Part shown: in pieces, positions 1-64,000 of the stretch
Position numbering within the stretch: the stretch's first letter is position 1
Layout of the letters: each line of letters begins with the position of its first letter
Source: Clostridia bacterium
Lineage (GTDB): Bacteria > Bacillota_A > Clostridia > Oscillospirales > CAG-272
Length of the DNA: 64,000 nucleotides
Assembly (NCBI GenBank): GCA_017466455.1
Contig: JAFTUD010000010.1
Coordinates: 62,001 to 126,000 of the forward strand
Direction: 5' to 3'
Translations under genes and position numbers: made by a program
Notes under the pieces: model-generated
What the model was told of the DNA's origin: nothing
What the model saw: the letters and a program-made list of their open reading frames with translations, nothing else
Databases searched by the model: none

Positions 1-570
1 ACCGTTTCGTACAGAGCGAAAATCACCCCCCTCGCATTTAACCGCATAGCCTCAAGAGGTCTTGATGATAAGTCGTGCGTGTGTGCCATTCTTGATATGG
101 TGAAAAATCTTGATAAGGAGCGCCTTGCCTACGACCTTACCGTTACAATCTCCGCGCAGGAGGAATACGGAAAAAGCGGACCAAGGCTCGTTTCCTTTGA
201 GGACAAGCCCAATATTGCCATTGTCACCGATGTAAACTTTGCCCTCGGCGAGGGTATTGATTATACCGAATCAATTGAAATCGGCAAGGGCGCAGGCGTT
301 GACATCTCCGCCTCAACCGACAGATGCCTTACAAGAAATATAATGAGGCTTCTTGAGGGTAAAAATATCCCCTTCCAAAAAATATGTGAGCCAAGGCGCA
401 CCTCAACAACCGCCGACGGACTTAGCATAGCATATACGGGAGTTAAAACCGCGGTTCTTAGCATACCCCTTGCATCAATGCACACTCCAAGCGAGGTTGT
501 AGCCCTTGACGATATAAAATCACTGTCAGTAATTCTTAACGAAATCGTATGTAAGGAGGACCTTGTATGA
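1..570 (+). CDS. M42 family metallo-aminopeptidase, 5' end outside the window
   Basis: The reading frame is open from the first base, so the gene starts upstream; 189 residues remain. The visible part begins just before the bridging-metal motif (GLDDKSCVCAILDMV), continues through the catalytic QEEYG and the metal-ligand region TDVNFALGEG, and ends with the last metal-ligand His in SMHTPSEV. These are the C-terminal half signatures of M42 di-metal aminopeptidases (glutamyl aminopeptidase/FrvX/YpdE relatives), which trim peptides in the cytosol. A later GTG in frame at 79 is not the real start, because the conserved LDD motif precedes it. The stop overlaps the next start (ATGA), so this is the first visible cistron of a three-gene M42 operon. 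Confidence 0.9.
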   Translation, partial: TVSYRAKITPLAFNRIASRGLDDKSCVCAILDMVKNLDKERLAYDLTVTISAQEEYGKSGPRLVSFEDKPNIAIVTDVNFALGEGIDYTESIEIGKGAGVDISASTDRCLTRNIMRLLEGKNIPFQKICEPRRTSTTADGLSIAYTGVKTAVLSIPLASMHTPSEVVALDDIKSLSVILNEIVCKEDLV

Positions 571-1601
571 GAGAAACGCTAAAAAGGCTTTGTCTTGCCT
601 TCGGTCCAAGCGGATACGAGGACGAGGTAAGAAAAATCGTAGAGAGCGAAATCAGAGGCGCATTGCCAAGCGACCCCGAGCTTATTTTTGATCCCCTTGG
701 CGGAATTTACCTTCATATCAAAAACGAGGGTAAGCCAAGGCTGATGATAAATGCCCACCTTGATGAGGTCGGCTTTATGGTAACGGGAATTTCCGAGCGA
801 GGCGAGCTTAAATTTGAGCGCGTCGGCGGAATTGACCCCATATCCCTCAGCGCAAAAAGAGTAATTTCGGAGCGCGGAGTGCGTGGAGTTATCACCTCAA
901 AGCCTATTCACCTGCTTGATGGCGACCAACGCAAAAAGTGCCCGCGCGTGTCAGAGATGTATATTGACATCGGCGCGTCAACTAAGACAGAGGCGCTTAG
1001 TCTTACCGATATAGGTGAGTATTTCACCTTCGACAGCGACTTTATGGAGCTTGGCACGGATAAGGTAAAGGCAAGAGCGCTTGACGACCGTCACGGCTGT
1101 ACTATAATGCTTGAAATTATCAAAAGGCTTTCTAAGGAAAATAAGAAATCCCCCTACGACCTTTACTTTGCCTTCACGACAAGAGAGGAAATCGGTCTTT
1201 CGGGCGCAGGCTGTGCTACCGAGCTTATAAGACCCGATTACGCCATCGTAATTGAGAGTAAGGCGGTGCTTGATTTGCCACACATCAGCGAGGATAAGAG
1301 CGTTGGTACACTCGGTGGCGGAGGACTGATCTCCTATGCCGACGGTGGCTGTATTATGGATAGGGAGCTTACCGATGCGCTTATCTCGGTATGCGAGGAG
1401 AATAATATAAAATACCAAATAAACCGTGCCGTATCGGGCGGAAACGATACAAGCCAAATTCAGCGTAGTGCCTTTGGCACAAGGGTAGCGCTTATTTCCG
1501 CGCCCTCACGCTATATACACTCTGCCTCGAGCGTAATCAGCATACACGATATGGAGTGTATAACGAATGCGCTTTATGCGTTTGTGACAAAGGAGAAGTA
1601 A
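567..1601 (+). CDS. M42 family metallo-aminopeptidase (second of three)
   Basis: This 344-residue protein has a typical M42 length. The motifs occur in the family order: NAHLDEVGF (first metal His, residues about 70-78), RALDDRHGC (bridging Asp), TTREEIGLSG (catalytic Glu plus ligand), VIESKAVLDLP (ligand position filled by Glu, as in many M42 members) and RYIHSASS (last metal His). It probably releases N-terminal residues from short peptides in the cytosol. The ATG overlaps the stop of the upstream paralogue and a GGAGGA ribosome site lies at 556-561. It differs clearly in sequence from its two neighbours, so the tandem triplication is old and substrate specificities have probably diverged. 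Confidence 0.92.
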   Translation: MRETLKRLCLAFGPSGYEDEVRKIVESEIRGALPSDPELIFDPLGGIYLHIKNEGKPRLMINAHLDEVGFMVTGISERGELKFERVGGIDPISLSAKRVISERGVRGVITSKPIHLLDGDQRKKCPRVSEMYIDIGASTKTEALSLTDIGEYFTFDSDFMELGTDKVKARALDDRHGCTIMLEIIKRLSKENKKSPYDLYFAFTTREEIGLSGAGCATELIRPDYAIVIESKAVLDLPHISEDKSVGTLGGGGLISYADGGCIMDRELTDALISVCEENNIKYQINRAVSGGNDTSQIQRSAFGTRVALISAPSRYIHSASSVISIHDMECITNALYAFVTKEK

Positions 1602-1602
1602 T

Positions 1603-2583
1603 ATGAAGACTCAGGACCTGTTAAAAAGGCTCGTTAATGCCTCGGGCGTTAGCGGACGCGAGGAAAATATAAGAGAAGCGATAAGAAAGGAGATTGAGCC
1701 ATACTGTGATGAAATCACCGTTGACGCGCTCGGCAACCTTATCGCCCATAAAAGGGGAAAGGGCAAGAAAATAATGATTAGCGCCCATATGGACGAAATC
1801 GGTTATTTTGCCACACACATCACCGAGGGCGGATTTATCAAGGTAAACCCCATCGGCGGAATAAATTACCTTTCAAGCGCCTATACAACCGTGCGCTCCG
1901 AGCGTGGCGTTGCCGGAATGCTCGCCCCCTCAAATAAGGAAGGAGTGCCAAGCACCGACAGCGTGTTTATAGACATCGGCGCAAGTGATAAAAAAAGCGC
2001 GTGCGACAGGGTGAGGGTTGGCGACTTCTTCGTTCATACCCCGACACTGAAAAAATTGCTCGGCACTCGCTATATCGGAAGACCGCTTGATAACCGTGCG
2101 GGATGCTGTGCGCTGATTGAGGCATTAAGGCTAACAAAGAGCGAAAATGACCTCTATTTCGTATTCACCGTGCAGGAGGAGGTAGGAACAAGGGGCGCAA
2201 GACCCGTCGCTTACCAAATCTCCCCCGACTATGCGCTTGCCGTTGATGTCGCAAGAGTAGACGGAAAGCCGGGCACTGATACCTATAATGTAAAGCTCGG
2301 TGGCGGACCGACAATTAAAATAAAGGACGGAAGCGTCATTTGTAACCACGACCTCGTTCTGAGGCTAAGGGAAATTGCCAAGGGCGCAGGCATTAAATAT
2401 CAGGATGAGCTTCTTTCCAAGGGAGGCACGGATACCTCTGCGCTTCAGGTGGCAGGACACGGCACCGTTGCAGGCGCAATTTGCATCCCCTGCGCATTTA
2501 TGCACACAGTAAACGAAATGATAGACCTAAACGATATTAAAAACACCGCAAGGCTTCTTGCCCTCGTTGCAAGCGAGCTATAA
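1603..2583 (+). CDS. M42 family metallo-aminopeptidase (third of three)
   Basis: This 326-residue M42 enzyme starts one base after the stop of the previous paralogue. SAHMDEIGY, PLDNRAGC, TVQEEVGTRGA, LAVDVARVDG and AFMHTVNEM supply the metal and catalytic residues in the standard order. The variant LDNR instead of LDDR is seen in other M42 members and keeps the bridging Asp. It is predicted to be a cytosolic peptidase acting together with the two upstream copies on peptide turnover. The start MKTQDLLKRL is preceded by AAGGAG at 1591-1596. Confidence 0.92.
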   Translation: MKTQDLLKRLVNASGVSGREENIREAIRKEIEPYCDEITVDALGNLIAHKRGKGKKIMISAHMDEIGYFATHITEGGFIKVNPIGGINYLSSAYTTVRSERGVAGMLAPSNKEGVPSTDSVFIDIGASDKKSACDRVRVGDFFVHTPTLKKLLGTRYIGRPLDNRAGCCALIEALRLTKSENDLYFVFTVQEEVGTRGARPVAYQISPDYALAVDVARVDGKPGTDTYNVKLGGGPTIKIKDGSVICNHDLVLRLREIAKGAGIKYQDELLSKGGTDTSALQVAGHGTVAGAICIPCAFMHTVNEMIDLNDIKNTARLLALVASEL

Positions 2584-2594
2584 AGGAAAAAGAA

Positions 2595-3647
2595 ATGAAA
2601 AAAATAACTTTGATTTGCCTAACAATTTTAATGCTCATATGCCTTGTATCGTGCGAAAACGACGGCGCGCCAAGGGGAATGAAGCTTGCCTCGGATAACT
2701 CCAAGGTTGATTACCTGTTCTATATCCCCGAGGAGTGGACTGTTGATGAAATGAGCGATTTTTCGCGCGCTCACGCGGAAAGCGATGCCGTTTCGGTCAG
2801 TGTGTTTACCTTCCCGCTTAGCGAGGATATTGAAATCTCGGAGTGGTGGAGCGCGACATACCTTCCCACCCTTCAGAAAACGCTCTATAACCTAAGCTCG
2901 CTTGATAGCGGAAAAACGGGTATGGTTGACGGAAAATTCGCGGTGACCTTTGAGCTGACCTCTGAGCAGGAAATAAAGGAGGGCGAGGATTTGCTCCCCT
3001 TAACCTATAAGCATAAAATCACCGTAACAAAAAATGGCGGTAGCATGTATGTAATATGGTATAACGGCACAATTACCGATAAGGTTGACTTCTACACCGA
3101 GAGCATAGGCGCTCTTGACGGAATTTTGGCTGAGTTTAAGTTTTCACCTATCGTAGAGGGCGAGGACATCACCCCCGAAAATGATAAAAACGCCCCTGAG
3201 GGAATGAAGCTTGCGTCAAATAAGGACATAGTTTTGTACTCCCTTTATGTGCCGAACAGCTGGATAATTGATGAAAGCTCGGCAATGACCCTTGCCCATG
3301 TATCAAGCGAAAATAAATCAAGCATAAGCGTAATGCAATGGAATATAACCGAGGATTCGACAACGCTTGATGACTGGTGGAAAAACTACCATAGGGCAGA
3401 GCTTGAAAAAACCTTTGATTCCTTTACCGTGATTGAGGAGGGAACACCCTGCACGGTTGACGGAAAAGATGGAAAATCATACACATATACCGTTGAAATC
3501 GCAAATAAGACATATAAATACCTCGTTACCTCGGTAATAGATAGGGGAAGCGTGCATGTAATCACCTATACATCAACTCCCGAGCTTTACGAGGAAACAC
3601 TCACCGTTGTAAAGGAGCAAATTCTTGCAAGCCTCAAATTTAACTGA
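2595..3647 (+). CDS. Putative lipoprotein with two tandem copies of one domain
   Basis: A lipoprotein signal peptide ends in the lipobox LVSC at about residues 17-20, so the mature protein should be anchored outside the membrane. The rest consists of two related halves (about residues 25-185 and 200-350). Each opens with a line of the type AP-GMKLAS followed by a YxP-W hydrophobic core and a DxWW motif (EWWSAT, DDWWKN). This looks like an internal duplication of a PsbP/Mog1-like alpha-beta domain, but that fold assignment is a guess from the pattern. It lies 11 bp after the M42 genes and overlaps a possible upstream start of the cysteine desulfurase, so it is probably in the same operon. No function can be named. 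Confidence 0.75.
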   Translation: MKKITLICLTILMLICLVSCENDGAPRGMKLASDNSKVDYLFYIPEEWTVDEMSDFSRAHAESDAVSVSVFTFPLSEDIEISEWWSATYLPTLQKTLYNLSSLDSGKTGMVDGKFAVTFELTSEQEIKEGEDLLPLTYKHKITVTKNGGSMYVIWYNGTITDKVDFYTESIGALDGILAEFKFSPIVEGEDITPENDKNAPEGMKLASNKDIVLYSLYVPNSWIIDESSAMTLAHVSSENKSSISVMQWNITEDSTTLDDWWKNYHRAELEKTFDSFTVIEEGTPCTVDGKDGKSYTYTVEIANKTYKYLVTSVIDRGSVHVITYTSTPELYEETLTVVKEQILASLKFN

Positions 3648-3648
3648 T

Positions 3649-4803
3649 ATGATATATTTTGATAACAGCGCGACAACTAAAATGTCCGAAAGGGCAAGGG
3701 CAAAAATGATGTCCGTGGCAAGCGACATCTTCGGCAACCCCTCGTCGCTTCACAGCGTAGGAGCCTTGGCGGAGAAGGAAATTACCCGCGCAAGGGAAAT
3801 TATAGCCACATCACTCGGCATTTTGCGCCCACAAAGGTGGGAAATTGTCTTTACCTCGGGCGGAACCGAGTCAAATAACCTTGCAATTTTCGGCGTTGTC
3901 AACGCAAAGAAAAGACAGGGTAATGAAAAAATAATGATTACCGACTCCGAGCATTCCTCGGTTGAGGAGTGCGCAAGACACCTTGAGGCGCAGGGCTACC
4001 AAATCCTGAGAGTGCCGACAAGAGGCGGAGAGCTTGATTTTGACTTCATAGAAAATAACGCGCAGGGCGTGATTTTGGCATCGCTTATGCATGTAAATAA
4101 CGAAACGGGTGCACTCTACGATGTTGCCCGCGCCTTTAAGCTGATAAGAGAAAAAAGCCCGAGCTGTGTCTGCCATTCGGACTGTGTTCAATCATATTTG
4201 AAGGTGAAATTCACTAAAAAATCCCTCGGTGCGGACCTTATCTCAATAAGCGCGCATAAGGTCAACGGACCCAAGGGCGTCGGCGCACTCTACATAGCCC
4301 CCGAAATCATAAAGGCAAAGAAGATAGTGCCGATAATCCTCGGTGGCGGACAGGAGGGGGCGTATCGCTCGGGAACGGAAAACACCTATGGCATTTGCGC
4401 CTTTGGAGAGGCGGTTAAGGAGCATACGGAGTCCCTTCGCGATGAAATTGAGAAAATGCGAGAGCTTCGTGAATATCTCTTTATGAATATGCCAAGCGAA
4501 ATTAAGGTTAAATTGCCTATTTTACACGCACCGCATATTCTTAATATCACAATGCCGAAAATAAAGAGCGAAACGGTCCTTCACGACCTTAGCGCAAAGG
4601 GCATTTTCGTGTCATCGGGCTCGGCATGTGCCTCTAATTCCTCACATAAGGCATCAAGAGCGCTTATAGCCTTCGGCACTACCGAGGACGAGGCGGATAC
4701 ATCAATTCGCATCTCCCTAAGCCCCGAAAGCACAAGGCAAGAGGCTGACGCGCTTATTGAGGCGCTAAAGGACTCGCTTTCCCGCTTGGCACGCAAAGCA
4801 TAA
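3649..4803 (+). CDS. Cysteine desulfurase, NifS/IscS-like
   Basis: This PLP enzyme of aminotransferase class V removes sulfur from cysteine for Fe-S cluster and thiolated-tRNA synthesis. Visible features: the N-terminal MIYFDNSATT, the TSGGTESNN cofactor-binding loop, the PLP lysine in SISAHKVNGPKG and the active-site cysteine loop SSGSACASNSSHKASRAL. Length (384 residues) is normal for the family. The start is placed at ATG 3649 because homologues begin with this strand. A TTG at 3625 with AAAGGAG seven bases upstream is a competing start that would add eight residues and overlap the lipoprotein gene. A ThiI-type tRNA thiolase, a usual acceptor of such sulfur, is encoded nearby on the other strand at 8198-9424. 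Confidence 0.93.
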   Translation: MIYFDNSATTKMSERARAKMMSVASDIFGNPSSLHSVGALAEKEITRAREIIATSLGILRPQRWEIVFTSGGTESNNLAIFGVVNAKKRQGNEKIMITDSEHSSVEECARHLEAQGYQILRVPTRGGELDFDFIENNAQGVILASLMHVNNETGALYDVARAFKLIREKSPSCVCHSDCVQSYLKVKFTKKSLGADLISISAHKVNGPKGVGALYIAPEIIKAKKIVPIILGGGQEGAYRSGTENTYGICAFGEAVKEHTESLRDEIEKMRELREYLFMNMPSEIKVKLPILHAPHILNITMPKIKSETVLHDLSAKGIFVSSGSACASNSSHKASRALIAFGTTEDEADTSIRISLSPESTRQEADALIEALKDSLSRLARKA

Positions 4804-4863
4804 AGAAAAAGCGCCCCTTAATAAGTCGCATATTTGCAAGGAATTAAAATCAAATATAAAATT

Positions 4864-4892
4864 AAAACAGCAACCGCGAGGTTGCTGTTTTT
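4864..4892 (+). terminator. Rho-independent terminator after the cysteine desulfurase gene
   Basis: A perfect stem ACAGCAACC/GGTTGCTGT with a GCGA loop is followed by a T run. It closes the plus-strand operon and is symmetric enough (A run on the other side) to also serve the convergent gene at 4903-5484. Confidence 0.85.
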
Positions 4893-4902
4893 TGCTGAAT
4901 TA

Positions 4903-5484
4903 TTACTTAAATGAGATAACCATAGTGCTCGGGAATTTATATTCCTTAATAAGGTCGTGTAGCCTCATTGCACCAGCATCGGCTATTGAAATCTCCTTTG
5001 CCGTTTCAAACTTAGAGTTTGTAATGTCCGAATGGCTGACTACAACCGTGTCCTTATTTGCAAGGTAGCCCGCCCTTTTAAGGTCACTTACAAAATCCTT
5101 AACAAGTAGCGACTCGCTTGCTACAAAGTATTCAAACTCAACTAAGCGTGAGGTGAGCGCGATTCTGAAATCGAACGGCTTTTTAATCTCCTTTACCGCA
5201 TCCATCTTTATCATGTGGTGACCCCAGCTTCCCTCAACGAAAAGGAACTCACCCTTCTTAAAGTAGGCAAAGCAAAACGCGCCCGTCAGCCCTTCCTTCT
5301 TGAGAGAGTGCTTAGTGTTGGTCACAACATGATATTTCTTCATGTCGTAAACAGTTACATACTCAATAAATTTCTTGTCAAAGCCATACCTGTCGTAAAC
5401 CGCCAAGATAAGGTCCCTTACGCTTCCGTTCTCATCAAAGTCGATTTCAACTTTTTGCCTTAGATTAAAAAATGTGCATTTCAT
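4903..5484 (-). CDS. Hypothetical protein, 193 residues
   Basis: I do not recognise this protein. It has no signal peptide or membrane segment. The N-terminal 35 residues (FFNLRQKVEIDF then SVRDLILAVYDRYGF) and a stretch near residues 105-135 (RIALTSRLVEFEYF then LLVKDFVSDLKRAGY) have the same layout: two beta strands and then an amphipathic helix. This would fit two ubiquitin-like or small beta-grasp units, which is inference only. A middle segment holds GSWGHHMIKMD. A GGGGGTAT ribosome site precedes the ATG. It is transcribed alone and convergent to the upstream operon. Confidence 0.65.
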   Translation of the reverse strand: MKCTFFNLRQKVEIDFDENGSVRDLILAVYDRYGFDKKFIEYVTVYDMKKYHVVTNTKHSLKKEGLTGAFCFAYFKKGEFLFVEGSWGHHMIKMDAVKEIKKPFDFRIALTSRLVEFEYFVASESLLVKDFVSDLKRAGYLANKDTVVVSHSDITNSKFETAKEISIADAGAMRLHDLIKEYKFPSTMVISFK

Positions 5485-5779
5485 AGTAATACCCCCAAAT
5501 TTGTTTTCTCTAAGGCAATTTTACCACAGATCAAATCCCATTTCAACCCTAAAGAGGAATTTAAATATATTGTCCCACCTCTGTGGACATGAGCGAGAAT
5601 AAACACCCCGCAAAATCTAAAGGGCACAAAAAATCTCCAAAAGCCCGTGAACCCCCCGAAGGCGTTCAAAAATCATCAAAAAGCCCCCAAAAGTAGCTCA
5701 AAACCACCGAAATCGCCCTTTAAATACAATAACTGAACAAATGAACATCTGAACATATCATAAAATTAAAGCAAAAAAC
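5485..5779. other. Gene-free stretch, C/A-rich on the plus strand
   Basis: No convincing gene is present. From about 5590 the plus strand is poor in G and made of short runs such as CCAAAAG, CCCCCC and AAAATC, like the tracts near 45.6, 48.2 and 50.1 kb. A 62-codon minus-strand frame in this stretch has no family resemblance and proline/glycine-poor random composition, so it is not called. Confidence 0.5.
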
Positions 5780-5820
5780 AAAACCGATGAAAGCGAGTCT
5801 GCCTCAAAATCATCGGTTTT
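5780..5820 (-). terminator. Terminator of the proB-proA-thiI-lipoprotein operon
   Basis: AAAACCGATGA and TCATCGGTTTT form an 11-bp stem. On the minus strand the stem is followed by a T-rich tail (GTTTTTTG). It lies 18 bp after the lipoprotein gene ending at 5838. Confidence 0.75.
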
Positions 5821-5837
5821 TATTTTGAATATTAAGC

Positions 5838-7931
5838 CTATTGCTTTATAGCGCTATTTGAGCCTGCGTTGCCGTTTGCGCCTGCATCGCCGTTCCTGCC
5901 AAGAGCGTGGCCTGAGCCACTCGCTCCGCCGATTCCGCCAAAGCCACCTGTCAGAGTCGTGGTGTAGCTGTTGCTATATGTACCCGTATAGATAATAGGC
6001 GCACCGCCGTTTCCGCCATTTCCACCGTTACCGCCGTTGTAGCCACCGCTTAAGATTTTTGTGTCACCGCCATCTCCGCCATTACCGCCGTTGCCACCGC
6101 TTCCGCCGGTTACTGACAAGCCGTTTGAAAGGACATAGATATTCTCGGCGTAAAGCGCGCACGTTCCGTTACCGCCGTTTTGGGCGTTCTTTTCCTCGGC
6201 GGTATTGCTTCCGTCCTCGCCGTTAATTCCGTTCCAGCCCGTCCAGCCGTCGCCACCCTCAAGGAATAGCTTAGCGCCGTTTTCGGTAAGGACCTTAATG
6301 TAAATTGTCTTTGCCGAAACTGCAACCGTTGGATTTTCGTGTGAACGGTTAGATGAGGAAACGACCGTTGTCGTTCCGTTAGCGCCATGGAGCTTGCTTT
6401 GTCCCCTTACCGCGTTGAGCCTTAAAATGCCACTCGCAACAAGCGGACACTTACCCTCGGCGTTCTCGCTCGAGGAGTTGAAGTCATAAAGACTGAGCGT
6501 AAGGTCATCGCACTCCGACTTTACAGTAAATGCTTTCGGAGACGGATAGGTAAGGCAACTATATAGGTCAAGATATGCAATATCCTTTACCTTAATATCC
6601 TTATTGTAATTGCAGTCGGTTATGATTATATAGTTACTGCCCGAGGTGAGATAGCCGTTATTTGCGGTTAGACAATCGGAAACCTCTTTTTCGGTAAAGT
6701 AAATGCTCCTTGCAAACGAATCTATCGCAGTCGCATTAAGGGTGACGCCCTCAACAGCCTCAAATTCAAGCGTGCCTGCCTTAACCCTCTCGGTAATTCT
6801 CTCAAGGCTCTGCCTTGAAATCGCATCGAGTGAGCCGATGATTGACAGCCTTTTAAGGCTCGTCATTTCGTCCATCATCTCGTGATTGATAACCGTGTCA
6901 CCGTTGTTTTCAAGCGTAAGCTCCTCAATCTTTGAAAGGTCGCAATATTTTGGAAACAGGATTCCTCTTATTGAGCCGAAGTTAATCTTTTTAAGATTAG
7001 GCATCCAAGAAAGAATGCTCACCTCATTAACCCCAACATCAGTTCCCTTGAAGTTAATTTCGGTCATAGCGCAAATTGTATTGTAAGGCACATTTTGTCC
7101 GCTTAGCTGACCGAGCGAGTCAAGTGTGTTGAAAATAGCCCTTGATACGCTACAACCACTCATTGCATAAGGAATTGTATAGACATTTCCCGATTCCTTG
7201 CACTTGAATTTAAAGCTTGACATCGAGCGCACCGAGCCGATAACCTCAATACAAGCCTTGCCGGACGGTGAGTCAGTCTTAATTCTTATAAATCCGTTAT
7301 CGTCTACAATCTCGTAAAAGTCCGAAAGGGAAGCGGGAAGGGCGGAAATTTGATACCACGAGCTAAGCGTGCAGTTGTATCCCATAGCAGTTGTCAGAGC
7401 TTGATGTATGTCGTTCTCATTTGGAAGAACATAAACAGTAACAGTGTTATTGCTCTCTTGACCGCGTACCTTCATTTTAAGTGTAACAATACCCGCCTCG
7501 GATGCGGTAAGGAAAATTCCGCTGTCAGTGTGGTCAAGCGTGGTTGAGGCGCTCGACTCTACAACCTCAATGTCAACATCAATAGGCTGAAGCGTACCGA
7601 AGCCCCCGCCCTGTATCTCAAAGGAAATTTTCTCACTCTTGCCAATCGTGTAAACAGTGCTTGACGCCTTGAACGCAAAGCCCGTGTCCGTGACAGTGCT
7701 TTCACTCTCGCTCTCGCTCGGCTGTTCACTCGGCACTTGGCTTTCGCTTGATGATGCCTCACTCTGTTGTGGCGGAGTGCTTTCGCTTTGGCTTGGCGCG
7801 CTCTCGCTCTCGCTTTGCGCTTGGCTTTCGCTTGATGATGACTCACTCGTTTCAACAGTAACATCACAGGAAATTACCGTAAGCGCAAGAAATATAAGAG
7901 TCAGCGCCGTAATCAAAATTTTTCTAATCAT
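5838..7931 (-). CDS. Lipoprotein with Ser-rich linker, LRR-like middle and glycine-rich C-terminus
   Basis: The signal peptide ends in a lipobox (TVISC, residue 22 region), so the protein should be lipid-anchored outside the cell. Residues about 28-82 are a low-complexity Ser/Glu/Gln/Pro linker that could span the wall. A beta-sandwich-like segment follows, then about 300 residues with leucine-rich BspA-like hints (LKKINFGSIRG, KIEELTLENNG, LKRLSIIGSLD). The last 110 residues are dominated by GGNGGNGG-type triplets, resembling mycobacterial PGRS tracts in composition only. It lies 15 bp after a DUF1292 gene at the end of a housekeeping operon, an odd place for a surface protein. The function is unknown; adhesion is a guess. 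Confidence 0.8.
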   Translation of the reverse strand: MIRKILITALTLIFLALTVISCDVTVETSESSSSESQAQSESESAPSQSESTPPQQSEASSSESQVPSEQPSESESESTVTDTGFAFKASSTVYTIGKSEKISFEIQGGGFGTLQPIDVDIEVVESSASTTLDHTDSGIFLTASEAGIVTLKMKVRGQESNNTVTVYVLPNENDIHQALTTAMGYNCTLSSWYQISALPASLSDFYEIVDDNGFIRIKTDSPSGKACIEVIGSVRSMSSFKFKCKESGNVYTIPYAMSGCSVSRAIFNTLDSLGQLSGQNVPYNTICAMTEINFKGTDVGVNEVSILSWMPNLKKINFGSIRGILFPKYCDLSKIEELTLENNGDTVINHEMMDEMTSLKRLSIIGSLDAISRQSLERITERVKAGTLEFEAVEGVTLNATAIDSFARSIYFTEKEVSDCLTANNGYLTSGSNYIIITDCNYNKDIKVKDIAYLDLYSCLTYPSPKAFTVKSECDDLTLSLYDFNSSSENAEGKCPLVASGILRLNAVRGQSKLHGANGTTTVVSSSNRSHENPTVAVSAKTIYIKVLTENGAKLFLEGGDGWTGWNGINGEDGSNTAEEKNAQNGGNGTCALYAENIYVLSNGLSVTGGSGGNGGNGGDGGDTKILSGGYNGGNGGNGGNGGAPIIYTGTYSNSYTTTLTGGFGGIGGASGSGHALGRNGDAGANGNAGSNSAIKQ

Positions 7932-7946
7932 ATAATCTCCTTAGCC

Positions 7947-8198
7947 TTAATTACCGTCGTGGTCAATGGCTGAAAGCCTCGCCTGAAAAACGCTCTCAAG
8001 CTTGTCAAGCTCCTTGCCCTCAACGGAAACAAAGCTCTCGTTTTTTTTGCCCTCGTTAATCTTCTTTACAATGTAGTATTCGGTGGAAACAGGCACAATG
8101 GCAAGATAGCTTCCGCCGTCAACGGAGCATTCGTCAAGAATTTCGTAAAGCGTGTCAACGCCGTTTTCATCGGTTAAGGTAATGTATCTTTTACTCAT
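7947..8198 (-). CDS. DUF1292 family protein (YrzB-like)
   Basis: This small acidic cytosolic protein of 83 residues has the DUF1292 pattern: an opening beta strand (YITLTDENG), the YEILD.. segment, YYIVKKI and a C-terminal ExLDKLESVFQARL helix. These proteins are common in Firmicutes and have no settled function. The ATG overlaps the stop of thiI (TAATG), so the two are translationally coupled. Confidence 0.8.
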   Translation of the reverse strand: MSKRYITLTDENGVDTLYEILDECSVDGGSYLAIVPVSTEYYIVKKINEGKKNESFVSVEGKELDKLESVFQARLSAIDHDGN

Positions 8199-9424
8199 TA
8201 TCTGCCCTCTCCTTCAATAATGTTATCACCAAAATGCTTAACAACAACCGCATACCTTGTCGCATATGCTTCCTCAACAAGCGCATCAAAATCAAGCTTG
8301 CGCTCCTCGGCAATAACCGCCTCAAGCTCTGGGCGTGTGCGCGGATGCCTTGGAGTAAACACGGTACAGCAGTCCTCATACGGTAAAATAGATGTGTCAT
8401 AAGCGCCGATGCGCCTTGAAATCTGGATAATTTCTTCCTTGTCCATTCCGATAAGCGGACGGTAAATAGGAATATCCGACATCGTATTAGTAACATTTAT
8501 CGCCTTCATCGTTTGGCTTGCAACCTGACCGAGGCTCTCGCCCGTGATAATCGCATCACAGCCAAGCTCATGAGCGAGCTTGACGGAAAGCGCCATCATA
8601 TAGCGACGCAGTAGCAGGGTGAAGTAGTCCTCATCGCAGTTGTCACGAATAAGCTCCTGAATATGAGTAAGCGAGATTATATGCACCCTCATTCGCATGG
8701 TGTAGTCGGTTAGCGACTTCGCAAGCGAAAGCACCTTGTCCCTTGCCCTCTCGGAGGTGTAGGGATAGCTCTCAAAGTGGATTGCCTCAATTTGAACACC
8801 GCGCTTAGCCATCATAAAGCCCGCAACAGGGGAGTCAATTCCGCCCGAAAGCAGGAGTAGACCCTTACCCGATGAGCCGGCAGGGATACCGCCCGCGCCC
8901 TTTTCCTGACCTGCGTGAATGTACGCTTCATTTTCACGAATTTCAACCTGCACGGTAATTTCGGGATTGTGAAGGTCAACCTTGATTTTACCGCCCATAG
9001 CCTCAAGCACCGCGGCGCCAACCTCACCCGCAAGCTCGGGAGAGCCGAGAGGGAAGCGCTTGTCGGAGCGCTTAGCAGTAGCCTTAAAGGTCTTGTATCC
9101 CCTTAATTTCTCGGGAATATATTTTCTTACCATGTCAAGAATGACATCAAGCTTCTTTTCGCACGCGATAGCACGGGTAACGCCGACGAAGCCGAATACA
9201 TGCTTTGCCTGCTCGGTCATCTCGTCCATCATTTCGGCGCTGTCCTCATCAAGAGGCTCACAAAATACAGTAGACTGTGCGTAATGTATCTTGAAATTGC
9301 CGAAGCGCTTAGCACGCCTTTTAAGCTCCTTAATCATCTTAGCCTCAAATTCGGAGCGATTAGCACCCTTTAGAATGACCTCTCCGTATTTGCATAAAAT
9401 AACTTCCTTAATTTTCTCACTCAT
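8198..9424 (-). CDS. thiI: tRNA 4-thiouridine synthase ThiI
   Basis: ThiI adenylates and thiolates U8 of tRNA and can donate sulfur to thiazole synthesis. Visible features: an N-terminal ferredoxin-like plus THUMP region (residues about 1-165), then the PP-loop LLLSGGIDSPVAGF and the conserved YEDCCTVFTPRHP, which carries the cysteine needed for sulfur relay. At 408 residues it is the short form without a C-terminal rhodanese domain, so it depends on a separate persulfide donor; the cysteine desulfurase at 3649-4803 is an obvious candidate. The start overlaps the proA stop by four bases (ATGA). Confidence 0.95.
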   Translation of the reverse strand: MSEKIKEVILCKYGEVILKGANRSEFEAKMIKELKRRAKRFGNFKIHYAQSTVFCEPLDEDSAEMMDEMTEQAKHVFGFVGVTRAIACEKKLDVILDMVRKYIPEKLRGYKTFKATAKRSDKRFPLGSPELAGEVGAAVLEAMGGKIKVDLHNPEITVQVEIRENEAYIHAGQEKGAGGIPAGSSGKGLLLLSGGIDSPVAGFMMAKRGVQIEAIHFESYPYTSERARDKVLSLAKSLTDYTMRMRVHIISLTHIQELIRDNCDEDYFTLLLRRYMMALSVKLAHELGCDAIITGESLGQVASQTMKAINVTNTMSDIPIYRPLIGMDKEEIIQISRRIGAYDTSILPYEDCCTVFTPRHPRTRPELEAVIAEERKLDFDALVEEAYATRYAVVVKHFGDNIIEGEGR

Positions 9425-10671
9425 CTTATTTGTCCGTCACCCTTGATAATATATTTCGTTGTAGTAAGCGCCATAAGCCCCATAGGACCTCTTGCGTGTA
9501 GCTTTTGAGTTGAAATTCCAATCTCCGCCCCAAAGCCAAACTCACCGCCGTCGGTAAATCTTGTAGATGCGTTTACATACATAGCGCAGGAGTCAATCTC
9601 GTTGACAAATTTGTCAGCGCTTCTCATGCTCTCGGTAATTATAGACTCACTGTGTCCCGTGGTGTATCTGTTGATATGGCAAATGGCTTCATCTACGCTG
9701 TCAACCACCTTAACCGAAACAATGTAGTCGTCATACTCAGTAGCGTAGTCCTCATCGCTTGCCGCCGAAATGTCCTTAATAATCTCACGGCACCTGTCAC
9801 AGCCACGAATGTCAAGCGAATATTTCCTTGTCATATCGTAAAATCTTGTAAGAAACTCGCTTGCAATATCCTTGTGTAAAAGAATTGTTTCAATAGCATT
9901 GCATACGCTCGGACGGGAACATTTAGCATTGAGCGCAACCTCAAGCGCCATATCGAGCGAGGCGCTTGAATCAACAAATAAATGACAGTTGCCCGCACCT
10001 GTTTCAATCACAGGCACGCTCGCATTCTCACAAACGCTCTTGATAAGCCCCTTGCCACCACGGGGAATTAAAACATCAATGTAGCCACGCATGCCCATTA
10101 GCACAGTAGCGCTTTGCCTTGTCGTGTCCTCAATTAGCGAAACCATATTTTCATCATAGCCAAGAGAGGAAATTGCCCCCCTCATAATTGAAACAACGCA
10201 TTTGTTGGTAAAAATCGCTTCCTTACCGCCCCTTAAAATAACCGCATTACCGCTTTTAAGGCAAAGAGAGGTCGCGTCGGGAGTTACATTCGGGCGCGCC
10301 TCGTATATCATGGCAACAACACCGAGAGGGACTCTCATTTTGTGTATTTCAAGACCGTTAGGCCGTGTAAAAATCTCACCCGAGCCAATAGGGTCGTCAA
10401 GCTCCGTAACCTTCAAAATGGCATCGCAAATGCCATCAATCCTTGATGAATTTAGCATAAGACGGTCAAGCATGGCGTCACGGATTCCGTTTTCCTTGGC
10501 ATTTTTAAGGTCTATTTCATTTTGCTCAATAATCGCGTCCTTGCTCTGGCGAAGCGAGGAGGCAATAGCGCAAAGGATTTCATTTCTTTGCTTACCGCTA
10601 AGAGAGGAAAGCGTGCGTGAGGCGCTCCTTGCCCCCTCGCAAATTCCCTTAATGTATTCAAAAAGCTCCAT
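9421..10671 (-). CDS. proA: Gamma-glutamyl phosphate reductase
   Basis: ProA carries out the second step of proline synthesis, reducing gamma-glutamyl phosphate to the semialdehyde with NADPH. It is an aldehyde dehydrogenase-fold protein of 416 residues, normal for ProA. Recognisable stretches are the catalytic-cysteine region SRPSVCNAIET, the VPLGVVAMIYEARPNV signature near residue 100 and the C-terminal RGPMGLMALTTTKY. The start is set at ATG 10671, one base beyond the proB stop with GAAGGG upstream; a TTG seven codons earlier would overlap proB and is less likely. Confidence 0.96.
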   Translation of the reverse strand: MELFEYIKGICEGARSASRTLSSLSGKQRNEILCAIASSLRQSKDAIIEQNEIDLKNAKENGIRDAMLDRLMLNSSRIDGICDAILKVTELDDPIGSGEIFTRPNGLEIHKMRVPLGVVAMIYEARPNVTPDATSLCLKSGNAVILRGGKEAIFTNKCVVSIMRGAISSLGYDENMVSLIEDTTRQSATVLMGMRGYIDVLIPRGGKGLIKSVCENASVPVIETGAGNCHLFVDSSASLDMALEVALNAKCSRPSVCNAIETILLHKDIASEFLTRFYDMTRKYSLDIRGCDRCREIIKDISAASDEDYATEYDDYIVSVKVVDSVDEAICHINRYTTGHSESIITESMRSADKFVNEIDSCAMYVNASTRFTDGGEFGFGAEIGISTQKLHARGPMGLMALTTTKYIIKGDGQIR

Positions 10672-10672
10672 A

Positions 10673-11464
10673 TTAGTCCCTTCTTCCCGCAAAATATGTT
10701 CCTACATGCTTTCCATCAAGAATGTCATAAAGTATAGCGGGATTTTCACCGTTTATAATAAGCATAGGAATTCCGTTTTGTGACGCAATATCCGCCGCGT
10801 TTATCTTCGCAATCATACCGCCCGTGCCTCTTTTAGTGCCTGCGCCCCCAGCATATGAGCGAATTTTGTCATCAATTACCTCAACCCTGTCAATGAGCTT
10901 AGCGTCATCGAATTTTCTCGGGTCCTTGTCGTAAAGACCGTTAATATCGGAGAGGTTTATAATAAGGTCAGCCTTGCAGGCAATAGCAACATAAGCCGAA
11001 AGCGTGTCGTTACCGCCGAAATCAAGACCCTCGCACGAAACGGAGTCGTTTTCGTTTACAATCGGCACACAGCCCATTCTGATAAGAGAGAAGAAGGTGT
11101 TTCTTGCAAGCTCAAGCCTGTGTGGGTCGTCAACAACATCCTTAGTCATAAGAATCTGCGCAACCGTGTGCCCGTAATTTGAGAAAAATCCGTCATAAAT
11201 CTTAACAAGCTGTCCTTGACCAACCGCCGCGCAAGCCTGCTTTTCGGCAAGGGTTTGAGGATATTCGCTCATCGCAAGCCTTGCAAAGCCCGCACCAACC
11301 GCGCCAGAGCTTACCATAACGACCTCGTGACCCGCATTTTTGAAGTCCGAAACCGCCCTTGTAAGAAGCTCAATGCGCCTTAAATTGAGCGCACCGCTTG
11401 GATATGTAAGCGTAGATGTACCTATTTTTATTACTATTCTTTTGCAGTTTTTGATAATGCCCAT
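10673..11464 (-). CDS. proB: Glutamate 5-kinase, short form without PUA domain
   Basis: ProB phosphorylates glutamate for proline synthesis and is normally feedback-inhibited by proline. The amino-acid kinase fold is complete: VIKIGTSTL at the N-terminus, VSSGAVGAG, the NENDSVSCE glutamate/ATP site, and AGGAGTKRGTGGMIAKI. At 263 residues it stops after the kinase domain and lacks the C-terminal PUA domain of many bacterial ProB proteins. First gene of a minus-strand operon with proA, thiI, a DUF1292 gene and a lipoprotein; GGAG lies eight bases before the ATG. Confidence 0.95.
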   Translation of the reverse strand: MGIIKNCKRIVIKIGTSTLTYPSGALNLRRIELLTRAVSDFKNAGHEVVMVSSGAVGAGFARLAMSEYPQTLAEKQACAAVGQGQLVKIYDGFFSNYGHTVAQILMTKDVVDDPHRLELARNTFFSLIRMGCVPIVNENDSVSCEGLDFGGNDTLSAYVAIACKADLIINLSDINGLYDKDPRKFDDAKLIDRVEVIDDKIRSYAGGAGTKRGTGGMIAKINAADIASQNGIPMLIINGENPAILYDILDGKHVGTYFAGRRD

Positions 11465-11483
11465 AATTTATCTCCGAAAAATC

Positions 11484-11545
11484 TTGAAATTTGTAATATC
11501 GTGGTGTATAATTTATATTATACATACGAAAATATTAAAATTCAA
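11484..11545. promoter_or_regulatory. Overlapping face-to-face promoters of proB and zapA
   Basis: The plus-strand promoter is TTGAAA (11484-11489), 17 bp, TATAAT (11507-11512), reading toward zapA. The minus-strand promoter is TTGAAT (11545-11540), 17 bp, TATAAT (11522-11517), reading toward proB. The two -10 boxes are only four bases apart and each polymerase would cover the other promoter, so initiation should be mutually exclusive. Confidence 0.8.
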
Positions 11546-11570
11546 TAGTTTTAGAAAAAGAGATGAGAAA

Positions 11571-11885
11571 ATGAAACAGAAATTTTTTGTAGAAATCGCA
11601 GGAGTTAGGCTCGGAATTATCTCCGAGGAGGGACAGGAATATGTCGAGGGCGTTGCAAGGGCGGTAAACGATAGAATTAATCAAATGGTTAAAAGCCAAA
11701 GGCATTGCTCGCTTGTAGAGGCTGCAATTTTCTGCGCTATGGACTTTTATAGCACGGGCGAGGGCGATAGCAGAAAGGTTAAAAACCTTGAGGCACAGGT
11801 TGCGCTCTACCAGGCGAATGTAAACCGCTTAAAGAAAGAAAATGAGGAGCTAAGGGCACGCCTTAACGGAAACAATGGACAATAA
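11571..11885 (+). CDS. zapA: Cell division protein ZapA
   Basis: This 104-residue cytosolic protein promotes FtsZ filament bundling. The N-terminal half has the ZapA pattern (VEIAGVRLGI, then EYVEGVARAVNDRINQM) and the C-terminal half is a coiled coil (VKNLEAQVALYQANVNRLKK). The start is placed at ATG 11571, about 60 bp after the promoter; an in-frame extension further upstream runs into the divergent proB promoter and has no homology. The stop overlaps the next gene by 11 bases. Coupling of zapA with a U32 gene is common in Firmicutes. Confidence 0.88.
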   Translation: MKQKFFVEIAGVRLGIISEEGQEYVEGVARAVNDRINQMVKSQRHCSLVEAAIFCAMDFYSTGEGDSRKVKNLEAQVALYQANVNRLKKENEELRARLNGNNGQ

Positions 11886-14082
11886 AAGACCCCTGCCCGA
11901 GCTGCTTAGCCCTGCGCAGGATATGGATGCGCTTGTCAGCGCAATTTCAGCGGGAGCAAATGCCATCTATTTTGGCACGGACCTCTTTAACGCAAGAATG
12001 AGAGCAAATAATTTCAGCCTTGACGACGCACGCACAGCGATAAGACTGTGTCACGCACACGGAGTCAAGGCGTTTGTCACGCTCAATATTGAAATTTATG
12101 ATAAGGAAATTCCCTCTATGCTTGAATATGTCAGCGCACTGTATGAGGCGGGAGTAGATGCCCTTATCGTTGCCGATTTTGGAGTAATGGCTCTTTTGAG
12201 GGAGCTTTTTCCCGACCTTGAAATCCACGCAAGCACGCAGGCAAGCGCGCATAACCTTGATGGCGTAAGGGCGCTTTACTCGCTCGGCTGTAAAAGGGTT
12301 GTTGTCGCAAGAGAGCTTGATAAGGAAAGCATAAAATACATTTGCGATAATACCGATGCCGAAATAGAAATGTTCGTGCATGGCGCGCATTGTATGTCAA
12401 TGTCGGGTCAATGCCTTATGAGCTACGCAATGGGCGGAAGAAGCGGTAACCGCGGAGAATGTGCGCAACCGTGCCGACTGCCGTACACGATGGAATGCGG
12501 AATGAGGAGTTCGGATGAGCGCACACCCCAAGAGTTCAAGCGAAGTGAAGAACGATTGGCTGGTGGTAGCCATGCATGCGACCAACGGGAGTCGCAGTGC
12601 GGAATGGAGAATATTGCTTCGGAATGCTTAGAAAATTCTCATACCGCACAATGTCGGAATTTGCCTGCCGAGGCTCTCGGCCGGAATTTGCCCGCTGAGG
12701 CTCTCGGCTATCCGCTTAGCTTGAAGGACATGTCACTTTCGGGCAGTATAACGGAAATTATAGACACAGGGGCAAGCTCACTGAAAATAGAGGGAAGAAT
12801 GAAGAGCGCCGACTATGTAGGCGGAGTCACACGAATTTGGCGCGACCTGCTTGATAGAAGGCAAAACGCAACCCAAAGGGAAATAAGCGCCCTGTCAAGC
12901 CTCTTTTCAAGGCAAGGCTTCACCGACGGATACTTCAAAAATAAGATAAATAACTCCATGCTCGGCGTTCGCTCCGAGGAAAATAAGGAGCAAACAAAGG
13001 CGCAAATTATAGACACATCACCCCTTGAAAAGCCGAAAATAGATATACACGCGCGCTTTTTCGTTGGCGAGGACGCAAAAATTACCCTCACTCAAGAAAT
13101 CAACGGTGAGCTAAGACAGGTAAGCGTCAAGGCAGACATCGTTGAGGTCGCTCAAAACGCGCCAATGAGCGAGGGCGATATTATAAAAAACCTCTCCAAG
13201 CTCGGCTCAACCCCATACCAAGCAGGCAAAATCACCGTTGAAAAGGACGATAATATAATAATCAGAATATCAAGCCTTAATGCCCTAAGAAGAGAGGCGG
13301 TAGATGCGCTTTTAGGCGCAAGAAAGCCCAAAAAGGTGGACTATGTGTCTAAAAAACCCCAAAATAGAAACAAAAAACTGCGCACCGCAGTCTTTTCCAA
13401 TACCTCGCAAATCCCCGAGGACGCAGGCGAATATTTTGACAGAATATATGTTCCGCCCTACTTCTACGACGGCGAGAACGGCGTAAACGGAGTTTGCTTC
13501 CCGCCAATAGTCCTTGACAGAGAGTGGAAGGATCTGATTTCTATTCTTGAAACATCAAGGAGCTTGGGCGCGAAATATGCGCTTGTCACTAATATCGGAC
13601 AAATAAAAATCGCTAAGGAAATGGGCTTTACCGTGGCGTGCGATTTCAGATTTAACGCATTTAACCGACACACCACCGAGTATTTGTACTCACTCGGCGT
13701 TGAAAATGTAATCCTCTCCCCCGAGCTAAGCCTGCCACAGGCAAGGAATATTGTAAATGGCGCGCTTGTCGCATACGGAAAATTCCCCGTTATGACAACC
13801 TTTAAATGTATTCGGGGCGGGCGTGGAGCCTGCAATAAGCAATGCTCGGGCTACCTGAGCGACAGAACAGGCGCAAAAATGTTCTTTGAGGGCGAATACG
13901 GTCACCATACCGTAATCTATAATAGCGTGCCTATCTATATGGCGGATAAGGCGGAGCAGCTTGCCCCCTTCTCGTGCCATTTCATATTCAGTGATGAAAG
14001 CGCGCAGGAGTGCGAAAGCATCATAACCGCATATAAAAACGGCACTCCGACAAGCGAAAAAATTAGGAGAATAAAACAATGA
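11875..14082 (+). CDS. U32 family peptidase/hydroxylase (RlhA-like, DUF3656) with an in-frame repeat insertion
   Basis: U32 proteins of this long type act in the cytosol; characterised relatives hydroxylate rRNA or tRNA bases with an Fe-S cluster held by conserved cysteines. Seen here: ELLSPAQDMDALVSAISAGANAIYFG at the start (shown as separate family strands), the cysteine-bearing GNRGECAQPCR near residue 200, YPLSLKDMSL, LKIEGRMKS, and a C-terminal cysteine cluster RGGRGACNKQC. The protein has 735 residues. Residues 207-278 are encoded by a copy of the dispersed repeat and split the normally adjacent CRLPYTM and YPLSLKD segments; without it the length would be about 663, typical for the family. 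It overlaps zapA and maf, so all four genes form one operon. Whether the insert disturbs folding is unknown. Confidence 0.92.
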   Translation: MDNKRPLPELLSPAQDMDALVSAISAGANAIYFGTDLFNARMRANNFSLDDARTAIRLCHAHGVKAFVTLNIEIYDKEIPSMLEYVSALYEAGVDALIVADFGVMALLRELFPDLEIHASTQASAHNLDGVRALYSLGCKRVVVARELDKESIKYICDNTDAEIEMFVHGAHCMSMSGQCLMSYAMGGRSGNRGECAQPCRLPYTMECGMRSSDERTPQEFKRSEERLAGGSHACDQRESQCGMENIASECLENSHTAQCRNLPAEALGRNLPAEALGYPLSLKDMSLSGSITEIIDTGASSLKIEGRMKSADYVGGVTRIWRDLLDRRQNATQREISALSSLFSRQGFTDGYFKNKINNSMLGVRSEENKEQTKAQIIDTSPLEKPKIDIHARFFVGEDAKITLTQEINGELRQVSVKADIVEVAQNAPMSEGDIIKNLSKLGSTPYQAGKITVEKDDNIIIRISSLNALRREAVDALLGARKPKKVDYVSKKPQNRNKKLRTAVFSNTSQIPEDAGEYFDRIYVPPYFYDGENGVNGVCFPPIVLDREWKDLISILETSRSLGAKYALVTNIGQIKIAKEMGFTVACDFRFNAFNRHTTEYLYSLGVENVILSPELSLPQARNIVNGALVAYGKFPVMTTFKCIRGGRGACNKQCSGYLSDRTGAKMFFEGEYGHHTVIYNSVPIYMADKAEQLAPFSCHFIFSDESAQECESIITAYKNGTPTSEKIRRIKQ
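12493..12708 (+). repeat. Dispersed repeat copy A, inserted in frame in the U32 gene
   Basis: 216 bp (72 codons, no stop) match the intergenic repeat family. It starts with the heptamer-like GGAATGAGGAGTTCGGATG, continues with the GATTGGCTGGTGGTAGCCA/TGCATGCGACC...GGGAGTCGC module, then ATTGCTTCGGAATGC and a CACAATGTCGGAATTTGCC module. It ends with two tandem GGAATTTGCC..GAGGCTCTCGG units that read as NLPAEALG twice. The length is a multiple of three, and the reading frame encodes LAGGSHACDQRESQC across the hairpin module. Confidence 0.88.
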
Positions 14083-14642
14083 AAATAGTCTTAGCGTCAG
14101 CCTCACCGAGAAGAAGGGAGCTTCTTTCAATGGTGTGTAAGGACTTTTCGGTTCGTATATCAAATACAAATGAGTCGTATAATGGCGAGGCGGTTGATGA
14201 ATGGATAAGGACCCTTGCGAAAAATAAGGCGTATGGCGTGTGCGCAAGCGATGATGAAATTGTAATAGGCTGTGATACCGTCGTTGTAAACGGCGGAAAA
14301 ATCCTCGGTAAGCCAAGAGATAGAGCCGAGGCGATTTCAATGCTAAAATCAATGTCAAACGCCTCTCACGAGGTTATAACGGGCGTATGCGTGAAAAGGG
14401 GCGATTTTTACTGTACCGATGCGGTTGTCACCACCGTTCATATGCGTAAGCTTTCGCTTAGCGAGATTGAAAAATATGTTGATACCTGCACCCCCTACGA
14501 TAAGGCAGGCGCGTACGGAATACAGGAAATGGCAGGGGCATTTGTCACTCGCATAGAGGGCGATTACTTCAATATAGTAGGACTTCCCCTGTGTCGCTTA
14601 ACCGAGATTTTTAAGGAGCAATTTGGAGTAAGCCTGATATGA
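14079..14642 (+). CDS. maf: Maf family nucleoside triphosphate pyrophosphatase
   Basis: Maf proteins hydrolyse non-canonical or modified nucleoside triphosphates and have been linked to septum control. The diagnostic N-terminus LASASPRRRELL, the GCDTVVVNGGKILGKP loop and the YDKAGAYGIQE motif near residue 140 are all present. The 187-residue length is normal. The start overlaps the U32 stop and the stop overlaps the nth start, both as ATGA, giving tight coupling. Confidence 0.95.
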   Translation: MKIVLASASPRRRELLSMVCKDFSVRISNTNESYNGEAVDEWIRTLAKNKAYGVCASDDEIVIGCDTVVVNGGKILGKPRDRAEAISMLKSMSNASHEVITGVCVKRGDFYCTDAVVTTVHMRKLSLSEIEKYVDTCTPYDKAGAYGIQEMAGAFVTRIEGDYFNIVGLPLCRLTEIFKEQFGVSLI

Positions 14643-15307
14643 CAAAAAAAGAGAAAAAGGAAATAATGGCGCAGACCGTTTCAAAGCTTAAGGAGCGCTA
14701 TCCCGACGCAAAATGCTCTCTTGAATACGAGGGCGATGCGTGGAAGCTCCTCGTAATGGGTCGCTTAAGCGCACAATGCACCGATGAAAGAGTAAATATT
14801 GTCTGCCGTGACCTATTCAAGGCGTTTCCAACCGCTAAGGAAATGGCAAGCGCACCGCTTAGCGAGATTGAGGAGCTTATAAAATCCTGCGGTCTTTATA
14901 AAATGAAGGCAAAGAATATAAAGGACGCCTCAATCCGCCTGATAAACGACTATAACGGACACCTTCCCGATACAATGGAGGAGCTTTTGAAATTCGAGGG
15001 CGTAGGGCGTAAGATAGCCAACCTTCTTTTGGGAGATTTGTTCGGTAAGCCCGCAATCGTTGCCGATACACACTGTATGCGTATTTGCGGAAGGCTCGGC
15101 ATGTATCGTGACGGAATGAAGGACCCATATAAAACGGAGCAAATCTTGTCCGAAATCGTAGAGCCGAGCGAGCAAAGCGACCTTTGCCACCGCCTCGTGC
15201 TTTTCGGCAGAGATATCTGCACCGCAAGAAGCCCAAAATGCAACCTTTGCCCGCTTTTTGCTATATGCAAAAAGAGTTCGGAGTTCGGAATGCGGAGTTC
15301 GGAATGA
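14639..15307 (+). CDS. nth: Endonuclease III, C-terminus encoded by repeat sequence
   Basis: This bifunctional DNA glycosylase/AP lyase removes oxidised pyrimidines. Visible features: the helix-hairpin-helix with catalytic Lys (FEGVGRKIANLLLG), the catalytic Asp in IVADTHCMRI, and the Fe-S loop C-X6-C-X2-C-X5-C (CTARSPKCNLCPLFAIC). Directly after the last cysteine, the final residues KKSSEFGMRSSE are written by TTCGGAR heptamers of the dispersed repeat, so the natural stop was probably replaced by one supplied by the repeat. Length 222 residues; last gene of the zapA operon. Confidence 0.95.
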   Translation: MTKKEKKEIMAQTVSKLKERYPDAKCSLEYEGDAWKLLVMGRLSAQCTDERVNIVCRDLFKAFPTAKEMASAPLSEIEELIKSCGLYKMKAKNIKDASIRLINDYNGHLPDTMEELLKFEGVGRKIANLLLGDLFGKPAIVADTHCMRICGRLGMYRDGMKDPYKTEQILSEIVEPSEQSDLCHRLVLFGRDICTARSPKCNLCPLFAICKKSSEFGMRSSE

Positions 15308-15450
15308 TAAGTTAGAATATTGCTTCGGGGCGCGTAGAAACGATTTACACTAAACAAAGGCGGAATTTGCCACCCGAGGCACTCGGGGCTTCGGGGCGTG
15401 TAGAAACAACTCCTACTACACAATGTCGGAGTTTGCCCACAGGGCTTCCC
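15273..15450 (+). repeat. Dispersed repeat copy B
   Basis: It begins inside the end of nth with heptamers (GTTCGGAGTTCGGAATGCGG), then has two successive GC-rich modules of the form TTGCTTCGGGGCGCGTAGAAAC...CGGAATTTGCC (about 15318-15380 and 15390-15440). It lacks the TAGCCATGCATGCGACC hairpin module of other copies. Confidence 0.8.
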
Positions 15451-15457
15451 TGTCGCA

Positions 15458-15489
15458 AAAAACCACACTTCAACTGAAGTGTGGTTTTT
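15458..15489. terminator. Bidirectional terminator between nth and a BspA-like gene
   Basis: A perfect 10-bp stem CCACACTTCA/TGAAGTGTGG has a two-base spacer, flanked by an A run on the left and a T run on the right, so it can work for both converging genes. Confidence 0.85.
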
Positions 15490-15493
15490 GTTA

Positions 15494-18400
15494 TTATACG
15501 GTTGGAATTTCGTATTCCTTTATATTTTCGGGCAAAGCCACGGGAGTCATAACATTAGTAAGATTTACGGTGTGGAGCTTGCCGTCAGTCTTTGTAACTG
15601 TGCTTACGACAGGAGCGCTTTCGCCAACTGCGTATTGCTTTTGGATAAGCTGAACATCGTTCTTTCCGTCAAATATGTAAGCAAAGATTGAAAGCTCAAG
15701 CCCTGCGAGATTTGTATTCTCAGGGAAGTTAATCATACAGCTGATCTCGGAGTATGTAAATACATCAATGTCAACCTGTAAGAAGCCCTTTGTAGCATTT
15801 ACATCGCCACCATCAAAGAACGCGTCGCCAAGATACTTAGGATTGAGAATAGCAAGACCGATAACAAGGTCCTCATTGTAGAGGTTGTATTCGTTAAGCG
15901 CCGCGATATCAATGTGGAATCCGCTTTGAAGACCGAGCGCGCCGTCACCGTTTTCCTTAAACGAATAGCCCTTATGAGTGATTATCGGTTTTATTGTTTC
16001 ACTGCCGAATTCTTCACCGCAGAAACGCAGACAAATTTGCGATTTAACACCGTCTTTGTCGTAACCGTTTGCGTAAGTTACGGAAATTGCAAGGTCGTGA
16101 CCGTCAAACTCGTCAAGGATGACGATGTTGTCAAGAGTATAAGTCGTTGCCTCGGTGCTTTCTTTTGTGTAAACCTTGTATGTCGCGCCGTAATTGATAA
16201 CTCCGCAAGGACAGTCGGTAATGTATCCGATATATCCGTTTTCAAGGCAGGTTTCGTTCTTTGTGTAAGGCGTATGAGCGTGGGCAATTCCCGAATAAAT
16301 GGTGTAAGCGCTCAATGATGATTGAAGCGAGGTAACGTTCGTGCTCATCGTGTAGAGAACAACGTTTGTTCTACTGTTAAATGCGTTTGTTGGAATTGTC
16401 AAATTACCCGTTGCATGCGAGTAGATTGTAAGAACGTTGTCGGTTGCGGAATAGAGTTTGAACTCCTCACTGCTAAACGAGGTAACTCCCATAAGAACAA
16501 CTGTTTTAAGCGCAGGGCAGTTCTCAAAGATTCCCTTGCGAAGTGAGGTAACGCACGACGGCAGGTAAACGTTTTCAAGAGATGTGCACGACTTGAAGGG
16601 GCAATCTCCCGTGAAGGTGATTGAAACTGTGCTGTCGGGGAAGACAAGGTTTTTAAGCGCCTTAGAATCAGAAAACGCGCTTGCGCCAAACGAGAGTGAA
16701 CAACCTTCGCCAATGCTAAATGTCGCTAAGGCGTTTGAACCGCTGAACGAATCCTGACCGAAACTTACGGTTGATGAATCTCCGATTGTTAGCGAGGTAT
16801 AGTTTTGGTTCTTATAAAAACTGCGAGATCCAAAGGTTACGTTGCAGTTATTTCCAATTGTAAACGTTCTAAGACCGCCAAGCCAACTGAAAGAACTATC
16901 GGCAAAGTTAACCGTTGCGCCGTCGCCGATTTCGATTTTGCTAATGGAGTTCATCGCTCCCTTAAAATTCGTTCTTGCGAAGTTTACGTTTGCTCCTTTA
17001 CCGATAATAAACTCCGTAACCGCCTTAGTGTTGTTGGTAAAGCAATCGTATGAGGTGGGGAAAAGCACCGTTGCGCCGTCAGCAATTACGACCGAGGTGA
17101 GTTTAGAGGTCGAGTTGAACGCGTCGGACTGCGGTAGCGTTCCGTCACCGAGTATAACCTGTAAAACGTAAGAGTTGCTACCAAACGAATCGGTTGCGAG
17201 GATTAAATCCTTCGTGAGTGAGAAGTCGTAAATTTCTACCGCACGGGTATTTGAAAATTGATAACCGACGTGGTTGAAACCAAACGGAACGATAATTTTA
17301 CGAACACTGCTAATGCCGTATACAGTTCCGCCGTAAGTGAATTCCGCGTTGAGTCCTGTAATAGACGCTATTTGTGTTTCTTCATCAAAGGTTGATGTAA
17401 AAATCAACGAGGCAAGAAGCGAAATTTCCGTTCCGTCCTCTAAAACGACTGTCATCATAGCGCCCGCAGGGTCAAGACGGTAGTCAAACTCGGTGTAATA
17501 TTCACAATTTGCGCAGTCGAGTCTTTTAGTGCCAAGCGACGTGTATGTTGCTTCAAGCGGATAAGTAGCGATAGACAAATCGTGTCCGGGCGCTACGGTA
17601 ACGGTAACTGTGAACACCTCGGAGCATCTTTGACACGTATACGTTTTTGTTTCGTCCTGTGTGCAACCAAGAATTGTTGACGATACAAGGTCATCCTCGG
17701 TATATTCGTGTCCGAGAGGTTCGGTCGTTTGGTCTTCAAGACGGATAAACGAACCGCAAATAGAGCAAGAGTATCTTGTTCCGCCACCTATTAGACAGGT
17801 AGACTCAACAGTTACGCCCTCGTCTTCAAACGGGTGAGCGTTGTCAACCTTGAGAGCCTCGGAACGATAGTTTGAACCGTTGCGGAGCAACATAATCATC
17901 TCGCCCGAGCAAAAATATGCGGTTATTGCGTTGCTTGCTTGATAATACCAGTTCTTTCCGTCAATTACTCCGGCGGATGTGTTGGAGTTTGGGCTGTCGC
18001 TTCTAACGGCGAGAACGAGCGTTTTGTCGGTATTATCTACGTCTGTGGAAAGATCTGTTCCGGTTAGCGAATCGGTAAGAGCGTAAGCCCACTGTCCGTC
18101 GATAAGTTTTGTTTCAACTTGCTTAACGGATGAACCGCCCGCTTTAAAGTGAATGTCACTTGCGGAGTTTTTGGTAAAATAGAATTTAAAACTAATGCTT
18201 GATACACCTTGATCGACACGAACGCTCGTCATTTCTCCAAGGAAAACGAGAGTCAAAAGATTGTTCTTGTGCGAGGCGTTATCGTTGAACGAATATTGAG
18301 ATGCAAATTTAGTAAGCCCCTCGGGGAAAACGAGAACGTCGTTTTGAATTGCGCATCCACTCAAAAAGTGAGATGAACCTTCATTATTTGCGTTATTACC

Positions 18401-18886
18401 TATTTGAATGAGGTTTTCGGGCATATAGGGATCGAGATTTCCGTTCTCGTCAACGAAAGAAAACGTTCCGCATTTATAGAAAACAGTGTCCCCAATCACC
18501 TCAATACTGTCAGGCAAGCAAGCCTTTGAAAGTGTAGAATATTCCTTTAAAAAGTTATTTTCAAGATGAGTAACACCGTCGGGAATGTAAATCGCCGTCA
18601 TTGATGTCTTTAAGGTGTAGTCCGTTCCGTCAACGTTGACGGTAGTGTTAACACCCGTAAGTTTTAGGGAATAAGGATCGGTTTTCAAGTTGTAGGTAAA
18701 TAAATCCTTGAACTTTACGGTAGCGTCAAATTCATTCGTTCCGTCGGTCAAGGTAATCTTGACGTCAAGATTTGTTAGCGCGTCGTCGCTAAGTTGAGTG
18801 TATTCGTGCTTTGCGCTTACGCTGATAGCAAGCAAACAGCACAAAACCGCCATCATAGCCACGATTAAAAGAAGCTTCTTCTTCAT
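15494..18886 (-). CDS. BspA-like leucine-rich repeat surface protein (1130 residues)
   Basis: A cleavable signal peptide (KKKLLLIVAMMAV then AISVSA, residues 1-24) directs secretion. The body contains BspA/LRR_5-type repeats in two blocks (about residues 90-250 and 500-830), with units such as LKNLVFPDSTVSI and LENVYLPSCVTSL. Between them lie paired-cysteine modules (YSCSICGSFIRL, YTCQRCSEVFTV), a pattern seen in clostridial surface proteins. The last 165 residues form a domain shared with two other genes in this window (19090-22698 and 56938-58809). No LPXTG motif or transmembrane anchor is visible, so attachment may use that C-terminal domain. It is monocistronic, with AAGGAG before the ATG. 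Adhesion or host interaction is likely by family, not shown. Confidence 0.87.
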   Translation of the reverse strand: MKKKLLLIVAMMAVLCCLLAISVSAKHEYTQLSDDALTNLDVKITLTDGTNEFDATVKFKDLFTYNLKTDPYSLKLTGVNTTVNVDGTDYTLKTSMTAIYIPDGVTHLENNFLKEYSTLSKACLPDSIEVIGDTVFYKCGTFSFVDENGNLDPYMPENLIQIGNNANNEGSSHFLSGCAIQNDVLVFPEGLTKFASQYSFNDNASHKNNLLTLVFLGEMTSVRVDQGVSSISFKFYFTKNSASDIHFKAGGSSVKQVETKLIDGQWAYALTDSLTGTDLSTDVDNTDKTLVLAVRSDSPNSNTSAGVIDGKNWYYQASNAITAYFCSGEMIMLLRNGSNYRSEALKVDNAHPFEDEGVTVESTCLIGGGTRYSCSICGSFIRLEDQTTEPLGHEYTEDDLVSSTILGCTQDETKTYTCQRCSEVFTVTVTVAPGHDLSIATYPLEATYTSLGTKRLDCANCEYYTEFDYRLDPAGAMMTVVLEDGTEISLLASLIFTSTFDEETQIASITGLNAEFTYGGTVYGISSVRKIIVPFGFNHVGYQFSNTRAVEIYDFSLTKDLILATDSFGSNSYVLQVILGDGTLPQSDAFNSTSKLTSVVIADGATVLFPTSYDCFTNNTKAVTEFIIGKGANVNFARTNFKGAMNSISKIEIGDGATVNFADSSFSWLGGLRTFTIGNNCNVTFGSRSFYKNQNYTSLTIGDSSTVSFGQDSFSGSNALATFSIGEGCSLSFGASAFSDSKALKNLVFPDSTVSITFTGDCPFKSCTSLENVYLPSCVTSLRKGIFENCPALKTVVLMGVTSFSSEEFKLYSATDNVLTIYSHATGNLTIPTNAFNSRTNVVLYTMSTNVTSLQSSLSAYTIYSGIAHAHTPYTKNETCLENGYIGYITDCPCGVINYGATYKVYTKESTEATTYTLDNIVILDEFDGHDLAISVTYANGYDKDGVKSQICLRFCGEEFGSETIKPIITHKGYSFKENGDGALGLQSGFHIDIAALNEYNLYNEDLVIGLAILNPKYLGDAFFDGGDVNATKGFLQVDIDVFTYSEISCMINFPENTNLAGLELSIFAYIFDGKNDVQLIQKQYAVGESAPVVSTVTKTDGKLHTVNLTNVMTPVALPENIKEYEIPTV

Positions 18887-18939
18887 AGTTTTTCTCCTTT
18901 TTATTTAATTTTATTTTTGGTAGGTTCTTCGCCATTTTC

Positions 18940-18970
18940 ATTATAAACTATGACCAAAGGTCAAGGTCAA
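18940..18970 (-). promoter_or_regulatory. Possible promoter and TGACC-AAA-GGTCA palindrome upstream of the first BspA-like gene
   Basis: On the minus strand TTGACC (18970-18965) lies 19 bp from TATAAT (18945-18940). A second TTGACC sits at 18964-18959, and TGACCAAAGGTCA (18951-18963) is a perfect palindrome inside the spacer. The long spacer and the palindrome suggest a regulated promoter. This promoter lacks the G/C run and the TTGTGCA palindrome found at the other BspA-like genes. Confidence 0.45.
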
Positions 18971-19058
18971 GACTTTTCTGAAAATTTTTATAAATAATTT
19001 ATAAATAATTTGTAGAAGAGAGTTCAGAACAAATAAAACCCTATAAAATAAGCATAAG

Positions 19059-19086
19059 AAAAAGGCAGTCGAGTGACTGCCTTTTT
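19059..19086 (-). terminator. Terminator of the second BspA-like gene
   Basis: A GGCAGTC/GACTGCC stem with a GAGT loop is flanked by A and T runs, 3 bp after the stop of the minus-strand gene. Confidence 0.8.
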
Positions 19087-19089
19087 CTT

Positions 19090-22000
19090 CTATACGTTTG
19101 GAATTTCGTATTCTTTAATGCTTTCGGGTAGCGCTACGGGAGTTACAACCGTTGTAAGATTTACCGTGTGGAGCTTGCCGTCAGTCTTTGTAACTGTGCT
19201 TACGACAGGAGCGCTTTCACCAACTGCGTATTGCTTTTGGATAAGCTGAACATCGTTCTTTCCGTCAAATATGTAAGCAAAGATTGAAAGCTCAAGCCCT
19301 GCGAGATTTGTATTCTCGGGGAAGTTAATCATACAGCTGATCTCGGAGTATGTAAATACATCAATGTCAACCTGTAAGAAGCCCTTTGTAGCATTTACAT
19401 CACCACCGTCAAAGAACGCGTCGCCAAGATACTTAGGATTGAGAATCGCAAGACCGATAACAAGGTCCTCGTTGTAGAGATTGTATTCATCAAGCGCATC
19501 AATATCGAGGTGGAATCCGCTTTGAAGTCCCATTTCACCGTCAGCATTTAGCTTGTAGGAATATCCCTTGTGAGTGATAATAGGCTTTACGGTAATATCA
19601 TCAAATTCCGTACCGCAACCTCTTTTACATGATGTGCATTTTACACCGTTCTTGTCATAGCCGTCTGCATATGTAACGGTAATAACAAGGTCGTGTCCGT
19701 CAATTTCATCAATAATGATAATTTCATCAAGCGTGCTATCAGCGCCCTCGGTGTTCTCGTTTGTGTAAGCCTTGTAGGTTGCACCGTAAGCAATCTCACC
19801 GCAAGGACAGTCGGTTGCGTAACCAATGTATCCGTTTTCAAGACATGTTTCAGCCTCGGTATGCGGAGTCACTGCGTGAGCAAGCCCTACATAAATAGCG
19901 TAGGTCGCATTTGAAAGCGAGGTAATGTTTTTGCTGTTCGTGTAAAGAACTACATTTGCGCGGTTTGCAAGTGCATTTGAGCCAAATGTAAGGTCGCCTG
20001 TCGCATGCGCGTAAATTGTAAGCACAGCATCGCTTGTCGCATTAAACGCGCTCTCGCCAATGGTGGTAGCACCCAAGAGTACCACTTTGGAAAGTGATGT
20101 GCAACCGTAGAATGTGTCCTTCTTAACCTCAGTCACATTTGCAGGTAGCCATGCGCTTTCAAGCGCTGTGCAGTTCTTAAATGCGCCGTTTCCTTCAAGG
20201 GTAACGGTTGAGCTTACAGGAATGTTAAGTGATGTAAGTGCTGTGTTTTGGAAGCACTCGGCAGCGAAGGTGTAGTTGCCGTTTTCACCAAAGGTGATTG
20301 TAGCAAGGCTCTTTTCGCCGTTAAATGTTCTGTAACCGAAGTAAACTGTTGCATTGTCGCCGATTTCAATAGCTGAAATGCGTCTTGTTGTACTGCCGTT
20401 CCAATTAAATGTTGTGTTTCTTTCAAAGCGAACATTTGCACCGTCGCCGATAACGATTTTGTCAAGACCTCTGAAGTCGCTGAACGGATTGATGCCCGAT
20501 GGAAATACAACCGTTGCACCGTCAGCAATTCTGACAATTGAAAGCTTGTTCATGTATCTGAATGTGTCACCTTGAAGCTTTACATTGTCGCCGAGAATAA
20601 TTTCGGTAATATCCGAGTTATCTCTGAATGTAGAAGGAAGACTTACATCGCGCGCATCAGTCAGGTCAATTATGGTCATATTGCTGTAACCGTTCTTGAA
20701 GCCTTGATCAATTTGAGTAACGCCGTAAGGAATAGAGAATGATTTTACATCATATGTGCTATATGTTACATCGCCTACAACAAAGGAGCTCTTAATAGAA
20801 CCGTTGTAAATTCTGCACTTATAAACATTATCAATCTCAGTTACCTCATATTTGAGAATATCCTTCGCCTTGATAACGAGCTTTGTTCCGTCAATCATCT
20901 CAATGCGAATGTCCTGCTCATCGGGAAGAATACGGTATGCGTATTCGTAGTAGTCACCGCATGTGCCGCCAAAGTTGGAGCAGGTAAATCTCTTTATACC
21001 CTCAGAGCCGGGAACTGATACAACAGGATAAGAAAGGATTGTGTAGCTGTGTCCGCTTGCATATGCAGTCACAACAGAAACCTTCTCGGAGCAGGCGGAG
21101 CAGGTGTAATGCTTAATTTCGTTTGTCGTGCAGGTAAGTGCGTCAACTGAATCAGGAGCATTTTCATCATATGTGTGTCCGGGAGCAGGCGCTGTTTCCT
21201 CATAACGAATGAAGGAGTCGCATAGCGTACAGCGATATTCGGTTCCCGACGGAGTAGTGCACGACGGAGTTGTAGGCACGCCCTCGCCCTCGGTGTGGTT
21301 GAATGTACCGAGTGTAACCGATGTTGTATCGGCAAATATAACCTCAGCACCGGCACCGCACACGCCATAGTTGAAGATTGTTCCTGTCGCGATTTTGTGA
21401 GTGTTAAACGAGGTGTTAACAGCTATTTCCTTGCAATATACAGGAGTAGATGAGGAAACAAAGCTGCTCGAATTGATGTTGACTGAGTCAGCCAAAAGAA
21501 CCGCAAAGGTTGCATTCGGGAATGTAGCATTTGATTCTGTTACATTGTCGTTAAGAACTACACCGGAGAAGGTGTTTCCGTTGAATGCCCAATAGGGAAG
21601 AGTGATTTTTGAGCCCTCGGCTCCGTTAATAACAAGCACTTGCTTAATATTACAAAGTCTGAATGCTTGGTCGGAGAGTGATGTAAGGGCAGTTGGCCAC
21701 TTGATATAGTCGGCAGAGCCAAGGTTTGAGCTTGCAAAGCAAGAGCCACCAAGTGATTTTACGCTTGAAAGGTCAACGGATTTCTCGCCCTCAAGGTTAT
21801 ACCATTGAACAGTTGTAATGCCGTGGTCATATCCGCTTGAGAATACAAATGCGCTACCATCAATCGTTGTAACCTTTGACATATCAATGTAGAAGTCACA
21901 GCTTGGATAAGCATTATCTACCTTTTGGAAGCTAAAGTTGAAGGCGTTGTTTCCAATAGTTTGAAGATTTCTTGACTCAACTACTACCCTTCTTGCGTTT

Positions 22001-22698
22001 GCGCAATGAGCAAATGAGTACATTGGAATAGATGTGCGATCACCCTTGATTATAATCTCGGTAGCCTGAACCCTTCTGAAGCACTGTGAAGAAAGAGAAG
22101 CGCTTGCAGGAACTATAAGCGTTTCAAACTGCGCGCCCTGAAATGCCGCCTCTCCAACGCTTGTTAGGCTTGCAAAGTTAGGAGAGGTGATTTTAACCTC
22201 ACTGCCGTCAGCGATAAACGCATCGGCATCATAGTAATAAAAATTATTTACTATCGGATTGTTTCCGTTTGTTTGAGAGGGGTTGAGTCCCGCTTGAGCA
22301 ACCGATGTGATAATTGAAAAATCAATAAAGATTTTTTCAAGCGCACCGTCATAGGTGTTTGCAATCATACCGTATGGAATAGCGGTAATGTACTTGCTCA
22401 AAATTCTGAGTTCCTTTACCGTTTTGTTTCCGGCAAACGCATCGTTGTCAATTTTGTTTACGACATAGGTTTTTCCGCCTACCGTAATGGTGCTTGGGAT
22501 TGTGGCAATCTCGGCAGTAGCAGTTTTGTTGCTTGTGTTTACACTTGCCGTTCCGTCGTATCCCTCGTAGGCGGAGGCGTTGTCGGTGGTGGTGAAATAA
22601 ACACCGTCAACCTCAACATTCGCCGCCGAAACGCTAAGTGCGAACAGGCAACACAAAAGAGCCATCATAGCCACAACTAAAAGTAGCCTCTTTTTCAT
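19090..22698 (-). CDS. BspA-like leucine-rich repeat surface protein (1202 residues)
   Basis: This is a larger paralogue of the preceding gene. The signal peptide (KKRLLLVVAMMALLCCLF then SVSA) is almost the same. LRR_5-like units occupy about residues 60-450 and 620-930, separated by cysteine-pair modules (YRCTLCDSFIRY, YTCSACSEKVSV). A third cysteine group TSCKRGCGTEF precedes the shared C-terminal domain. DNA of the last 300 bp is nearly identical to the neighbouring gene although the repeats differ. The start is placed at ATG 22698, which follows AAGGAG; an in-frame start 12 codons upstream lacks a ribosome site and would spoil the signal peptide. The promoter has a C10 tract and a palindrome. 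Confidence 0.87.
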   Translation of the reverse strand: MKKRLLLVVAMMALLCCLFALSVSAANVEVDGVYFTTTDNASAYEGYDGTASVNTSNKTATAEIATIPSTITVGGKTYVVNKIDNDAFAGNKTVKELRILSKYITAIPYGMIANTYDGALEKIFIDFSIITSVAQAGLNPSQTNGNNPIVNNFYYYDADAFIADGSEVKITSPNFASLTSVGEAAFQGAQFETLIVPASASLSSQCFRRVQATEIIIKGDRTSIPMYSFAHCANARRVVVESRNLQTIGNNAFNFSFQKVDNAYPSCDFYIDMSKVTTIDGSAFVFSSGYDHGITTVQWYNLEGEKSVDLSSVKSLGGSCFASSNLGSADYIKWPTALTSLSDQAFRLCNIKQVLVINGAEGSKITLPYWAFNGNTFSGVVLNDNVTESNATFPNATFAVLLADSVNINSSSFVSSSTPVYCKEIAVNTSFNTHKIATGTIFNYGVCGAGAEVIFADTTSVTLGTFNHTEGEGVPTTPSCTTPSGTEYRCTLCDSFIRYEETAPAPGHTYDENAPDSVDALTCTTNEIKHYTCSACSEKVSVVTAYASGHSYTILSYPVVSVPGSEGIKRFTCSNFGGTCGDYYEYAYRILPDEQDIRIEMIDGTKLVIKAKDILKYEVTEIDNVYKCRIYNGSIKSSFVVGDVTYSTYDVKSFSIPYGVTQIDQGFKNGYSNMTIIDLTDARDVSLPSTFRDNSDITEIILGDNVKLQGDTFRYMNKLSIVRIADGATVVFPSGINPFSDFRGLDKIVIGDGANVRFERNTTFNWNGSTTRRISAIEIGDNATVYFGYRTFNGEKSLATITFGENGNYTFAAECFQNTALTSLNIPVSSTVTLEGNGAFKNCTALESAWLPANVTEVKKDTFYGCTSLSKVVLLGATTIGESAFNATSDAVLTIYAHATGDLTFGSNALANRANVVLYTNSKNITSLSNATYAIYVGLAHAVTPHTEAETCLENGYIGYATDCPCGEIAYGATYKAYTNENTEGADSTLDEIIIIDEIDGHDLVITVTYADGYDKNGVKCTSCKRGCGTEFDDITVKPIITHKGYSYKLNADGEMGLQSGFHLDIDALDEYNLYNEDLVIGLAILNPKYLGDAFFDGGDVNATKGFLQVDIDVFTYSEISCMINFPENTNLAGLELSIFAYIFDGKNDVQLIQKQYAVGESAPVVSTVTKTDGKLHTVNLTTVVTPVALPESIKEYEIPNV

Positions 22699-22784
22699 AA
22701 AATTTTCTCCTTGCGGGGTCGAGTGGCTCGACACCCATTATAAAATATTTTTGTAATATCATAGTATCATAAATTATATTATGT

Positions 22785-22845
22785 TGTCAAGGCATTTTGC
22801 ACAAAAATAGGGGGGGGGGCAATCATTTTTGTGCAACTTGCACAA
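22785..22845 (-). promoter_or_regulatory. Promoter with C10/G10 tract and TTGTGCA palindrome (BspA-like gene)
   Basis: Minus strand: TTGACA at 22790-22785 with a likely TACTAT 18 bp downstream. A run of ten G (plus strand) at 22810-22819 begins 19 bp upstream of the -35 box. TTGTGCAACTTGCACAA at 22829-22845 is a perfect palindrome. The same three elements occur before 56938. Confidence 0.65.
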
Positions 22846-22874
22846 AATAGGGGCTGTTGCAATGCGCACAGAAC

Positions 22875-23255
22875 AAAAACGACACGATTTTTTCGCGTCG
22901 TATTTCGGTAAGAGAAAAATGCTCGGGCAAGAGGAAGCAATTCATACTACACAATGTCGGAATTTGCCCGCTTTTTGCTATATGCAAAAAAGAGTTCGGA
23001 TAAGTGACAGTCCAAGAACACGAGCCTTGGCGAAGTGTGATTGGCTTAGTGGAACTTATGCATGCGACCGGAGGGAGTCGCAATGAGGAATGAATTACTC
23101 GATATGTTTGCTGACACAAACTCGATATGTCCCGTTGGGACTCGATATGTTGCTTGCGCAACGCGATATGGCTAACGCCGTGAAGAATATTGCTTCGGGG
23201 CGTGTAGAAACAACTCCTACTGCACGAGGTCGGAGCTTACCCCCGAGGTACTCGG
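22875..23255 (+). repeat. Dispersed repeat copy C (composite)
   Basis: Order of parts: a CGACACGATTTTTTCGCGTCGT hairpin region with TTTCGGTAAGAGAAAAATG, CACAATGTCGGAATTTGCCC, TATGCAAAAAAGAGTTCGG, the CCTTGGCGAAGTGTGATTGG...ATGCATGCGACC...GGGAGTCGCAATG module (about 23011-23089), the CGATATG array, and TATTGCTTCGGGGCGTGTAG...GTCGGAGCTTACCC. The segment TTTTTGCTATATGCAAAA just before the heptamer also matches the end of nth, as if the copy had carried flanking coding sequence from that locus. No gene is seen in 22699-23317. Confidence 0.8.
23098..23179 (+). repeat. Array of four CGATATG units separated by mini-hairpins
   Basis: CTCGATATG occurs at 23098, 23121 and 23141 and CGCGATATG at 23162. 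Each is followed by a different tiny inverted repeat: TTTG-ctgaca-CAAA, TCCC-gtt-GGGA, TTGC-ttgc-GCAA and GGC-taac-GCC. The spacing is 20-23 bp. Constant heptamer plus variable short palindromes is not a CRISPR layout; spacers are too short and self-complementary. Confidence 0.75.
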
Positions 23256-23293
23256 CAAAAATCGGACATCAGCCGTAAGACCGATATCCGATT
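23256..23293 (-). terminator. Terminator of the anti-sigma gene
   Basis: ATCGGATATCGG and its partner in CCGTAAG..GTCCGAT form an imperfect stem on the minus strand, followed by TTTTTG, 25 bp after the stop at 23318. Confidence 0.55.
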
Positions 23294-23317
23294 AGTTAGT
23301 TATGAGTGGAAAATGAC

Positions 23318-24811
23318 TTATTTCTTAAAATCGTTCTTCCTATCGCTTTCCCATTCCTTTTTCATTTCATACCAAGATGATGAAATTTCATGCTCCTTGT
23401 CGTTTTGCCATTTTTCAACATCCTCACTCTTTCCGTCCGACGCGCCCTTAAACGCCTCAAGCCTTGCCGAATTCTTTTCCTCAACGCTTGCGTTAAGGTC
23501 GCTAAGCTCCGCCGATTTTTTCAAAAATTCCGCATAGAGTGAGCGTATTTCATCACTTGACGAGTCAATAAGAGCAATAAGCTCGCTATTTTTTTCGCCC
23601 TTCTTCATCTCGGAAAGAATACCGAGAATTCCGTTCACCGCACGCTCGCAGTCGCTTGATTTTTCCGCATCCTCAAGCACACTGATATATTCATCAAGCT
23701 TGCTTGTGAAAAGAGCATAATGCGACTTGAATTCATCATCCTTGCCCGAGCTGCCAAGCACCGCATGAATGTCATTTATCATATCGGTAAGTCCACCAAT
23801 AGGTCGCCCCGAAGCACCCTGACCATCGTTAGGTCGGTGCGGTGGTGTGCCATCCTGTGGCTTGCTTTGGGCTTTTTCGCTCTCAAGACCCTGCGGATTT
23901 TGCTCAGGCACTGAGTCTTCCTCAATTTCCTCTATGCAAGCCTTGATTTTTGCGATTAGAGCCTCAACGCTTTCAAATAGAGTGTTGAAAATATCATCAC
24001 TTACAGCCTGCTGCTCCTTTTTGGTCGCCTCAATGCTTTGCTCCTTTATTTCCTTTTCCCTGTCGGAGATTTTACTATAAAGCTCACCGACGGAAATATC
24101 ATCATATCTTTCGGAGTCAAGCTCGCCCCCCATATCAAGATAAGAGAGAATGAGTGCGTATTTTTGAGAATCTATACCGTATTCGCTCGCACCTGCCTCA
24201 AGCTCTGCATCTTGGACACCCGTAATTACAACACCGCGGATTTTCTTTTTTGAAAACTCGCCCGCAAAAAGAGCCTTAATCTCATTTGTCATTTTTTCAT
24301 CGCGCTCACCGCTATCGGCTGTTGCGCTTGCAAGCACAGCATTGTTGTCACGCTCTGCGGAAAAATAACCAAGCTGAACGCACTTGTCAAAAAGGAGAGA
24401 AACCGCCTCGCTCGGCGTTTTTCCTGTAAGAGTAGACCCAACAAGCAAAACCTCGGCGTCCTCGTTCAAGGCGCTTACCTCGGTAACCAATCCGTTTTCA
24501 TCGTACGAAATTTTTATAGACGGATTTATATCAATGATAAAATATCCGCTTGTACCGCCAAGAGGTGCATCGCCCTTGTTATCAAGTAGCATTACAGTAG
24601 CAATTAGACAAGCAAGCACAAGAATGGCAAAAAGCCAAAGAATGTATCTGAATTTTGACCTTTTGCGCTCCACCTCTGCACCAATGGCAGGGACAAGCAC
24701 ACCGACCTTGCCTTCCTCACTCCTGCACCTTCCCATTATCTTAGAAAAATCGGAATGAGATGATACGGATAGGTCTTTTTTTAGTTGCTTTTCAATTTCA
24801 CGCCTTTTCAT
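23318..24811 (-). CDS. RsgI-like membrane anti-sigma factor
   Basis: Layout of the 497 residues: a basic N-terminal cytosolic part (1-75), one transmembrane helix (about 76-98, ILWLFAILVLACLIATVML), then the extracytoplasmic RsgI-type domain beginning YFIIDINPSIKISYDENGLV. In this family the Asn-Pro bond of that strand is the reported self-cleavage site for signalling. The outer 300 residues are charged and coiled-coil-like. The start is set at the ATG overlapping the sigma stop (ATGA); an upstream in-frame extension lies inside the sigma gene. No zinc-binding HxxxCxxC anti-sigma motif is present. It probably holds the adjacent ECF sigma factor inactive until an extracellular cue arrives. Confidence 0.82.
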   Translation of the reverse strand: MKRREIEKQLKKDLSVSSHSDFSKIMGRCRSEEGKVGVLVPAIGAEVERKRSKFRYILWLFAILVLACLIATVMLLDNKGDAPLGGTSGYFIIDINPSIKISYDENGLVTEVSALNEDAEVLLVGSTLTGKTPSEAVSLLFDKCVQLGYFSAERDNNAVLASATADSGERDEKMTNEIKALFAGEFSKKKIRGVVITGVQDAELEAGASEYGIDSQKYALILSYLDMGGELDSERYDDISVGELYSKISDREKEIKEQSIEATKKEQQAVSDDIFNTLFESVEALIAKIKACIEEIEEDSVPEQNPQGLESEKAQSKPQDGTPPHRPNDGQGASGRPIGGLTDMINDIHAVLGSSGKDDEFKSHYALFTSKLDEYISVLEDAEKSSDCERAVNGILGILSEMKKGEKNSELIALIDSSSDEIRSLYAEFLKKSAELSDLNASVEEKNSARLEAFKGASDGKSEDVEKWQNDKEHEISSSWYEMKKEWESDRKNDFKK

Positions 24812-25317
24812 TCCGTTCCCTCCATATATTTTTTCAGCTTCTTTAGTGCCTCGGTGTATTTCCACGACACAGTCCCGCGAGGAATATTAAGATATACGGC
24901 AATTTCCTTTGCCTTAACGCCCGAATTTCTAAGTAGCACAATTTGCCTTTCAATCGGGTCAAGCGTATCAAGCGCAGCCCGTACAGTCATGCTAAGCGCC
25001 ATATCGCTCTCATAAGAGCCAATATCATCATTTTCTAAAAAGTCAAACGCAACCTCGTGCGACTGCTTTTTAAGATAGTTCAAGGATTTGTTCTTTGCGA
25101 TGGTTAATATCCATGATTTATATCCATGTCCCTTGAACTCGGCGGAGCGTGTCCACACAGTAACAAATGTGTCCTGCATAAGCTCCTCGGCTGTCATATG
25201 TACCCTTACAATTCCAAGGCAAACAGAGTAGACCGCCTGTCTTGTTTTGTTATATAATTCTTCAAATGCGCGCTCATCACCGTGGGCGATTTTCTGCGCT
25301 AACGAGTCAAGACTCAT
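24808..25317 (-). CDS. ECF-type RNA polymerase sigma factor
   Basis: At 169 residues it has only regions 2 and 4, as ECF factors do. Region 2 includes AEELMQDTFVTVWT and the HGYKSWILTIAKNKSLNYL stretch. Region 4 includes LDPIERQIVLLRNSGV, then AKEIAVYLNIPRGTVSWKYTEALKKLKKY as a helix-turn-helix. It is co-transcribed with the RsgI-like gene (four-base overlap) from a promoter at 25348-25376. Its regulon is not visible; the lipoprotein gene upstream is a plausible member. Confidence 0.9.
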   Translation of the reverse strand: MSLDSLAQKIAHGDERAFEELYNKTRQAVYSVCLGIVRVHMTAEELMQDTFVTVWTRSAEFKGHGYKSWILTIAKNKSLNYLKKQSHEVAFDFLENDDIGSYESDMALSMTVRAALDTLDPIERQIVLLRNSGVKAKEIAVYLNIPRGTVSWKYTEALKKLKKYMEGTE

Positions 25318-25347
25318 ATTTGCCTCCTTATTGCGAATTTCAACTAT

Positions 25348-25376
25348 ATTTTACTGCTTTTCCGCAATAAAGTCAA
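25348..25376 (-). promoter_or_regulatory. Sigma-A-like promoter of the ECF sigma operon
   Basis: Minus strand TTGACT (25376-25371), 17-bp spacer, TAAAAT (25353-25348), about 30 bp upstream of the start codon and its GGAGG ribosome site. Confidence 0.7.
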
Positions 25377-25422
25377 GGCTTTTTGCCCCAAGGAAGAGCC
25401 CAAGGGGCAATATAGCTCGCGA

Positions 25423-26712
25423 TTATCTCAATCTGTCAGCCTTCTGCTTTTTGAAGAATTCATGAGCGCTTTCCATCTCACTCTTGAATTCTTCGTTCAG
25501 TTCCTTATTTGCCGTGTTAAAACCCTCTTTTATTTCGCCAATTGCTTGTTTTTGAGAGTCATCAAGTTCGGTTTCGTCCTTCATTTTGTCAAGGTCTTCG
25601 CCTATTCTTTCGATGAATTTATCAAAATCTTCAAGTCTGGTTGGAAACTCATTTTCCATTTCGCCAACTGCTTCTTCAATTTTTGCGCGATCCTCGTTTG
25701 AAAGCGGATAGTCCTTTTCGCGGTAAGCGTCAAGAATAGCCTCTACCTGACCTCTAATCTCGTCAAGATGTTCCTTTGCGAGTGTGTCAAGATATTCAAA
25801 AACGCTTTTGACAGTTACAACTCCGTCGTCATTCTTTATAAATTCACCATTTTCCTCTCCGATTATAGCGATAATGGCATTTATATCTTCCTCGGAAAGC
25901 TCGGCATTTTCAGCCTTTTTCTCAAGCTCCTTGTATAGGTCCTTTAGCTCCTCGTGCTTGCTCCAAGCCTCAAGATGCTCATCACCATAAATTTCCGCAA
26001 TTTGGCGCTCTCTTTCGAGCTTTAGCTCCTTCTTGCGCTCGTTGAATTTTTCCTTCAGCTCATCGCCGACAATGCCCTTGTATTCCTTAGCGTATGAATC
26101 AAGAAGCTTTATAAGCTCGCTCATTTCCATCTCAACGCCAATTTCTATTGTCATCTCGGGGTCATATTCCATAATTGACTTGATAAGGCGAAGCTTGGCA
26201 GGGTTGAAATTCTTGTAAAGCTCAGGATTTTCTTCCTTAAGAGCCTTTACCTCGCGCTCATCAGCAAGGCGTGGATTTGAGTTTACAATGGCAAGGGAGC
26301 TACCTTTCTTAGCACCGTCCTTTACCTTCTCCTCAAGCTCGGCTGTGTCCTCGCCTTCCTCCGCACTTACAGTTATCTTTACATCAGTATTGTCCTCGTT
26401 AAGATAGCCAAGCTCCTCAGCAAGCGCAACGATTTTCTCGGTTGCTTCCTCAGGGGTAAGACCGCTTAGGTCCTCATCACTGAGCAGCACGCTTGCATCA
26501 TCGTTGCAGGCGCGAACGCTTTCAACCTTGCCATCAGCTACAATAAGCTCAAGCGACGGATTTATATCAATCGCTATGTAGGCGTAAGCGCCAGCGTCAT
26601 TTCCCGATTCAGTGTCCGTGTTGGTTAATGTTGATAGGTCGCATGCTACAAATGACAGTGCAAGACACAGCACCAAAAGGCAAGCGACTAATTTGTTTTT
26701 CAAAGCCCTCAT
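25423..26712 (-). CDS. Lipoprotein carrying an RsgI-type domain and a long coiled coil
   Basis: The signal peptide ends with lipobox SFVAC (residue 25 region). Residues about 43-130 repeat the RsgI-like module of the anti-sigma factor downstream: YIAIDINPSLELIVADGKV, then a VRACNDDASVLL strand and a LTPEEATEKIVALAEELGYL helix. The remaining 290 residues are Lys/Glu-rich and helical. It has no anti-sigma or membrane-crossing part, so it cannot bind the sigma factor itself; an external partner, decoy or co-sensor of the RsgI-like protein is an inference from domain sharing and position. It lies 105 bp upstream of the sigma gene on the same strand. Confidence 0.8.
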   Translation of the reverse strand: MRALKNKLVACLLVLCLALSFVACDLSTLTNTDTESGNDAGAYAYIAIDINPSLELIVADGKVESVRACNDDASVLLSDEDLSGLTPEEATEKIVALAEELGYLNEDNTDVKITVSAEEGEDTAELEEKVKDGAKKGSSLAIVNSNPRLADEREVKALKEENPELYKNFNPAKLRLIKSIMEYDPEMTIEIGVEMEMSELIKLLDSYAKEYKGIVGDELKEKFNERKKELKLERERQIAEIYGDEHLEAWSKHEELKDLYKELEKKAENAELSEEDINAIIAIIGEENGEFIKNDDGVVTVKSVFEYLDTLAKEHLDEIRGQVEAILDAYREKDYPLSNEDRAKIEEAVGEMENEFPTRLEDFDKFIERIGEDLDKMKDETELDDSQKQAIGEIKEGFNTANKELNEEFKSEMESAHEFFKKQKADRLR

Positions 26713-26855
26713 TTTTTCATACCTCTTTTCATTAGATTTTTTTGCCTTGATTATACTCGGGTCTTCACCCTTGCACTAAGTAAGACAATCAAGAAACGAA
26801 AACGGTTGGAAAAATTTCAAAATTTTTCAAAAAATTTTTTCGGAGCAAGCAAAAA

Positions 26856-26897
26856 AGGGCGCTTAAAATGTAACATACATTAAAAGAACCCTTTTTA
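26856..26897 (-). terminator. Terminator of the lepA-hemW operon
   Basis: On the minus strand GGGTTCTTTTAATGT pairs imperfectly with ACATTTTAAGCGCCC, followed by six T. It lies 13 bp beyond the hemW stop. Confidence 0.7.
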
Positions 26898-26909
26898 ATT
26901 CAACATTAT

Positions 26910-28055
26910 TTAAATATGCTCCAAAATATCCGAAAGAATAAAGCTACTTACGAAAAATCCCGCCGAGCTGAAGCGTACTCGCTCATTATCCCGTATGATG
27001 TGTCCCGATTTTTCGTATTTTTCAGTATTGTATACACTGTCAAAATCAACGCCGAACTGCTCCTTGAACTCGCAAAAATCAACCCCGTCACAAAGGCGCA
27101 TACGAAGCATAACATACTCATCTCGCACTTCCTCGGCGCAGGGCGTGAGCGTTGCCTCACTAATCCTTTTCGGCACCGAGCCAAGAGAAATGGCAGAGCA
27201 GTATTCAGAAATGCTCGGCTCATAGGAATAGCGCACCCCGTCAAAAAACGAATGTGCCGACGGACCAAAGCCGACATACTCCATTGATAGCCAATATTTA
27301 AGATTATGTGCGCACCTGTGTCCGTTTTTCGCAAAATTGCTTATCTCATACTGCTCATACCCAAGCTCACAAAGTCGCTCGCACATTTTCATATACATTT
27401 CGTACTGTGTGTCCTCGTCGGGCAGATTTAAAGCCATTTTTGCAAACGGCGTACCGCTTTCAATCTTAAGGCAGTATGATGAGATATGCTCGGGCTCAAA
27501 GCTCGCCACATAGTCAATCGTTTTGATGAATTTGTCCAAATTTTGCTCGGGCAGAGCATACATAATATCAACGCTTATATTGTCAAACCCGACATCTCGC
27601 GCAAGGGAAAATGCCCTCTCAAAATCCGCAAGCGAATGAAGCCTGCCAAGCGTGCTAAGCTCGTCACTGTGAGAGGATTGCAATCCTATGCTAAGGCGAT
27701 TTATACCGCATTTTTTATACACATCAAGCGCTTTTTTTGTCACCGTGCAGGGATTAGCCTCAAGCGAAAGCTCCGCACTCGGCGCAAGGGCGAAGCACTC
27801 CCTTACCGTGTCGCAAATCCGCTTGAAATCATCGGGGTCAAGCAAAGACGGCGTGCCACCGCCAAAGAACACGCTGTCAACAATACACCCCGTGTATAGG
27901 TGCGACTCCCTTCGCATATGAGCGCAAATTGCAGACACATACTCCGAAAAATCGCGTTTATCAGAGCAGGCAAGCGAGTAAAAATCGCAGTAATTGCACT
28001 TTCTCTTGCAAAAGGGAATATGGATATACAGTCCTATATTCTTATTTATTGTCAT
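26910..28055 (-). CDS. hemW: HemW-like radical SAM protein (coproporphyrinogen oxidase-like)
   Basis: The radical SAM cluster motif is [19 protein letters not shown] (C-X3-C-X2-C), followed by the SAM-binding [10 protein letters not shown] and [10 protein letters not shown]. HemW proteins bind heme and are thought to insert or transfer it; they are often misnamed HemN, which has a different cysteine context. The length of 381 residues fits HemW. The start is ATG 28055 (or the adjoining ATG 28058), so it overlaps the end of lepA by 14-17 bases; the longer frame into lepA has no homology. The lepA-hemW order is conserved in Firmicutes. Confidence 0.92.
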
Positions 28056-29859
28056 CATCAAGCTTAAGCACCGCCATAAACGCCTCGGGAGTAACCTCAA
28101 CCGAGCCAAGGCGACGCATCTTTTTCTTACCCTCTTTTTGCTTCTCAAGTAGCTTTTTCTTTCTCGTTATGTCACCGCCGTAGCATTTAGCAAGCACATC
28201 CTTACGAAGCGCCTTAACCGTTTCTCTTGCGATAATCTTAGAGCCGATTGCCGCCTGTATCGGAATTTCAAAAAGCTGACGGGAAATGTTGTCCTTGAGC
28301 TTCTCGGCAATCCTTCTTGCTCTTGGATACGCCTTCTCGGAATGGACAATAAAGGTAAGCGCGTCAACCATTTCACCGTTAAGAAGAAAGTCAAGCTTAA
28401 CAAGGTTACTCGGCTCATAGCCGGATAGCTCATAGTCAAGCGACGCATAGCCCTTGGAACGGCTCTTTAAGGCATCAAAGAAGTCGTAAACTATTTCATT
28501 AAGAGGCAGAGAATAGTGTAGCTCAACCCTTTGTGAGTCAAGATACTTCATATCCTTGAAAACTCCGCGCCTATCCTGACAAAGGTCCATAATTCCGCCA
28601 ACATACTCCGTAGGAGAGATAATATTCGCCTTAACCATAGGCTCATATGCCACGCTTATTGAGTCGGGCGACGGATAATTTGACGGGTTGTCAACATATA
28701 CGACCTCACCGTCGGTTTTTTCTATCTTATAAATAACACTCGGTGCAGTAGTAATAATATCGAGATTGAACTCACGCTCAAGCCTCTCTTGAATAATTTC
28801 CATATGCAAAAGGCCCAAAAATCCGCATCTGAAGCCGAAGCCGAGAGCGATAGATGTCTCAGGCTCAAAGGACAGTGCCGCATCATTTAGCTTCAAGCGG
28901 TCAAGCGCGTCGCGAAGGTCGTTATACCTTGCGCCGTCAGCGGGATAAATTCCCGAAAATACCATAGGAAGCGCTTCCTTAAAGCCCTGTAACGGCTCAC
29001 TCGCGGGATTTAGCGCGTTAGTCACCGTGTCACCGACACGCGTTTCGCTAACCGTCTTAATGCTTGCGGTAATATATCCAACCTCACCGGCAGAAAGCTC
29101 CGTGCCCTTTTTAAGACCGAATGCGTCAAGATATCCCACCTCAACAACATCGTAAACCGCCTCGGTGCTCATAAGCTTTATTTTATCGCCCGCCTTGAGC
29201 GTGCCGTCCATCACACGCACATAAACAACAACGCCAAGATACGCGTTATAATACGAGTCAAAAATCAAGCACTTTAACGGCGCATCGGCATCGCCCTTCG
29301 GTGCGGGAATACCGTCAATAATAGCGTCAAGCACCTTATCAATATTAAGCCCAACCTTGGCCGAAACCGCAGGGCAGTCCTCGGCGATAATGCCGATTAC
29401 ATCTTCAATCTCGTTCCTTACCCTGTCAACATCGGCAGAGGGCAAATCTATCTTGTTAATAACGGGAACAATTTCAAGATTAGCATCAACCGCAAGATAT
29501 GCGTTTGCAAGCGTTTGCGCCTCAATTCCCTGTGTGGAGTCAACAACCAAAAGCGCGCCCTCGCATGCGTTGAGTGAGCGCGAAACCTCATAGTTAAAGT
29601 CCACATGACCGGGCGTGTCAATAAGGTTAAGGACATATTGCTCACCGTCGCTATGCGTATAGTCAATTCGTACCGCACGCGCCTTGATAGTAATACCGCG
29701 CTCACGCTCAAGGTCCATATTGTCAAGGAGCTGTTCCTCCATCTCGCGCTTTGAAACTGCATTGCAGTATTCGAGAATACGGTCAGCAAGCGTTGATTTT
29801 CCGTGGTCAATATGAGCTATAATTGAAAAATTTCGTATATTTTTTTGCCTGTCGTTCAT
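28042..29859 (-). CDS. lepA: Elongation factor 4
   Basis: LepA is a ribosome-associated translational GTPase. The G domain shows [15 protein letters not shown] (G1), DTPGHVDF (G3) and NKIDLP (G4). The C-terminal LepA-specific region includes [25 protein letters not shown] and ends KLDDDNK, with the individual motifs intact. At 605 residues it is full length. It heads the lepA-hemW pair. Confidence 0.97.
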
Positions 29860-29883
29860 TCTGAATCCTCTCGTTTTATAAAA

Positions 29884-29909
29884 AGCCTCTGAATAGTATT
29901 TCAGAGGCT
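29884..29909 (-). terminator. Terminator of the glycosyltransferase gene
   Basis: A perfect 10-bp stem AGCCTCTGAA/TTCAGAGGCT is followed on the minus strand by TTTTTAT, 4 bp after the stop at 29914. Confidence 0.85.
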
Positions 29910-29913
29910 GGGA

Positions 29914-31155
29914 TTAAAAGCTTTTTTTAAGAAATTTGCGAATTTTTGACCCCTTCTTAAACAAAATCATTCCTGCAATGTAAACTATGTGGTTGTGCAA
30001 AAACTTGGTCTTGAAGGAAATCTCCGCCTGCGGAATTTTCACCGTGGCATCAGCTGAGTATGCAATAATCTTGCCCTGTTGCTTACGCATATAGTCTATT
30101 GAGCGAGCAACATATGAGTCGCTCCTGTCGTACAGCACATCGGTAGGATTGTCGCTGATCTTATAAAGCGCAAGCAGAGAAGCGTCAATCTCAGTAAAGT
30201 TCTCCGCAAGTATTTTATTCTTTGTATAAGCGCTTCCGTCCCTGAAGGTTGAGGGGCGTAGCTTCGTGCAATTATACCTTTCCTTGATGTACGGAATTAG
30301 GTCAAGGTATTTATTTTGCTTTGCGTGTGAGTAGTGGGAGCGAGCCATAAGCTCTGTCCATTTCTCAATATGTAGCTTAATTTCGTCCTTATGCACATTC
30401 TCGCCAATGCTCTCACTCATAGCTCGGAGCGTGTCCGTCATAGAGGTGATTTGACTGTGTAGCTTTTCCGCGCTTGAAACATTCACGCTTTGGCGTGGGT
30501 GAATACGGTAAAAGTAATATCCTGTGTGGACATTTACAACCCTTTTTGCATGCTTGAAGGCAAAGAAGTTAATCAGTGCGTCCTCGGAGTAAAGCACCCT
30601 GTCCATAGTGAGTGAAAGATGCTCAATCTCGCTTATTGCCTTTGACAAAACCTCGCGCTTGAAAATCTTGTTCCATAGCACAAAATATGAATGCTCGCGA
30701 CCGCATTGAGAGGTGAAAAGAGCCAAAACATCGTCACCCTCAGCGAAAATGTCGCCCTTGATTGTGGAATCTCTTGTGCAGATATATCTTGCGCGCTCGG
30801 ATTGAAACGCCCAATCGTTTATAACAATATCCGCATTTTCTCGCTCGCATGCGTCAAGCATAGGAGCATGGTAGTTGAAGGTTGATGTGTCGTCGCTGTC
30901 AAAGAAGGTGACATAGTCGCCCTCGGCAAGCTTTAATGCGTACATTCTTGCCGCCAATATACCGCGGTTTTCCGTCTTTACATAGCGAAGATGATACTTG
31001 TCAATAAAATCAGAGTATACAACCTCGCTTCCGTCATCAACAACCAAAATCTCATAATCCGAAAACGGTAGCGTGGAGCTTCTTATTGACTCAAGACACT
31101 CTCTGAAATAAACCCTGCTCGTATTATAGACGCAAATGATGACACTGAGCTTCAT
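29914..31155 (-). CDS. Family 2 glycosyltransferase
   Basis: The GT-A fold N-terminus KLSVIICVYN, the nucleotide-sugar loop ILVVDDGS and the metal-binding acidic motif TFFDSDDTSTF (about residues 85-95) identify a GT2 enzyme. These make or decorate cell-surface polysaccharide or teichoic-type polymers; donor and acceptor cannot be read from the sequence. There is no transmembrane helix, so it probably acts at the inner membrane face. The start is ATG 31155 with AAAGGAGCG upstream; the frame extends further upstream without homology. It is a single gene between two terminators. Confidence 0.85.
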   Translation of the reverse strand: MKLSVIICVYNTSRVYFRECLESIRSSTLPFSDYEILVVDDGSEVVYSDFIDKYHLRYVKTENRGILAARMYALKLAEGDYVTFFDSDDTSTFNYHAPMLDACERENADIVINDWAFQSERARYICTRDSTIKGDIFAEGDDVLALFTSQCGREHSYFVLWNKIFKREVLSKAISEIEHLSLTMDRVLYSEDALINFFAFKHAKRVVNVHTGYYFYRIHPRQSVNVSSAEKLHSQITSMTDTLRAMSESIGENVHKDEIKLHIEKWTELMARSHYSHAKQNKYLDLIPYIKERYNCTKLRPSTFRDGSAYTKNKILAENFTEIDASLLALYKISDNPTDVLYDRSDSYVARSIDYMRKQQGKIIAYSADATVKIPQAEISFKTKFLHNHIVYIAGMILFKKGSKIRKFLKKSF

Positions 31156-31289
31156 GCTTACACGCTCCTTTCTCAAATTTTGTAGATTTTTAAAGCATTT
31201 GACTGATGCGAAATCTATGCTTCTATCAATAATATTATATATTAACACAAAACCTCGCGCTTGTCAATAATATTATAACAAAAAATTTA

Positions 31290-31535
31290 ATGCAAAATTT
31301 TCCGGCGGTGCGGACCGCCAGCCAAGCTCTAACATCGTGCAGTATGAGCCGTTTCTGTACGCCCCGAGCAGTTTTCTTCACTCCGCATTGCGACTCCCTA
31401 CGGTCGCATGCATGGCTACCACCAGCCAATCGCACTTCGCCGAGGCTCGTGTTCTTGGGGTGTGCGCACATCCGAACTCCGAACTCCGAATTTGCGATAG
31501 CACTATTCCGCACTCCGCATTTGCGATAGCACCAC
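31290..31535 (-). repeat. Dispersed repeat copy D (minus orientation)
   Basis: Read on the minus strand: two TGCTATCGCAAAT-type boxes, TTCGGAGTTCGGATG heptamers, GCGCACACCCCAAGAACACGAG, CTTGGCG/CGGCGAAGTGCGATTGG, TGGTAGCCATGCATGCGACC, AGGGAGTCGCAATGCGGAG, then CTCGGGGCGTACAGAAACGG and GGCGGTCCGCACCGCC. This is the most complete copy. A 101-codon frame runs through it on the minus strand and encodes the same LAGGSHACDRRESQC peptide as the U32 insert. No conventional gene is seen in 31156-31597. Confidence 0.85.
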
Positions 31536-31543
31536 TCCAATAT

Positions 31544-31573
31544 AAAATCCCCGACACAGGGTCGGGGATTTTT
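31544..31573 (-). terminator. Terminator of the Na/Pi cotransporter gene
   Basis: A perfect 9-bp stem ATCCCCGAC/GTCGGGGAT with A and T runs on both sides, 24 bp after the stop at 31598. Confidence 0.85.
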
Positions 31574-31597
31574 GTGTTATTTGTGTGAAAAATCAAG

Positions 31598-33445
31598 TTA
31601 AATTGAGTATTTTTCGGAGAATTTATTGTAAGCCGTGATAAACTCCTTGTTTTCTTGATTTTTAACGGAATTGAGGTATTCGTGCGTTTCAAAGCTACTG
31701 TGAGATGTTTCAATAATAGCAACCGCGATATTTGAGCAGTGGTCCGAAATTCTTGAATAGTTGTTAAAAAGGTCGGAGAGGATAAATCCAAGCTCAATAG
31801 TGCAATTTCCTGCCTGAAGACGGGAGATGTGTCTGTTTTTCGCCTTTGCGATGAGCTTATCAATAACCTGCTCAAGTGGCTCAACGCGCTTTGCAATGCC
31901 TATATCATTTGTAACAAAAGAGTCAACCGAAAGCGAAATGATTTCGCGAAGCGCGCTTGTAATAACGCTGATTTCCGCCTTTGCCTCATCGGAGAAGGAA
32001 ATTTTCTTCTTATCCATCTCATCGGCAACCATCATGATGTTTATGGCGTGGTCGCTAAGGCGCTCAAAATCGCCGATGGTGTGTAAAAGCTTTGAGGCGC
32101 GCCTTGAATCCGCATCGGAAATTGAGCGAGAGGAAATTCGTACAAGATAAGTGCCGAGGTTGTCCTCATATTTATCAATAAGCTCCTCATTATCAAGGAT
32201 TTTTTGCGATACCTGAGGGTTATAGTTGTATAGATTATCAAGTGAAAGCGCGATTGTATCCTTTGCGAGATTGCACATTTCAATAGAGAGGTTTACACAC
32301 TCGGAAATTGCAACCGCGGGGGACTGTGTGATAAGAATAGGGTCAATGTAAGCAACTCTGCTTCTGTTGTCAGCCTTATCCTTAACGAGCTTGTAAGAAA
32401 GCTTCATTATAAGATTTGTGAACGGATAGAGCAGGAAGCTTGCCGCGACATTGTAAAGCGTATGGAAGGTCGCAATGCTCCAAACGCTTGGAACAACTGA
32501 CAAAAAGGCAGGACCGAGCGCGTCAATTATAGCAAGCGGAATCATGCAGGCCATTGAAGCGATAAGCTTAATAGCCAAGTGAGTTACCGCAACGCGCTTA
32601 GCGTCAGCGTTTGCGCCAAGGCTTGAGATAACCGCGGTTATACATGTACCTACATTTATACCGAGAATAAGAGGGATAACAACCTGATAGCCCATGCCGT
32701 CGGTGATATTTCCGCTTGCGTCAACAATCGTTGTAGCCGCAACGAGAATTTGAAGCACACCGGTTGCCGCCGATGATGACTGAATTACTGCGGTAAATAA
32801 TGTACCTACGATAAATGCGAGCCAAATTCCGATGTAAGGAGTGCCGAATACATCAACCGCCTTGAAAAACGCATCTCCGTAAAGAAGCTCGCCGGTGATA
32901 GGATCCTTGTCCGAAAGGAAGGAAACCGAGTCCGACATAAGCTCCATGCCCTGCATAAGGATTGCAAAGCCAAGGCAAATTGCACCGATGTCCTTATTTT
33001 TTCTGTTCTTACCGAAGAACATAATAAGCACAATACCGATAAGGGCAATAATAGGTGTAAAGAAAGACGGCTTGAGGAAATTCAGAAACAGAAGCGATGA
33101 GCTTCCGCCGTTTAGCGAGCTAAGACCTGTAATCCACGGAGTAACTGTCGTTCCTATGTTTGAGCCCATGAGCATACCGATGGTTTGAGGCAGGGTCATA
33201 ATTCCCGAGCCAACAAGACCGACGAGCATTACCGTTGTTGCCGAGGACGACTGAATTACAGCAGTAACACCGCAACCGAGGGCCATTCCCTTTAGCTTAC
33301 TTGACGACGCACTTTTAAGAATACTCTCAAGCTTACCGCCTGCCATTCTTTCGAGTCCGCTTGTCATGATATTCATTCCGTAAAGGAAGAAGGCAAGACC
33401 GCCAAGAAGCATTACAATGATTTTGGAAATTTCATATCCATTCAT
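31598..33445 (-). CDS. Na/Pi cotransporter family protein with PhoU-like C-terminus
   Basis: It is a membrane protein of 615 residues. The N-terminal two thirds contain the inverted duplicated QSSSA signatures of the NptA/type II Na/Pi family (TAVIQSSSATTVMLVG and TAVIQSSSAATGVLQIL) with about nine hydrophobic segments. Residues about 380-600 form a PhoU-like helical domain, as in many bacterial members, thought to regulate transport. It probably imports or exports phosphate driven by sodium. A PiT transporter (41541-42461) and an alkaline phosphatase (45744-47066) lie within 15 kb. Confidence 0.9.
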   Translation of the reverse strand: MNGYEISKIIVMLLGGLAFFLYGMNIMTSGLERMAGGKLESILKSASSSKLKGMALGCGVTAVIQSSSATTVMLVGLVGSGIMTLPQTIGMLMGSNIGTTVTPWITGLSSLNGGSSSLLFLNFLKPSFFTPIIALIGIVLIMFFGKNRKNKDIGAICLGFAILMQGMELMSDSVSFLSDKDPITGELLYGDAFFKAVDVFGTPYIGIWLAFIVGTLFTAVIQSSSAATGVLQILVAATTIVDASGNITDGMGYQVVIPLILGINVGTCITAVISSLGANADAKRVAVTHLAIKLIASMACMIPLAIIDALGPAFLSVVPSVWSIATFHTLYNVAASFLLYPFTNLIMKLSYKLVKDKADNRSRVAYIDPILITQSPAVAISECVNLSIEMCNLAKDTIALSLDNLYNYNPQVSQKILDNEELIDKYEDNLGTYLVRISSRSISDADSRRASKLLHTIGDFERLSDHAINIMMVADEMDKKKISFSDEAKAEISVITSALREIISLSVDSFVTNDIGIAKRVEPLEQVIDKLIAKAKNRHISRLQAGNCTIELGFILSDLFNNYSRISDHCSNIAVAIIETSHSSFETHEYLNSVKNQENKEFITAYNKFSEKYSI

Positions 33446-33500
33446 AAAATAAATGCCTTCCTGAGTTTGATTTAATTTTATGATGAGCCAAGCTCACCCG

Positions 33501-33528
33501 TATATAATTTTACTCTAAACAAAGTCAA
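33501..33528 (-). promoter_or_regulatory. Probable promoter of the Na/Pi cotransporter gene
   Basis: Minus strand TTGACT (33528-33523), 16-bp spacer, TATATA (33506-33501), about 55 bp before the start codon. Confidence 0.5.
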
Positions 33529-33616
33529 ATTTCAAGAGTTATGCCAAAATTTGTTGAATATGCCGAAAAAGGTCAAAAAAACAGAGCGAAATAAGTAGCT
33601 TTTGTCAAATGTATAC

Positions 33617-33645
33617 TTGACTTTTATTAAAATATATATTATACT
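33617..33645 (+). promoter_or_regulatory. Promoter of the first GH-A-like lipoprotein gene
   Basis: TTGACT (33617-33622), 17 bp, TATACT (33640-33645) in a very A/T-rich context; GGAGG precedes the ATG at 33687. Confidence 0.7.
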
Positions 33646-33686
33646 ATAATATATACGAATGAAATAAACCCCTACGGAGGTAGAAT

Positions 33687-35660
33687 ATGAAAAATAAGCT
33701 GTTAAAGGGCATCGTGCTTCTTCTTGCGATGATTTTGTCGCTCCTTTGCTTCGCATCCTGCGACGGTGACGAGGATGAGATAGATAAAACTGTAAGAAAG
33801 CTTGAAATCGACTATGATTTAACCTACTGCGGAATATCCTTAAAGGATCTTAGCCCGCTTTTTGATGAGCAAAAGACATCAGACCCGTTTGATGTAAACG
33901 CACTCGTTCCGTCAAGCTATCTGTTGCCGTTTGACTACGATAATGACGGTGATATTGATGACACGGACTATAACTCCAAGTTTGAAATCACCGTAAACCT
34001 TGAAACTAAAAAGCATATTGACAGCGTGTATCTCTACTATAAAGGAAGCGGACAGGTTATGCAAATTGACGCAGGCACTCCGTTCAAGTATGAGTTCACA
34101 ACAACAAGCACCACAAGCGCACAGGGCTGGACAAGGGTTGATATAAATTACGATACACAGTATTTGAATTTCACCTTTAAAAACAAGTCAGCCGAGCCAC
34201 CGTATGAAATTCTCGTGTATGGCTACGACCTTGGCGAAAAGCCGAAGGAAATCACCGAAAAGCACACTCCAAAGACAATGGGATATATACTCGGTATGAA
34301 CGGACATAGCAATGCCGACAAGTCCTTTAATGTTGAGTGTGTCGGTTATTTCAGAGATTATAAGACATGGACCTACGCATATAGCAAAAGCGCATATCCG
34401 CAGGCAGGCACTAACTTTGTCGGCGACTATGCTACAAAGATGAACGCGCTTTATAAGGCGCTTAAGGGCAAAAACACCGAGTGCGTTCCGTGCTTTATGT
34501 TTGATTTGGGCGCTGCATCACCCGTGCTTGACGGCGCTTCAAAGAATGACCCAAGCTCGTATGTAATGTATGCGGAATTTGTTCATCAATACACGCTTAA
34601 ATACGGAAACAACCCTGCAAATACCGTTGATAAGGTAAAGCTTCTTGTTGGAAAGGCTTCGGTAAACAGCGATCTTGTCAAGTGGATTGAGCTTGGAAAC
34701 GAGCCGAATGGAGAGGACTCCAAGGGCTTCACTCCCTATCAGCTCGCAGCCCTTCAATCCGCCGCGTATGACGGACACTGTGGCACTATAACCTCTGAAA
34801 GCGGTAGCGGAGTCGGCGTTGTAACCGCTGACCCTAATGTAAAGGTCGCAATGGCAGGACTTGCAGGTATTCAAAACCGCTATATCAAGGCGATGTGCTT
34901 CTGGCTTGAGCATAACAGAGCTGATGGAACGCTCGGAATAGACGCCTTTAATGTTCATACATATTGCAGAAAAACTATTGAATATAACGGATTTTCCATT
35001 GAGGTAGGTGTTTCCCCTGAGGAGGGCAACCTCGCAGGCGCGCTTGCCGATATCGTTGAATTCAGAGATAAATATTACCCCGATAAGGAGGTTTGGCTCA
35101 CCGAGTTCGGTTGGGATACAAACCAAAGCTATAAGACCGAGGGCTCATCGCACGCCTACGGACCGTATACAGGCAGACAGGTGCAGGCGATGTGGCTTGT
35201 TCGCTCATACTTCATTCTTGCATCAATCGGTGTTGACCGCGGTGCTATGTATATGTGCCGTGATGTAGGCGATGAGGAAACATCGGTTGGTAAATATGGA
35301 ACAAGTGGCGTTATAACAAGCAACGGACTTACTAAAAAGGATTCATATTACTACCTCTATACCCTGAAAAGCACAATGTCCGATATGTACTTCGTTGAAA
35401 TCGTGGATTCGGGTAATGAGGAGGTATGGATATACAAATTTGAGAATGGACAAGGCAAGACCTGCTATGCAGTATGGTGCCCGACCGCTGACGATGTAAG
35501 AGTCGATAATTACTCCCTAAGCATAGGAAATGCGACAAAGGCAACCCTTACTGAAATGGCACACGGACAAACTGCGGGCGTGTCAAGCGACCTTGCTATT
35601 GCAAACGGTAATGTTAGCGTAAATGTAAGCGAATGTCCTATTCTCGTATTTGCTGAGTAA
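33687..35660 (+). CDS. Clan GH-A-like glycoside hydrolase, lipoprotein
   Basis: The signal peptide ends in lipobox CFASC (about residue 26). Residues about 60-190 form a beta-sandwich resembling F5/8-type carbohydrate-binding domains. The rest resembles a TIM-barrel hydrolase: WIELGNEPNGED carries a candidate acid/base (Glu339) after the Asn typical of clan GH-A, and VWLTEFGWDTNQS carries a candidate nucleophile (Glu473). I cannot assign a numbered family or substrate. The next gene and the one at 37995-40484 are paralogues. The ATG has GGAGG seven bases upstream and a strong promoter. The protein probably degrades a polysaccharide at the cell surface. Confidence 0.75.
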   Translation: MKNKLLKGIVLLLAMILSLLCFASCDGDEDEIDKTVRKLEIDYDLTYCGISLKDLSPLFDEQKTSDPFDVNALVPSSYLLPFDYDNDGDIDDTDYNSKFEITVNLETKKHIDSVYLYYKGSGQVMQIDAGTPFKYEFTTTSTTSAQGWTRVDINYDTQYLNFTFKNKSAEPPYEILVYGYDLGEKPKEITEKHTPKTMGYILGMNGHSNADKSFNVECVGYFRDYKTWTYAYSKSAYPQAGTNFVGDYATKMNALYKALKGKNTECVPCFMFDLGAASPVLDGASKNDPSSYVMYAEFVHQYTLKYGNNPANTVDKVKLLVGKASVNSDLVKWIELGNEPNGEDSKGFTPYQLAALQSAAYDGHCGTITSESGSGVGVVTADPNVKVAMAGLAGIQNRYIKAMCFWLEHNRADGTLGIDAFNVHTYCRKTIEYNGFSIEVGVSPEEGNLAGALADIVEFRDKYYPDKEVWLTEFGWDTNQSYKTEGSSHAYGPYTGRQVQAMWLVRSYFILASIGVDRGAMYMCRDVGDEETSVGKYGTSGVITSNGLTKKDSYYYLYTLKSTMSDMYFVEIVDSGNEEVWIYKFENGQGKTCYAVWCPTADDVRVDNYSLSIGNATKATLTEMAHGQTAGVSSDLAIANGNVSVNVSECPILVFAE

Positions 35661-35695
35661 CTCAAAAATAGGTAAAAATTCAAGGAGAACTTAAA

Positions 35696-37660
35696 ATGAG
35701 TAACAAACCACAAAAAATCCGTATCACACCCGAAATGATTATCAATGATATGGGTATTGAAAGGGTGTCTAACTTCTTTTGCGAGTTTGACACAGACGGC
35801 GACCCTCTATATGGCGTTGAGGGACAAAAGCCACAGGTGCATCCAAGACACGACCATTGGTGGGTAGGACAAACAGACCTTTCCTTCACAGTTGAGCTTG
35901 GCGCACTCTATCAAATCACTGATATGTATATCTATAACGATTACGATGAATACAAGCCCGAAAAGGATAAGGCTGACTACGGTGTTCGTAAGGTTAGAGT
36001 CAGAATGGGTACACCGTTCTCATGGGAATACGATGAGGAGCTTGCCCCGGGGGTAAGAGAGTGGACCGGCTTTAAGACCGAGTATAAAACCGAATATATC
36101 AACTTCACATTTAATAATAACCAAGCGCCAAGCGAGATTATCATCTACGGCTATGAAATAGAACCAAGCGCAAATATCATTCCCGAGCGCAAGGAGCATA
36201 AATTCAGCGACCTTAGCGAGTTCGTTGGAATGAACGCGTTCGTAAACGACGGCGATGATGTTCTAAGGGCAGTAAGCTACATTCGTGAATACCACCCATG
36301 GCTTTGGAGCTGTACTCCCGACGGAGAAAATACAAAAATCGCATTTAGCCCAAGCTTCGCAGGACCGTGGGACTTTGATGAGTTCTATCGTAAGACGCAT
36401 GAGTTCGGCATTGATGTTTGCCCTACCATCTCAACACATTCAAAGAGATGCCCTAAGGACCACACCGCCGACTCCACCGACCCTAAGAACTATATGAGCT
36501 ACGCAACAATGCTTTTCCAATTCGTTGCAAGATACGGAAGCAATAAAAACATTGACCCAAGCCTTATTCAGGTTGCCGAGGGACAAGAGGTTAAGATAGG
36601 TCTTGGCTACCTAAAGAGCGTAGAGCCTCTTAATGAGCCTGACGGAACATGGCTCGGAAGGGACCCGTACTTCTCACCCTTTGAGCTTGCCGCATTCCTT
36701 AGTATGTGCTATGACGGACACTGCGGAATGTATAAAAATGTCGGCGTAAAGCAGGCTGACCCCAACTTCAAAATGTCAATGTCGGGCGGAGCAGGACTTA
36801 ACTCTAACTATATTAAAACAATGGCATTTTGGTGCAAGTATAATCGTAAGGACCAAAGACTTCCATTTGATGTGCTAAACGCTCACTGCTACTGCGGTAA
36901 GAAGTTTGAGGAGTCGGGCATGTCCAAGCTCGTTGATGTCAATATTGAGGACCGTGGCGACCAAGGTCAAACAGTATGGATGGGCGTTTCCCCCGAAGAG
37001 GGCGACATCGTTGGAAGATTTGACGCAATTCGTGACTTCCGCGACAGATATTTCCCCGAGATGGAAATTTGGCTCACCGAGTTCGGCTGGGATACAAACC
37101 AAAGCTGGAAGACCTCAACAGCAGCTCACGCATATGCTAACTTCACAGGCAGACAGGTGCAGGGCATTTGGCTCGTTCGTGAATACCTTCTTCTCAGCTC
37201 AATCGGCGTTGAAAAGGCAGCAATGTATATGTCCCGTGACTGCGGTCCCGAGGAAACAGCGGTTGGAAAATACGGCTCAAGCGGTCTTATCAGATTCCCG
37301 ATTGAAATCAATCCTACAAATGTAATTCAAGGAAATAAGAAGGACTCCTTCTATTATATCTATACTCTTAAAGAGGTTCTTAAAAATACTCGCTTTGATT
37401 GCGAAATTGAAGCACCTAATAAGAATGTTAAGATATTCAAGTATGTAACAAAGGAAGGAAAGCCAACCTACGCAGTATGGTGCACAACTGCCGAGGGTCT
37501 TACCGTTCCCGGTATGAAGCTCAATGTTGAAGATGGCGAATATACCCTTGTAGAGCTTGAAAACGAAAGGTATAACGGCAAGCGTAGCGACCTTGAGTGC
37601 GAAAACGGCGTAGTTTATGTAAATGTAAGCGAGAGCCCAATCTTCGTAGTTCAAAAGTGA
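35696..37660 (+). CDS. Clan GH-A-like glycoside hydrolase paralogue without a signal peptide
   Basis: It lies 35 bp downstream of its lipoprotein paralogue and is probably co-transcribed. The N-terminus (NKPQKIRITPEMIINDMGI) is hydrophilic, so the enzyme should stay in the cytosol. The beta-sandwich (about residues 55-165) and barrel are kept, with LKSVEPLNEPDG (Glu314) and IWLTEFGWDTNQSW (Glu462) as candidate catalytic pair. Upstream copies have GNEP where this one has LNEP. The pairing suggests that oligosaccharides released outside are imported and cut inside, which is inference; no sugar transporter is adjacent. Confidence 0.75.
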   Translation: MSNKPQKIRITPEMIINDMGIERVSNFFCEFDTDGDPLYGVEGQKPQVHPRHDHWWVGQTDLSFTVELGALYQITDMYIYNDYDEYKPEKDKADYGVRKVRVRMGTPFSWEYDEELAPGVREWTGFKTEYKTEYINFTFNNNQAPSEIIIYGYEIEPSANIIPERKEHKFSDLSEFVGMNAFVNDGDDVLRAVSYIREYHPWLWSCTPDGENTKIAFSPSFAGPWDFDEFYRKTHEFGIDVCPTISTHSKRCPKDHTADSTDPKNYMSYATMLFQFVARYGSNKNIDPSLIQVAEGQEVKIGLGYLKSVEPLNEPDGTWLGRDPYFSPFELAAFLSMCYDGHCGMYKNVGVKQADPNFKMSMSGGAGLNSNYIKTMAFWCKYNRKDQRLPFDVLNAHCYCGKKFEESGMSKLVDVNIEDRGDQGQTVWMGVSPEEGDIVGRFDAIRDFRDRYFPEMEIWLTEFGWDTNQSWKTSTAAHAYANFTGRQVQGIWLVREYLLLSSIGVEKAAMYMSRDCGPEETAVGKYGSSGLIRFPIEINPTNVIQGNKKDSFYYIYTLKEVLKNTRFDCEIEAPNKNVKIFKYVTKEGKPTYAVWCTTAEGLTVPGMKLNVEDGEYTLVELENERYNGKRSDLECENGVVYVNVSESPIFVVQK

Positions 37661-37740
37661 AGAAATGCTGTAACGGCACAGACCGAAACAGACAAATTTC
37701 GCTCGTAACGAGAACCTGAAAAACTCAACAAATAAACAAA

Positions 37741-37768
37741 AACGACACGATTTTTTCGTGTCGTTTTT
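37741..37768 (+). terminator. Terminator of the two-gene hydrolase operon
   Basis: ACGACACGA/TCGTGTCGT stem with a T5 loop and a following T run. The same hairpin sequence with one change is present at the start of repeat copy C (near 22880), so it may belong to the repeat family. Confidence 0.75.
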
Positions 37769-37774
37769 GCTTGA

Positions 37775-37950
37775 TATAAATTTCGGTAAGAGAAGAATGT
37801 TTAGAGCAAGAGAAGACTGCTTCGTGGCGAATGGAAATAATTCATACTAAACAAAAGCGGAAATTGGTTGGCGGTCCGCACCGCCTGCTTCGGGGTGTGT
37901 GGAACAAATTCGTACCGCACGATGTCGGCTTTTGCCTGCTGAGGCTCTCA
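37775..37950 (+). repeat. Dispersed repeat copy E
   Basis: It starts with TTTCGGTAAGAGAAGAATG (also in copy C) and has two GC-rich modules (GACTGCTTCGTGGCGAATGG... and CTGCTTCGGGGTGTGTGG...CGCACGATGTCGGC), a GGCGGTCCGCACCGCC hairpin shared with copy D, and GCTGAGGCTCTCAGC. Heptamers and the GCATGCGACC module are missing. The gene-free stretch 37661-37994 is made of this copy plus two terminators. Confidence 0.75.
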
Positions 37951-37954
37951 GCAA

Positions 37955-37982
37955 AAATCGGCATCCGAGGATGCCGATTTTA
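37955..37982 (-). terminator. Terminator of the third hydrolase gene
   Basis: A perfect 12-bp stem AAATCGGCATCC/GGATGCCGATTT, with T-rich tail on the minus strand, 12 bp after the stop at 37995. Confidence 0.85.
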
Positions 37983-37994
37983 TGTATTAGTTAA

Positions 37995-40484
37995 TTAGTC
38001 CATAACTACATATACAGGGTTTTCGGAAACATTGATCTTAACCTTTCCGCCGGTAACAGTAAGGTCAGAGGATACGCCGTCGATGTCCTCATCAACTGCC
38101 TCAATAAGAGTAGCGCTTGTTCCGTTTACTGCAAGCTCAAAGTTTGCAACCTTTGTTCCGTCCTGTGTTGGGCACCAAACAGCGTAAGCAATCTTGCCAT
38201 CTGCATTCTTGTACTCGTATACCCAAACATCGTCACGACCTGTATTGATCTCTCTTTGGAATGTGTAATCGCCAAGAGTGTTCTTAAGTGTGTAGATGTA
38301 GTAGTAGGAATCCTTGTAGTATTCCTTACCGTCCTCAAATCCAACAACTCCGCATGTACCGTACTTACCAACTGCATATCTGTCATCAGATACATCCTCG
38401 CACATGTACATTGTAGCCTTGTCAATTCCGCAGGATGAGAAGAGGAGATATGCACGAACAAGCCACATAGCCTGAACCTGATGGTTTGTATACTCGCCGT
38501 AAGCGTGAGCTGATGTCATTGTTTCATAGCTTTGGTTTGTATCCCAACCGAACTCAGTGAGCCAAACCTCTTTATCAGGATAATACTTATCTCTGAATTC
38601 AATAAGTCCCGACATAGCATCAACCATGTTGTAGTATTCGGGAGATACACCAACCTGAATGTACTCGCCATTCATTGCGAAGGTGTTAGAGAAGTAGCAG
38701 TGAACATTGAATGCGTCCATAGCGATTGAACCGTCGCTACGGTTAGCCTTAAGCCAGTAGCACATGCTTGATACATATCTACCGCCGATACCTGCAAGAC
38801 CTGCCATTGCAACCTTCATGTTGGGGTCGCCGTTTATAGCGCCAAGGTGATAGCCTGAATCAGTCTTAGAAGAAACCATTGTCTTTTCATGTCCGTCATA
38901 AGCGGCTGACTGAAGTGCAGCAAGCTGATACGGAACCATTCCGAGCTGGTCCTCACCGTTAGGCTCGTTACCGAACTCAAGCCACTTAACTGTTCCCGCA
39001 CCCGCAGAGTTTGTAGCAGTTGCAGTATGCGCTCTTAGAACGCTAAGAACATCAGTAGATGTATTTGTACCATAGCGCGCTGAGTAAGCGAACATATGGT
39101 CAGCATAGATGTAGTAAACATCGGGATTGAACTTTTCAAAATATCCAACTGCTGGATAGTTGCCGTCTTCCTTTACAGGCAAGCCGTTGTCGTCAACCTT
39201 TCTTGCTACCTCGTAGTTAGGCCACTGGAAGCAAGGGATAACGAGAATTCCGGCGCTTGAGTATTCCTTGTACTTAGCGTCAAAGTTACCCATTGTACCG
39301 TTAAAGATGTTAGACTTACCGGGGTAAGATCTGTCGTTGTATGACCAACCGAAGTTGTGGTACTCACGCATTACGGTTGTGCAAAGGATTGACTTTGTAG
39401 GAGTGTTACCACCACCGATAGCAACAAATCCGCACATACCCATCATTTCGCCCATGGTAGGAAGCTCGCGTCTTTCGGTAGCGATAGGATCGCCCTCACC
39501 GCTTTGATAACCGAATACAGCAATCTCGTTAGGAGCCTTGCCGTCGTTGAATACTACCTGAACATATCTTGCCTCGGCATCAACCTCAACGGTATTCCAG
39601 TTCTTGTTAAGTCTGTTTGAGCCGTCGCTTGAAAATTCATAGTAGCCGTCCCACTCGCTGTTTTCGGCATTGAAGTTAACCTCATCCTTAGCCCATCTGA
39701 TGGTTACAGTGTACTCCTCGGGAACATCCTTATAGTGGATCTTAACCTTTGTAACCTGATGCATGTACTCAAGGTCAACGATAGGGTAGAGAAGCATTCC
39801 AACCTTACCGTTCTTGTTGTTCTCACCGTCAGGGTTGAGTGTTCCATCGTTGTTCTTTTCGGGATTGTAGAGAACACCGATATTTGTTTCAGGGAAGTAG
39901 AATGGATTGTCAAGCTCTGCCTGCTCATCAAAGAGCTTGGAGAAATCTCTTAGAGATTCGCCGTGGTAAACATTGAAAATCGAGCCTGTATAATCAATAG
40001 GAATAGGAAGGTCGCCACCTGCGCGAACAGAGTGAACAAGACCGCTTAAATTGCCCTTAGTCGATCTTACGGCAATGTAGTAAGCATCGTCAAGTGAAGC
40101 TACGATGTCCTTAATCTCGGCAGTAATTTCTCTTGTACCGCTGATCTTAACATTTGTAGCCTTAGTAGCCTGCTCAAAGTTCTCTGCGGTAATAGGATTC
40201 TCGCTATATCTGATATCATAGCTAAGACCGCTAACATATACATTGAACTTAACAGTTACTGAGCTTGAGCCGATTTCCGAAACTCTAAGGTAGTAAATGT
40301 TGTCAATAGCAGTTGATGAGGCTGACGGAAGGTTGCCACCACCGCTTTCGCTTTCTCCGCCCGAGCTCTCGCCCTCGGAGCTTTCTGTGTCGTCACCGGG
40401 GCCCTCGCATGAGCACGATGCCATAAACAGGCATGAGAGTGCAAGAAGCATTGCGAGAACGACTAACAAAATCTTCTTTTTCAT
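37995..40484 (-). CDS. Clan GH-A-like glycoside hydrolase lipoprotein with extra N-terminal domain
   Basis: This is the 829-residue third paralogue. The lipobox is LFMASC, followed by a Ser/Gly/Glu linker (about residues 28-50) and a fibronectin type III-like domain (about 55-150, SSSVTVKFNVYVSG). Then come the F5/8-like sandwich (about 165-325) and the barrel with WLEFGNEPNGED (Glu507) and VWLTEFGWDTNQS (Glu644). It is convergent to the other two, so not one operon. Its promoter has TTGACA-17-TAATAT and the TTGTGCA palindrome shared with BspA-like genes, suggesting common control of surface proteins. The substrate is unknown. Confidence 0.78.
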   Translation of the reverse strand: MKKKILLVVLAMLLALSCLFMASCSCEGPGDDTESSEGESSGGESESGGGNLPSASSTAIDNIYYLRVSEIGSSSVTVKFNVYVSGLSYDIRYSENPITAENFEQATKATNVKISGTREITAEIKDIVASLDDAYYIAVRSTKGNLSGLVHSVRAGGDLPIPIDYTGSIFNVYHGESLRDFSKLFDEQAELDNPFYFPETNIGVLYNPEKNNDGTLNPDGENNKNGKVGMLLYPIVDLEYMHQVTKVKIHYKDVPEEYTVTIRWAKDEVNFNAENSEWDGYYEFSSDGSNRLNKNWNTVEVDAEARYVQVVFNDGKAPNEIAVFGYQSGEGDPIATERRELPTMGEMMGMCGFVAIGGGNTPTKSILCTTVMREYHNFGWSYNDRSYPGKSNIFNGTMGNFDAKYKEYSSAGILVIPCFQWPNYEVARKVDDNGLPVKEDGNYPAVGYFEKFNPDVYYIYADHMFAYSARYGTNTSTDVLSVLRAHTATATNSAGAGTVKWLEFGNEPNGEDQLGMVPYQLAALQSAAYDGHEKTMVSSKTDSGYHLGAINGDPNMKVAMAGLAGIGGRYVSSMCYWLKANRSDGSIAMDAFNVHCYFSNTFAMNGEYIQVGVSPEYYNMVDAMSGLIEFRDKYYPDKEVWLTEFGWDTNQSYETMTSAHAYGEYTNHQVQAMWLVRAYLLFSSCGIDKATMYMCEDVSDDRYAVGKYGTCGVVGFEDGKEYYKDSYYYIYTLKNTLGDYTFQREINTGRDDVWVYEYKNADGKIAYAVWCPTQDGTKVANFELAVNGTSATLIEAVDEDIDGVSSDLTVTGGKVKINVSENPVYVVMD

Positions 40485-40543
40485 TGTGTTCCTCCAAATG
40501 GAAATTTTTTAAAGCGTAGTAATTGCTTATTATTACATTATAT

Positions 40544-40637
40544 ATATTACACCATTTGAAGACATTTGTCAAGGCAATTTTAAACAAAATCACATTGAAT
40601 TTGTAAATAATTATTCTGTATTTGTGCAACTTGCACA
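40544..40637 (-). promoter_or_regulatory. Promoter and upstream palindrome of the third hydrolase gene
   Basis: Minus strand TTGACA (40572-40567), 17 bp, TAATAT (40549-40544). TGTGCAACTTGCACA at 40623-40637 is a perfect palindrome 50 bp upstream of the -35 box and matches the one before the BspA-like gene at 22698. Confidence 0.7.
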
Positions 40638-40705
40638 TAAAATCACGGCTGTTTTTGGGCAAGATGTCAATTCAATCCTTTTTATGCCTTTGAAAAAACA
40701 TCGTT

Positions 40706-41257
40706 TCATTCTACCTCGTTATCAATCGGCGGAGAGTAAAGCGAGTCAAAGCAGTCAATTTGATATCTTGTGTCATACCTCACCCCGATTATGTGAATTA
40801 GTCTGAGATTTGCGTAATCATACTCCGAAAGTGGCTTATCAAGCGCATCGTTTGAGTTGGCGCAAATATAAATCTCACCGTCGCGGATTTCGCTTATTAT
40901 GATTGTATGGTAAAAATCGCCCTCATCATTTTGAAGCTGAATAATGTCACCAATTTGCGCCCTCTCAAGCGGAGCCTCAACCCCAAACGGACCGACATCG
41001 GTGTTTTGAGTCATAAAATTGTAAAAGAAGTCAACCCCCGTCCATGAGGCGCTCCTTCTATTAGTGGAAAGATAATACCAACCGTAAATAGGCGTGTAAT
41101 TCATAACACAGCTTCCCGCTAACACACATTGAGAAACAAAATTTGTGCAATTTCCGCCAATCCCCGCAAAAGAGAAGAAAAGCGGATTTCTCACAAGCGC
41201 GTATTTTCGTGCATAAAGCACCGCCCTCTCTCGCTCGTAGCCCTTTTCAAGAATCAT
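40706..41257 (-). CDS. Amidase_6-type putative cysteine amidase, no signal peptide
   Basis: The 183-residue protein matches the Amidase_6 (putative amidase domain) pattern found in Firmicute wall- or spore-related proteins. Motifs: YARKYALVRNP near the N-terminus, GIGGNCTNFVSQCVLAG with the presumed nucleophile Cys, WTGVDFFYNFM, and GDFYHTIIIS with the presumed His. Most relatives are secreted; here the N-terminus MILEKGYERERAVLY is charged and no export signal is seen, so it may act in the cytosol, for example in a spore mother cell, or a leader was lost. Repeat copy F begins about 45 bp upstream of the start. Confidence 0.82.
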   Translation of the reverse strand: MILEKGYERERAVLYARKYALVRNPLFFSFAGIGGNCTNFVSQCVLAGSCVMNYTPIYGWYYLSTNRRSASWTGVDFFYNFMTQNTDVGPFGVEAPLERAQIGDIIQLQNDEGDFYHTIIISEIRDGEIYICANSNDALDKPLSEYDYANLRLIHIIGVRYDTRYQIDCFDSLYSPPIDNEVE

Positions 41258-41300
41258 ATTTTCACCCCCATAATAATATTCTATGACTGAACGCCATTAT

Positions 41301-41520
41301 TGCTAACGCAAATTCTTCATTCCAAACTCCGCACTCCGAACTCCGAATTCCGAACTCCGAATTCCGAACTCCGAATTCCGAATTTGCGTTAGCACCATTC
41401 CGCATTGCGACTCCCTACGGTCGCGTGCATGGCTACCACCATCCAATCACACTTCGCCAAGGCTCGTGTTCTTGGGGTGTTCGCTCATCCGCACTCCGCA
41501 TTTGCGTTAGCACTATTCCG
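41301..41520 (-). repeat. Dispersed repeat copy F with heptamer array in a hairpin
   Basis: Perfect 15-bp arms TGCTAACGCAAATTC (41301-41315) and GAATTTGCGTTAGCA (41380-41394) enclose tandem heptamers CTCCGAA/TTCCGAA; the 14-bp pair CTCCGAATTCCGAA is repeated three times exactly at 41341-41382. Then, reading in plus coordinates, follow CGCATTGCGACTCCCTACGG, TCGCGTGCATGGCTACCACC, CACTTCGCCAAGGCTCGTG and a second TTTGCGTTAGCA. It ends next to the ribosome site of the PiT gene. Confidence 0.88.
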
Positions 41521-41540
41521 CCTCGGTAGAAAGGAGTCTT

Positions 41541-42461
41541 ATGATTTTTCCGATTTTATTGCTTTGCGCTCTTACATTTCTAAACGGATTTACCGATGCG
41601 CCAAATTCTATCGCAACCGCAGTCGCAACAAATGCCCTTAGCATGAAAAGAGCGTGCGTGCTGTCCGCCGTTTGCAACCTTGCGGGGCTGTGCATGAGCC
41701 TCTTTATCGGCATGCCGATAGCAAGAGCAATTTTTGAGGTGGCAGACCTTACAAGTGACCCTGTGCCCGCAGTCAGCGCATCTCTTTTAGCGGTGATAAG
41801 CGTGTCAATCCTTGCGTGGATTTTCGCAATGCCCTCAAGCGAAAGCCACGCGCTTGTCGCCTCAATAGCAGGAGTAAGCCTTGCGGTAACGGGCAAAATC
41901 AACCTTATCCCCTTCGTTAAAATCATAGTGTATATGCTCCTGTCATGCCTCTTGTCCGCCCTCGCCTCATATGTCATTTTAAAGGCGATTAGAAAAAAGC
42001 GCCTTCCGTATAAGCGCCTTCAAATCCTCGCTTGCTCCGCCACCTCACTTGCCCACGGGGCACAGGACGGACAAAAGCTCGTTGGAGTTATGCTTTTTCT
42101 TGTCGGTAGCGGACAAAGGCAAACGCTTCAGGCATGCGTATGCGTCGCCTTTTTCCTCTTTGTCGGCACAGTTGCAGGCGGTGGAAAAATTACGGAAATG
42201 ATGGGAAACGGAATTTGCCGTCTGAATGAAAAAAGCGCCCTTGCAAGCGATACATGTGCCACTCTGTGTTTGATTTTATGCTCAATTTTCGGCTTCGCGG
42301 TAAGCACAAGCAATGTAAAAGCCTGCTCCATTTTAGGAGCAGGCTTAGCTGATGGTGTAATTGTGAATTATAAATCCGTTGCGAAAATAGCTCTTGTCGC
42401 GCTTGCGACCGTGCCGGCATCAATTCTGCTGAGCGTGCTTTATTTCCGCCTTTTCAGCTGA
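41541..42461 (+). CDS. PiT family inorganic phosphate transporter
   Basis: An integral membrane protein of 306 residues with about ten hydrophobic segments. The two inverted PiT signature loops are present in slightly altered form: LNGFTDAPNSIATAV near the N-terminus and SLAHGAQDGQKLVGVML near residue 170. It probably imports metal-phosphate using the ion gradient. AAAGGAG lies six bases before the ATG, immediately after repeat copy F. It converges with the pseudouridine synthase gene (3-bp gap), and no intergenic terminator separates them. Confidence 0.88.
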   Translation: MIFPILLLCALTFLNGFTDAPNSIATAVATNALSMKRACVLSAVCNLAGLCMSLFIGMPIARAIFEVADLTSDPVPAVSASLLAVISVSILAWIFAMPSSESHALVASIAGVSLAVTGKINLIPFVKIIVYMLLSCLLSALASYVILKAIRKKRLPYKRLQILACSATSLAHGAQDGQKLVGVMLFLVGSGQRQTLQACVCVAFFLFVGTVAGGGKITEMMGNGICRLNEKSALASDTCATLCLILCSIFGFAVSTSNVKACSILGAGLADGVIVNYKSVAKIALVALATVPASILLSVLYFRLFS

Positions 42462-42464
42462 AAA

Positions 42465-43124
42465 TCAAGACAAAATCCCCTCAAAATCAAACACTCCCCA
42501 CGCCTTACATACATCAAAGCGCGGATTAGAGCGAAATTCCATTTTCTTGCCCGTTTTCGGGTGAGCAAAGGAAAGATAGCAGGAGTGTAGCGCGATTTTG
42601 TCATTGTCCTTAGCTCCGTATTTTCCGTCACCGTAAAGAGGAAACGCGCGTGAGGAAAGCTGTGCCCTTATCTGATGCGTTCTTCCCGTAATCAGATGAA
42701 TTTTAAGAAGCGAAAGCTCCGCCTCACCCAAAAATCCCCGACCAAGTGTGCGAAATTCAAGCCTTGCTTCCTTAGCACCGCCCCTTTTCGCAGGGCGCAC
42801 AAAGGATTTGTTCCTTAGCGAGTCGTGAAAGAGAAAGTCAACCATTTCACCGCTATTTTCGGTGTGACCATGACAAACGGCGAAATATTCCTTGTCAAGC
42901 GTGCGATTTGCTACCTGCATGCTAAGTGCAGAGGCACTCTCCTGATTTAGGGCGTAAACGATAAGCCCCGTTGTCGTAACATCAAGCCTGTGAACAGGAA
43001 AGACCTCTTTCCCAGTCCTTTGAAAAAGAATATCAATCATATTTTCCCCACTGCTTTTTTGCGAGGAAACGCCGTAATCCTTTTCACATACCGCAATATC
43101 ATTATCTAAATATAAGATTTCCAT
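42465..43124 (-). CDS. RluA family RNA pseudouridine synthase
   Basis: The catalytic-Asp motif is VHRLDVTTTGLIVYAL (about residues 45-60), followed by KEYFAVCHG and the LLTGRTHQIRAQL-like motif (LITGRTHQIRAQLS). It isomerises uridine in rRNA or tRNA; the target cannot be read. At 219 residues it lacks an S4 domain. Directly upstream of the ATG the sequence TTCGGAGTGCGGA is a heptamer fragment of the dispersed repeat, and its GGAG is the only good ribosome site. Confidence 0.9.
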   Translation of the reverse strand: MEILYLDNDIAVCEKDYGVSSQKSSGENMIDILFQRTGKEVFPVHRLDVTTTGLIVYALNQESASALSMQVANRTLDKEYFAVCHGHTENSGEMVDFLFHDSLRNKSFVRPAKRGGAKEARLEFRTLGRGFLGEAELSLLKIHLITGRTHQIRAQLSSRAFPLYGDGKYGAKDNDKIALHSCYLSFAHPKTGKKMEFRSNPRFDVCKAWGVFDFEGILS

Positions 43125-43145
43125 TCCGCACTCCGAATTTTGAAT

Positions 43146-43174
43146 AAAGCAGGAAAGGCTTCCTTTCCTGCTTT
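43146..43174 (-). terminator. Terminator of gpmI
   Basis: A perfect stem AAAGCAGGAAAGG/CCTTTCCTGCTTT, 7 bp from the gpmI stop on the minus strand. Confidence 0.85.
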
Positions 43175-43180
43175 GGTTAA

Positions 43181-44830
43181 TTATTTAATTTTAATAATTG
43201 ACTCGTCCCACATGCAAGGAGCATCGTAGCCAAGAAGATTTACAACAGTTGCCGCAACATTTGAAAGTCCGAAATTGCCCTCATCGGCCTTGACTTCGTA
43301 CTTGTCAGCATAGAAGTTGTCGTAAATAATGCAAGGAACAGGATTTAGAGTATGGCTTGTCTTAGCCTTGTATTTTCCGTCCTTACCAACCTTAGCAACA
43401 CCCTTCTTATCAACCTCGTACATCTCATCGGCATTTCCGTGGTCAGCTGTAATAACCGCAACGCCGTGTAGCTCATCAACAACATCAAGCAGACGCTTTA
43501 ATTGAAGGTCAAGCGCTTCCATTGAGCAACGGGTAGCCAAAAGGTTGCCTGTGTGACCAACCATGTCGCCATTAGGGAAGTTTACTCTTAGGCAGTCGTA
43601 CTTGCCACTTCTTAGGCACTCAATTAGCTTGTCAGTAATCTCCGCACACTTCATCCAAGGTCTTTGCTCAAACGGAACAACATCGGATAATACCTCGATG
43701 TATGTTTCAAGCTCCTCACTGAACTTGCCACTCTTGTTTCCGTTCCAGAAGTAGGTAACATGTCCGTACTTTTGTGTTTCGGAAATAGCAAGCTGTGAAA
43801 CGCCTGTATCAGTAAGATACTCGCCCATAGTGTTAGTAATCTCGGGTGGGTTTACAAGATATCTTGAAGGAATGTGAAGGTCGCCGTCGTATTCGAGCAT
43901 GCCCGCATAAACAACCTTAGGATAGCGTACCCTGTCAAACTTATCAAAATCAGCATCGTCAAACGCCTTTGAAATCTCAATAGAACGGTCACCGCGGAAG
44001 TTGTAGAAGATTACACTGTCGCCGTCGTTAATGGTTCCGACAGGCACTCCGTCCTTAGCAATAACAAACGGCGGAAGGTCTTGGTCAATAACCTTGTATT
44101 CCTCTCTGTATGTCTCAATAGCCTTCTTAGCACAGCAGAACTGTCTGCCCTCGCCAAGAACATGAGTCTTCCAGCCGTCCTCAACCATCTTCCAGTTAGC
44201 CTCATATCTGTCCATGGTGATAACCATTCTTCCGCCACCGGATGCAATCATAATGTCAAAGGACTCATCTCTTAGTGAGGTAAGAAATTCCTCAAACGGC
44301 TCAATATAATCAAGCGCGCTTGTCTCACCAACATCACGGCCGTCAATAAGAGTGTGAATGCGAACACGGCAAACGCCCTCGCTCTTAGCCTGCTTAATCA
44401 TAGCCTTAAGGTGATCAATGTGAGAATGGACATTTCCGTCAGAGAAAAGACCGATAAAGTGGAGTGTGCTGTTATTGTCCTTAACACCCGAAACAATAGC
44501 CTTCCATGCGTCAGATGCGAACATTTTTCCGTTTTCAATAGATTGAGAAACAAGCTTAGCGCCCTGTGCGAAAACCTGTCCCGAGCCAAGAGCATTGTGA
44601 CCAACCTCGGAGTTGCCCATGTCGTCATCACCGGGAAGACCAACTGCTGTTCCGTGCGCCTTGAGCTTTACCCAAGGATATTTCTCCATAAGATAATCAA
44701 GAGTAGGAGTGTATGCGCTTGTTACCGCATTACCAACCCCCTCGGGAGCAATACCAACGCCGTCCATAACGATAGTAAGAACAGGACCGGTAACTCCAAC
44801 TGATTTTTTAAGTTTGTTTAGCTTTGCCAT
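43181..44830 (-). CDS. gpmI: 2,3-bisphosphoglycerate-independent phosphoglycerate mutase
   Basis: This glycolytic enzyme, with two metals in the active site, interconverts 3- and 2-phosphoglycerate. Alkaline phosphatase-superfamily motifs are complete: IVMDGVGIAPEG at the N-terminus, DDDMGNSEVGHNALGSGQ with the phospho-serine, NFRGDRSIEISKAF, and the C-terminal VITADHGNADEM with metal ligands. The 549-residue length is slightly above the usual 510. The start is ATG 44830 after AAGGAG; the TTG two codons upstream is unlikely. The 5' leader contains ACGGACA-N6-TGTCCGT, a hairpin about 45-65 bases upstream of the start. Confidence 0.96.
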   Translation of the reverse strand: MAKLNKLKKSVGVTGPVLTIVMDGVGIAPEGVGNAVTSAYTPTLDYLMEKYPWVKLKAHGTAVGLPGDDDMGNSEVGHNALGSGQVFAQGAKLVSQSIENGKMFASDAWKAIVSGVKDNNSTLHFIGLFSDGNVHSHIDHLKAMIKQAKSEGVCRVRIHTLIDGRDVGETSALDYIEPFEEFLTSLRDESFDIMIASGGGRMVITMDRYEANWKMVEDGWKTHVLGEGRQFCCAKKAIETYREEYKVIDQDLPPFVIAKDGVPVGTINDGDSVIFYNFRGDRSIEISKAFDDADFDKFDRVRYPKVVYAGMLEYDGDLHIPSRYLVNPPEITNTMGEYLTDTGVSQLAISETQKYGHVTYFWNGNKSGKFSEELETYIEVLSDVVPFEQRPWMKCAEITDKLIECLRSGKYDCLRVNFPNGDMVGHTGNLLATRCSMEALDLQLKRLLDVVDELHGVAVITADHGNADEMYEVDKKGVAKVGKDGKYKAKTSHTLNPVPCIIYDNFYADKYEVKADEGNFGLSNVAATVVNLLGYDAPCMWDESIIKIK

Positions 44831-44947
44831 TTCCAAAACTCCTTCAAAATATAATAATTTTTTATATCTAAGTTAGACGGACAAGAATATGTCCGTAATC
44901 ATTGTACCACAAAAATATGAATAAATTGTGAACAAACGCAAAAAATA

Positions 44948-44976
44948 TTGATATTTTTTAAATATAGTGATAAAAT
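44948..44976 (+). promoter_or_regulatory. Promoter of the YwlG-like gene
   Basis: TTGATA (44948-44953), 17 bp, TAAAAT (44971-44976), about 75 bp before the start codon. Confidence 0.7.
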
Positions 44977-45052
44977 AGCCTTGCAAGGAGATAAAATTCT
45001 CCAAAAATCCGCAAAAAATGAGAAATTATCAAAATCCGAAGGGAGAGCTTTT

Positions 45053-45592
45053 ATGAATATAAAGGAGCAAGCGCAATTAGCGGTAAAGGAGCTGATTGAA
45101 ATAGCTAAGCTTGAAAAGGGCGATATTTTAGTAGTAGGCTGTTCAACAAGCGAGGTTACAGGCGCGAAAATCGGAACAAACTCCGACCCCGACACCGCCG
45201 AGGAGCTTTTCAAGGGAATAATGTCCGCCCTGAAACCAAAGGGAATATACCTCGCAGTTCAATGCTGTGAGCATCTTAACCGTGCAATCGTAGTAGAAAA
45301 GGACGCTGTGCCATATGCCGAAAGGGTAAATGTAATCCCACAAAAAAAGGCAGGTGGCTCACTTGCAACCGTTGCTTATAATAATTTCAAATGTCCCGTT
45401 GTAATTGAGGAAATCAAGGCAGACGCAGGCATTGACATCGGTGGCACGCTTATCGGTATGCACCTTAAAAAGGTAGCTGTGCCCGTGCGCCTTAGCATAA
45501 ATAAAATAGGCGAGGCAAATATCCTCTGCGCCCGCACCCGCCCCAAGTTCATCGGTGGCGAAAGAGCAGTTTATAATAAGGATATAATGTAA
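45053..45592 (+). CDS. TIGR01440/UPF0340 family protein (YwlG-like)
   Basis: A conserved Firmicute protein of unknown role. Family strands are easy to see: LVVGCSTSEVTGAKIG, IYLAVQCCEHLNRA, VIPQKKAGGSLATVAY, ADAGIDIGGTLIGMHLK and the C-terminal ARTRPKFIGGERAVY. The start is ATG 45053 behind AAGGGAG; an earlier in-frame region has no homology and would run into the promoter. 179 residues, cytosolic, single gene followed by a terminator. Confidence 0.88.
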   Translation: MNIKEQAQLAVKELIEIAKLEKGDILVVGCSTSEVTGAKIGTNSDPDTAEELFKGIMSALKPKGIYLAVQCCEHLNRAIVVEKDAVPYAERVNVIPQKKAGGSLATVAYNNFKCPVVIEEIKADAGIDIGGTLIGMHLKKVAVPVRLSINKIGEANILCARTRPKFIGGERAVYNKDIM

Positions 45593-45654
45593 CAAAAGCG
45601 CAACCCCAAAATCCTAACCCCCAAAAATCCCCAAAAACCAACCCCAAAAAACCC

Positions 45655-45680
45655 AAAAAGCAGGCAACCGCCTGCTTTTT
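45655..45680 (+). terminator. Terminator after the YwlG-like gene
   Basis: GCAGGC/GCCTGC with AACC loop between an A run and a T run, preceded by a G-poor CCCCAAAA tract from 45596. Confidence 0.85.
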
Positions 45681-45689
45681 ATATTAGCC

Positions 45690-45718
45690 TTGATTTTCCT
45701 TACATAGTATGATAAAAT
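45690..45718 (+). promoter_or_regulatory. Promoter of the alkaline phosphatase gene
   Basis: TTGATT (45690-45695), 17 bp, TAAAAT (45713-45718); AAAGGGGG follows before the ATG. No Pho-box could be recognised. Confidence 0.7.
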
Positions 45719-45743
45719 AAATAAAAAAGCAAAGGGGGATTTT

Positions 45744-47066
45744 ATGAAAAAGCTGCTTCTTTTTTTGAGCATTGTAATTTTGTCACTTGCGCTGTTTAGC
45801 TGTGGCAATAAAATAGACCTTGAGGACTATAAAATAGTCATTCCCGAAAATGCGGATATCAGCACAAAATACGCGAGCGAGATTTTTGCCGACCTCGTTG
45901 AGGAAAAATCGGGAATTCGCCTTGAAATAGTCACCGATGAAGCCGAGGAAACAAAGTGCGAAATCCTAATCGGCGAAACGAACCGAAAAGAGTCAAAAAC
46001 CGACACAGTCCCCGAGGGAAACGAGTATTACCTCTTTAAAAGGAACAACAAAATCGTAATGAAGGCAAGCGGAATTTACATAGGCGCGCCCCTTAGCGAG
46101 TTTGTCAATAAATACGCAAAAATGAACGAAAATGGCGAGTGTAAAACGGGCGATGTCCCCAAAAGACCCTCTATTCGCACCTTCACCTTTGCCGAAAAGC
46201 ACGAAAGCGTCATTTTTATGATAGGCGACGGAATGGGTGAAAACCATATCAAAATGGCTGAGCAAAACGGAATGAATACCTTTATCCCAAGGTCATATCC
46301 CGTAATCGGCACAGTAAAAACTCGCTCACAGTCCGAAATTGACGGCACTGCCACCGCCACAGATAGCTCCGCAAGCGCAACCGCCATGGCAACGGGCTAT
46401 AAAACGGTAAACGGCTATGTCGGCGTTGATAAAAACGGAAACCCCGTGCAAAATGTTCGTGAGCTTGCGTTTAGCTTAGGCGCAAAAACCGCCGTCGTGA
46501 CCACCGATGTAATAACGGGCGGAACACCAAGCGCATATCTTTGTCATAATGCGTCAAGAGAAAACGATGATGAGCTTGAAGCGGAAATAAAAGTCCTTAC
46601 CGATGAGGGCAAAATTGACTATATAGCGGGGGATGTGGCTGATAATCTCCTGAATTCAACAAGAGAAGCCCTTCGCACCGTGTCAAAAAATAAATCCCAA
46701 TTCTTCGTAATGATTGAGGAAGGACAAATTGATAAGGCGTCACACGATAAGGATGAGGACAAGGCAATAGAGCATGTAAAAAGGTATAACGACGTGGTAG
46801 CCTACGCAACGCAGTTCGTAATGCTCCACCCCAAAACCGCCCTCGTTGTCACCGCCGACCACGAAACAGGTAAGCTCACCCCCTCAAACGGCGCACCCTG
46901 TGGCTACTTTTTCCTATCCTACGCCCATACAAATAAGGATGTACCCGTGTTCCAAATCGGGGCAGGGCTCCTTGATGCACACGAAAAAACGATAGAAAAT
47001 ACCGACCTTGCAAAATTCTGCGCCGAGGCATATACAACCGCCCCCTTTGGCGACCAAGCGCAATAA
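45744..47066 (+). CDS. Alkaline phosphatase, lipoprotein
   Basis: The signal peptide has lipobox LFSC (about residue 19). Residues 28-115 form an alpha-beta domain (YKIVIPENADISTKYASEI then CEILIGETNR) of a kind found at the front of secreted clostridial carbohydrate enzymes. The alkaline phosphatase core follows with VIFMIGDGMGENH (metal Asp), TDSSASATAMATGYKT with nucleophile Ser208, FVMIEEGQIDKASHDKD and VTADHETG. It should release phosphate outside the cell; the PiT transporter 3 kb upstream and the Na/Pi transporter are possible users. 440 residues, monocistronic. Confidence 0.9.
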   Translation: MKKLLLFLSIVILSLALFSCGNKIDLEDYKIVIPENADISTKYASEIFADLVEEKSGIRLEIVTDEAEETKCEILIGETNRKESKTDTVPEGNEYYLFKRNNKIVMKASGIYIGAPLSEFVNKYAKMNENGECKTGDVPKRPSIRTFTFAEKHESVIFMIGDGMGENHIKMAEQNGMNTFIPRSYPVIGTVKTRSQSEIDGTATATDSSASATAMATGYKTVNGYVGVDKNGNPVQNVRELAFSLGAKTAVVTTDVITGGTPSAYLCHNASRENDDELEAEIKVLTDEGKIDYIAGDVADNLLNSTREALRTVSKNKSQFFVMIEEGQIDKASHDKDEDKAIEHVKRYNDVVAYATQFVMLHPKTALVVTADHETGKLTPSNGAPCGYFFLSYAHTNKDVPVFQIGAGLLDAHEKTIENTDLAKFCAEAYTTAPFGDQAQ

Positions 47067-47189
47067 AGAGGCGATAAATTCCCCGCAAATCTCGCCTTAA
47101 TATATAAGTGAAGCATGATGGCGGAAGCAAAACGGTTCGGAGCTTAAAAAACGATTTCCGTGTTGAAAATTTGAATAATACCTAAAACA

Positions 47190-47213
47190 AAAAAGCCCAA
47201 AAGGGCTTTTTTG
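47190..47213. terminator. Bidirectional terminator
   Basis: AAAAAGCCC-AAAA-GGGCTTTTTT between two converging genes. Confidence 0.8.
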
Positions 47214-47226
47214 TTATTTGTAACGG

Positions 47227-47433
47227 TCAATCGTAAAAGCTGTCATTCTTGTCCCACGCAGGCGTGCAAATCACAATAACCTCGGATTTTTCGCTCTTGC
47301 CAACGACAAAATGCTTCTCATTCGGCTCAACTAAGACACAGTCCCCCGCGCTAAGTCCAACCTGCTCCCTCATAAAACTATTTACCGCCTCATTTGGCGT
47401 TAGACTACTTGGAATAATGCCACAAGGAATCAT
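47227..47433 (-). pseudogene. Cupin C-terminal remnant
   Basis: The 68-codon frame ends with a cupin-like second motif (LSAGDCVLVEPNEKHFVVG, then EVIVICTPAWD), but the expected first cupin motif with its histidines is missing; the first 22 residues do not resemble a cupin strand. No ribosome site precedes the ATG and an in-frame stop lies 12 codons upstream. It follows the HD gene by 16 bp, so a former two-gene operon whose cupin lost its 5' part is likely. A real but unusual mini-protein is possible. Confidence 0.5.
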
Positions 47434-47449
47434 AAGGCGCTTGTGATAT

Positions 47450-48076
47450 TCATTGTGAATTATCTATATCGTTCATCTCCTGCATAAAATTTTTAACAAA
47501 TAGCTTCAAAAACTTGTTTCTCGGCTTAGCAAGCTCCCTTGCCTCGGCAGTGTTTAGTAAATCGTAAATAAGCAGTAGCTTGTCGTAAAAGTGGCTAATC
47601 GTGTCAGCCTCGCCCCCGTCATGGGAGTATAACGGTCGTCCCTTGCTTCCCCCGTAGGCAAAAGCCCTTGCCACTCCGATAGCGCCAAGCGCATCAATTC
47701 GGTCAGCATCTTGAACGATTTTTACCTCTATTCTTGTGTCCTCGCTAAGGGTAGGGTGCTTCCTGTATGATATTAAGGAAATCGCCTCTATGATAAAATC
47801 AGCCTCATCGCTTGGAAGCGAAAGACTAAGTAGCATTTCTCTCGTTTTCTCAACCTGACTAACGGGAAATAGCTTGTCATCATTCATCTCGTGAAGTAGA
47901 GCAATTAGCGTAGCAAGGCTACCGTTTGCGCATGGTATTTTTTCGCATAACTGCCTTGTCAAGCGGACAACCCTTAATATGTGGTCAAAATCATGTGCGG
48001 GATCCGCACTTAGTATGGCATTTTTTGCATAATCGTACGCGATTTGCCAATCCCTATTGCTAATTTCAAAGCCCAT
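47450..48076 (-). CDS. HD-domain phosphohydrolase-like protein with altered HD motif
   Basis: It resembles the YedJ/YpgQ group of small HD hydrolases that act on nucleotides. Matches are AHDFDHILRVVRLTR near residue 30, and VQDADRIDALGAIGVARAFAYGG near residue 115. At the central metal-binding HD pair the sequence is ALLHEMNDDKLF, with Glu in place of the usual Asp, so activity may be changed or lost. Start ATG 48076 follows GGGAG. 208 residues, cytosolic. Confidence 0.82.
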   Translation of the reverse strand: MGFEISNRDWQIAYDYAKNAILSADPAHDFDHILRVVRLTRQLCEKIPCANGSLATLIALLHEMNDDKLFPVSQVEKTREMLLSLSLPSDEADFIIEAISLISYRKHPTLSEDTRIEVKIVQDADRIDALGAIGVARAFAYGGSKGRPLYSHDGGEADTISHFYDKLLLIYDLLNTAEARELAKPRNKFLKLFVKNFMQEMNDIDNSQ

Positions 48077-48360
48077 ATTTTTCTCCCTCAAATCCCATAA
48101 TCGTGCGTCCCACGCCTAAAACCAAAGCGCACCTTTTAATCATTGTACCATAAAATACTTAACTATGCAATATTTTTATTCAAAATGCAACTCTCCAATC
48201 ACTAACCCCAAAGCTCCAAAAGCCTCATCTCAAAAATCTCTAATCCCCAAAATCTCAACCGCCCACACCCCCTTGCCCAAAAATCCCCCGCACCCAAACC
48301 CCACCAAAGCCCTACCCCCAAAAACCACCAACCGATAAACTCCCAGCAAGGCTTTTTACA
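48077..48360. other. G-poor intergenic tract with potential quadruplex on the minus strand
   Basis: No gene is seen. From 48185 to about 48350 the plus strand has hardly any G and is built from CCCCAAAA/CCAAAAATC-like pieces. The segment 48285-48319 reads on the minus strand as G5-TA-G3-N7-G4-TTT-G3-TGC-G5, a fit to a G-quadruplex pattern, 210-245 bp upstream of the HD gene. Confidence 0.55.
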
Positions 48361-48370
48361 TTATTGCATA

Positions 48371-48399
48371 TTGAATTTGTCAAGGAGATGTGATAAAAT
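48371..48399 (+). promoter_or_regulatory. Promoter of the first mini-protein gene
   Basis: TTGAAT (48371-48376), 17 bp, TAAAAT (48394-48399), 32 bp before the start codon. Confidence 0.65.
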
Positions 48400-48431
48400 A
48401 AAATCATAAATAAAATTTAAGGAGAATGAAT

Positions 48432-48635
48432 ATGGCAAAGGAAGCAATAAAGGAGTTTTCGGGCAGGATAATCGGATATATTGATACAAAGCCAAACGGG
48501 GATAAGGTGGTAAGTAGCTGGACAGGAAAAATTCTCGGCACATATTTTAAGAGCAGAAATGTCACATGCGACTTTTACGGACGCATTATCGCCCGTGGCG
48601 AATGCTGTGGCATGCTATTTAGCTTAGACAAATAA
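48432..48635 (+). CDS. Small protein with three G-[KR]-I-[IL]-[GA] units (paralogue 1)
   Basis: 67 residues. Three short units repeat along the chain: SGRIIGYIDTKPNG, TGKILGTYFKSRN and YGRIIARGECCGML, followed by SLDK. The units look like beta hairpins of a small pseudo-symmetric barrel; the layout recalls the small beta-flower proteins recently grouped in structure databases, but this is only pattern memory. The two adjacent cysteines near the end are conserved in the paralogue at 49797-49997. No signal peptide or membrane segment. The start is placed at ATG 48432, seven bases after GGAG; the ATG two codons earlier is too close to the ribosome site. Confidence 0.7.
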   Translation: MAKEAIKEFSGRIIGYIDTKPNGDKVVSSWTGKILGTYFKSRNVTCDFYGRIIARGECCGMLFSLDK

Positions 48636-48636
48636 G

Positions 48637-48669
48637 AAAAGCCTTGTAGAAAAATCTACAAGGTTTTTT
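48637..48669 (+). terminator. Terminator after the first mini-protein gene
   Basis: CCTTGTAGA-AAAA-TCTACAAGG plus T6. Nearly the same terminator follows the paralogous gene at 50002-50035. Confidence 0.88.
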
Positions 48670-48679
48670 GTTTAGTATA

Positions 48680-48708
48680 TTGAAATACATTTTTGATTGT
48701 GTTATAAT
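48680..48708 (+). promoter_or_regulatory. Promoter of the structured RNA candidate
   Basis: TTGAAA (48680-48685), exactly 17 bp, TATAAT (48703-48708). The predicted start, six to seven bases downstream, coincides with the first base of the long stem. Confidence 0.8.
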
Positions 48709-48714
48709 GAAAGC

Positions 48715-48866
48715 ACCACACGAATTGAATAAAACCACGTAAGAGTACGCATTTTATTATTTGATAAAAATGCATACTCCATTTCTGCGTACTTGTTATG
48801 TGGTCAATTCGTGTGGTAACGATCGGAGGGTGTGTTTTTTGTGCACTCCTTGTGAGTGCACTTTTT
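48715..48866 (+). ncRNA. Structured RNA candidate with own promoter and terminator
   Basis: A perfect 14-bp closing stem, ACCACACGAATTGA (48715-48728) with TCAATTCGTGTGGT (48804-48817), encloses CCAC/GTGG (48735-48738 with 48800-48803), AGTACGC/GCGTACT (48744-48750 with 48787-48793) and an A/T-rich terminal hairpin. After the linker ACGATCGGAGGGTGTG comes the terminator GTGCACTC-CTTGT-GAGTGCAC plus T5 (48841-48866). The linker GGAGGGTG could pair with CACTCC of the terminator, an arrangement seen in attenuators. It resembles neither 6S RNA nor any riboswitch class I know. It could be an sRNA or a regulatory leader of the gene at 48922. Confidence 0.65.
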
Positions 48867-48921
48867 ATTTGTAAAAATTCATTCTCCGATTTGCTTAATA
48901 TTTAGAAAGGAGGATAAAAGC

Positions 48922-49131
48922 ATGGATCAGCATTATCAAAAAACATTTAGAATTTGCGCCACATGTCAATATTGGGGTGGCACAAGACGCTTTTCAAATT
49001 CGTTTAACAATGTAGTTGTGGTCTCAAGCCCAATGCTTGATGGCCCTTGCTATAATCCAAATAGCGGTTATAGACATCTTCGGGCAAACGGGTCATGCCC
49101 CAAATATACCCTGTGGAGCGCAATAAGGTGA
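48922..49131 (+). CDS. Hypothetical small four-cysteine protein
   Basis: 69 residues, not recognised. The cysteines are arranged as C-X2-C near residue 12 (FRICATCQYWGGTRRF), then GPCYNP and NGSCPKY near the C-terminus, which could bind zinc or form disulfides. The start at ATG 48922 has the strongest ribosome site of the region (AAAGGAGG). It begins 55 bp after the terminator of the RNA candidate, so read-through of that terminator could control it. The next gene follows 40 bp later. Confidence 0.65.
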   Translation: MDQHYQKTFRICATCQYWGGTRRFSNSFNNVVVVSSPMLDGPCYNPNSGYRHLRANGSCPKYTLWSAIR

Positions 49132-49171
49132 TTTGTTAGAGAAAAATTTTCGAATAAGAAGGAGAACAAAA

Positions 49172-49777
49172 ATGGGATTTTTTGATTTTTTCGCAAAGAA
49201 AGAAAAATTTGTGGACAAGCAGGATGAATTTGATGCTTATCAGCTCGCAAGACTCATTTATGATTTTGGGTATTTTGAGGAAACCAAATCAAAAATGAAA
49301 ATCGATCACGGTGAGGTTATGCAGGCGTTTATTAAAAAATATTTTAACGGAAATGAGAGCGTGGTTTGGTGGAACTATGTTAATATGATACATGCTTGGA
49401 AATCGGGCTGGTATAACTGTCCTGTCATAAAATTTTTAAAAACAGCCTGTGATACGGATAGACTATATCATGGAACCTCTGAACACCAGCAATCTATAAT
49501 TGACTATATGGAAGGCGATAAGCCTGTATCCTACATAGAAGAGCTTTTGTACAATAAAAATTATTATAGCTATGATTGCCCGGATTACCTTATAAAGGTG
49601 TACGCCTTTATCAATTCTGATGATGCTATGTATTTTGTAGATAAAGAAACAGGAAATAGCCTTTATGATGATTTGAATGAAATAAAGGCTAAAATCGGTG
49701 GAGCAGAGGGGTCATCGGGCTTTGCGCCAAGACACGAAATTGATGCAATATTAGAAAAATATAAAAGACCTCTCTAA
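49172..49777 (+). CDS. Hypothetical protein, 201 residues
   Basis: I do not recognise this protein. It opens with GFFDFFAKKEKFVDKQDEF, a hydrophobic-then-charged start like that of many phage- or secretion-linked small proteins, but without a signal peptide. The interior is rich in aromatic residues (VVWWNYVNMIHAWKSGWYN; NYYSYDCPDYLIKVYAF) and acidic overall. AAGGAG precedes ATG 49172. It lies between the four-cysteine protein and the second mini-protein with short gaps, so all three are likely co-transcribed. Base composition is more A/T-rich than the flanking housekeeping genes, suggesting accessory DNA. Confidence 0.65.
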   Translation: MGFFDFFAKKEKFVDKQDEFDAYQLARLIYDFGYFEETKSKMKIDHGEVMQAFIKKYFNGNESVVWWNYVNMIHAWKSGWYNCPVIKFLKTACDTDRLYHGTSEHQQSIIDYMEGDKPVSYIEELLYNKNYYSYDCPDYLIKVYAFINSDDAMYFVDKETGNSLYDDLNEIKAKIGGAEGSSGFAPRHEIDAILEKYKRPL

Positions 49778-49796
49778 AGGAAAGAAGAAAACTAAA

Positions 49797-49997
49797 ATGA
49801 ACAGAATCTTTATAAAGGATTTTTCTGGAAAAATTATTGGTAGCATAGAGATACTGCCAAACGGAGATAAGGTTGTTAGAGATTATTTGTGCAAAATTTT
49901 GGGCAGATATGAAAAGTCCACAAATACCACAAAGGACTATTATGGAAAAATCATAGCAAGAGGTGATTGCTGTAGCCTCTTGCTTTCAACCAAATAA
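49797..49997 (+). CDS. Small protein with three G-[KR]-I-[IL]-[GA] units (paralogue 2)
   Basis: 66 residues and clearly related to 48432-48635. The same three units appear: SGKIIGSIEILPNGDKVV, CKILGRYEKSTN and YGKIIARGDCCSLL. Conserved between the two are NGDKVV, the KILG core, T-x-D-[FY]-YG and the adjacent cysteine pair. It ends the small operon and is followed by a terminator almost identical to that after paralogue 1, so gene plus terminator seem to have been duplicated as one block. Function unknown. Confidence 0.7.
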   Translation: MNRIFIKDFSGKIIGSIEILPNGDKVVRDYLCKILGRYEKSTNTTKDYYGKIIARGDCCSLLLSTK

Positions 49998-50001
49998 AAA
50001 T

Positions 50002-50035
50002 AAAAAGCCTTGTAGAAAAATCTACAAGGCTTTTT
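50002..50035 (+). terminator. Terminator after the second mini-protein gene
   Basis: AAAAAGCCTTGTAGA-AAAA-TCTACAAGGCTTTTT, a symmetrical stem that copies the one at 48637-48669. Confidence 0.88.
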
Positions 50036-50114
50036 AAATATCATTCCTCACAACTTGAAAAAATCAACCCGAAGAAAACAACCATCAAACCAAAAAACAA
50101 GGCGGAATTAACAG

Positions 50115-50558
50115 TTATTTCATAGGAATACTTGCTTTGTCGATGAGTGAAAATTCAAACATATCTCCACCGCCATCGGTAGGAGTAATGAAGCGAACGG
50201 AATTTTGCGCTTCAAGCGTAAATGAAAACTGTTCAAGCTCCCATCTCTTGGTTTCATCGGAGTTTATTTTGTCCAATGGTTGAGAAAACGAAATAGTTAT
50301 TCCATCTTTTGTTATTTTAGTAATAGTGAAATCGACCCTGTAAGAGGGATTTGACTTTCCATTTGGCAAAGCATGTGTCCCGCCTTTTTCAATGTCCTCA
50401 AAGTATAAATCGTATTTTTCGTCTGCATTAAAACCGCTTATGTGCGTCACACTTACCTTGATTGCCTTGCCATCATAATATTTTTCATTTGAGCTACAAG
50501 AGGTAAGCATTAAAATAACGGTAAAAAGAGCTAAAGCAATGGCTAATATTCTTTTCAT
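50115..50558 (-). CDS. Hypothetical lipoprotein in an ECF sigma operon
   Basis: 147 residues with a signal peptide and lipobox LMLTSC (about residue 20). The mature part is a small beta-rich domain (IKVSVTHISGF; YRVDFTITKITKDGITISF) ending MFEFSLIDKASIPMK. No family is recognised. The start overlaps the stop of the anti-sigma gene, so it is the third cistron of the operon and may be an extracellular part of the same sensing system or a target. Confidence 0.72.
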   Translation of the reverse strand: MKRILAIALALFTVILMLTSCSSNEKYYDGKAIKVSVTHISGFNADEKYDLYFEDIEKGGTHALPNGKSNPSYRVDFTITKITKDGITISFSQPLDKINSDETKRWELEQFSFTLEAQNSVRFITPTDGGGDMFEFSLIDKASIPMK

Positions 50559-51145
50559 TTTGTTTTCCCCTCTCTCAAGCTGTTCTCATAATCATTTCTG
50601 CACGCCAAATTGAAAACATAATCACCGCTGTTTTCTAAATCCCAATCTATAAGCTGCTCTTTTGTTGCGAAAATGTAGAGCGTTCCGCTTCTATAATCTC
50701 TATTTAGTGTTTTGTCAAGAATGGCTTGATTTACGCTATCTCCATTCTTGGCGGTCACTGTTATGGCTATAAATTTATCCTTGGGGCAAGAAAGTAGCGC
50801 TTCATACAGGGCATCATCTACGAAAAATCCGTTCCATTCTTGATACGGCTGTGGCGAAGTGCTTCCCGATGAGCCTATTTGCTCGTTCCAAATAATTTTG
50901 TCAATATCAGTCGGTAAGACCTTGTCAACAATTATGCCACCGTCACCACCGTCAGGCGGATCGGTTGGGGCGGAAGATAAAAGAATACCTATGCTAATCG
51001 TTACAAAAAGGCATAAGCACGCTGCAAGAGCTCCCATTTTCCTTAATGGATTTTTTGCTCGGTGTTTTTCTTGGCTTGGGTCTGCGTTTAATATGAATCG
51101 TGAGTCCAATCCGTTCATTGCATCAAATAAAATTTTGCTTGTCAT
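50555..51145 (-). CDS. Putative membrane anti-sigma factor
   Basis: 196 residues: a short cytosolic N-terminus with FDAMNGLDSRFILNA, an arrangement usual for clostridial ECF anti-sigma factors, one transmembrane helix (about residues 37-58, GALAACLCLFVTISIGILL) and an outer domain with a Pro/Gly/Asp linker. The outer part has no RsgI-like DINPS motif, so it belongs to a different type from 23318-24811. Identification rests on position: it is coupled to the sigma gene by a four-base overlap. Confidence 0.72.
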   Translation of the reverse strand: MTSKILFDAMNGLDSRFILNADPSQEKHRAKNPLRKMGALAACLCLFVTISIGILLSSAPTDPPDGGDGGIIVDKVLPTDIDKIIWNEQIGSSGSTSPQPYQEWNGFFVDDALYEALLSCPKDKFIAITVTAKNGDSVNQAILDKTLNRDYRSGTLYIFATKEQLIDWDLENSGDYVFNLACRNDYENSLREGKTK

Positions 51146-51696
51146 ATGATAAAACCTTCCTTTTCTAAAAAAGCCTTGAGTTTTTTTCGTGTGCGAAGAA
51201 GGAGAACTGTTACGTGGCTTTCTTTCATAAAATATTCCTTTGAAATTTCGGAAATAGAGCTCGCATACCAGTAGCGTTTGACAAATATACGCTGAGTCCT
51301 TTCAGGTAGAGCAGAAACAAAGCGGTTTAGGGCATCCTTTAACGCAAACGTATCAACGATATCATCCGAGCCTTCGTTGGAAATACATTCGCTGAGCTCA
51401 TCAAGACAAAGGGATACCTGCCCCTTTCGCTTTTGCGTATTTTGAGCGTTGTATCTGTTTAAAGAAAGCTGTCGGCAAATCGTTCCTACATATGCCTTCA
51501 AGGACTCCGGACGGTTAGGCGGAATTGTATTCCAAGCCTTTAGATAAGAATCATTTACAATTTCCTCAGCATCCTCGTCGCTTTGTAATATGTTATATGC
51601 AATGTAGCGACAGTACTTTCCGTATTTTTTGTCCGTTTCGGAAATGGCGGATTCGGAGCGCTCTAAATACAGCTCTATTATTTGCCTGTCATCCAT
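51142..51696 (-). CDS. ECF-type RNA polymerase sigma factor
   Basis: 184 residues with region 2 (YIAYNILQSDEDAEEIVNDSYLKAWNTIPP, then LKAYVGTICRQLSLNRYN) and region 4 (LPERTQRIFVKRYWYASSISEISKEYFMKESHVTVLLLRTRKKL) as helix-turn-helix, quoted here as family segments rather than one string. The start is ATG 51696 behind AAAGGAG; a frame extending 12 codons upstream has no ribosome site. First gene of an operon with an anti-sigma factor and a lipoprotein. Confidence 0.88.
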   Translation of the reverse strand: MDDRQIIELYLERSESAISETDKKYGKYCRYIAYNILQSDEDAEEIVNDSYLKAWNTIPPNRPESLKAYVGTICRQLSLNRYNAQNTQKRKGQVSLCLDELSECISNEGSDDIVDTFALKDALNRFVSALPERTQRIFVKRYWYASSISEISKEYFMKESHVTVLLLRTRKKLKAFLEKEGFII

Positions 51697-51737
51697 ACCC
51701 TCACTCCTTTCGCGTGTTTTGAAAGCCTTCACCCTAA

Positions 51738-51766
51738 TAGACAGGAAAAATGATATAAATACTACA
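51738..51766 (-). promoter_or_regulatory. Possible self-regulated ECF promoter
   Basis: On the minus strand TGTAGT (51766-51761), 17 bp, TGTCTA (51743-51738), 40 bp before the start. It resembles the TGTAAC/CGTCTA pair common for ECF factors in Firmicutes better than a sigma-A promoter, but both boxes have mismatches. Confidence 0.35.
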
Positions 51767-51790
51767 GCTTTTTACATTTTTTATGAAAAG

Positions 51791-51820
51791 AATTTGGCGG
51801 AGCATCTGCTCCGCCAAATT
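51791..51820 (-). terminator. Terminator of guaA
   Basis: A perfect 14-bp stem AATTTGGCGGAGCA/TGCTCCGCCAAATT with a two-base loop, about 88 bp beyond the guaA stop. The T tail is short, so confidence is moderate. Confidence 0.6.
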
Positions 51821-51907
51821 TTATAGCTGTGTTTTGATAAAATTAAATCCATATATCACCCGCGGGCGATTTCACCGAGCCTTGATCCCTTGATCGGATT
51901 AAGTGTA

Positions 51908-52909
51908 TTATTCCCACTCAATAGTGCCTGTCGGCTTTGGAGTAAGGTCGTAAAGAACACGGTTAATGCCCTCAACCTCGGTAACGATACGGTTAGTAAC
52001 CTTATGAAGAACCGCGTAAGGAATTTCCTCGATAGTCGCGCTCATAGCGTCAGTAGTATTTACCGCGCGAATGATTGCGGGCCAGCCCTCATATCTTGAC
52101 TCGTTTTTAACGCCTACGCTCTTAATGTCGGGAATAATGATGAAGTATTGCCATACCTTTCCGGCAAGACCGCAAATGTCAAACTCCTCACGGAGAATTG
52201 CATCAGCCTCACGAAGTGCATTAAGTCTATCTCTTGTGATAGCGCCAAGGCATCTAACGCCAAGACCGGGTCCCGGGAATGGCTGACGGTAAACCATAGC
52301 ATGAGGAAGACCGAGCGCCTCGCCAACAACTCTTACCTCATCCTTAAAGAGAAGCTTAAGTGGCTCAACAAGCTCAAACTTAAGGTCGTCGGGAAGTCCG
52401 CCTACATTATGGTGAGATTTAACAGCCTGCTTGCCCTCAGCCTGCTTAAAGCTTTCAAGAATGTCGGGATAAATAGTGCCTTGAGCCAAGAATTCAACGC
52501 CCTCGAGCTTTCTTGCCTCATCAGCGAAAACATTTATAAATTCAGCGCCGATAATTTTTCTCTTTCTTTCAGGCTCGCTAACACCTGCCAAAAGATTTAG
52601 GAAACGGTCAGTTGCATCAATGTAAATAAGATTTGCATCAAGCTCCTTGCCGAAAACCTCAATAACCTGCTCACTCTCGTTCTTTCTCATAAGTCCATGG
52701 TTTACATGCACACAGTAGAGCTGCTTGCCAATAGCCTTAATAAGAAGTGCCGCAACAACGCTTGAGTCAACTCCGCCTGAAAGAGCAAGAAGAACCTTCT
52801 TGTCACCAACCTGCTCGCGCACAAGCTTAATTTGCTCATCAATAAAAGCGTTTGCAAGCTCAAAATTATTAATGCGCTTCATTGTTTCCGGTCTTACATT
52901 TGAATTCAT
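51908..52909 (-). CDS. guaA: GMP synthase, stand-alone ATP-pyrophosphatase subunit
   Basis: It adenylates XMP and replaces the adenylate with ammonia to form GMP. The PP-loop VLLALSGGVDSSVVAALL, the QGTIYPDILES segment, SHHNVGGLPDDL, RQPFPGPGLGVRCLG and the C-terminal dimerisation part ending TGTIEWE are all present. The glutamine amidotransferase domain usually fused at the N-terminus is absent (333 residues against about 515), so ammonia or a separate amidotransferase subunit must serve it; none is in the window. The start is ATG 52909 behind GGGAGG. It is transcribed from its own promoter. Confidence 0.95.
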   Translation of the reverse strand: MNSNVRPETMKRINNFELANAFIDEQIKLVREQVGDKKVLLALSGGVDSSVVAALLIKAIGKQLYCVHVNHGLMRKNESEQVIEVFGKELDANLIYIDATDRFLNLLAGVSEPERKRKIIGAEFINVFADEARKLEGVEFLAQGTIYPDILESFKQAEGKQAVKSHHNVGGLPDDLKFELVEPLKLLFKDEVRVVGEALGLPHAMVYRQPFPGPGLGVRCLGAITRDRLNALREADAILREEFDICGLAGKVWQYFIIIPDIKSVGVKNESRYEGWPAIIRAVNTTDAMSATIEEIPYAVLHKVTNRIVTEVEGINRVLYDLTPKPTGTIEWE

Positions 52910-52960
52910 AATATTGTACCTCCCAACATTATATATAAGAATCAATTTTTGAATAAAAAT

Positions 52961-52989
52961 ATTTTATCACAAGGCTTTTTAAATATCAA
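52961..52989 (-). promoter_or_regulatory. Promoter of guaA
   Basis: Minus strand TTGATA (52989-52984), 17 bp, TAAAAT (52966-52961), about 50 bp before the start. Confidence 0.65.
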
Positions 52990-53035
52990 TAGAATTTTAT
53001 AAAAAAATTTGAAAAATATAAATTTTCCATTTCCC

Positions 53036-53064
53036 TTGACAAAAAGGAAAATTTAGAATATAAT
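53036..53064 (+). promoter_or_regulatory. Promoter of the FMN riboswitch-ribU-ogg operon
   Basis: TTGACA (53036-53041), 17 bp, TATAAT (53059-53064): both boxes are perfect consensus. Confidence 0.85.
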
Positions 53065-53089
53065 TCTAATATAATCTTAATACACAAAA

Positions 53090-53237
53090 ATCTTCAGGGC
53101 AGGGTGAAATTCCCGATCGGCGGTAAAGTCCGCGAGCGAAAGCAGATTTGGTTAAATTCCAAAACCGGCAGTAAAGTCTGAATGGAAGAGGATTAGCATT
53201 TTTATGTCCTTTTTTCGCCCTGAACGGGCGATTTTTT
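53090..53237 (+). promoter_or_regulatory. FMN riboswitch with terminator platform
   Basis: The aptamer (53090-53194) shows the conserved RFN pieces: ATCTTCAGGGCAGGGTGAAA, TTCCCGATCGGCGGTAAAG, CGAGCGAAAGCAGATTTGG, ACCGGCAGTAAAGTCTG and GGAAGAGGAT. The expression platform is a hairpin TCGCCC/GGGCGA followed by TTTTTT (53215-53237), which ends just before the ribosome site. High FMN should stop transcription before ribU. Confidence 0.96.
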
Positions 53238-53252
53238 ATTTTCGGAGGAAAA

Positions 53253-53927
53253 ATGAGCAGTAAGAATAAAAATAAAACAAAAAATCTCGTAATGATAGGC
53301 GTTATGTCCGCCCTCGCCTTTGCGCTCACCTGTCTTGGCAATCTTATACCGATAAAGGTCGCAGGCTTTCTTGATTACGACCCCAAGGATATAATCATCG
53401 TTATTGCAGGCTTTATCTTAGGACCGATAAGCGCGCTTGCAATCACCCTTGTCACAGCAACCCTTGAGCTTATCACAATAAGCCAAACGGGCTTTATCGG
53501 CTTCGTAATGAACATAGTATCAACATCGTTTTTTGTCGTTCCGGCAACGCTTATCTACCAAAAAAAGCGCACCCTGTTCGGCGCGATTGTCGGTCTTGCC
53601 GTCGGCGTTTTGTCAATGTGCGTAGCTATGATGCTTTGGAACTACCTTATAACACCGCTGTATATGGCAGGCACAACAAGAGAAATGGTTGCTAAAATGC
53701 TTCCAACCGTGTTTCTGCCCTTCAATCTGATAAAGGGAACAGCAAACGCCTCTCTTGCAATGCTCTCATATAAGCCCCTTGTAAACGCCCTTCGCAAATC
53801 AAATATGCTTGAAAGCATAGATACGCAGGGCAAGGGCTCGGAGCGCAAAATCCTTCTTATAATCGTGTCAGCCTGCATCTTCGCCGTGTGCGTTCTCGGC
53901 TTTTTGATTATGGGAGGCGTAATATGA
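53253..53927 (+). CDS. ribU: Riboflavin ECF transporter S component
   Basis: This integral membrane protein of 224 residues has about six hydrophobic segments. The N-terminal LVMIGVMSALAFAL, a DYDPKDIIIVIAGFILGP loop and a TLELITISQTGFIGFVMN segment fit RibU. It captures riboflavin and needs the shared ECF energising module (EcfA/EcfT), not encoded here. The FMN riboswitch directly upstream supports the substrate assignment. The stop overlaps the next start. Confidence 0.94.
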   Translation: MSSKNKNKTKNLVMIGVMSALAFALTCLGNLIPIKVAGFLDYDPKDIIIVIAGFILGPISALAITLVTATLELITISQTGFIGFVMNIVSTSFFVVPATLIYQKKRTLFGAIVGLAVGVLSMCVAMMLWNYLITPLYMAGTTREMVAKMLPTVFLPFNLIKGTANASLAMLSYKPLVNALRKSNMLESIDTQGKGSERKILLIIVSACIFAVCVLGFLIMGGVI

Positions 53928-54805
53928 AAATAACCGAATTTAAGACCCGAGAGGGAATATGCGCCGTTCATATCGAGGAGCTTAGCGAGCCGTTTAGCAT
54001 CTTTAAAAGCTTTGACTGCGGACAATGCTTCCGCTTTGACCCCGTATCCCTCTTTGGCAATAAAACAGAGGTCGGTGGCGTCGCATTTTCAAAATATGTT
54101 GTCTTTGCGCAAAACCACGAGGGCGAAATAATCATCTATAACTCAACCATTGACGATTACGAAAAAATTTGGCGCTCGTACCTTTGCCTTGATGATAGCT
54201 ATACCGAGCGAAACCGCGCTATTTTAAGTGCGTGTGGCGACGGACATATGAAAAAGGCGGTTGCCTACGGAGAGGGAATAAAAATCCTAAGGCAGGACGC
54301 GTGGGAGTGCCTCATTTCCTTCATAATCTCCCAAAATAACAACATTCCGAGAATAAAGAAAATAATATGTGCAATCTGCGAAAAATACGGCGAGAAAATC
54401 TCATTTTTAAACGGTGAATATTATACCTTCCCAACCGTAGATAGGCTAATGTGCGTCACCGAGGACGACTTCTTCGCTCTTAAAACGGGCTTTCGAGCAA
54501 AATACCTTGCAAGCGCGGTAAAATGCGTCACCGAGGGAATTGTCAGCCTTGATAATGTCAGAGCCCTGCCGTTTGACGAAGCGGTAGCGCACCTATCTCT
54601 TATAAAAGGCGTAGGCTTAAAGGTTGCGTCGTGCATTCTTCTTTTCGGCTTTGGCAAAACCGAGGCGTTTCCGATAGATGTCCATATAAGGCGCACCCTT
54701 GATACATATTTTCCAAGCGGAATTGACCTCATCTCCCTCGGCAAAAACGCGGGAATAGCCCAGCAATACCTATTTTACTATGAAAAATACAAGCAAAGCC
54801 CTTGA
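53924..54805 (+). CDS. OGG1-like DNA glycosylase/AP lyase
   Basis: 293 residues. The N-terminal OGG_N-like domain includes FSIFKSFDCGQCFRF. The helix-hairpin-helix with catalytic Lys is LSLIKGVGLKVASCILLFGF and the catalytic Asp lies in FPIDVHIRRTLD. It removes 8-oxoguanine from DNA. The start is ATG 53924, overlapping the ribU stop by four bases, so this repair gene sits under FMN riboswitch control, which is unusual; a separate promoter within ribU cannot be excluded. Confidence 0.9.
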   Translation: MKITEFKTREGICAVHIEELSEPFSIFKSFDCGQCFRFDPVSLFGNKTEVGGVAFSKYVVFAQNHEGEIIIYNSTIDDYEKIWRSYLCLDDSYTERNRAILSACGDGHMKKAVAYGEGIKILRQDAWECLISFIISQNNNIPRIKKIICAICEKYGEKISFLNGEYYTFPTVDRLMCVTEDDFFALKTGFRAKYLASAVKCVTEGIVSLDNVRALPFDEAVAHLSLIKGVGLKVASCILLFGFGKTEAFPIDVHIRRTLDTYFPSGIDLISLGKNAGIAQQYLFYYEKYKQSP

Positions 54806-54879
54806 CTATTTATAAAAAGTAGAGTAAAATGTTAATGTAAGCAATTACAAAAAATCAAAACACGAAAAGGAAAAAGACA

Positions 54880-55905
54880 ATGAAAACAGTATGCTTCGGC
54901 GAAATAATGCTAAGACTTAATCCGGCAGGATACACAAGATTTATTCAAACCGATACCTTCGGTGCAACCTATGGCGGAGGAGAGGCAAATGTTGCCGTAT
55001 CTCTTGCAAATTACGGAATTGACGCATCATATGTAACAAAGCTTCCTACTCACGAAATCGGACAAAGCGCGGTAAACTCACTTCGCAGATACGGCGTTGA
55101 TACAAGCGACATTGTAAGAGGTGGCGAAAGAGTTGGTATTTACTACCTTGAAACAGGCGCATCTCAGCGCCCCTCAAAGGTAATTTACGACCGTGCGTAC
55201 TCCGCAATCGCTCTTGCAAAGAGAAGCGATTTTGACTGGGAGAAAATCCTTAACGGTGCTACATGGTTCCACTTTACAGGAATTACACCGGCACTCGGCG
55301 GTGAGCTTCCCGAGATTTGTATGGACGCGCTTAAGGTGTGCCGTGAAAAGAACATCACAACAAGCTGTGACCTCAACTTCAGAAAGAACCTTTGGACAAG
55401 CGAGCAGGCAGGCAAGACAATGGGAGAGCTTATGAAGCTCGTTGATGTATGTATCGCAAATGAGGAGGATGCTGAAAAGGTGTTCGGCATCAAGGCGGAA
55501 AACACCGATGTTGACGCAGGCGTTGTAAACCATGACGGATACAAGAGCGTTGCAAAGCAGCTCAGCGACCGCTTCGGCTTCAAGCGTGTGGCAATCACCC
55601 TTCGTACAAGCATTTCAGCAAACGATAATAAGTGGGCAGCAATGCTCTATGATGCAAAGGAAAACGAGTATTTCTTCTCTCGCTCCTATGATATACATAT
55701 CGTTGACCGTGTTGGCGGCGGCGACTCCTTCGGAGGCGGACTTATCTACGCATCACTTATGAATAAAGCACCGCAGGATGTAATCGAATTTGCCGTTGCG
55801 GCATCGTGCCTCAAGCACACCATTATAGGCGACTATAACCTCGTTAGCGTAAAAGAGGTTGAGGGACTTATCAAGGGTGGCGGAAGCGGACGCGTACAAA
55901 GATAA
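54880..55905 (+). CDS. PfkB family sugar kinase, probably 2-dehydro-3-deoxygluconokinase
   Basis: 341 residues. The N-terminal PfkB signature GATYGGGEANVAVSLANYG and the C-terminal DRVGGGDSFGGGLIYA with the catalytic Asp are intact, and the length and the opening CFGEIMLRL fit KdgK proteins. It would phosphorylate 2-keto-3-deoxygluconate in hexuronate breakdown; other sugar specificities remain possible. No KDPG aldolase or uronate genes are next to it. Confidence 0.82.
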   Translation: MKTVCFGEIMLRLNPAGYTRFIQTDTFGATYGGGEANVAVSLANYGIDASYVTKLPTHEIGQSAVNSLRRYGVDTSDIVRGGERVGIYYLETGASQRPSKVIYDRAYSAIALAKRSDFDWEKILNGATWFHFTGITPALGGELPEICMDALKVCREKNITTSCDLNFRKNLWTSEQAGKTMGELMKLVDVCIANEEDAEKVFGIKAENTDVDAGVVNHDGYKSVAKQLSDRFGFKRVAITLRTSISANDNKWAAMLYDAKENEYFFSRSYDIHIVDRVGGGDSFGGGLIYASLMNKAPQDVIEFAVAASCLKHTIIGDYNLVSVKEVEGLIKGGGSGRVQR

Positions 55906-55925
55906 GAAATAAATAAAAGCAAAAT

Positions 55926-55957
55926 GCCCCTTGTGGAATGCCATAAGGGGCTTTCTT
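55926..55957 (+). terminator. Terminator after the sugar kinase gene
   Basis: GCCCCTTGTGG-AATG-CCATAAGGGGC with one mismatch, followed by TTTCTT. Its 3' arm also supplies the only AAGGGG near the next start. Confidence 0.7.
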
Positions 55958-55963
55958 AAAAAT

Positions 55964-56770
55964 ATGAGATATAATTTAAACGAAAAAACAGTAATTTTAA
56001 CAGGCGCATCAAGCGGAATAGGCAGAGAAATTGCCACTCGCCTTGTGAAAAATCATTCCTGCACGGTTTACGGTATTGCAAGGCGTGAGGGCGTGCTTTG
56101 CGACCTTAGGGCAGAGCTTGGAGAAAAATTCATTCCAACGCCAATGGATATCATCATAAAGCAGGGGTGGTATGACCTCGCATCAAGCCTGCAGGAAAAG
56201 AACATAGCAGTTGATATTCTTATAAATTGCGCAGGCGTATTGCCAAAATTTGCCTCGGTTGAAAAATCAAGCGCGCAGGACACTGAAAATGCAATAACGG
56301 TAAACTTTCTTTCTCAGGTCTGGGCGTGCGAGGCGCTTTTGCCAATTATTAAAAAATCCCCACAGGGCGCGATAATTTCCTTCTCAAGCTCAAGCGCGCT
56401 TTGCCCCTTCGCGGGAGTTAGCGCCTATTGTGCGTCAAAGAGCGCGTCAAGAGCATACTTTGAATGTATGGCGAGAGAAAATAAGGAAATCTATGTCGCC
56501 TCGGTTATGAACGGCTTTGTAAAAACCGATATAATGAAAAATCAAAGCCCAACCGAGAGGGAGGCAAAAATCTTTAATAAGGTGTGCGCCGACCTTGATA
56601 AAACCGTTACCAAAATCCTTCGCAAAATAGGGCGCAAAAAATCAAGAATTGTCGTCGGCGCCGACGCACATCTGATGAGCGCGCTTTACCGTCTTTTCCC
56701 TAATTTAGGACCGAAAATCATATCAAAATTCCTCAAAAAAACGAAATTTGAACTTTTTAAAGATATCTAA
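55964..56770 (+). CDS. Short-chain dehydrogenase/reductase
   Basis: 268 residues with a classical SDR layout: TVILTGASSGIGREIA at the N-terminus for cofactor binding, ILINCAG near residue 85, and the catalytic YCASKSA near residue 155 with a serine at ISFSSSSAL. The C-terminal 60 residues (KTVTKILRKIGRKKSRIVVG) fit the group acting on lipid-like or keto substrates, but the substrate is unknown. The start is ATG 55964; an upstream in-frame extension crosses the terminator. Confidence 0.88.
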   Translation: MRYNLNEKTVILTGASSGIGREIATRLVKNHSCTVYGIARREGVLCDLRAELGEKFIPTPMDIIIKQGWYDLASSLQEKNIAVDILINCAGVLPKFASVEKSSAQDTENAITVNFLSQVWACEALLPIIKKSPQGAIISFSSSSALCPFAGVSAYCASKSASRAYFECMARENKEIYVASVMNGFVKTDIMKNQSPTEREAKIFNKVCADLDKTVTKILRKIGRKKSRIVVGADAHLMSALYRLFPNLGPKIISKFLKKTKFELFKDI

Positions 56771-56808
56771 AAAATCACTCCCTCATCAAAAAAAGGGAGT
56801 GATTTTTT
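56771..56808 (+). terminator. Terminator after the SDR gene
   Basis: ATCACTCCC/GGGAGTGAT stem with a 12-base loop, followed by six T. The T run is shared with the TTTTGTGCA palindrome next to it. Confidence 0.8.
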
Positions 56809-56886
56809 GTGCAAAATGCACAAAAATCGGGGGGGGGGTATTTGTGTATTGTGCGAATTGACTAAATTTGTCGCATGTGATATAAT
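56805..56886 (+). promoter_or_regulatory. Promoter with G10 tract and TTGTGCA palindrome (third BspA-like gene)
   Basis: TTTTGTGCA-AAA-TGCACAAAA (56805-56825) is a perfect palindrome. A run of ten G follows at 56829-56838, then TTGACT (56858-56863), 17 bp, TATAAT (56881-56886). The G run ends exactly 19 bp before the -35 box, the same distance as at 22810-22819. Confidence 0.7.
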
Positions 56887-56937
56887 AATCATATAATATT
56901 TTATGCTCACGGGTGCGTACCCGTTAAGGAGAATTTT

Positions 56938-58809
56938 ATGAAAAGAAAAATCATTGTAGTCGCTATGCTAATGACACTTATTGCGTGTCTTTTTGCAATA
57001 GCTACAAGTGCGGCTGAAATTCCCGAATGGACTGACATTACCGAGGTTGAAGGAATGTCGGACAAATCCGTTTTCGGTGATGACGGCAAGAGTGGCGCGA
57101 CATCAAGAGTGCTAATGTCAGATGGAGTTACTTACCCCGCATACTACATTTGCAAAAATCAAGCCTCATTGTCATTTGACCTTGATACACTTAGCAAAAA
57201 GGTGGGAACAACCTACACAAAGTCAAGCATTATAAGACTTGAAATTCCAAAAGGAACGACATCCATTCCCGACTCGGCATTCAACAACAGTTCGGGCGGT
57301 TTTCCAAACATTGTGAGCGTTGAAATTCCATATGGAGTTACATCTATCGGTCAAACCGCATTTAGAACATCACCTATTTCAAATCCAATAGTCCTTCCTG
57401 AAACCGTAACCACAATTAAATCATACGCTTTTAAGGGAAGTAAAATCCCATCAGTTGTAATTCCGTCCTCGGTTACAACCTTTGGCACGGATTCCTTCTC
57501 TGAATGCCCAAATCTTTCCGAGGTATATTGCAAATCCGCAACAATTCCCGAAAAAGCATTCTATGATGACGATAATCTTACGGTTATAAAACTTGAAAAT
57601 ACGGTTACTATCGGCACTCAGGCATTTTGTAATCCAAACAGTGGATATATCAATGTAACAAGCCTTGAATTGCCAAATACAGTGACATCTATCGGACAGT
57701 ATGCTTTTACAAGAACGAAAATAACAAGCCTTGTTATTCCCGCATCGGTTACAAGCATGGGAATGGGCGCGTTCCTTGGAAGCACTTCTCTTGAAAGCGT
57801 AGTGGTGCTTGGCTCAATGCTTGGCGCTCAAACCTTTGACGGCTGCACCGCATTCAAAAAACTCGTTTTAACTGAGAATTTTGAAACTTTCTCAACCTCG
57901 GCATTAGGCACTACTCCAAATAACTCCACATTTATCACATATTATACAGGAGAAGATTACAATAGAATTTTAACTCTCGGTTCTTCAACAAGCCGTTTTT
58001 ATTCGGCAAAAGTCTATGAATATGAAGACTACAAGGAAAACGAATATAATGACACCTTTATGATGGTTTGGGGTGCAAACCTTTGTGAAGTTGCATTTGA
58101 TGGCGCGCATGTAGAGGATAACAACCCCTGCGTTATAAACTGTGACAGATGCTCGCTTAAAGGTGTAGCGGAAGAAAACCCTGTCCATAGCGAAATCCTT
58201 TCGGACATCAAGTTTGAAAACGGATTTAATAACATCGGCAAGAAAATTACCACTTGCCAAAACAATGGATGTTTGCACAGTGTGTCGGCAGATATCGACG
58301 CAATCTTTGAGTGCCTCGGCTTTTCAACAAGCCCCGATAACACAGGAATTTCAACAGGATTTGTAGTAAATGCGCAGAGCCTTGATGAATATGAGAAGTT
58401 TATCGGTAAAAAACTCACATTCGGTGTAGTAATCTTTAATCCAAAATACCTTGCAAATGGTGACATTTTCACACAAGACGGAAAACTTAACGCATCAAAG
58501 GGCGCACTTCAAGTTGAATTTGATCTTGAATACCCGATTTACAATCTATCCGTGTCGGGAATGAGCCTTGAAAATTCGGCACATACCGCACTTGAGCTTG
58601 TTTTCGCGGGCTATGCTTACCAAGGAAAAGATACATCATCAATTCAAACATTCCAAAAGGACTATGTTGGAACACAGGAAAAACCAATTTCGTCACCTAT
58701 GGCAAGTAAAGTTACAAGAGGTGACAGTGTCCTTTATACCATAAAGCTTCAAACAGTCCTTACCCCTGCTCAAATCTCCTTCGGCAAGGAAGGGCTTAAC
58801 GAGTTTTAA
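56938..58809 (+). CDS. BspA-like leucine-rich repeat surface protein (623 residues)
   Basis: The signal peptide (KRKIIVVAMLMTLIACLFAI then TSAAE) ends about residue 23. LRR_5 units of the BspA type fill residues about 100-320, for example SVEIPYGVTSIGQTAFRTS and SLELPNTVTSIGQYAFTRT. A single cysteine module (PCVINCDRCSLKG) follows. The last 160 residues match the C-terminal domain of the two large BspA-like proteins (TFGVVIFNPKYLANGD versus VIGLAILNPKYLGDAF; LNASKGALQVEFDLE versus VNATKGFLQVDIDVF). It is monocistronic with AAGGAG before the ATG. Confidence 0.87.
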   Translation: MKRKIIVVAMLMTLIACLFAIATSAAEIPEWTDITEVEGMSDKSVFGDDGKSGATSRVLMSDGVTYPAYYICKNQASLSFDLDTLSKKVGTTYTKSSIIRLEIPKGTTSIPDSAFNNSSGGFPNIVSVEIPYGVTSIGQTAFRTSPISNPIVLPETVTTIKSYAFKGSKIPSVVIPSSVTTFGTDSFSECPNLSEVYCKSATIPEKAFYDDDNLTVIKLENTVTIGTQAFCNPNSGYINVTSLELPNTVTSIGQYAFTRTKITSLVIPASVTSMGMGAFLGSTSLESVVVLGSMLGAQTFDGCTAFKKLVLTENFETFSTSALGTTPNNSTFITYYTGEDYNRILTLGSSTSRFYSAKVYEYEDYKENEYNDTFMMVWGANLCEVAFDGAHVEDNNPCVINCDRCSLKGVAEENPVHSEILSDIKFENGFNNIGKKITTCQNNGCLHSVSADIDAIFECLGFSTSPDNTGISTGFVVNAQSLDEYEKFIGKKLTFGVVIFNPKYLANGDIFTQDGKLNASKGALQVEFDLEYPIYNLSVSGMSLENSAHTALELVFAGYAYQGKDTSSIQTFQKDYVGTQEKPISSPMASKVTRGDSVLYTIKLQTVLTPAQISFGKEGLNEF

Positions 58810-58820
58810 ATCATACATTA

Positions 58821-58851
58821 AAAAAGATGGTAGAAAATCTACCATCTTTTT
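58821..58851. terminator. Bidirectional terminator
   Basis: AAAAAGATGGTAGA-AAA-TCTACCATCTTTTT between converging genes; the minus-strand stop codon overlaps its edge. Confidence 0.88.
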
Positions 58852-59851
58852 ATCTATTCTTAGCAAGCTCTCTTTCAATTTCCTTTTGAATTTCACTTTG
58901 CTCAAGCTCAAGGGTCGTGTCAAAAAGCGACCTTGACTGCTTGTACTCCTTGTGCTTGAAATACGAGCTAAGCTCGGGATAATTTCGCCTTAACTGCTTT
59001 GTCGTGCTCACGATAACGACTATTGAAACTATGTAAAATACCGAAATTACAATTCCGCCCGTAATTGAGTTTATAATTCTCCTTGTCGCGTCCTGCGCGC
59101 CAAGTGCCGTAACAATGGCTGTCTGAAGCGCAAGCACCGCCATAAGCGCACCGCAAAAGCTCATATTTGAGTAAGCGGTGAATATAGGATTTTTTCTCAT
59201 TTTCGCCTGAAAAACCTTCACAACGCCCGCAATAAAGTAAATGCAGGTATAAATGAAGTAGCCAAAGGTAATTATAGGTCCATAATAATAGTTTTCATTG
59301 TGGTAAATCATCTGCACCACCATAACCGTCGTTGGCACGGTGATAATAAGCATTGAAAGACCGAAGAAGCGCCATACCCTGAACGAAATAGCCTTTCTCT
59401 CTCTCATATTCTCGCATTTCAGTATGTGATTTTGCTTAACGAGAAGCGCAAACTTGAGAAATCCGAATATAGCGTAAAATATACCGATAGAGGTATACCA
59501 TGCCGACCTTGAAATAAGACCCAAAAACAGTGTAAAGAGCGCATAAACCGTATTGCCGATAAAGCCGATTTGCATAACTATATTTGAGCGATATTCGTAG
59601 TCGTAAACATATCGCGTGGCAAATGTGTTTTTGTAGATTATCTCCTTAACCTTATATACATGGTCAGGCAAGGGCACAATTATATTTATCGCGGTAAATG
59701 CCGTGAAAATATATGTAAATATATGAAGCCCCGTGCTGACATTAAAGGTCAAGATGGTAAAAAACAGAACCACGCAGGCAAGAATACAAGCCACCGTGAG
59801 CCAAAACCCGATGTGCGAAATTCTAAACCAAATTTTCCTTAAAATTTCCAT
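58850..59851 (-). CDS. Hypothetical multi-pass membrane protein
   Basis: 333 residues with about eight hydrophobic segments, such as FWLTVACILACVVLFFTIL near the N-terminus and GGIVISVFYIVSIVVIV near residue 285, then a charged cytosolic tail (ELEQSEIQKEIERELAKNR). No family is recognised. The start is ATG 59851 with GGAG five bases upstream. It begins 14 bp after the DUF554 gene and is probably the last gene of a ksgA-DUF554 operon. Confidence 0.72.
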   Translation of the reverse strand: MEILRKIWFRISHIGFWLTVACILACVVLFFTILTFNVSTGLHIFTYIFTAFTAINIIVPLPDHVYKVKEIIYKNTFATRYVYDYEYRSNIVMQIGFIGNTVYALFTLFLGLISRSAWYTSIGIFYAIFGFLKFALLVKQNHILKCENMRERKAISFRVWRFFGLSMLIITVPTTVMVVQMIYHNENYYYGPIITFGYFIYTCIYFIAGVVKVFQAKMRKNPIFTAYSNMSFCGALMAVLALQTAIVTALGAQDATRRIINSITGGIVISVFYIVSIVVIVSTTKQLRRNYPELSSYFKHKEYKQSRSLFDTTLELEQSEIQKEIERELAKNR

Positions 59852-59865
59852 TATATCTCCAAAAA

Positions 59866-60630
59866 TCAAATGAATATACAGCAAATAAGAGGTAAAAATA
59901 TCGCAGGGAGCATATTTGCAACCTTAAACTTAGTTGCCCCCACCATATTAAGACCGATAGCAAGAATAAGTGCCGAGCCACAGCCGTTCATCAAGGTGAT
60001 AACCGCAGAGGGCAGAAAATCGCCAACGAGAATAGCAAGAAGCTCAATAAGCCCTTGATAAATCAGCACCGATACCGCCGAAAAAATCGTTCCGATTCCA
60101 AAGCTCGCGCCGAAAATCACGGAGCTTATCATATCTATCATGGATTTTGCAAGCAGAGTGCCTTGCGCCTCTCCCTGAGAAAGACCGCTTTCAATAGCGC
60201 CCGTAATTGCCATAGCGCCAACACAAAACAGTAGCGTAGCATTTACGAAGCCCGTTGAAATTCGCTTGTCGCTCCTGCCCTCGCCCTCGCTGTCCGCGTC
60301 GCTCTTTTTTGAAAGCCTTTTTTCAACCGCCTTGCCGAGCTTGTCAAGTAAATCATCAATACCGATAAGCTCGCCGATAAGCGTGCCGAGCGCAATACAG
60401 CCAATAGCAATGAGAAAGCCGAAGTCGCCAAACGCATCGCTCGCCCCCGACATTCCCGAAAGCATTCCCGAAATGCCGATATACATTACACAAAGACCAA
60501 CCGCACGCATCATAGCGTCGGGGATTTTCTTTAATCGCTCGTGTCTTTCAAGCAGACCCGAAAGAAGCACACCGATAGCACCGCCTGCCACAATGCCGAT
60601 GGCGTTAATTATCGTTCCCGAAAAAATCAT
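59866..60630 (-). CDS. DUF554 family membrane protein (YdfK-like)
   Basis: 254 residues with seven or so hydrophobic segments. The N-terminal GTIINAIGIVAGGAIGVLL, the FCVGAMAITGAIESGLSQG stretch and the C-terminal INMVGATKFKVANMLPAI-like end (LNMVGATKFKVANMLPAI) are typical. The function of DUF554 proteins is not established; a transport role is assumed. A hydrophilic insert of about 25 residues (KKSDADSEGEGRSDKRI) lies before the fourth segment. The start overlaps the ksgA stop (ATGA). Confidence 0.85.
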   Translation of the reverse strand: MIFSGTIINAIGIVAGGAIGVLLSGLLERHERLKKIPDAMMRAVGLCVMYIGISGMLSGMSGASDAFGDFGFLIAIGCIALGTLIGELIGIDDLLDKLGKAVEKRLSKKSDADSEGEGRSDKRISTGFVNATLLFCVGAMAITGAIESGLSQGEAQGTLLAKSMIDMISSVIFGASFGIGTIFSAVSVLIYQGLIELLAILVGDFLPSAVITLMNGCGSALILAIGLNMVGATKFKVANMLPAIFLPLICCIFI

Positions 60631-61514
60631 TTTATCTTTTCCTTGTAAATAGCATTAGCAAGAGCGCAAAAATCCGTAATGGAAAGTCGCTCTCCGCGCA
60701 CAGTAGGCTCAAATCCGCACTCGGCGATTATCTCGCAAATTCTCGACTTGGGTATGTACGAAATATGCGAGGATAGCGAGTTTGAAAGCGTTTTTCGCCT
60801 TTGGGCAAACGATCCCGCAATAACCTCAAATAAGGTTTTTTCATCATCAACCTCATAAGGGATTTTGTCATATAATTCAATTCTGATAACACTTGAGGTC
60901 ACGCTCGGCGCAGGTAAAAAGCAGTCGGGTGTAACATCAAAAAGCCTCTTTGCCGTGCCGTAGTAGCTCACAGACGCGGTAATCGCGCCGTATTCGCTGT
61001 CGCGGTTGCTTGCGCAAAGTCGCTCGGCAACCTCTCTTTGCACCATAACGGTAATCGAATGGAGTCGCCCTCTTGCCCCCTCAAGTAATTTCATAAGGAT
61101 AGGCGTAGTAATATAATAAGGAAGATTAGCGCAAACCGAAATTTTCTCATCTCCAAAATGCTCGGAAAGGAAGCTATCAAGCTCAAGCTTCATAAAATCC
61201 GCGTTAATAAGCGTAAAGTTGTCGCGCTCCGCCATCGTTTCCCCAAGCACGGGAATAAGCGCTTTGTCAATCTCAACCGCTACAACCTTGTCATATCTGT
61301 CGCAAAGCTCGCTTGTAAGCGCGCCGATTCCGGGACCGATTTCAAGCACGCCTAAGGTCTTGCCCCCGCGTGAGGCGTGATAACTGAAGCTTTCCTCGGC
61401 AATATCAAAGGGAACACTCGGATTTATAAGAAAGTTTTGACCGAAGCTCTTTTTCGTGCCGGTCGAATGACGCTCAAGAAGTGATTTTATGTGCTTAATA
61501 TTGCATAAATTCAT
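60627..61514 (-). CDS. rsmA: 16S rRNA dimethyladenosine transferase
   Basis: RsmA (KsgA) dimethylates two adjacent adenosines in the 3' hairpin of 16S rRNA late in ribosome assembly. Motifs: KKSFGQNFLINP, LEIGPGIGALT (SAM site), VCANLPYYITTPIL (catalytic motif IV) and FAQRRKTLSNSL. 295 residues. The start is ATG 61514; a TTG seven codons upstream overlaps the neighbouring tRNA promoter region and is less likely. Confidence 0.95.
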   Translation of the reverse strand: MNLCNIKHIKSLLERHSTGTKKSFGQNFLINPSVPFDIAEESFSYHASRGGKTLGVLEIGPGIGALTSELCDRYDKVVAVEIDKALIPVLGETMAERDNFTLINADFMKLELDSFLSEHFGDEKISVCANLPYYITTPILMKLLEGARGRLHSITVMVQREVAERLCASNRDSEYGAITASVSYYGTAKRLFDVTPDCFLPAPSVTSSVIRIELYDKIPYEVDDEKTLFEVIAGSFAQRRKTLSNSLSSHISYIPKSRICEIIAECGFEPTVRGERLSITDFCALANAIYKEKIK

Positions 61515-61528
61515 TTTTTTAAAACCCC

Positions 61529-61557
61529 TTGACAAACCTAATCGTTTGTAGTAAAAT
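61529..61557 (+). promoter_or_regulatory. Promoter of tRNA-Thr
   Basis: TTGACA (61529-61534), 17 bp, TAAAAT (61552-61557), 17 bp before the tRNA 5' end. It is divergent from rsmA. Confidence 0.75.
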
Positions 61558-61573
61558 AATTATCGTTATATAA

Positions 61574-61648
61574 GCTGGGATAGCACAGTGGTAGTGCAGC
61601 TGACTCGTAATCAGCAGGTCGTGAGTTCAAATCTCATTTCCAGCTCCA
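61574..61648 (+). tRNA. tRNA-Thr (anticodon CGT)
   Basis: A complete cloverleaf: acceptor GCTGGGA/TTCCAGC, D arm with AGTGGTAGTGC, anticodon stem CTGACT-CGT-AATCAG, T arm GTGAG-TTCAAAT-CTCAT. The 3' CCA is encoded (61646-61648). Confidence 0.95.
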
Positions 61649-61649
61649 A

Positions 61650-61675
61650 GGCCAACGGTTGTCCGTTGGCTTTTT
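61650..61675 (+). terminator. Terminator of tRNA-Thr
   Basis: GCCAACGG-TTGT-CCGTTGGC followed by T5, two bases after the tRNA. Confidence 0.88.
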
Positions 61676-61865
61676 GGTTTATATTTTATATAACCTCATA
61701 TAGATATAGAAAGTATATCATAAAAAAATCCATTAGTCAATAAAAACTCTCAAAAAATCCTGTTATCGCAGGGACACATCAAGGTTACGGTATATATAAA
61801 ATTGTATATCCCCCTTATTCTATATTTATATTTCCATTTTGGCGCTTCCTGTGGTATAATTTAAG

Positions 61866-61981
61866 CGTAGAGAACAGGATCTCATTTATCAGGACTCGGT
61901 CCTGCTAAGATACGCACACGACATAATGTTTTCTCTCTTAAAGGAAAATCGGCTGCTTTATGCAGTCGGTTTTCTTTTTTG
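61866..61981 (+). ncRNA. Small RNA candidate with three-way junction and terminator
   Basis: An extended -10 box (TGGTATAAT, 61852-61860) lies just upstream; the -35 is weak. GCGTA (61865-61869) can pair with TACGC (61911-61915) around two hairpins, GAGA-acagga-TCTC and CAGGAC-TCG-GTCCTG, giving a three-way junction. A strong terminator GAAAATCGGCTGC-TTTAT-GCAGTCGGTTTTC with T6 ends at 61981. It lies in the 470-bp gene-free stretch between tRNA-Thr and the nitroreductase gene, which has its own promoter. It matches no RNA class I know. Confidence 0.55.
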
Positions 61982-62064
61982 TCCTTTAATAAGCATAATT
62001 TTCCAAAAAAGCCATATTTTTTATAGCATATTTAACTCCAAAAACCGCCTTTAAAAGAAAATTC

Positions 62065-62093
62065 TTGATTTTGTCACAAAAATATGATACAAT
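62065..62093 (+). promoter_or_regulatory. Promoter of the nitroreductase gene
   Basis: TTGATT (62065-62070), 17 bp, TACAAT (62088-62093), 32 bp before the start codon. Confidence 0.7.
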
Positions 62094-62124
62094 AAATATA
62101 TATGCGCAAAATAAAGGAGTAGAT

Positions 62125-62646
62125 ATGAACGAGGCAATAAAAAATATGATTGAGCGTCAAAGCGTTCGCGCCTTCAGGTCCGACCCGATTCCAAACGAAG
62201 CTCTTGAGCTTATCTTAGAGGCAGGAAAGCACGCTCCAACAGGAAGGAACAATCAATCCCCCATAATAATAGCTGTAACAAATAAGCACCTGCGTGATGA
62301 AATTTCAAAAATGAACGCAAGGATTATGGGAACTGATACCGACCCCTTCTACGGTGCCCCCGTAATTCTTATTGTTTTGGCAAATAAGAAATTCCCAACC
62401 TATATTTATGACGGCTCACTCGTTATGCAAAACCTTATGCTAAGCGCCACCTCGCTTGGAATAGGTAGCTGTTGGATTCATAGAGCAAAGGAGGAATTTG
62501 ACAGCGACGAGGGTAAGAAAATTCTTGCCGACCTCGGTATAGAGGGAGATTATGAGGGAATAGGTCATGTCGCGCTCGGCTATGCCGATTGTGCCCCATC
62601 GCCTAAAAAGCCAAGAAAAGAAAACTATGTTTATTATGTAAAATAA
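62125..62646 (+). CDS. Nitroreductase family protein
   Basis: This FMN-dependent oxidoreductase of 173 residues has the N-terminal IERQSVRAFRSDPIP and HAPTGRNNQSP FMN-binding motifs, MQNLMLSATSLGIGSCWIHRA in the middle and the GHVALGYADCAPSPKKPRK end. The natural substrate (nitro compound, quinone or flavin) cannot be inferred. The start is ATG 62125 behind AAAGGAG; an upstream in-frame extension lies inside the promoter. Confidence 0.9.
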   Translation: MNEAIKNMIERQSVRAFRSDPIPNEALELILEAGKHAPTGRNNQSPIIIAVTNKHLRDEISKMNARIMGTDTDPFYGAPVILIVLANKKFPTYIYDGSLVMQNLMLSATSLGIGSCWIHRAKEEFDSDEGKKILADLGIEGDYEGIGHVALGYADCAPSPKKPRKENYVYYVK

Positions 62647-62804
62647 CGCATAAAATAATGTAACAGCAAAAAGCCTTATGCGAAAACCCCCGGCAAAAGA
62701 AAAAATGACTGTAATCAACGGGATAAACCCCCTGTAATCAAAAGGAAAATACGGTATATCCCAAAAAATATATTACCACATTTTTTTAAAATTTCCAAAA
62801 AAAT

Positions 62805-62866
62805 GTTGACAAATCAATAATCGTGTGCTAATATATGTAAGGCAACCGATAAATTGATTAGTCAAC
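62805..62866 (+). promoter_or_regulatory. marR promoter flanked by a long inverted repeat
   Basis: TTGACA (62806-62811), 17 bp, TAATAT (62829-62834). GTTGACAAATCAATAATCG (62805-62823) and the 20-base arm at 62847-62866 are inverted copies with one gap and three mismatches. The arms cover the -35 box and the start-site region, the layout expected for a self-repressing MarR operator. Confidence 0.72.
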
Positions 62867-62883
62867 AAAATTTAGGAGGGAAT

Positions 62884-63348
62884 ATGGAAAATTCGGAGCG
62901 TTTTTTGACCTTTGTACTTACAATAGATAGGATATCAAAGAATATCAAGCGTATAAAGGATACTGCTATGGAGAAGTATAACCTGAGGAGCGCGCATGTA
63001 ATGTGCCTTTTCAACCTCGTAAAGACAAGCGAGGGGCTTAGCTCAACCGAGCTTGCCGATGCGTGCGGAGTAGACAAGGCGTTTGTTTCCCGTGTCACAA
63101 CCGAGCTTGAAAAGAGGGGCTATATTGAAAGGAGCAAAAACTCACGCGGTAGCATTTATAAATGCAAATTCGTTTTGACCGAGCAGGGGCTCGAGGTAAA
63201 GGAATACATAAACAGCAAAATCTCCGAGGTTATGACAGGTGTCAGCGGTGAGCTATCGGAGCATAAGCTAAGGACATTTTATGAGGTTCTTGCAACCTTA
63301 GATGAAAATATTGCTTTCCAATTAAAGGAGGAAAAATATGGCAACTAA
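62884..63348 (+). CDS. MarR family transcriptional regulator
   Basis: 154 residues with the winged helix-turn-helix of MarR proteins: AHVMCLFNLVKTSEGLSSTELADACGVDKAFVSRV (helix-turn-helix, written across two family helices) and the wing ERSKNSRGSIYKCKFVLTEQG, with amphipathic dimerisation helices at both ends. It probably represses its own operon and responds to a ligand related to the acyl-CoA enzyme encoded next. The start ATG 62884 follows GGAGGG. The stop is overlapped by the next gene. Confidence 0.9.
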   Translation: MENSERFLTFVLTIDRISKNIKRIKDTAMEKYNLRSAHVMCLFNLVKTSEGLSSTELADACGVDKAFVSRVTTELEKRGYIERSKNSRGSIYKCKFVLTEQGLEVKEYINSKISEVMTGVSGELSEHKLRTFYEVLATLDENIAFQLKEEKYGN

Positions 63349-64000
63349 TGCAATAAACCCAAACGATTTCAAGATTCAAATTGACAGCCTTTATGCGTAC
63401 TTTGAGCGTGGAAAAAACCTCTATGGCGACAAGACGCTTTACAGATTTAATAAAACAAAGGATGAGGAGGTTAGCGTTTCGTACAGAGAAATGTTTGACC
63501 TTATCACCGACCTTGCACTCGCATTCAAGAAAATCGGAATGGAGGGCAAAAAGGTAATCCTTCTCGGAGAAACAAGCGTACAGTGGATTGCATCGTATAT
63601 TGCAACCGTAACCGCCGACGGCGTTATCGTTCCTATTGACCCCCTTCTTCTTGAGGAGCAAATTATTGAGTTTACCAAGTTTGCAAAGGCATCATATGTT
63701 GTATGCTCACACAAATTTGCTGAAATCTTCAAAAATCACGAAAGCGAGCTTGAGGGCGTAGAAAAAATCATTCTTACCGACCGTACACAGTTCACCCTTG
63801 ATCCAGAGGAAGAATATGTAGATGAGAAGCTTACAACCTTTAATAGTGTTCTCTCGCTCGGTAAATGCCTTGCGAGTAACACCGATATGACTCTTGATAC
63901 AAGAAATCACGATGTAAGAAAGCTCGGTATTCTTCTGTTCACATCAGGCACAACAGGCTCGTCAAAGGGCGTTATGCTTTGCGAAAGAAATGTTTGCGCC
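63338..64000 (+). CDS. AMP-binding enzyme (acyl-CoA synthetase-like), 3' end outside the window
   Basis: The first 221 residues of a longer protein. The frame is open to the last base. It has the adenylate-forming P-loop motif ILLFTSGTTGSSKGVMLCERN close to the window end and the YREMFDLITDLALAFKKIGM start typical of long-chain acyl-CoA synthetases. It activates a carboxylic acid as acyl-AMP and probably transfers it to CoA. The ATG at 63338 lies inside the end of marR (11-base overlap) with AAAGGAGG seven bases upstream, so both are in one operon under the MarR operator. Confidence 0.88.
   Translation, partial: MATNAINPNDFKIQIDSLYAYFERGKNLYGDKTLYRFNKTKDEEVSVSYREMFDLITDLALAFKKIGMEGKKVILLGETSVQWIASYIATVTADGVIVPIDPLLLEEQIIEFTKFAKASYVVCSHKFAEIFKNHESELEGVEKIILTDRTQFTLDPEEEYVDEKLTTFNSVLSLGKCLASNTDMTLDTRNHDVRKLGILLFTSGTTGSSKGVMLCERNVCA

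Follow-up and report, generated by a model that had tools for sequence, protein, structure and literature searches.

The closest described systems are the RPE of Rickettsia, structured dispersed repeats of ~150 bp that lie between genes and also in frame in unrelated genes, where they occupy tolerant parts of the proteins (PMC10969869 and PMC2996958, in the portions accessible to us). The latter paper also mentions in-frame palindromic elements in housekeeping genes of Wolbachia and Methanocaldococcus jannaschii (PMC2996958). In addition, REP sequences (GTAG/CGTC) have been reported within ORFs, two Xanthomonas species carrying differing REPs at approximately the same position in recB (PMC3733652, excerpt), and heptanucleotide repeats are described as dispersed 7-bp tandem units of cyanobacteria and other bacteria (PMC4679880 and PMC4692102). 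Protein-coding repeat insertion has so far been an old Rickettsia curiosity, known mainly from finished events.

Here we analysed a repeat-derived segment within a U32 peptidase-family gene in the genome of an uncultured Clostridia bacterium of the gut; the window is the whole 64,000-nucleotide stretch of DNA that contains it. Like the RPE, the elements of the window and of its sister genome, G396, stand in frame in coding sequence (U32 and YgiQ genes) and include a two-hairpin structure. They differ in their occurrence in Clostridia, in the composite make-up of the insert, in the turnover of alleles at one site and in their heptamer borders. This likeness is one of description, and so is that of the dispersed 7-bp units to the cyanobacterial heptanucleotide repeats. 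The in-frame, housekeeping-gene setting is that of the Wolbachia and M. jannaschii repeats, in other lineages. As with REPs, repeats lie inside genes and the same place is hit in related species, but module B, the main element described below, is longer and has two hairpins. A first-pass annotation of this DNA had likened the insert to the coding repeats of Rickettsia, which is apt, but in-gene elements also occur in Wolbachia, Methanocaldococcus and REP-rich genomes. The literature that we searched held no account of in-frame repeats in Clostridia, though one may exist elsewhere. Events of this kind have precedents; what appears to be new to that literature is the clade, the rapid turnover within species, the composite nature of the insert and a heptamer border that is neutral as to frame. 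Alleles of near-identical proteins make the rate, junctions and tolerance of repeat-to-protein conversion measurable.

The insert and its host gene

The host gene and the parts of the insert are as follows.

11875-14082, plus strand: U32 peptidase-family / DUF3656 gene, 735 aa, ORF open throughout; host of the insert
12493-12708, plus strand: in-frame insert of repeat origin, 72 codons (residues 207-278), recognised by matches to dispersed repeats
12493-12515, plus strand: short tract of roughly three heptamer units, the final one imperfect, coding ECGMRSSD
12507-12606, plus strand: module B, subfamily B1, a ~97-nt two-hairpin dispersed element coding RTPQEFKRSEERLAGGSHACDQRESQCG (blastn, alignment)
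12608-12682, plus strand: module C (direct repeat family D2; copies elsewhere 60-75% identical)
12655-12708, plus strand: 27-bp tandem duplication (NLPAEALG twice), units 12655-12681 and 12682-12708, read from the sequence

Pfam searches with the 735-aa protein returned Peptidase_U32 (4.5e-79) and DUF3656 (7.2e-20), the latter a domain present in RlhA as well. The RlhA/TrhP-type U32 motif of a conserved E and two C is present, and E165, C173, C180, C196 and C200 are invariant in the 70 aligned proteins. In the portion of the RlhA study accessible to us, E161, C169 and C176 have the same spacing as E165, C173 and C180 of the window protein (PMC6599085). The protein did not reach the NCBIfam equivalog cut-offs; by family it would be of the RNA-hydroxylase type, and the enzyme looks intact because the RlhA-equivalent E and C residues are kept at their spacing. 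Solved structures gave no sequence match, and the best fold match of the predicted model was the U32 protein Mk0906 (5d88; TM 0.20 on the query). The gene order proA-proB-zapA-U32-maf-nth is common to the window, G396, G034 and G002, and these U32 loci are therefore orthologous.

The 216 nt of the insert are in frame, free of stops and matched by intergenic repeats, just as the first-pass annotation had described them; they are shared with direct repeat families D2, D3 and D13 and with inverted pairs I3, I4 and I10. The same annotation had counted 72 added residues. Its coordinates are right, but the distance from CRLPY to LSLKD is 75 residues in the window protein and 8 in the measured relatives without insert, so that this native loop would bring the net gain to about 67 residues rather than 72, with exact edges that cannot be fixed. 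The doubled NLPAEALG is a real 27-bp tandem duplication and stands at the end of module C.

A loop with differing contents

To place the insert among its homologues, we compared the best 120 of 7967 proteins, the window protein being P0001. The loop has 23-78 residues in the best 14 (window protein included) and 8 in the 15th. Outside the loop (660 residues) P0001 is 99.1-99.4% identical to P0002-P0006, and the inserts share 18-23 of 75 residues. In a second species, P0008 is 98.6-99.4% identical to P0009-P0011 outside the loop, with inserts of 78 residues against 38, 31 and 31. At the place where P0001 carries DERTPQ...ESQC (module B), P0002 has EF between the heptamer-coded SS and GMENIASE, and the two loops differ beyond the module B region as well. 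The difference between P0009 and P0011 amounts to seven residues, the equivalent of three heptamers. ECG opens the insert in 13 of the 14 insert-bearing proteins, the exception being P0014.

These inserts are made of repeats that also occur elsewhere. With P0003 and P0006 omitted as duplicates of the P0002 loop, 11 of 12 inserts matched repeats that lie outside U32 genes, either in the window or in G396 (tblastn at E<=0.01); some of these matches were weak, and further ones fell on U32 genes themselves; shuffled inserts matched in 2 of 240 cases. The insert of P0014 gave no match to window or G396 repeats at this threshold. When the P0008 loop region served as the query, five U32 proteins (P0008 included) were found among 72 candidates. 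Judged from these alignments, the U32 loop is a hotspot whose composite insert has been replaced repeatedly at one site. The earlier picture of a single insertion followed by expansion is thus retained for the duplication, which is real, but not for the history of the insert, since the alleles differ. Nor are residues 207-278 unique to the window protein as a long loop, which the 13 nearest homologues also have; it is the content that differs. No homologue from a genome free of the repeat was seen to carry the same segment, and orthologues without the repeat lack it. For P0002-P0010 the comparison is one of protein sequences, and the alleles within a species are resolved to residues rather than to bases.

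In a phylogenetic tree, 12 of the 14 insert-bearing rows fall in one clade (support 100/99), with P0012 and P0014 apart. The tree requires three gains or losses of the insert, two of them forced by well-supported branches, and the site has therefore received an insert on more than one occasion, or has gained one and lost it again; this tree does not establish a single origin. P0008 probably gained its module B, because it is nested among rows without one. The other aligned relatives (P0015-P0060) are without the insert, and G034, G001 and G002 have a short U32 loop. Among the U32 loci surveyed, leaving out L104, L105 and L107, where the motif used is absent, those of G323 (L090) and G112 (L102) have long and differing inserts at the same loop that are unlike the repeats, the G323 insert occurring once in its genome. 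The loop therefore accepts insertions in general.

Where a source is stated, the homologue sequences are metagenome assemblies, and the repeats are multi-copy, so short reads from dispersed repeats could have been joined wrongly inside the U32 gene. We consider such an assembly error very improbable. Both flanks are parts of one U32 gene, and all 14 proteins keep the frame, a count to be read with the preference of databases for intact proteins, through which broken copies may go unseen. P0002, P0003 and P0006 share an identical 50-residue loop even though the source label of P0003 differs (lgn versus ena), and the U32 gene of G396 has its insert at the same place as the window, within the conserved gene order.

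Repeat modules in the window and the sister genome

The modules of the insert recur between the genes of the window, listed here together with a heptamer array at the end of nth.

15274-15307, plus strand: heptamer array giving the last ~10 codons and the stop of nth (tail SSEFGMRSSE)
15314-15452, plus strand: two intergenic module C copies 3' of nth (15314-15386 and 15380-15452)
22942-23256, plus strand: intergenic repeat array (module C piece, nth 3' end, B2, hairpins, C)
22992-23092, plus strand: module B2 inside this array
23081-23174, plus strand: hairpin array inside this array
23184-23256, plus strand: module C inside this array
31379-31479, minus strand: intergenic module B copy
37811-37951, plus strand: two intergenic module C copies (37811-37883 and 37879-37951)
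41396-41496, minus strand: intergenic module B copy, adjoining a long heptamer array at 41320-41382

By blastn within the window, module B of the insert matched the copies at 31379-31479 (83%, 2e-23), 41396-41496 (80%, 1e-19) and 22992-23092 (73%, 4e-7). Rfam searches of the window at the gathering score returned an FMN riboswitch and a tRNA, and nothing else. We reached a comparison genus of 29 genomes through at least 80 U32 loci, found by a contig search with alignment A1; a U32 gene was matched at E<=1e-100 in 27 of these genomes, of which G396 is the closest. G396 was read as 1.48 Mb in 20 contigs, with C5, C14 and C17 masked (N). Module B of the insert was found by blastn at eight places of G396 at 91.7-94.7% identity, with weaker ones besides, and in the G396 U32 insert it is represented by a 44-nt B2-like piece alone. 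At E<=1e-5, one of 395 sampled genomes of G396's family has module B. The whole insert matched six of the 29 genus genomes at E<=0.01, with 18 matches in G396 and one to three in each of five others, the latter over 20-36 bases.

As a separate observation, a simple pattern for the module-B core found it in contigs C7, C8, C10-C12 and C18-C20 of G396 (GC 0.414-0.442) and not in C1-C4, C6, C9, C13, C15 and C16 (GC 0.400-0.436). This unevenness may reflect either regional spread or a mixed assembly.

Alignment of 23 module B copies (19 from G396, 4 from the window) separated subfamilies B1 and B2. Of 506 cells for the 22 proposed pairs of the two hairpins, 94.1% are paired, and 51 cells are compensatory, a number reached in 0 of 500 shuffles and destroyed by sliding the partners; related copies inflate these cell counts. 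The number of pairs with compensatory change, six, was as high in 170 of 500 shuffles, and that of further pair types, nine, in 500 of 500. Single-sequence folds of three copies gave z-scores of -1.2 to -2.7. We regard the hairpins, as read from the alignment, as well supported, but not their exact strength. B1 copies have on average 3.9 open frames of six, compared with 1.37 in 1800 intergenic stretches and 2.9 in their own shuffles; B2 copies have 2.67, compared with 2.21 in shuffles, 12 of 200 of which were as high. Base composition therefore explains part of the openness, and since the copies are near relatives the excess amounts to approximately one observation.

The heptamer arrays are open in a more general way. 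Four of five units tried are free of stops in all six frames, the fifth, GGAATGA, having stops on one strand. As 7 cannot be divided by 3, all frames of one strand of a stop-free array yield a single cyclic peptide (ECGMRNA-like), and, as the common units are stop-free on both strands, such an array is open in all six frames. An array without a bad frame suggests a reason why some intergenic repeats enter genes. Arrays of at least three units number 18 in G396, its U32 array included, and two in the window, where the tract in the U32 gene is too imperfect for the three-unit scan and was left uncounted. In nth the array provides the end of the protein, and the alignment with nth orthologues stops at residue 206 of 222.

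The intergenic array at 22942-23256 also contains a piece of this gene: positions 22963-23000 copy the nth 3' end (15246-15282) at 37 of 38 positions, with one gap. The copy is bounded by TTTGCCC, which is also present in module C, and by a heptamer. On this reading of its junctions, it is host sequence captured by the repeats through short homology.

Coding copies of module B are the exception. ORFs of at least 150 aa cover 84.8% of unmasked G396, and one of the 19 aligned G396 copies lies inside such an ORF with codons on both sides; two others reach into the first codons of a called ORF. The single copy is a B1 module in frame in YgiQ (TIGR03904), just before the last, lysine-rich tail, and the B1 copies within G396 are 92-99% identical to it. 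This spread supports the earlier suggestion that the repeat is mobile. The B1 frame is identical in P0001, P0008 and YgiQ; compared by hand, the B2-like piece of P0008-P0011 is read in another. Among the 120 YgiQ homologues listed, none exceeds 90% identity to the G396 protein. By eye, heptamer-like peptides are present in three of their tails (P0121, P0122 and P0126), and a script flagged P0128 alone. In G396 and the window, 35 ORFs are matched by at least two intergenic stretches, of which U32 (twice), YgiQ and nth were examined; many of the 35 match at an ORF end, where start or tail is questionable, and some resemble gene families. Further coding insertions may exist.

How the loop may be filled

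Taken together, these observations make it probable, in our view, that the loop is a recurrent, frame-preserving landing site filled by recombination through short homology. The codons for a beta-hairpin turn would first have received a short array of 7-bp units, in the common ancestor of a single supported clade. Longer non-coding modules, often bordered by heptamers elsewhere, would then have been swapped in and out, the outcome of which is seen in alleles of near-identical proteins that, as a consequence, differ at the loop. Persistence would be limited to changes that preserve the frame and do the loop no harm, the added residues being tolerated rather than useful. The heptamer is likely the landing pad, and transfer most likely proceeded by recombination or copying via the heptamer and TTTGCCC, not through a dedicated transposase.

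The alternative, in which module B would be a small MITE- or REP-like non-autonomous element mobilised by a transposase and targeted to TGCGGA, with coding copies being those that kept the frame, strikes us as unlikely. B1 is indeed a discrete ~97-nt unit with closely similar copies in G396, the compensatory cells of its two hairpins exceed all shuffles, and TGCGGA flanks both sides of 12 of the 23 copies by manual count. TGCGGA is also a unit of neighbouring arrays, however, and the borders of module B vary among the aligned copies. Moreover, module C, the heptamers and the nth end move as well, and one junction pair lies at short homologies. REPs are accompanied by RAYT, a Y1_Tnp transposase; our transposase search covered this one family (RAYT-type, PF01797) and gave 0 matches in unmasked G396, unlike the control, which was positive in 5 of 14 genomes. 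Recombination at a frame-neutral landing site remains the reading that we prefer. A broader version, possible but doubtful, is that heptamer arrays are neutral docking sites through which loops at fixed places in genes diversify continuously, structured non-coding repeats being exchanged within a species by short-homology swaps; this would make proteins hypervariable without transposase, DGR or phase-variation machinery, with U32, YgiQ and nth as samples of a genome-wide process.

Finally, we considered the predicted structure of the loop. An AlphaFold2 model (70 rows) had a mean pLDDT of 81.3, with residues 209-276 under 50, and placed the insert at a beta-hairpin turn between strands 203-207 and 278-280, right after C200. 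The insert may be disordered, a weak inference because the conserved residues 183-197 next to it also have pLDDT <50 and few rows align at the insert. What was earlier proposed as a tolerated surface loop is a predicted, low-confidence hairpin turn, putatively exposed. The position directly after conserved C200, and the extreme turnover of the loop beside 99% identity elsewhere, would suit a variable loop under selection, one that would adjust either RNA substrate contact or enzyme amount and whose diversity is maintained for this. We hold this to be improbable, since the insert is modelled without structure, its content differs widely, relatives do without it, and the same module stands before the tail of YgiQ, which suggests tolerance.

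Two side observations concern the repeats and neighbours of the U32 locus. Gut-1 RNA, which Rfam files as an sRNA (RF01706), has matches in hairpin arrays of these repeats in the window (23081-23174), in L158 (2850-2931 and 985-1057), in L197 (400-467) and in L228 (1398-1470), several of them beside module B, at 23.8-36.4 bits, where the gathering score is 50. Of the 29 genomes of the genus, 28 have a match at E<=0.01 and 24 have one that exceeds the gathering score, with up to 52 matches in one genome (at most 111 candidates scored); 2 of 14 control genomes match, 0 over the cut-off. From this distribution Gut-1 looks like a dispersed hairpin-array repeat and not a single sRNA gene. In addition, the minus-strand ORFs at 15494-18886 and 19090-22734 share long similar stretches, starts included (D1, D5 and D10), and are probably tandem paralogues.
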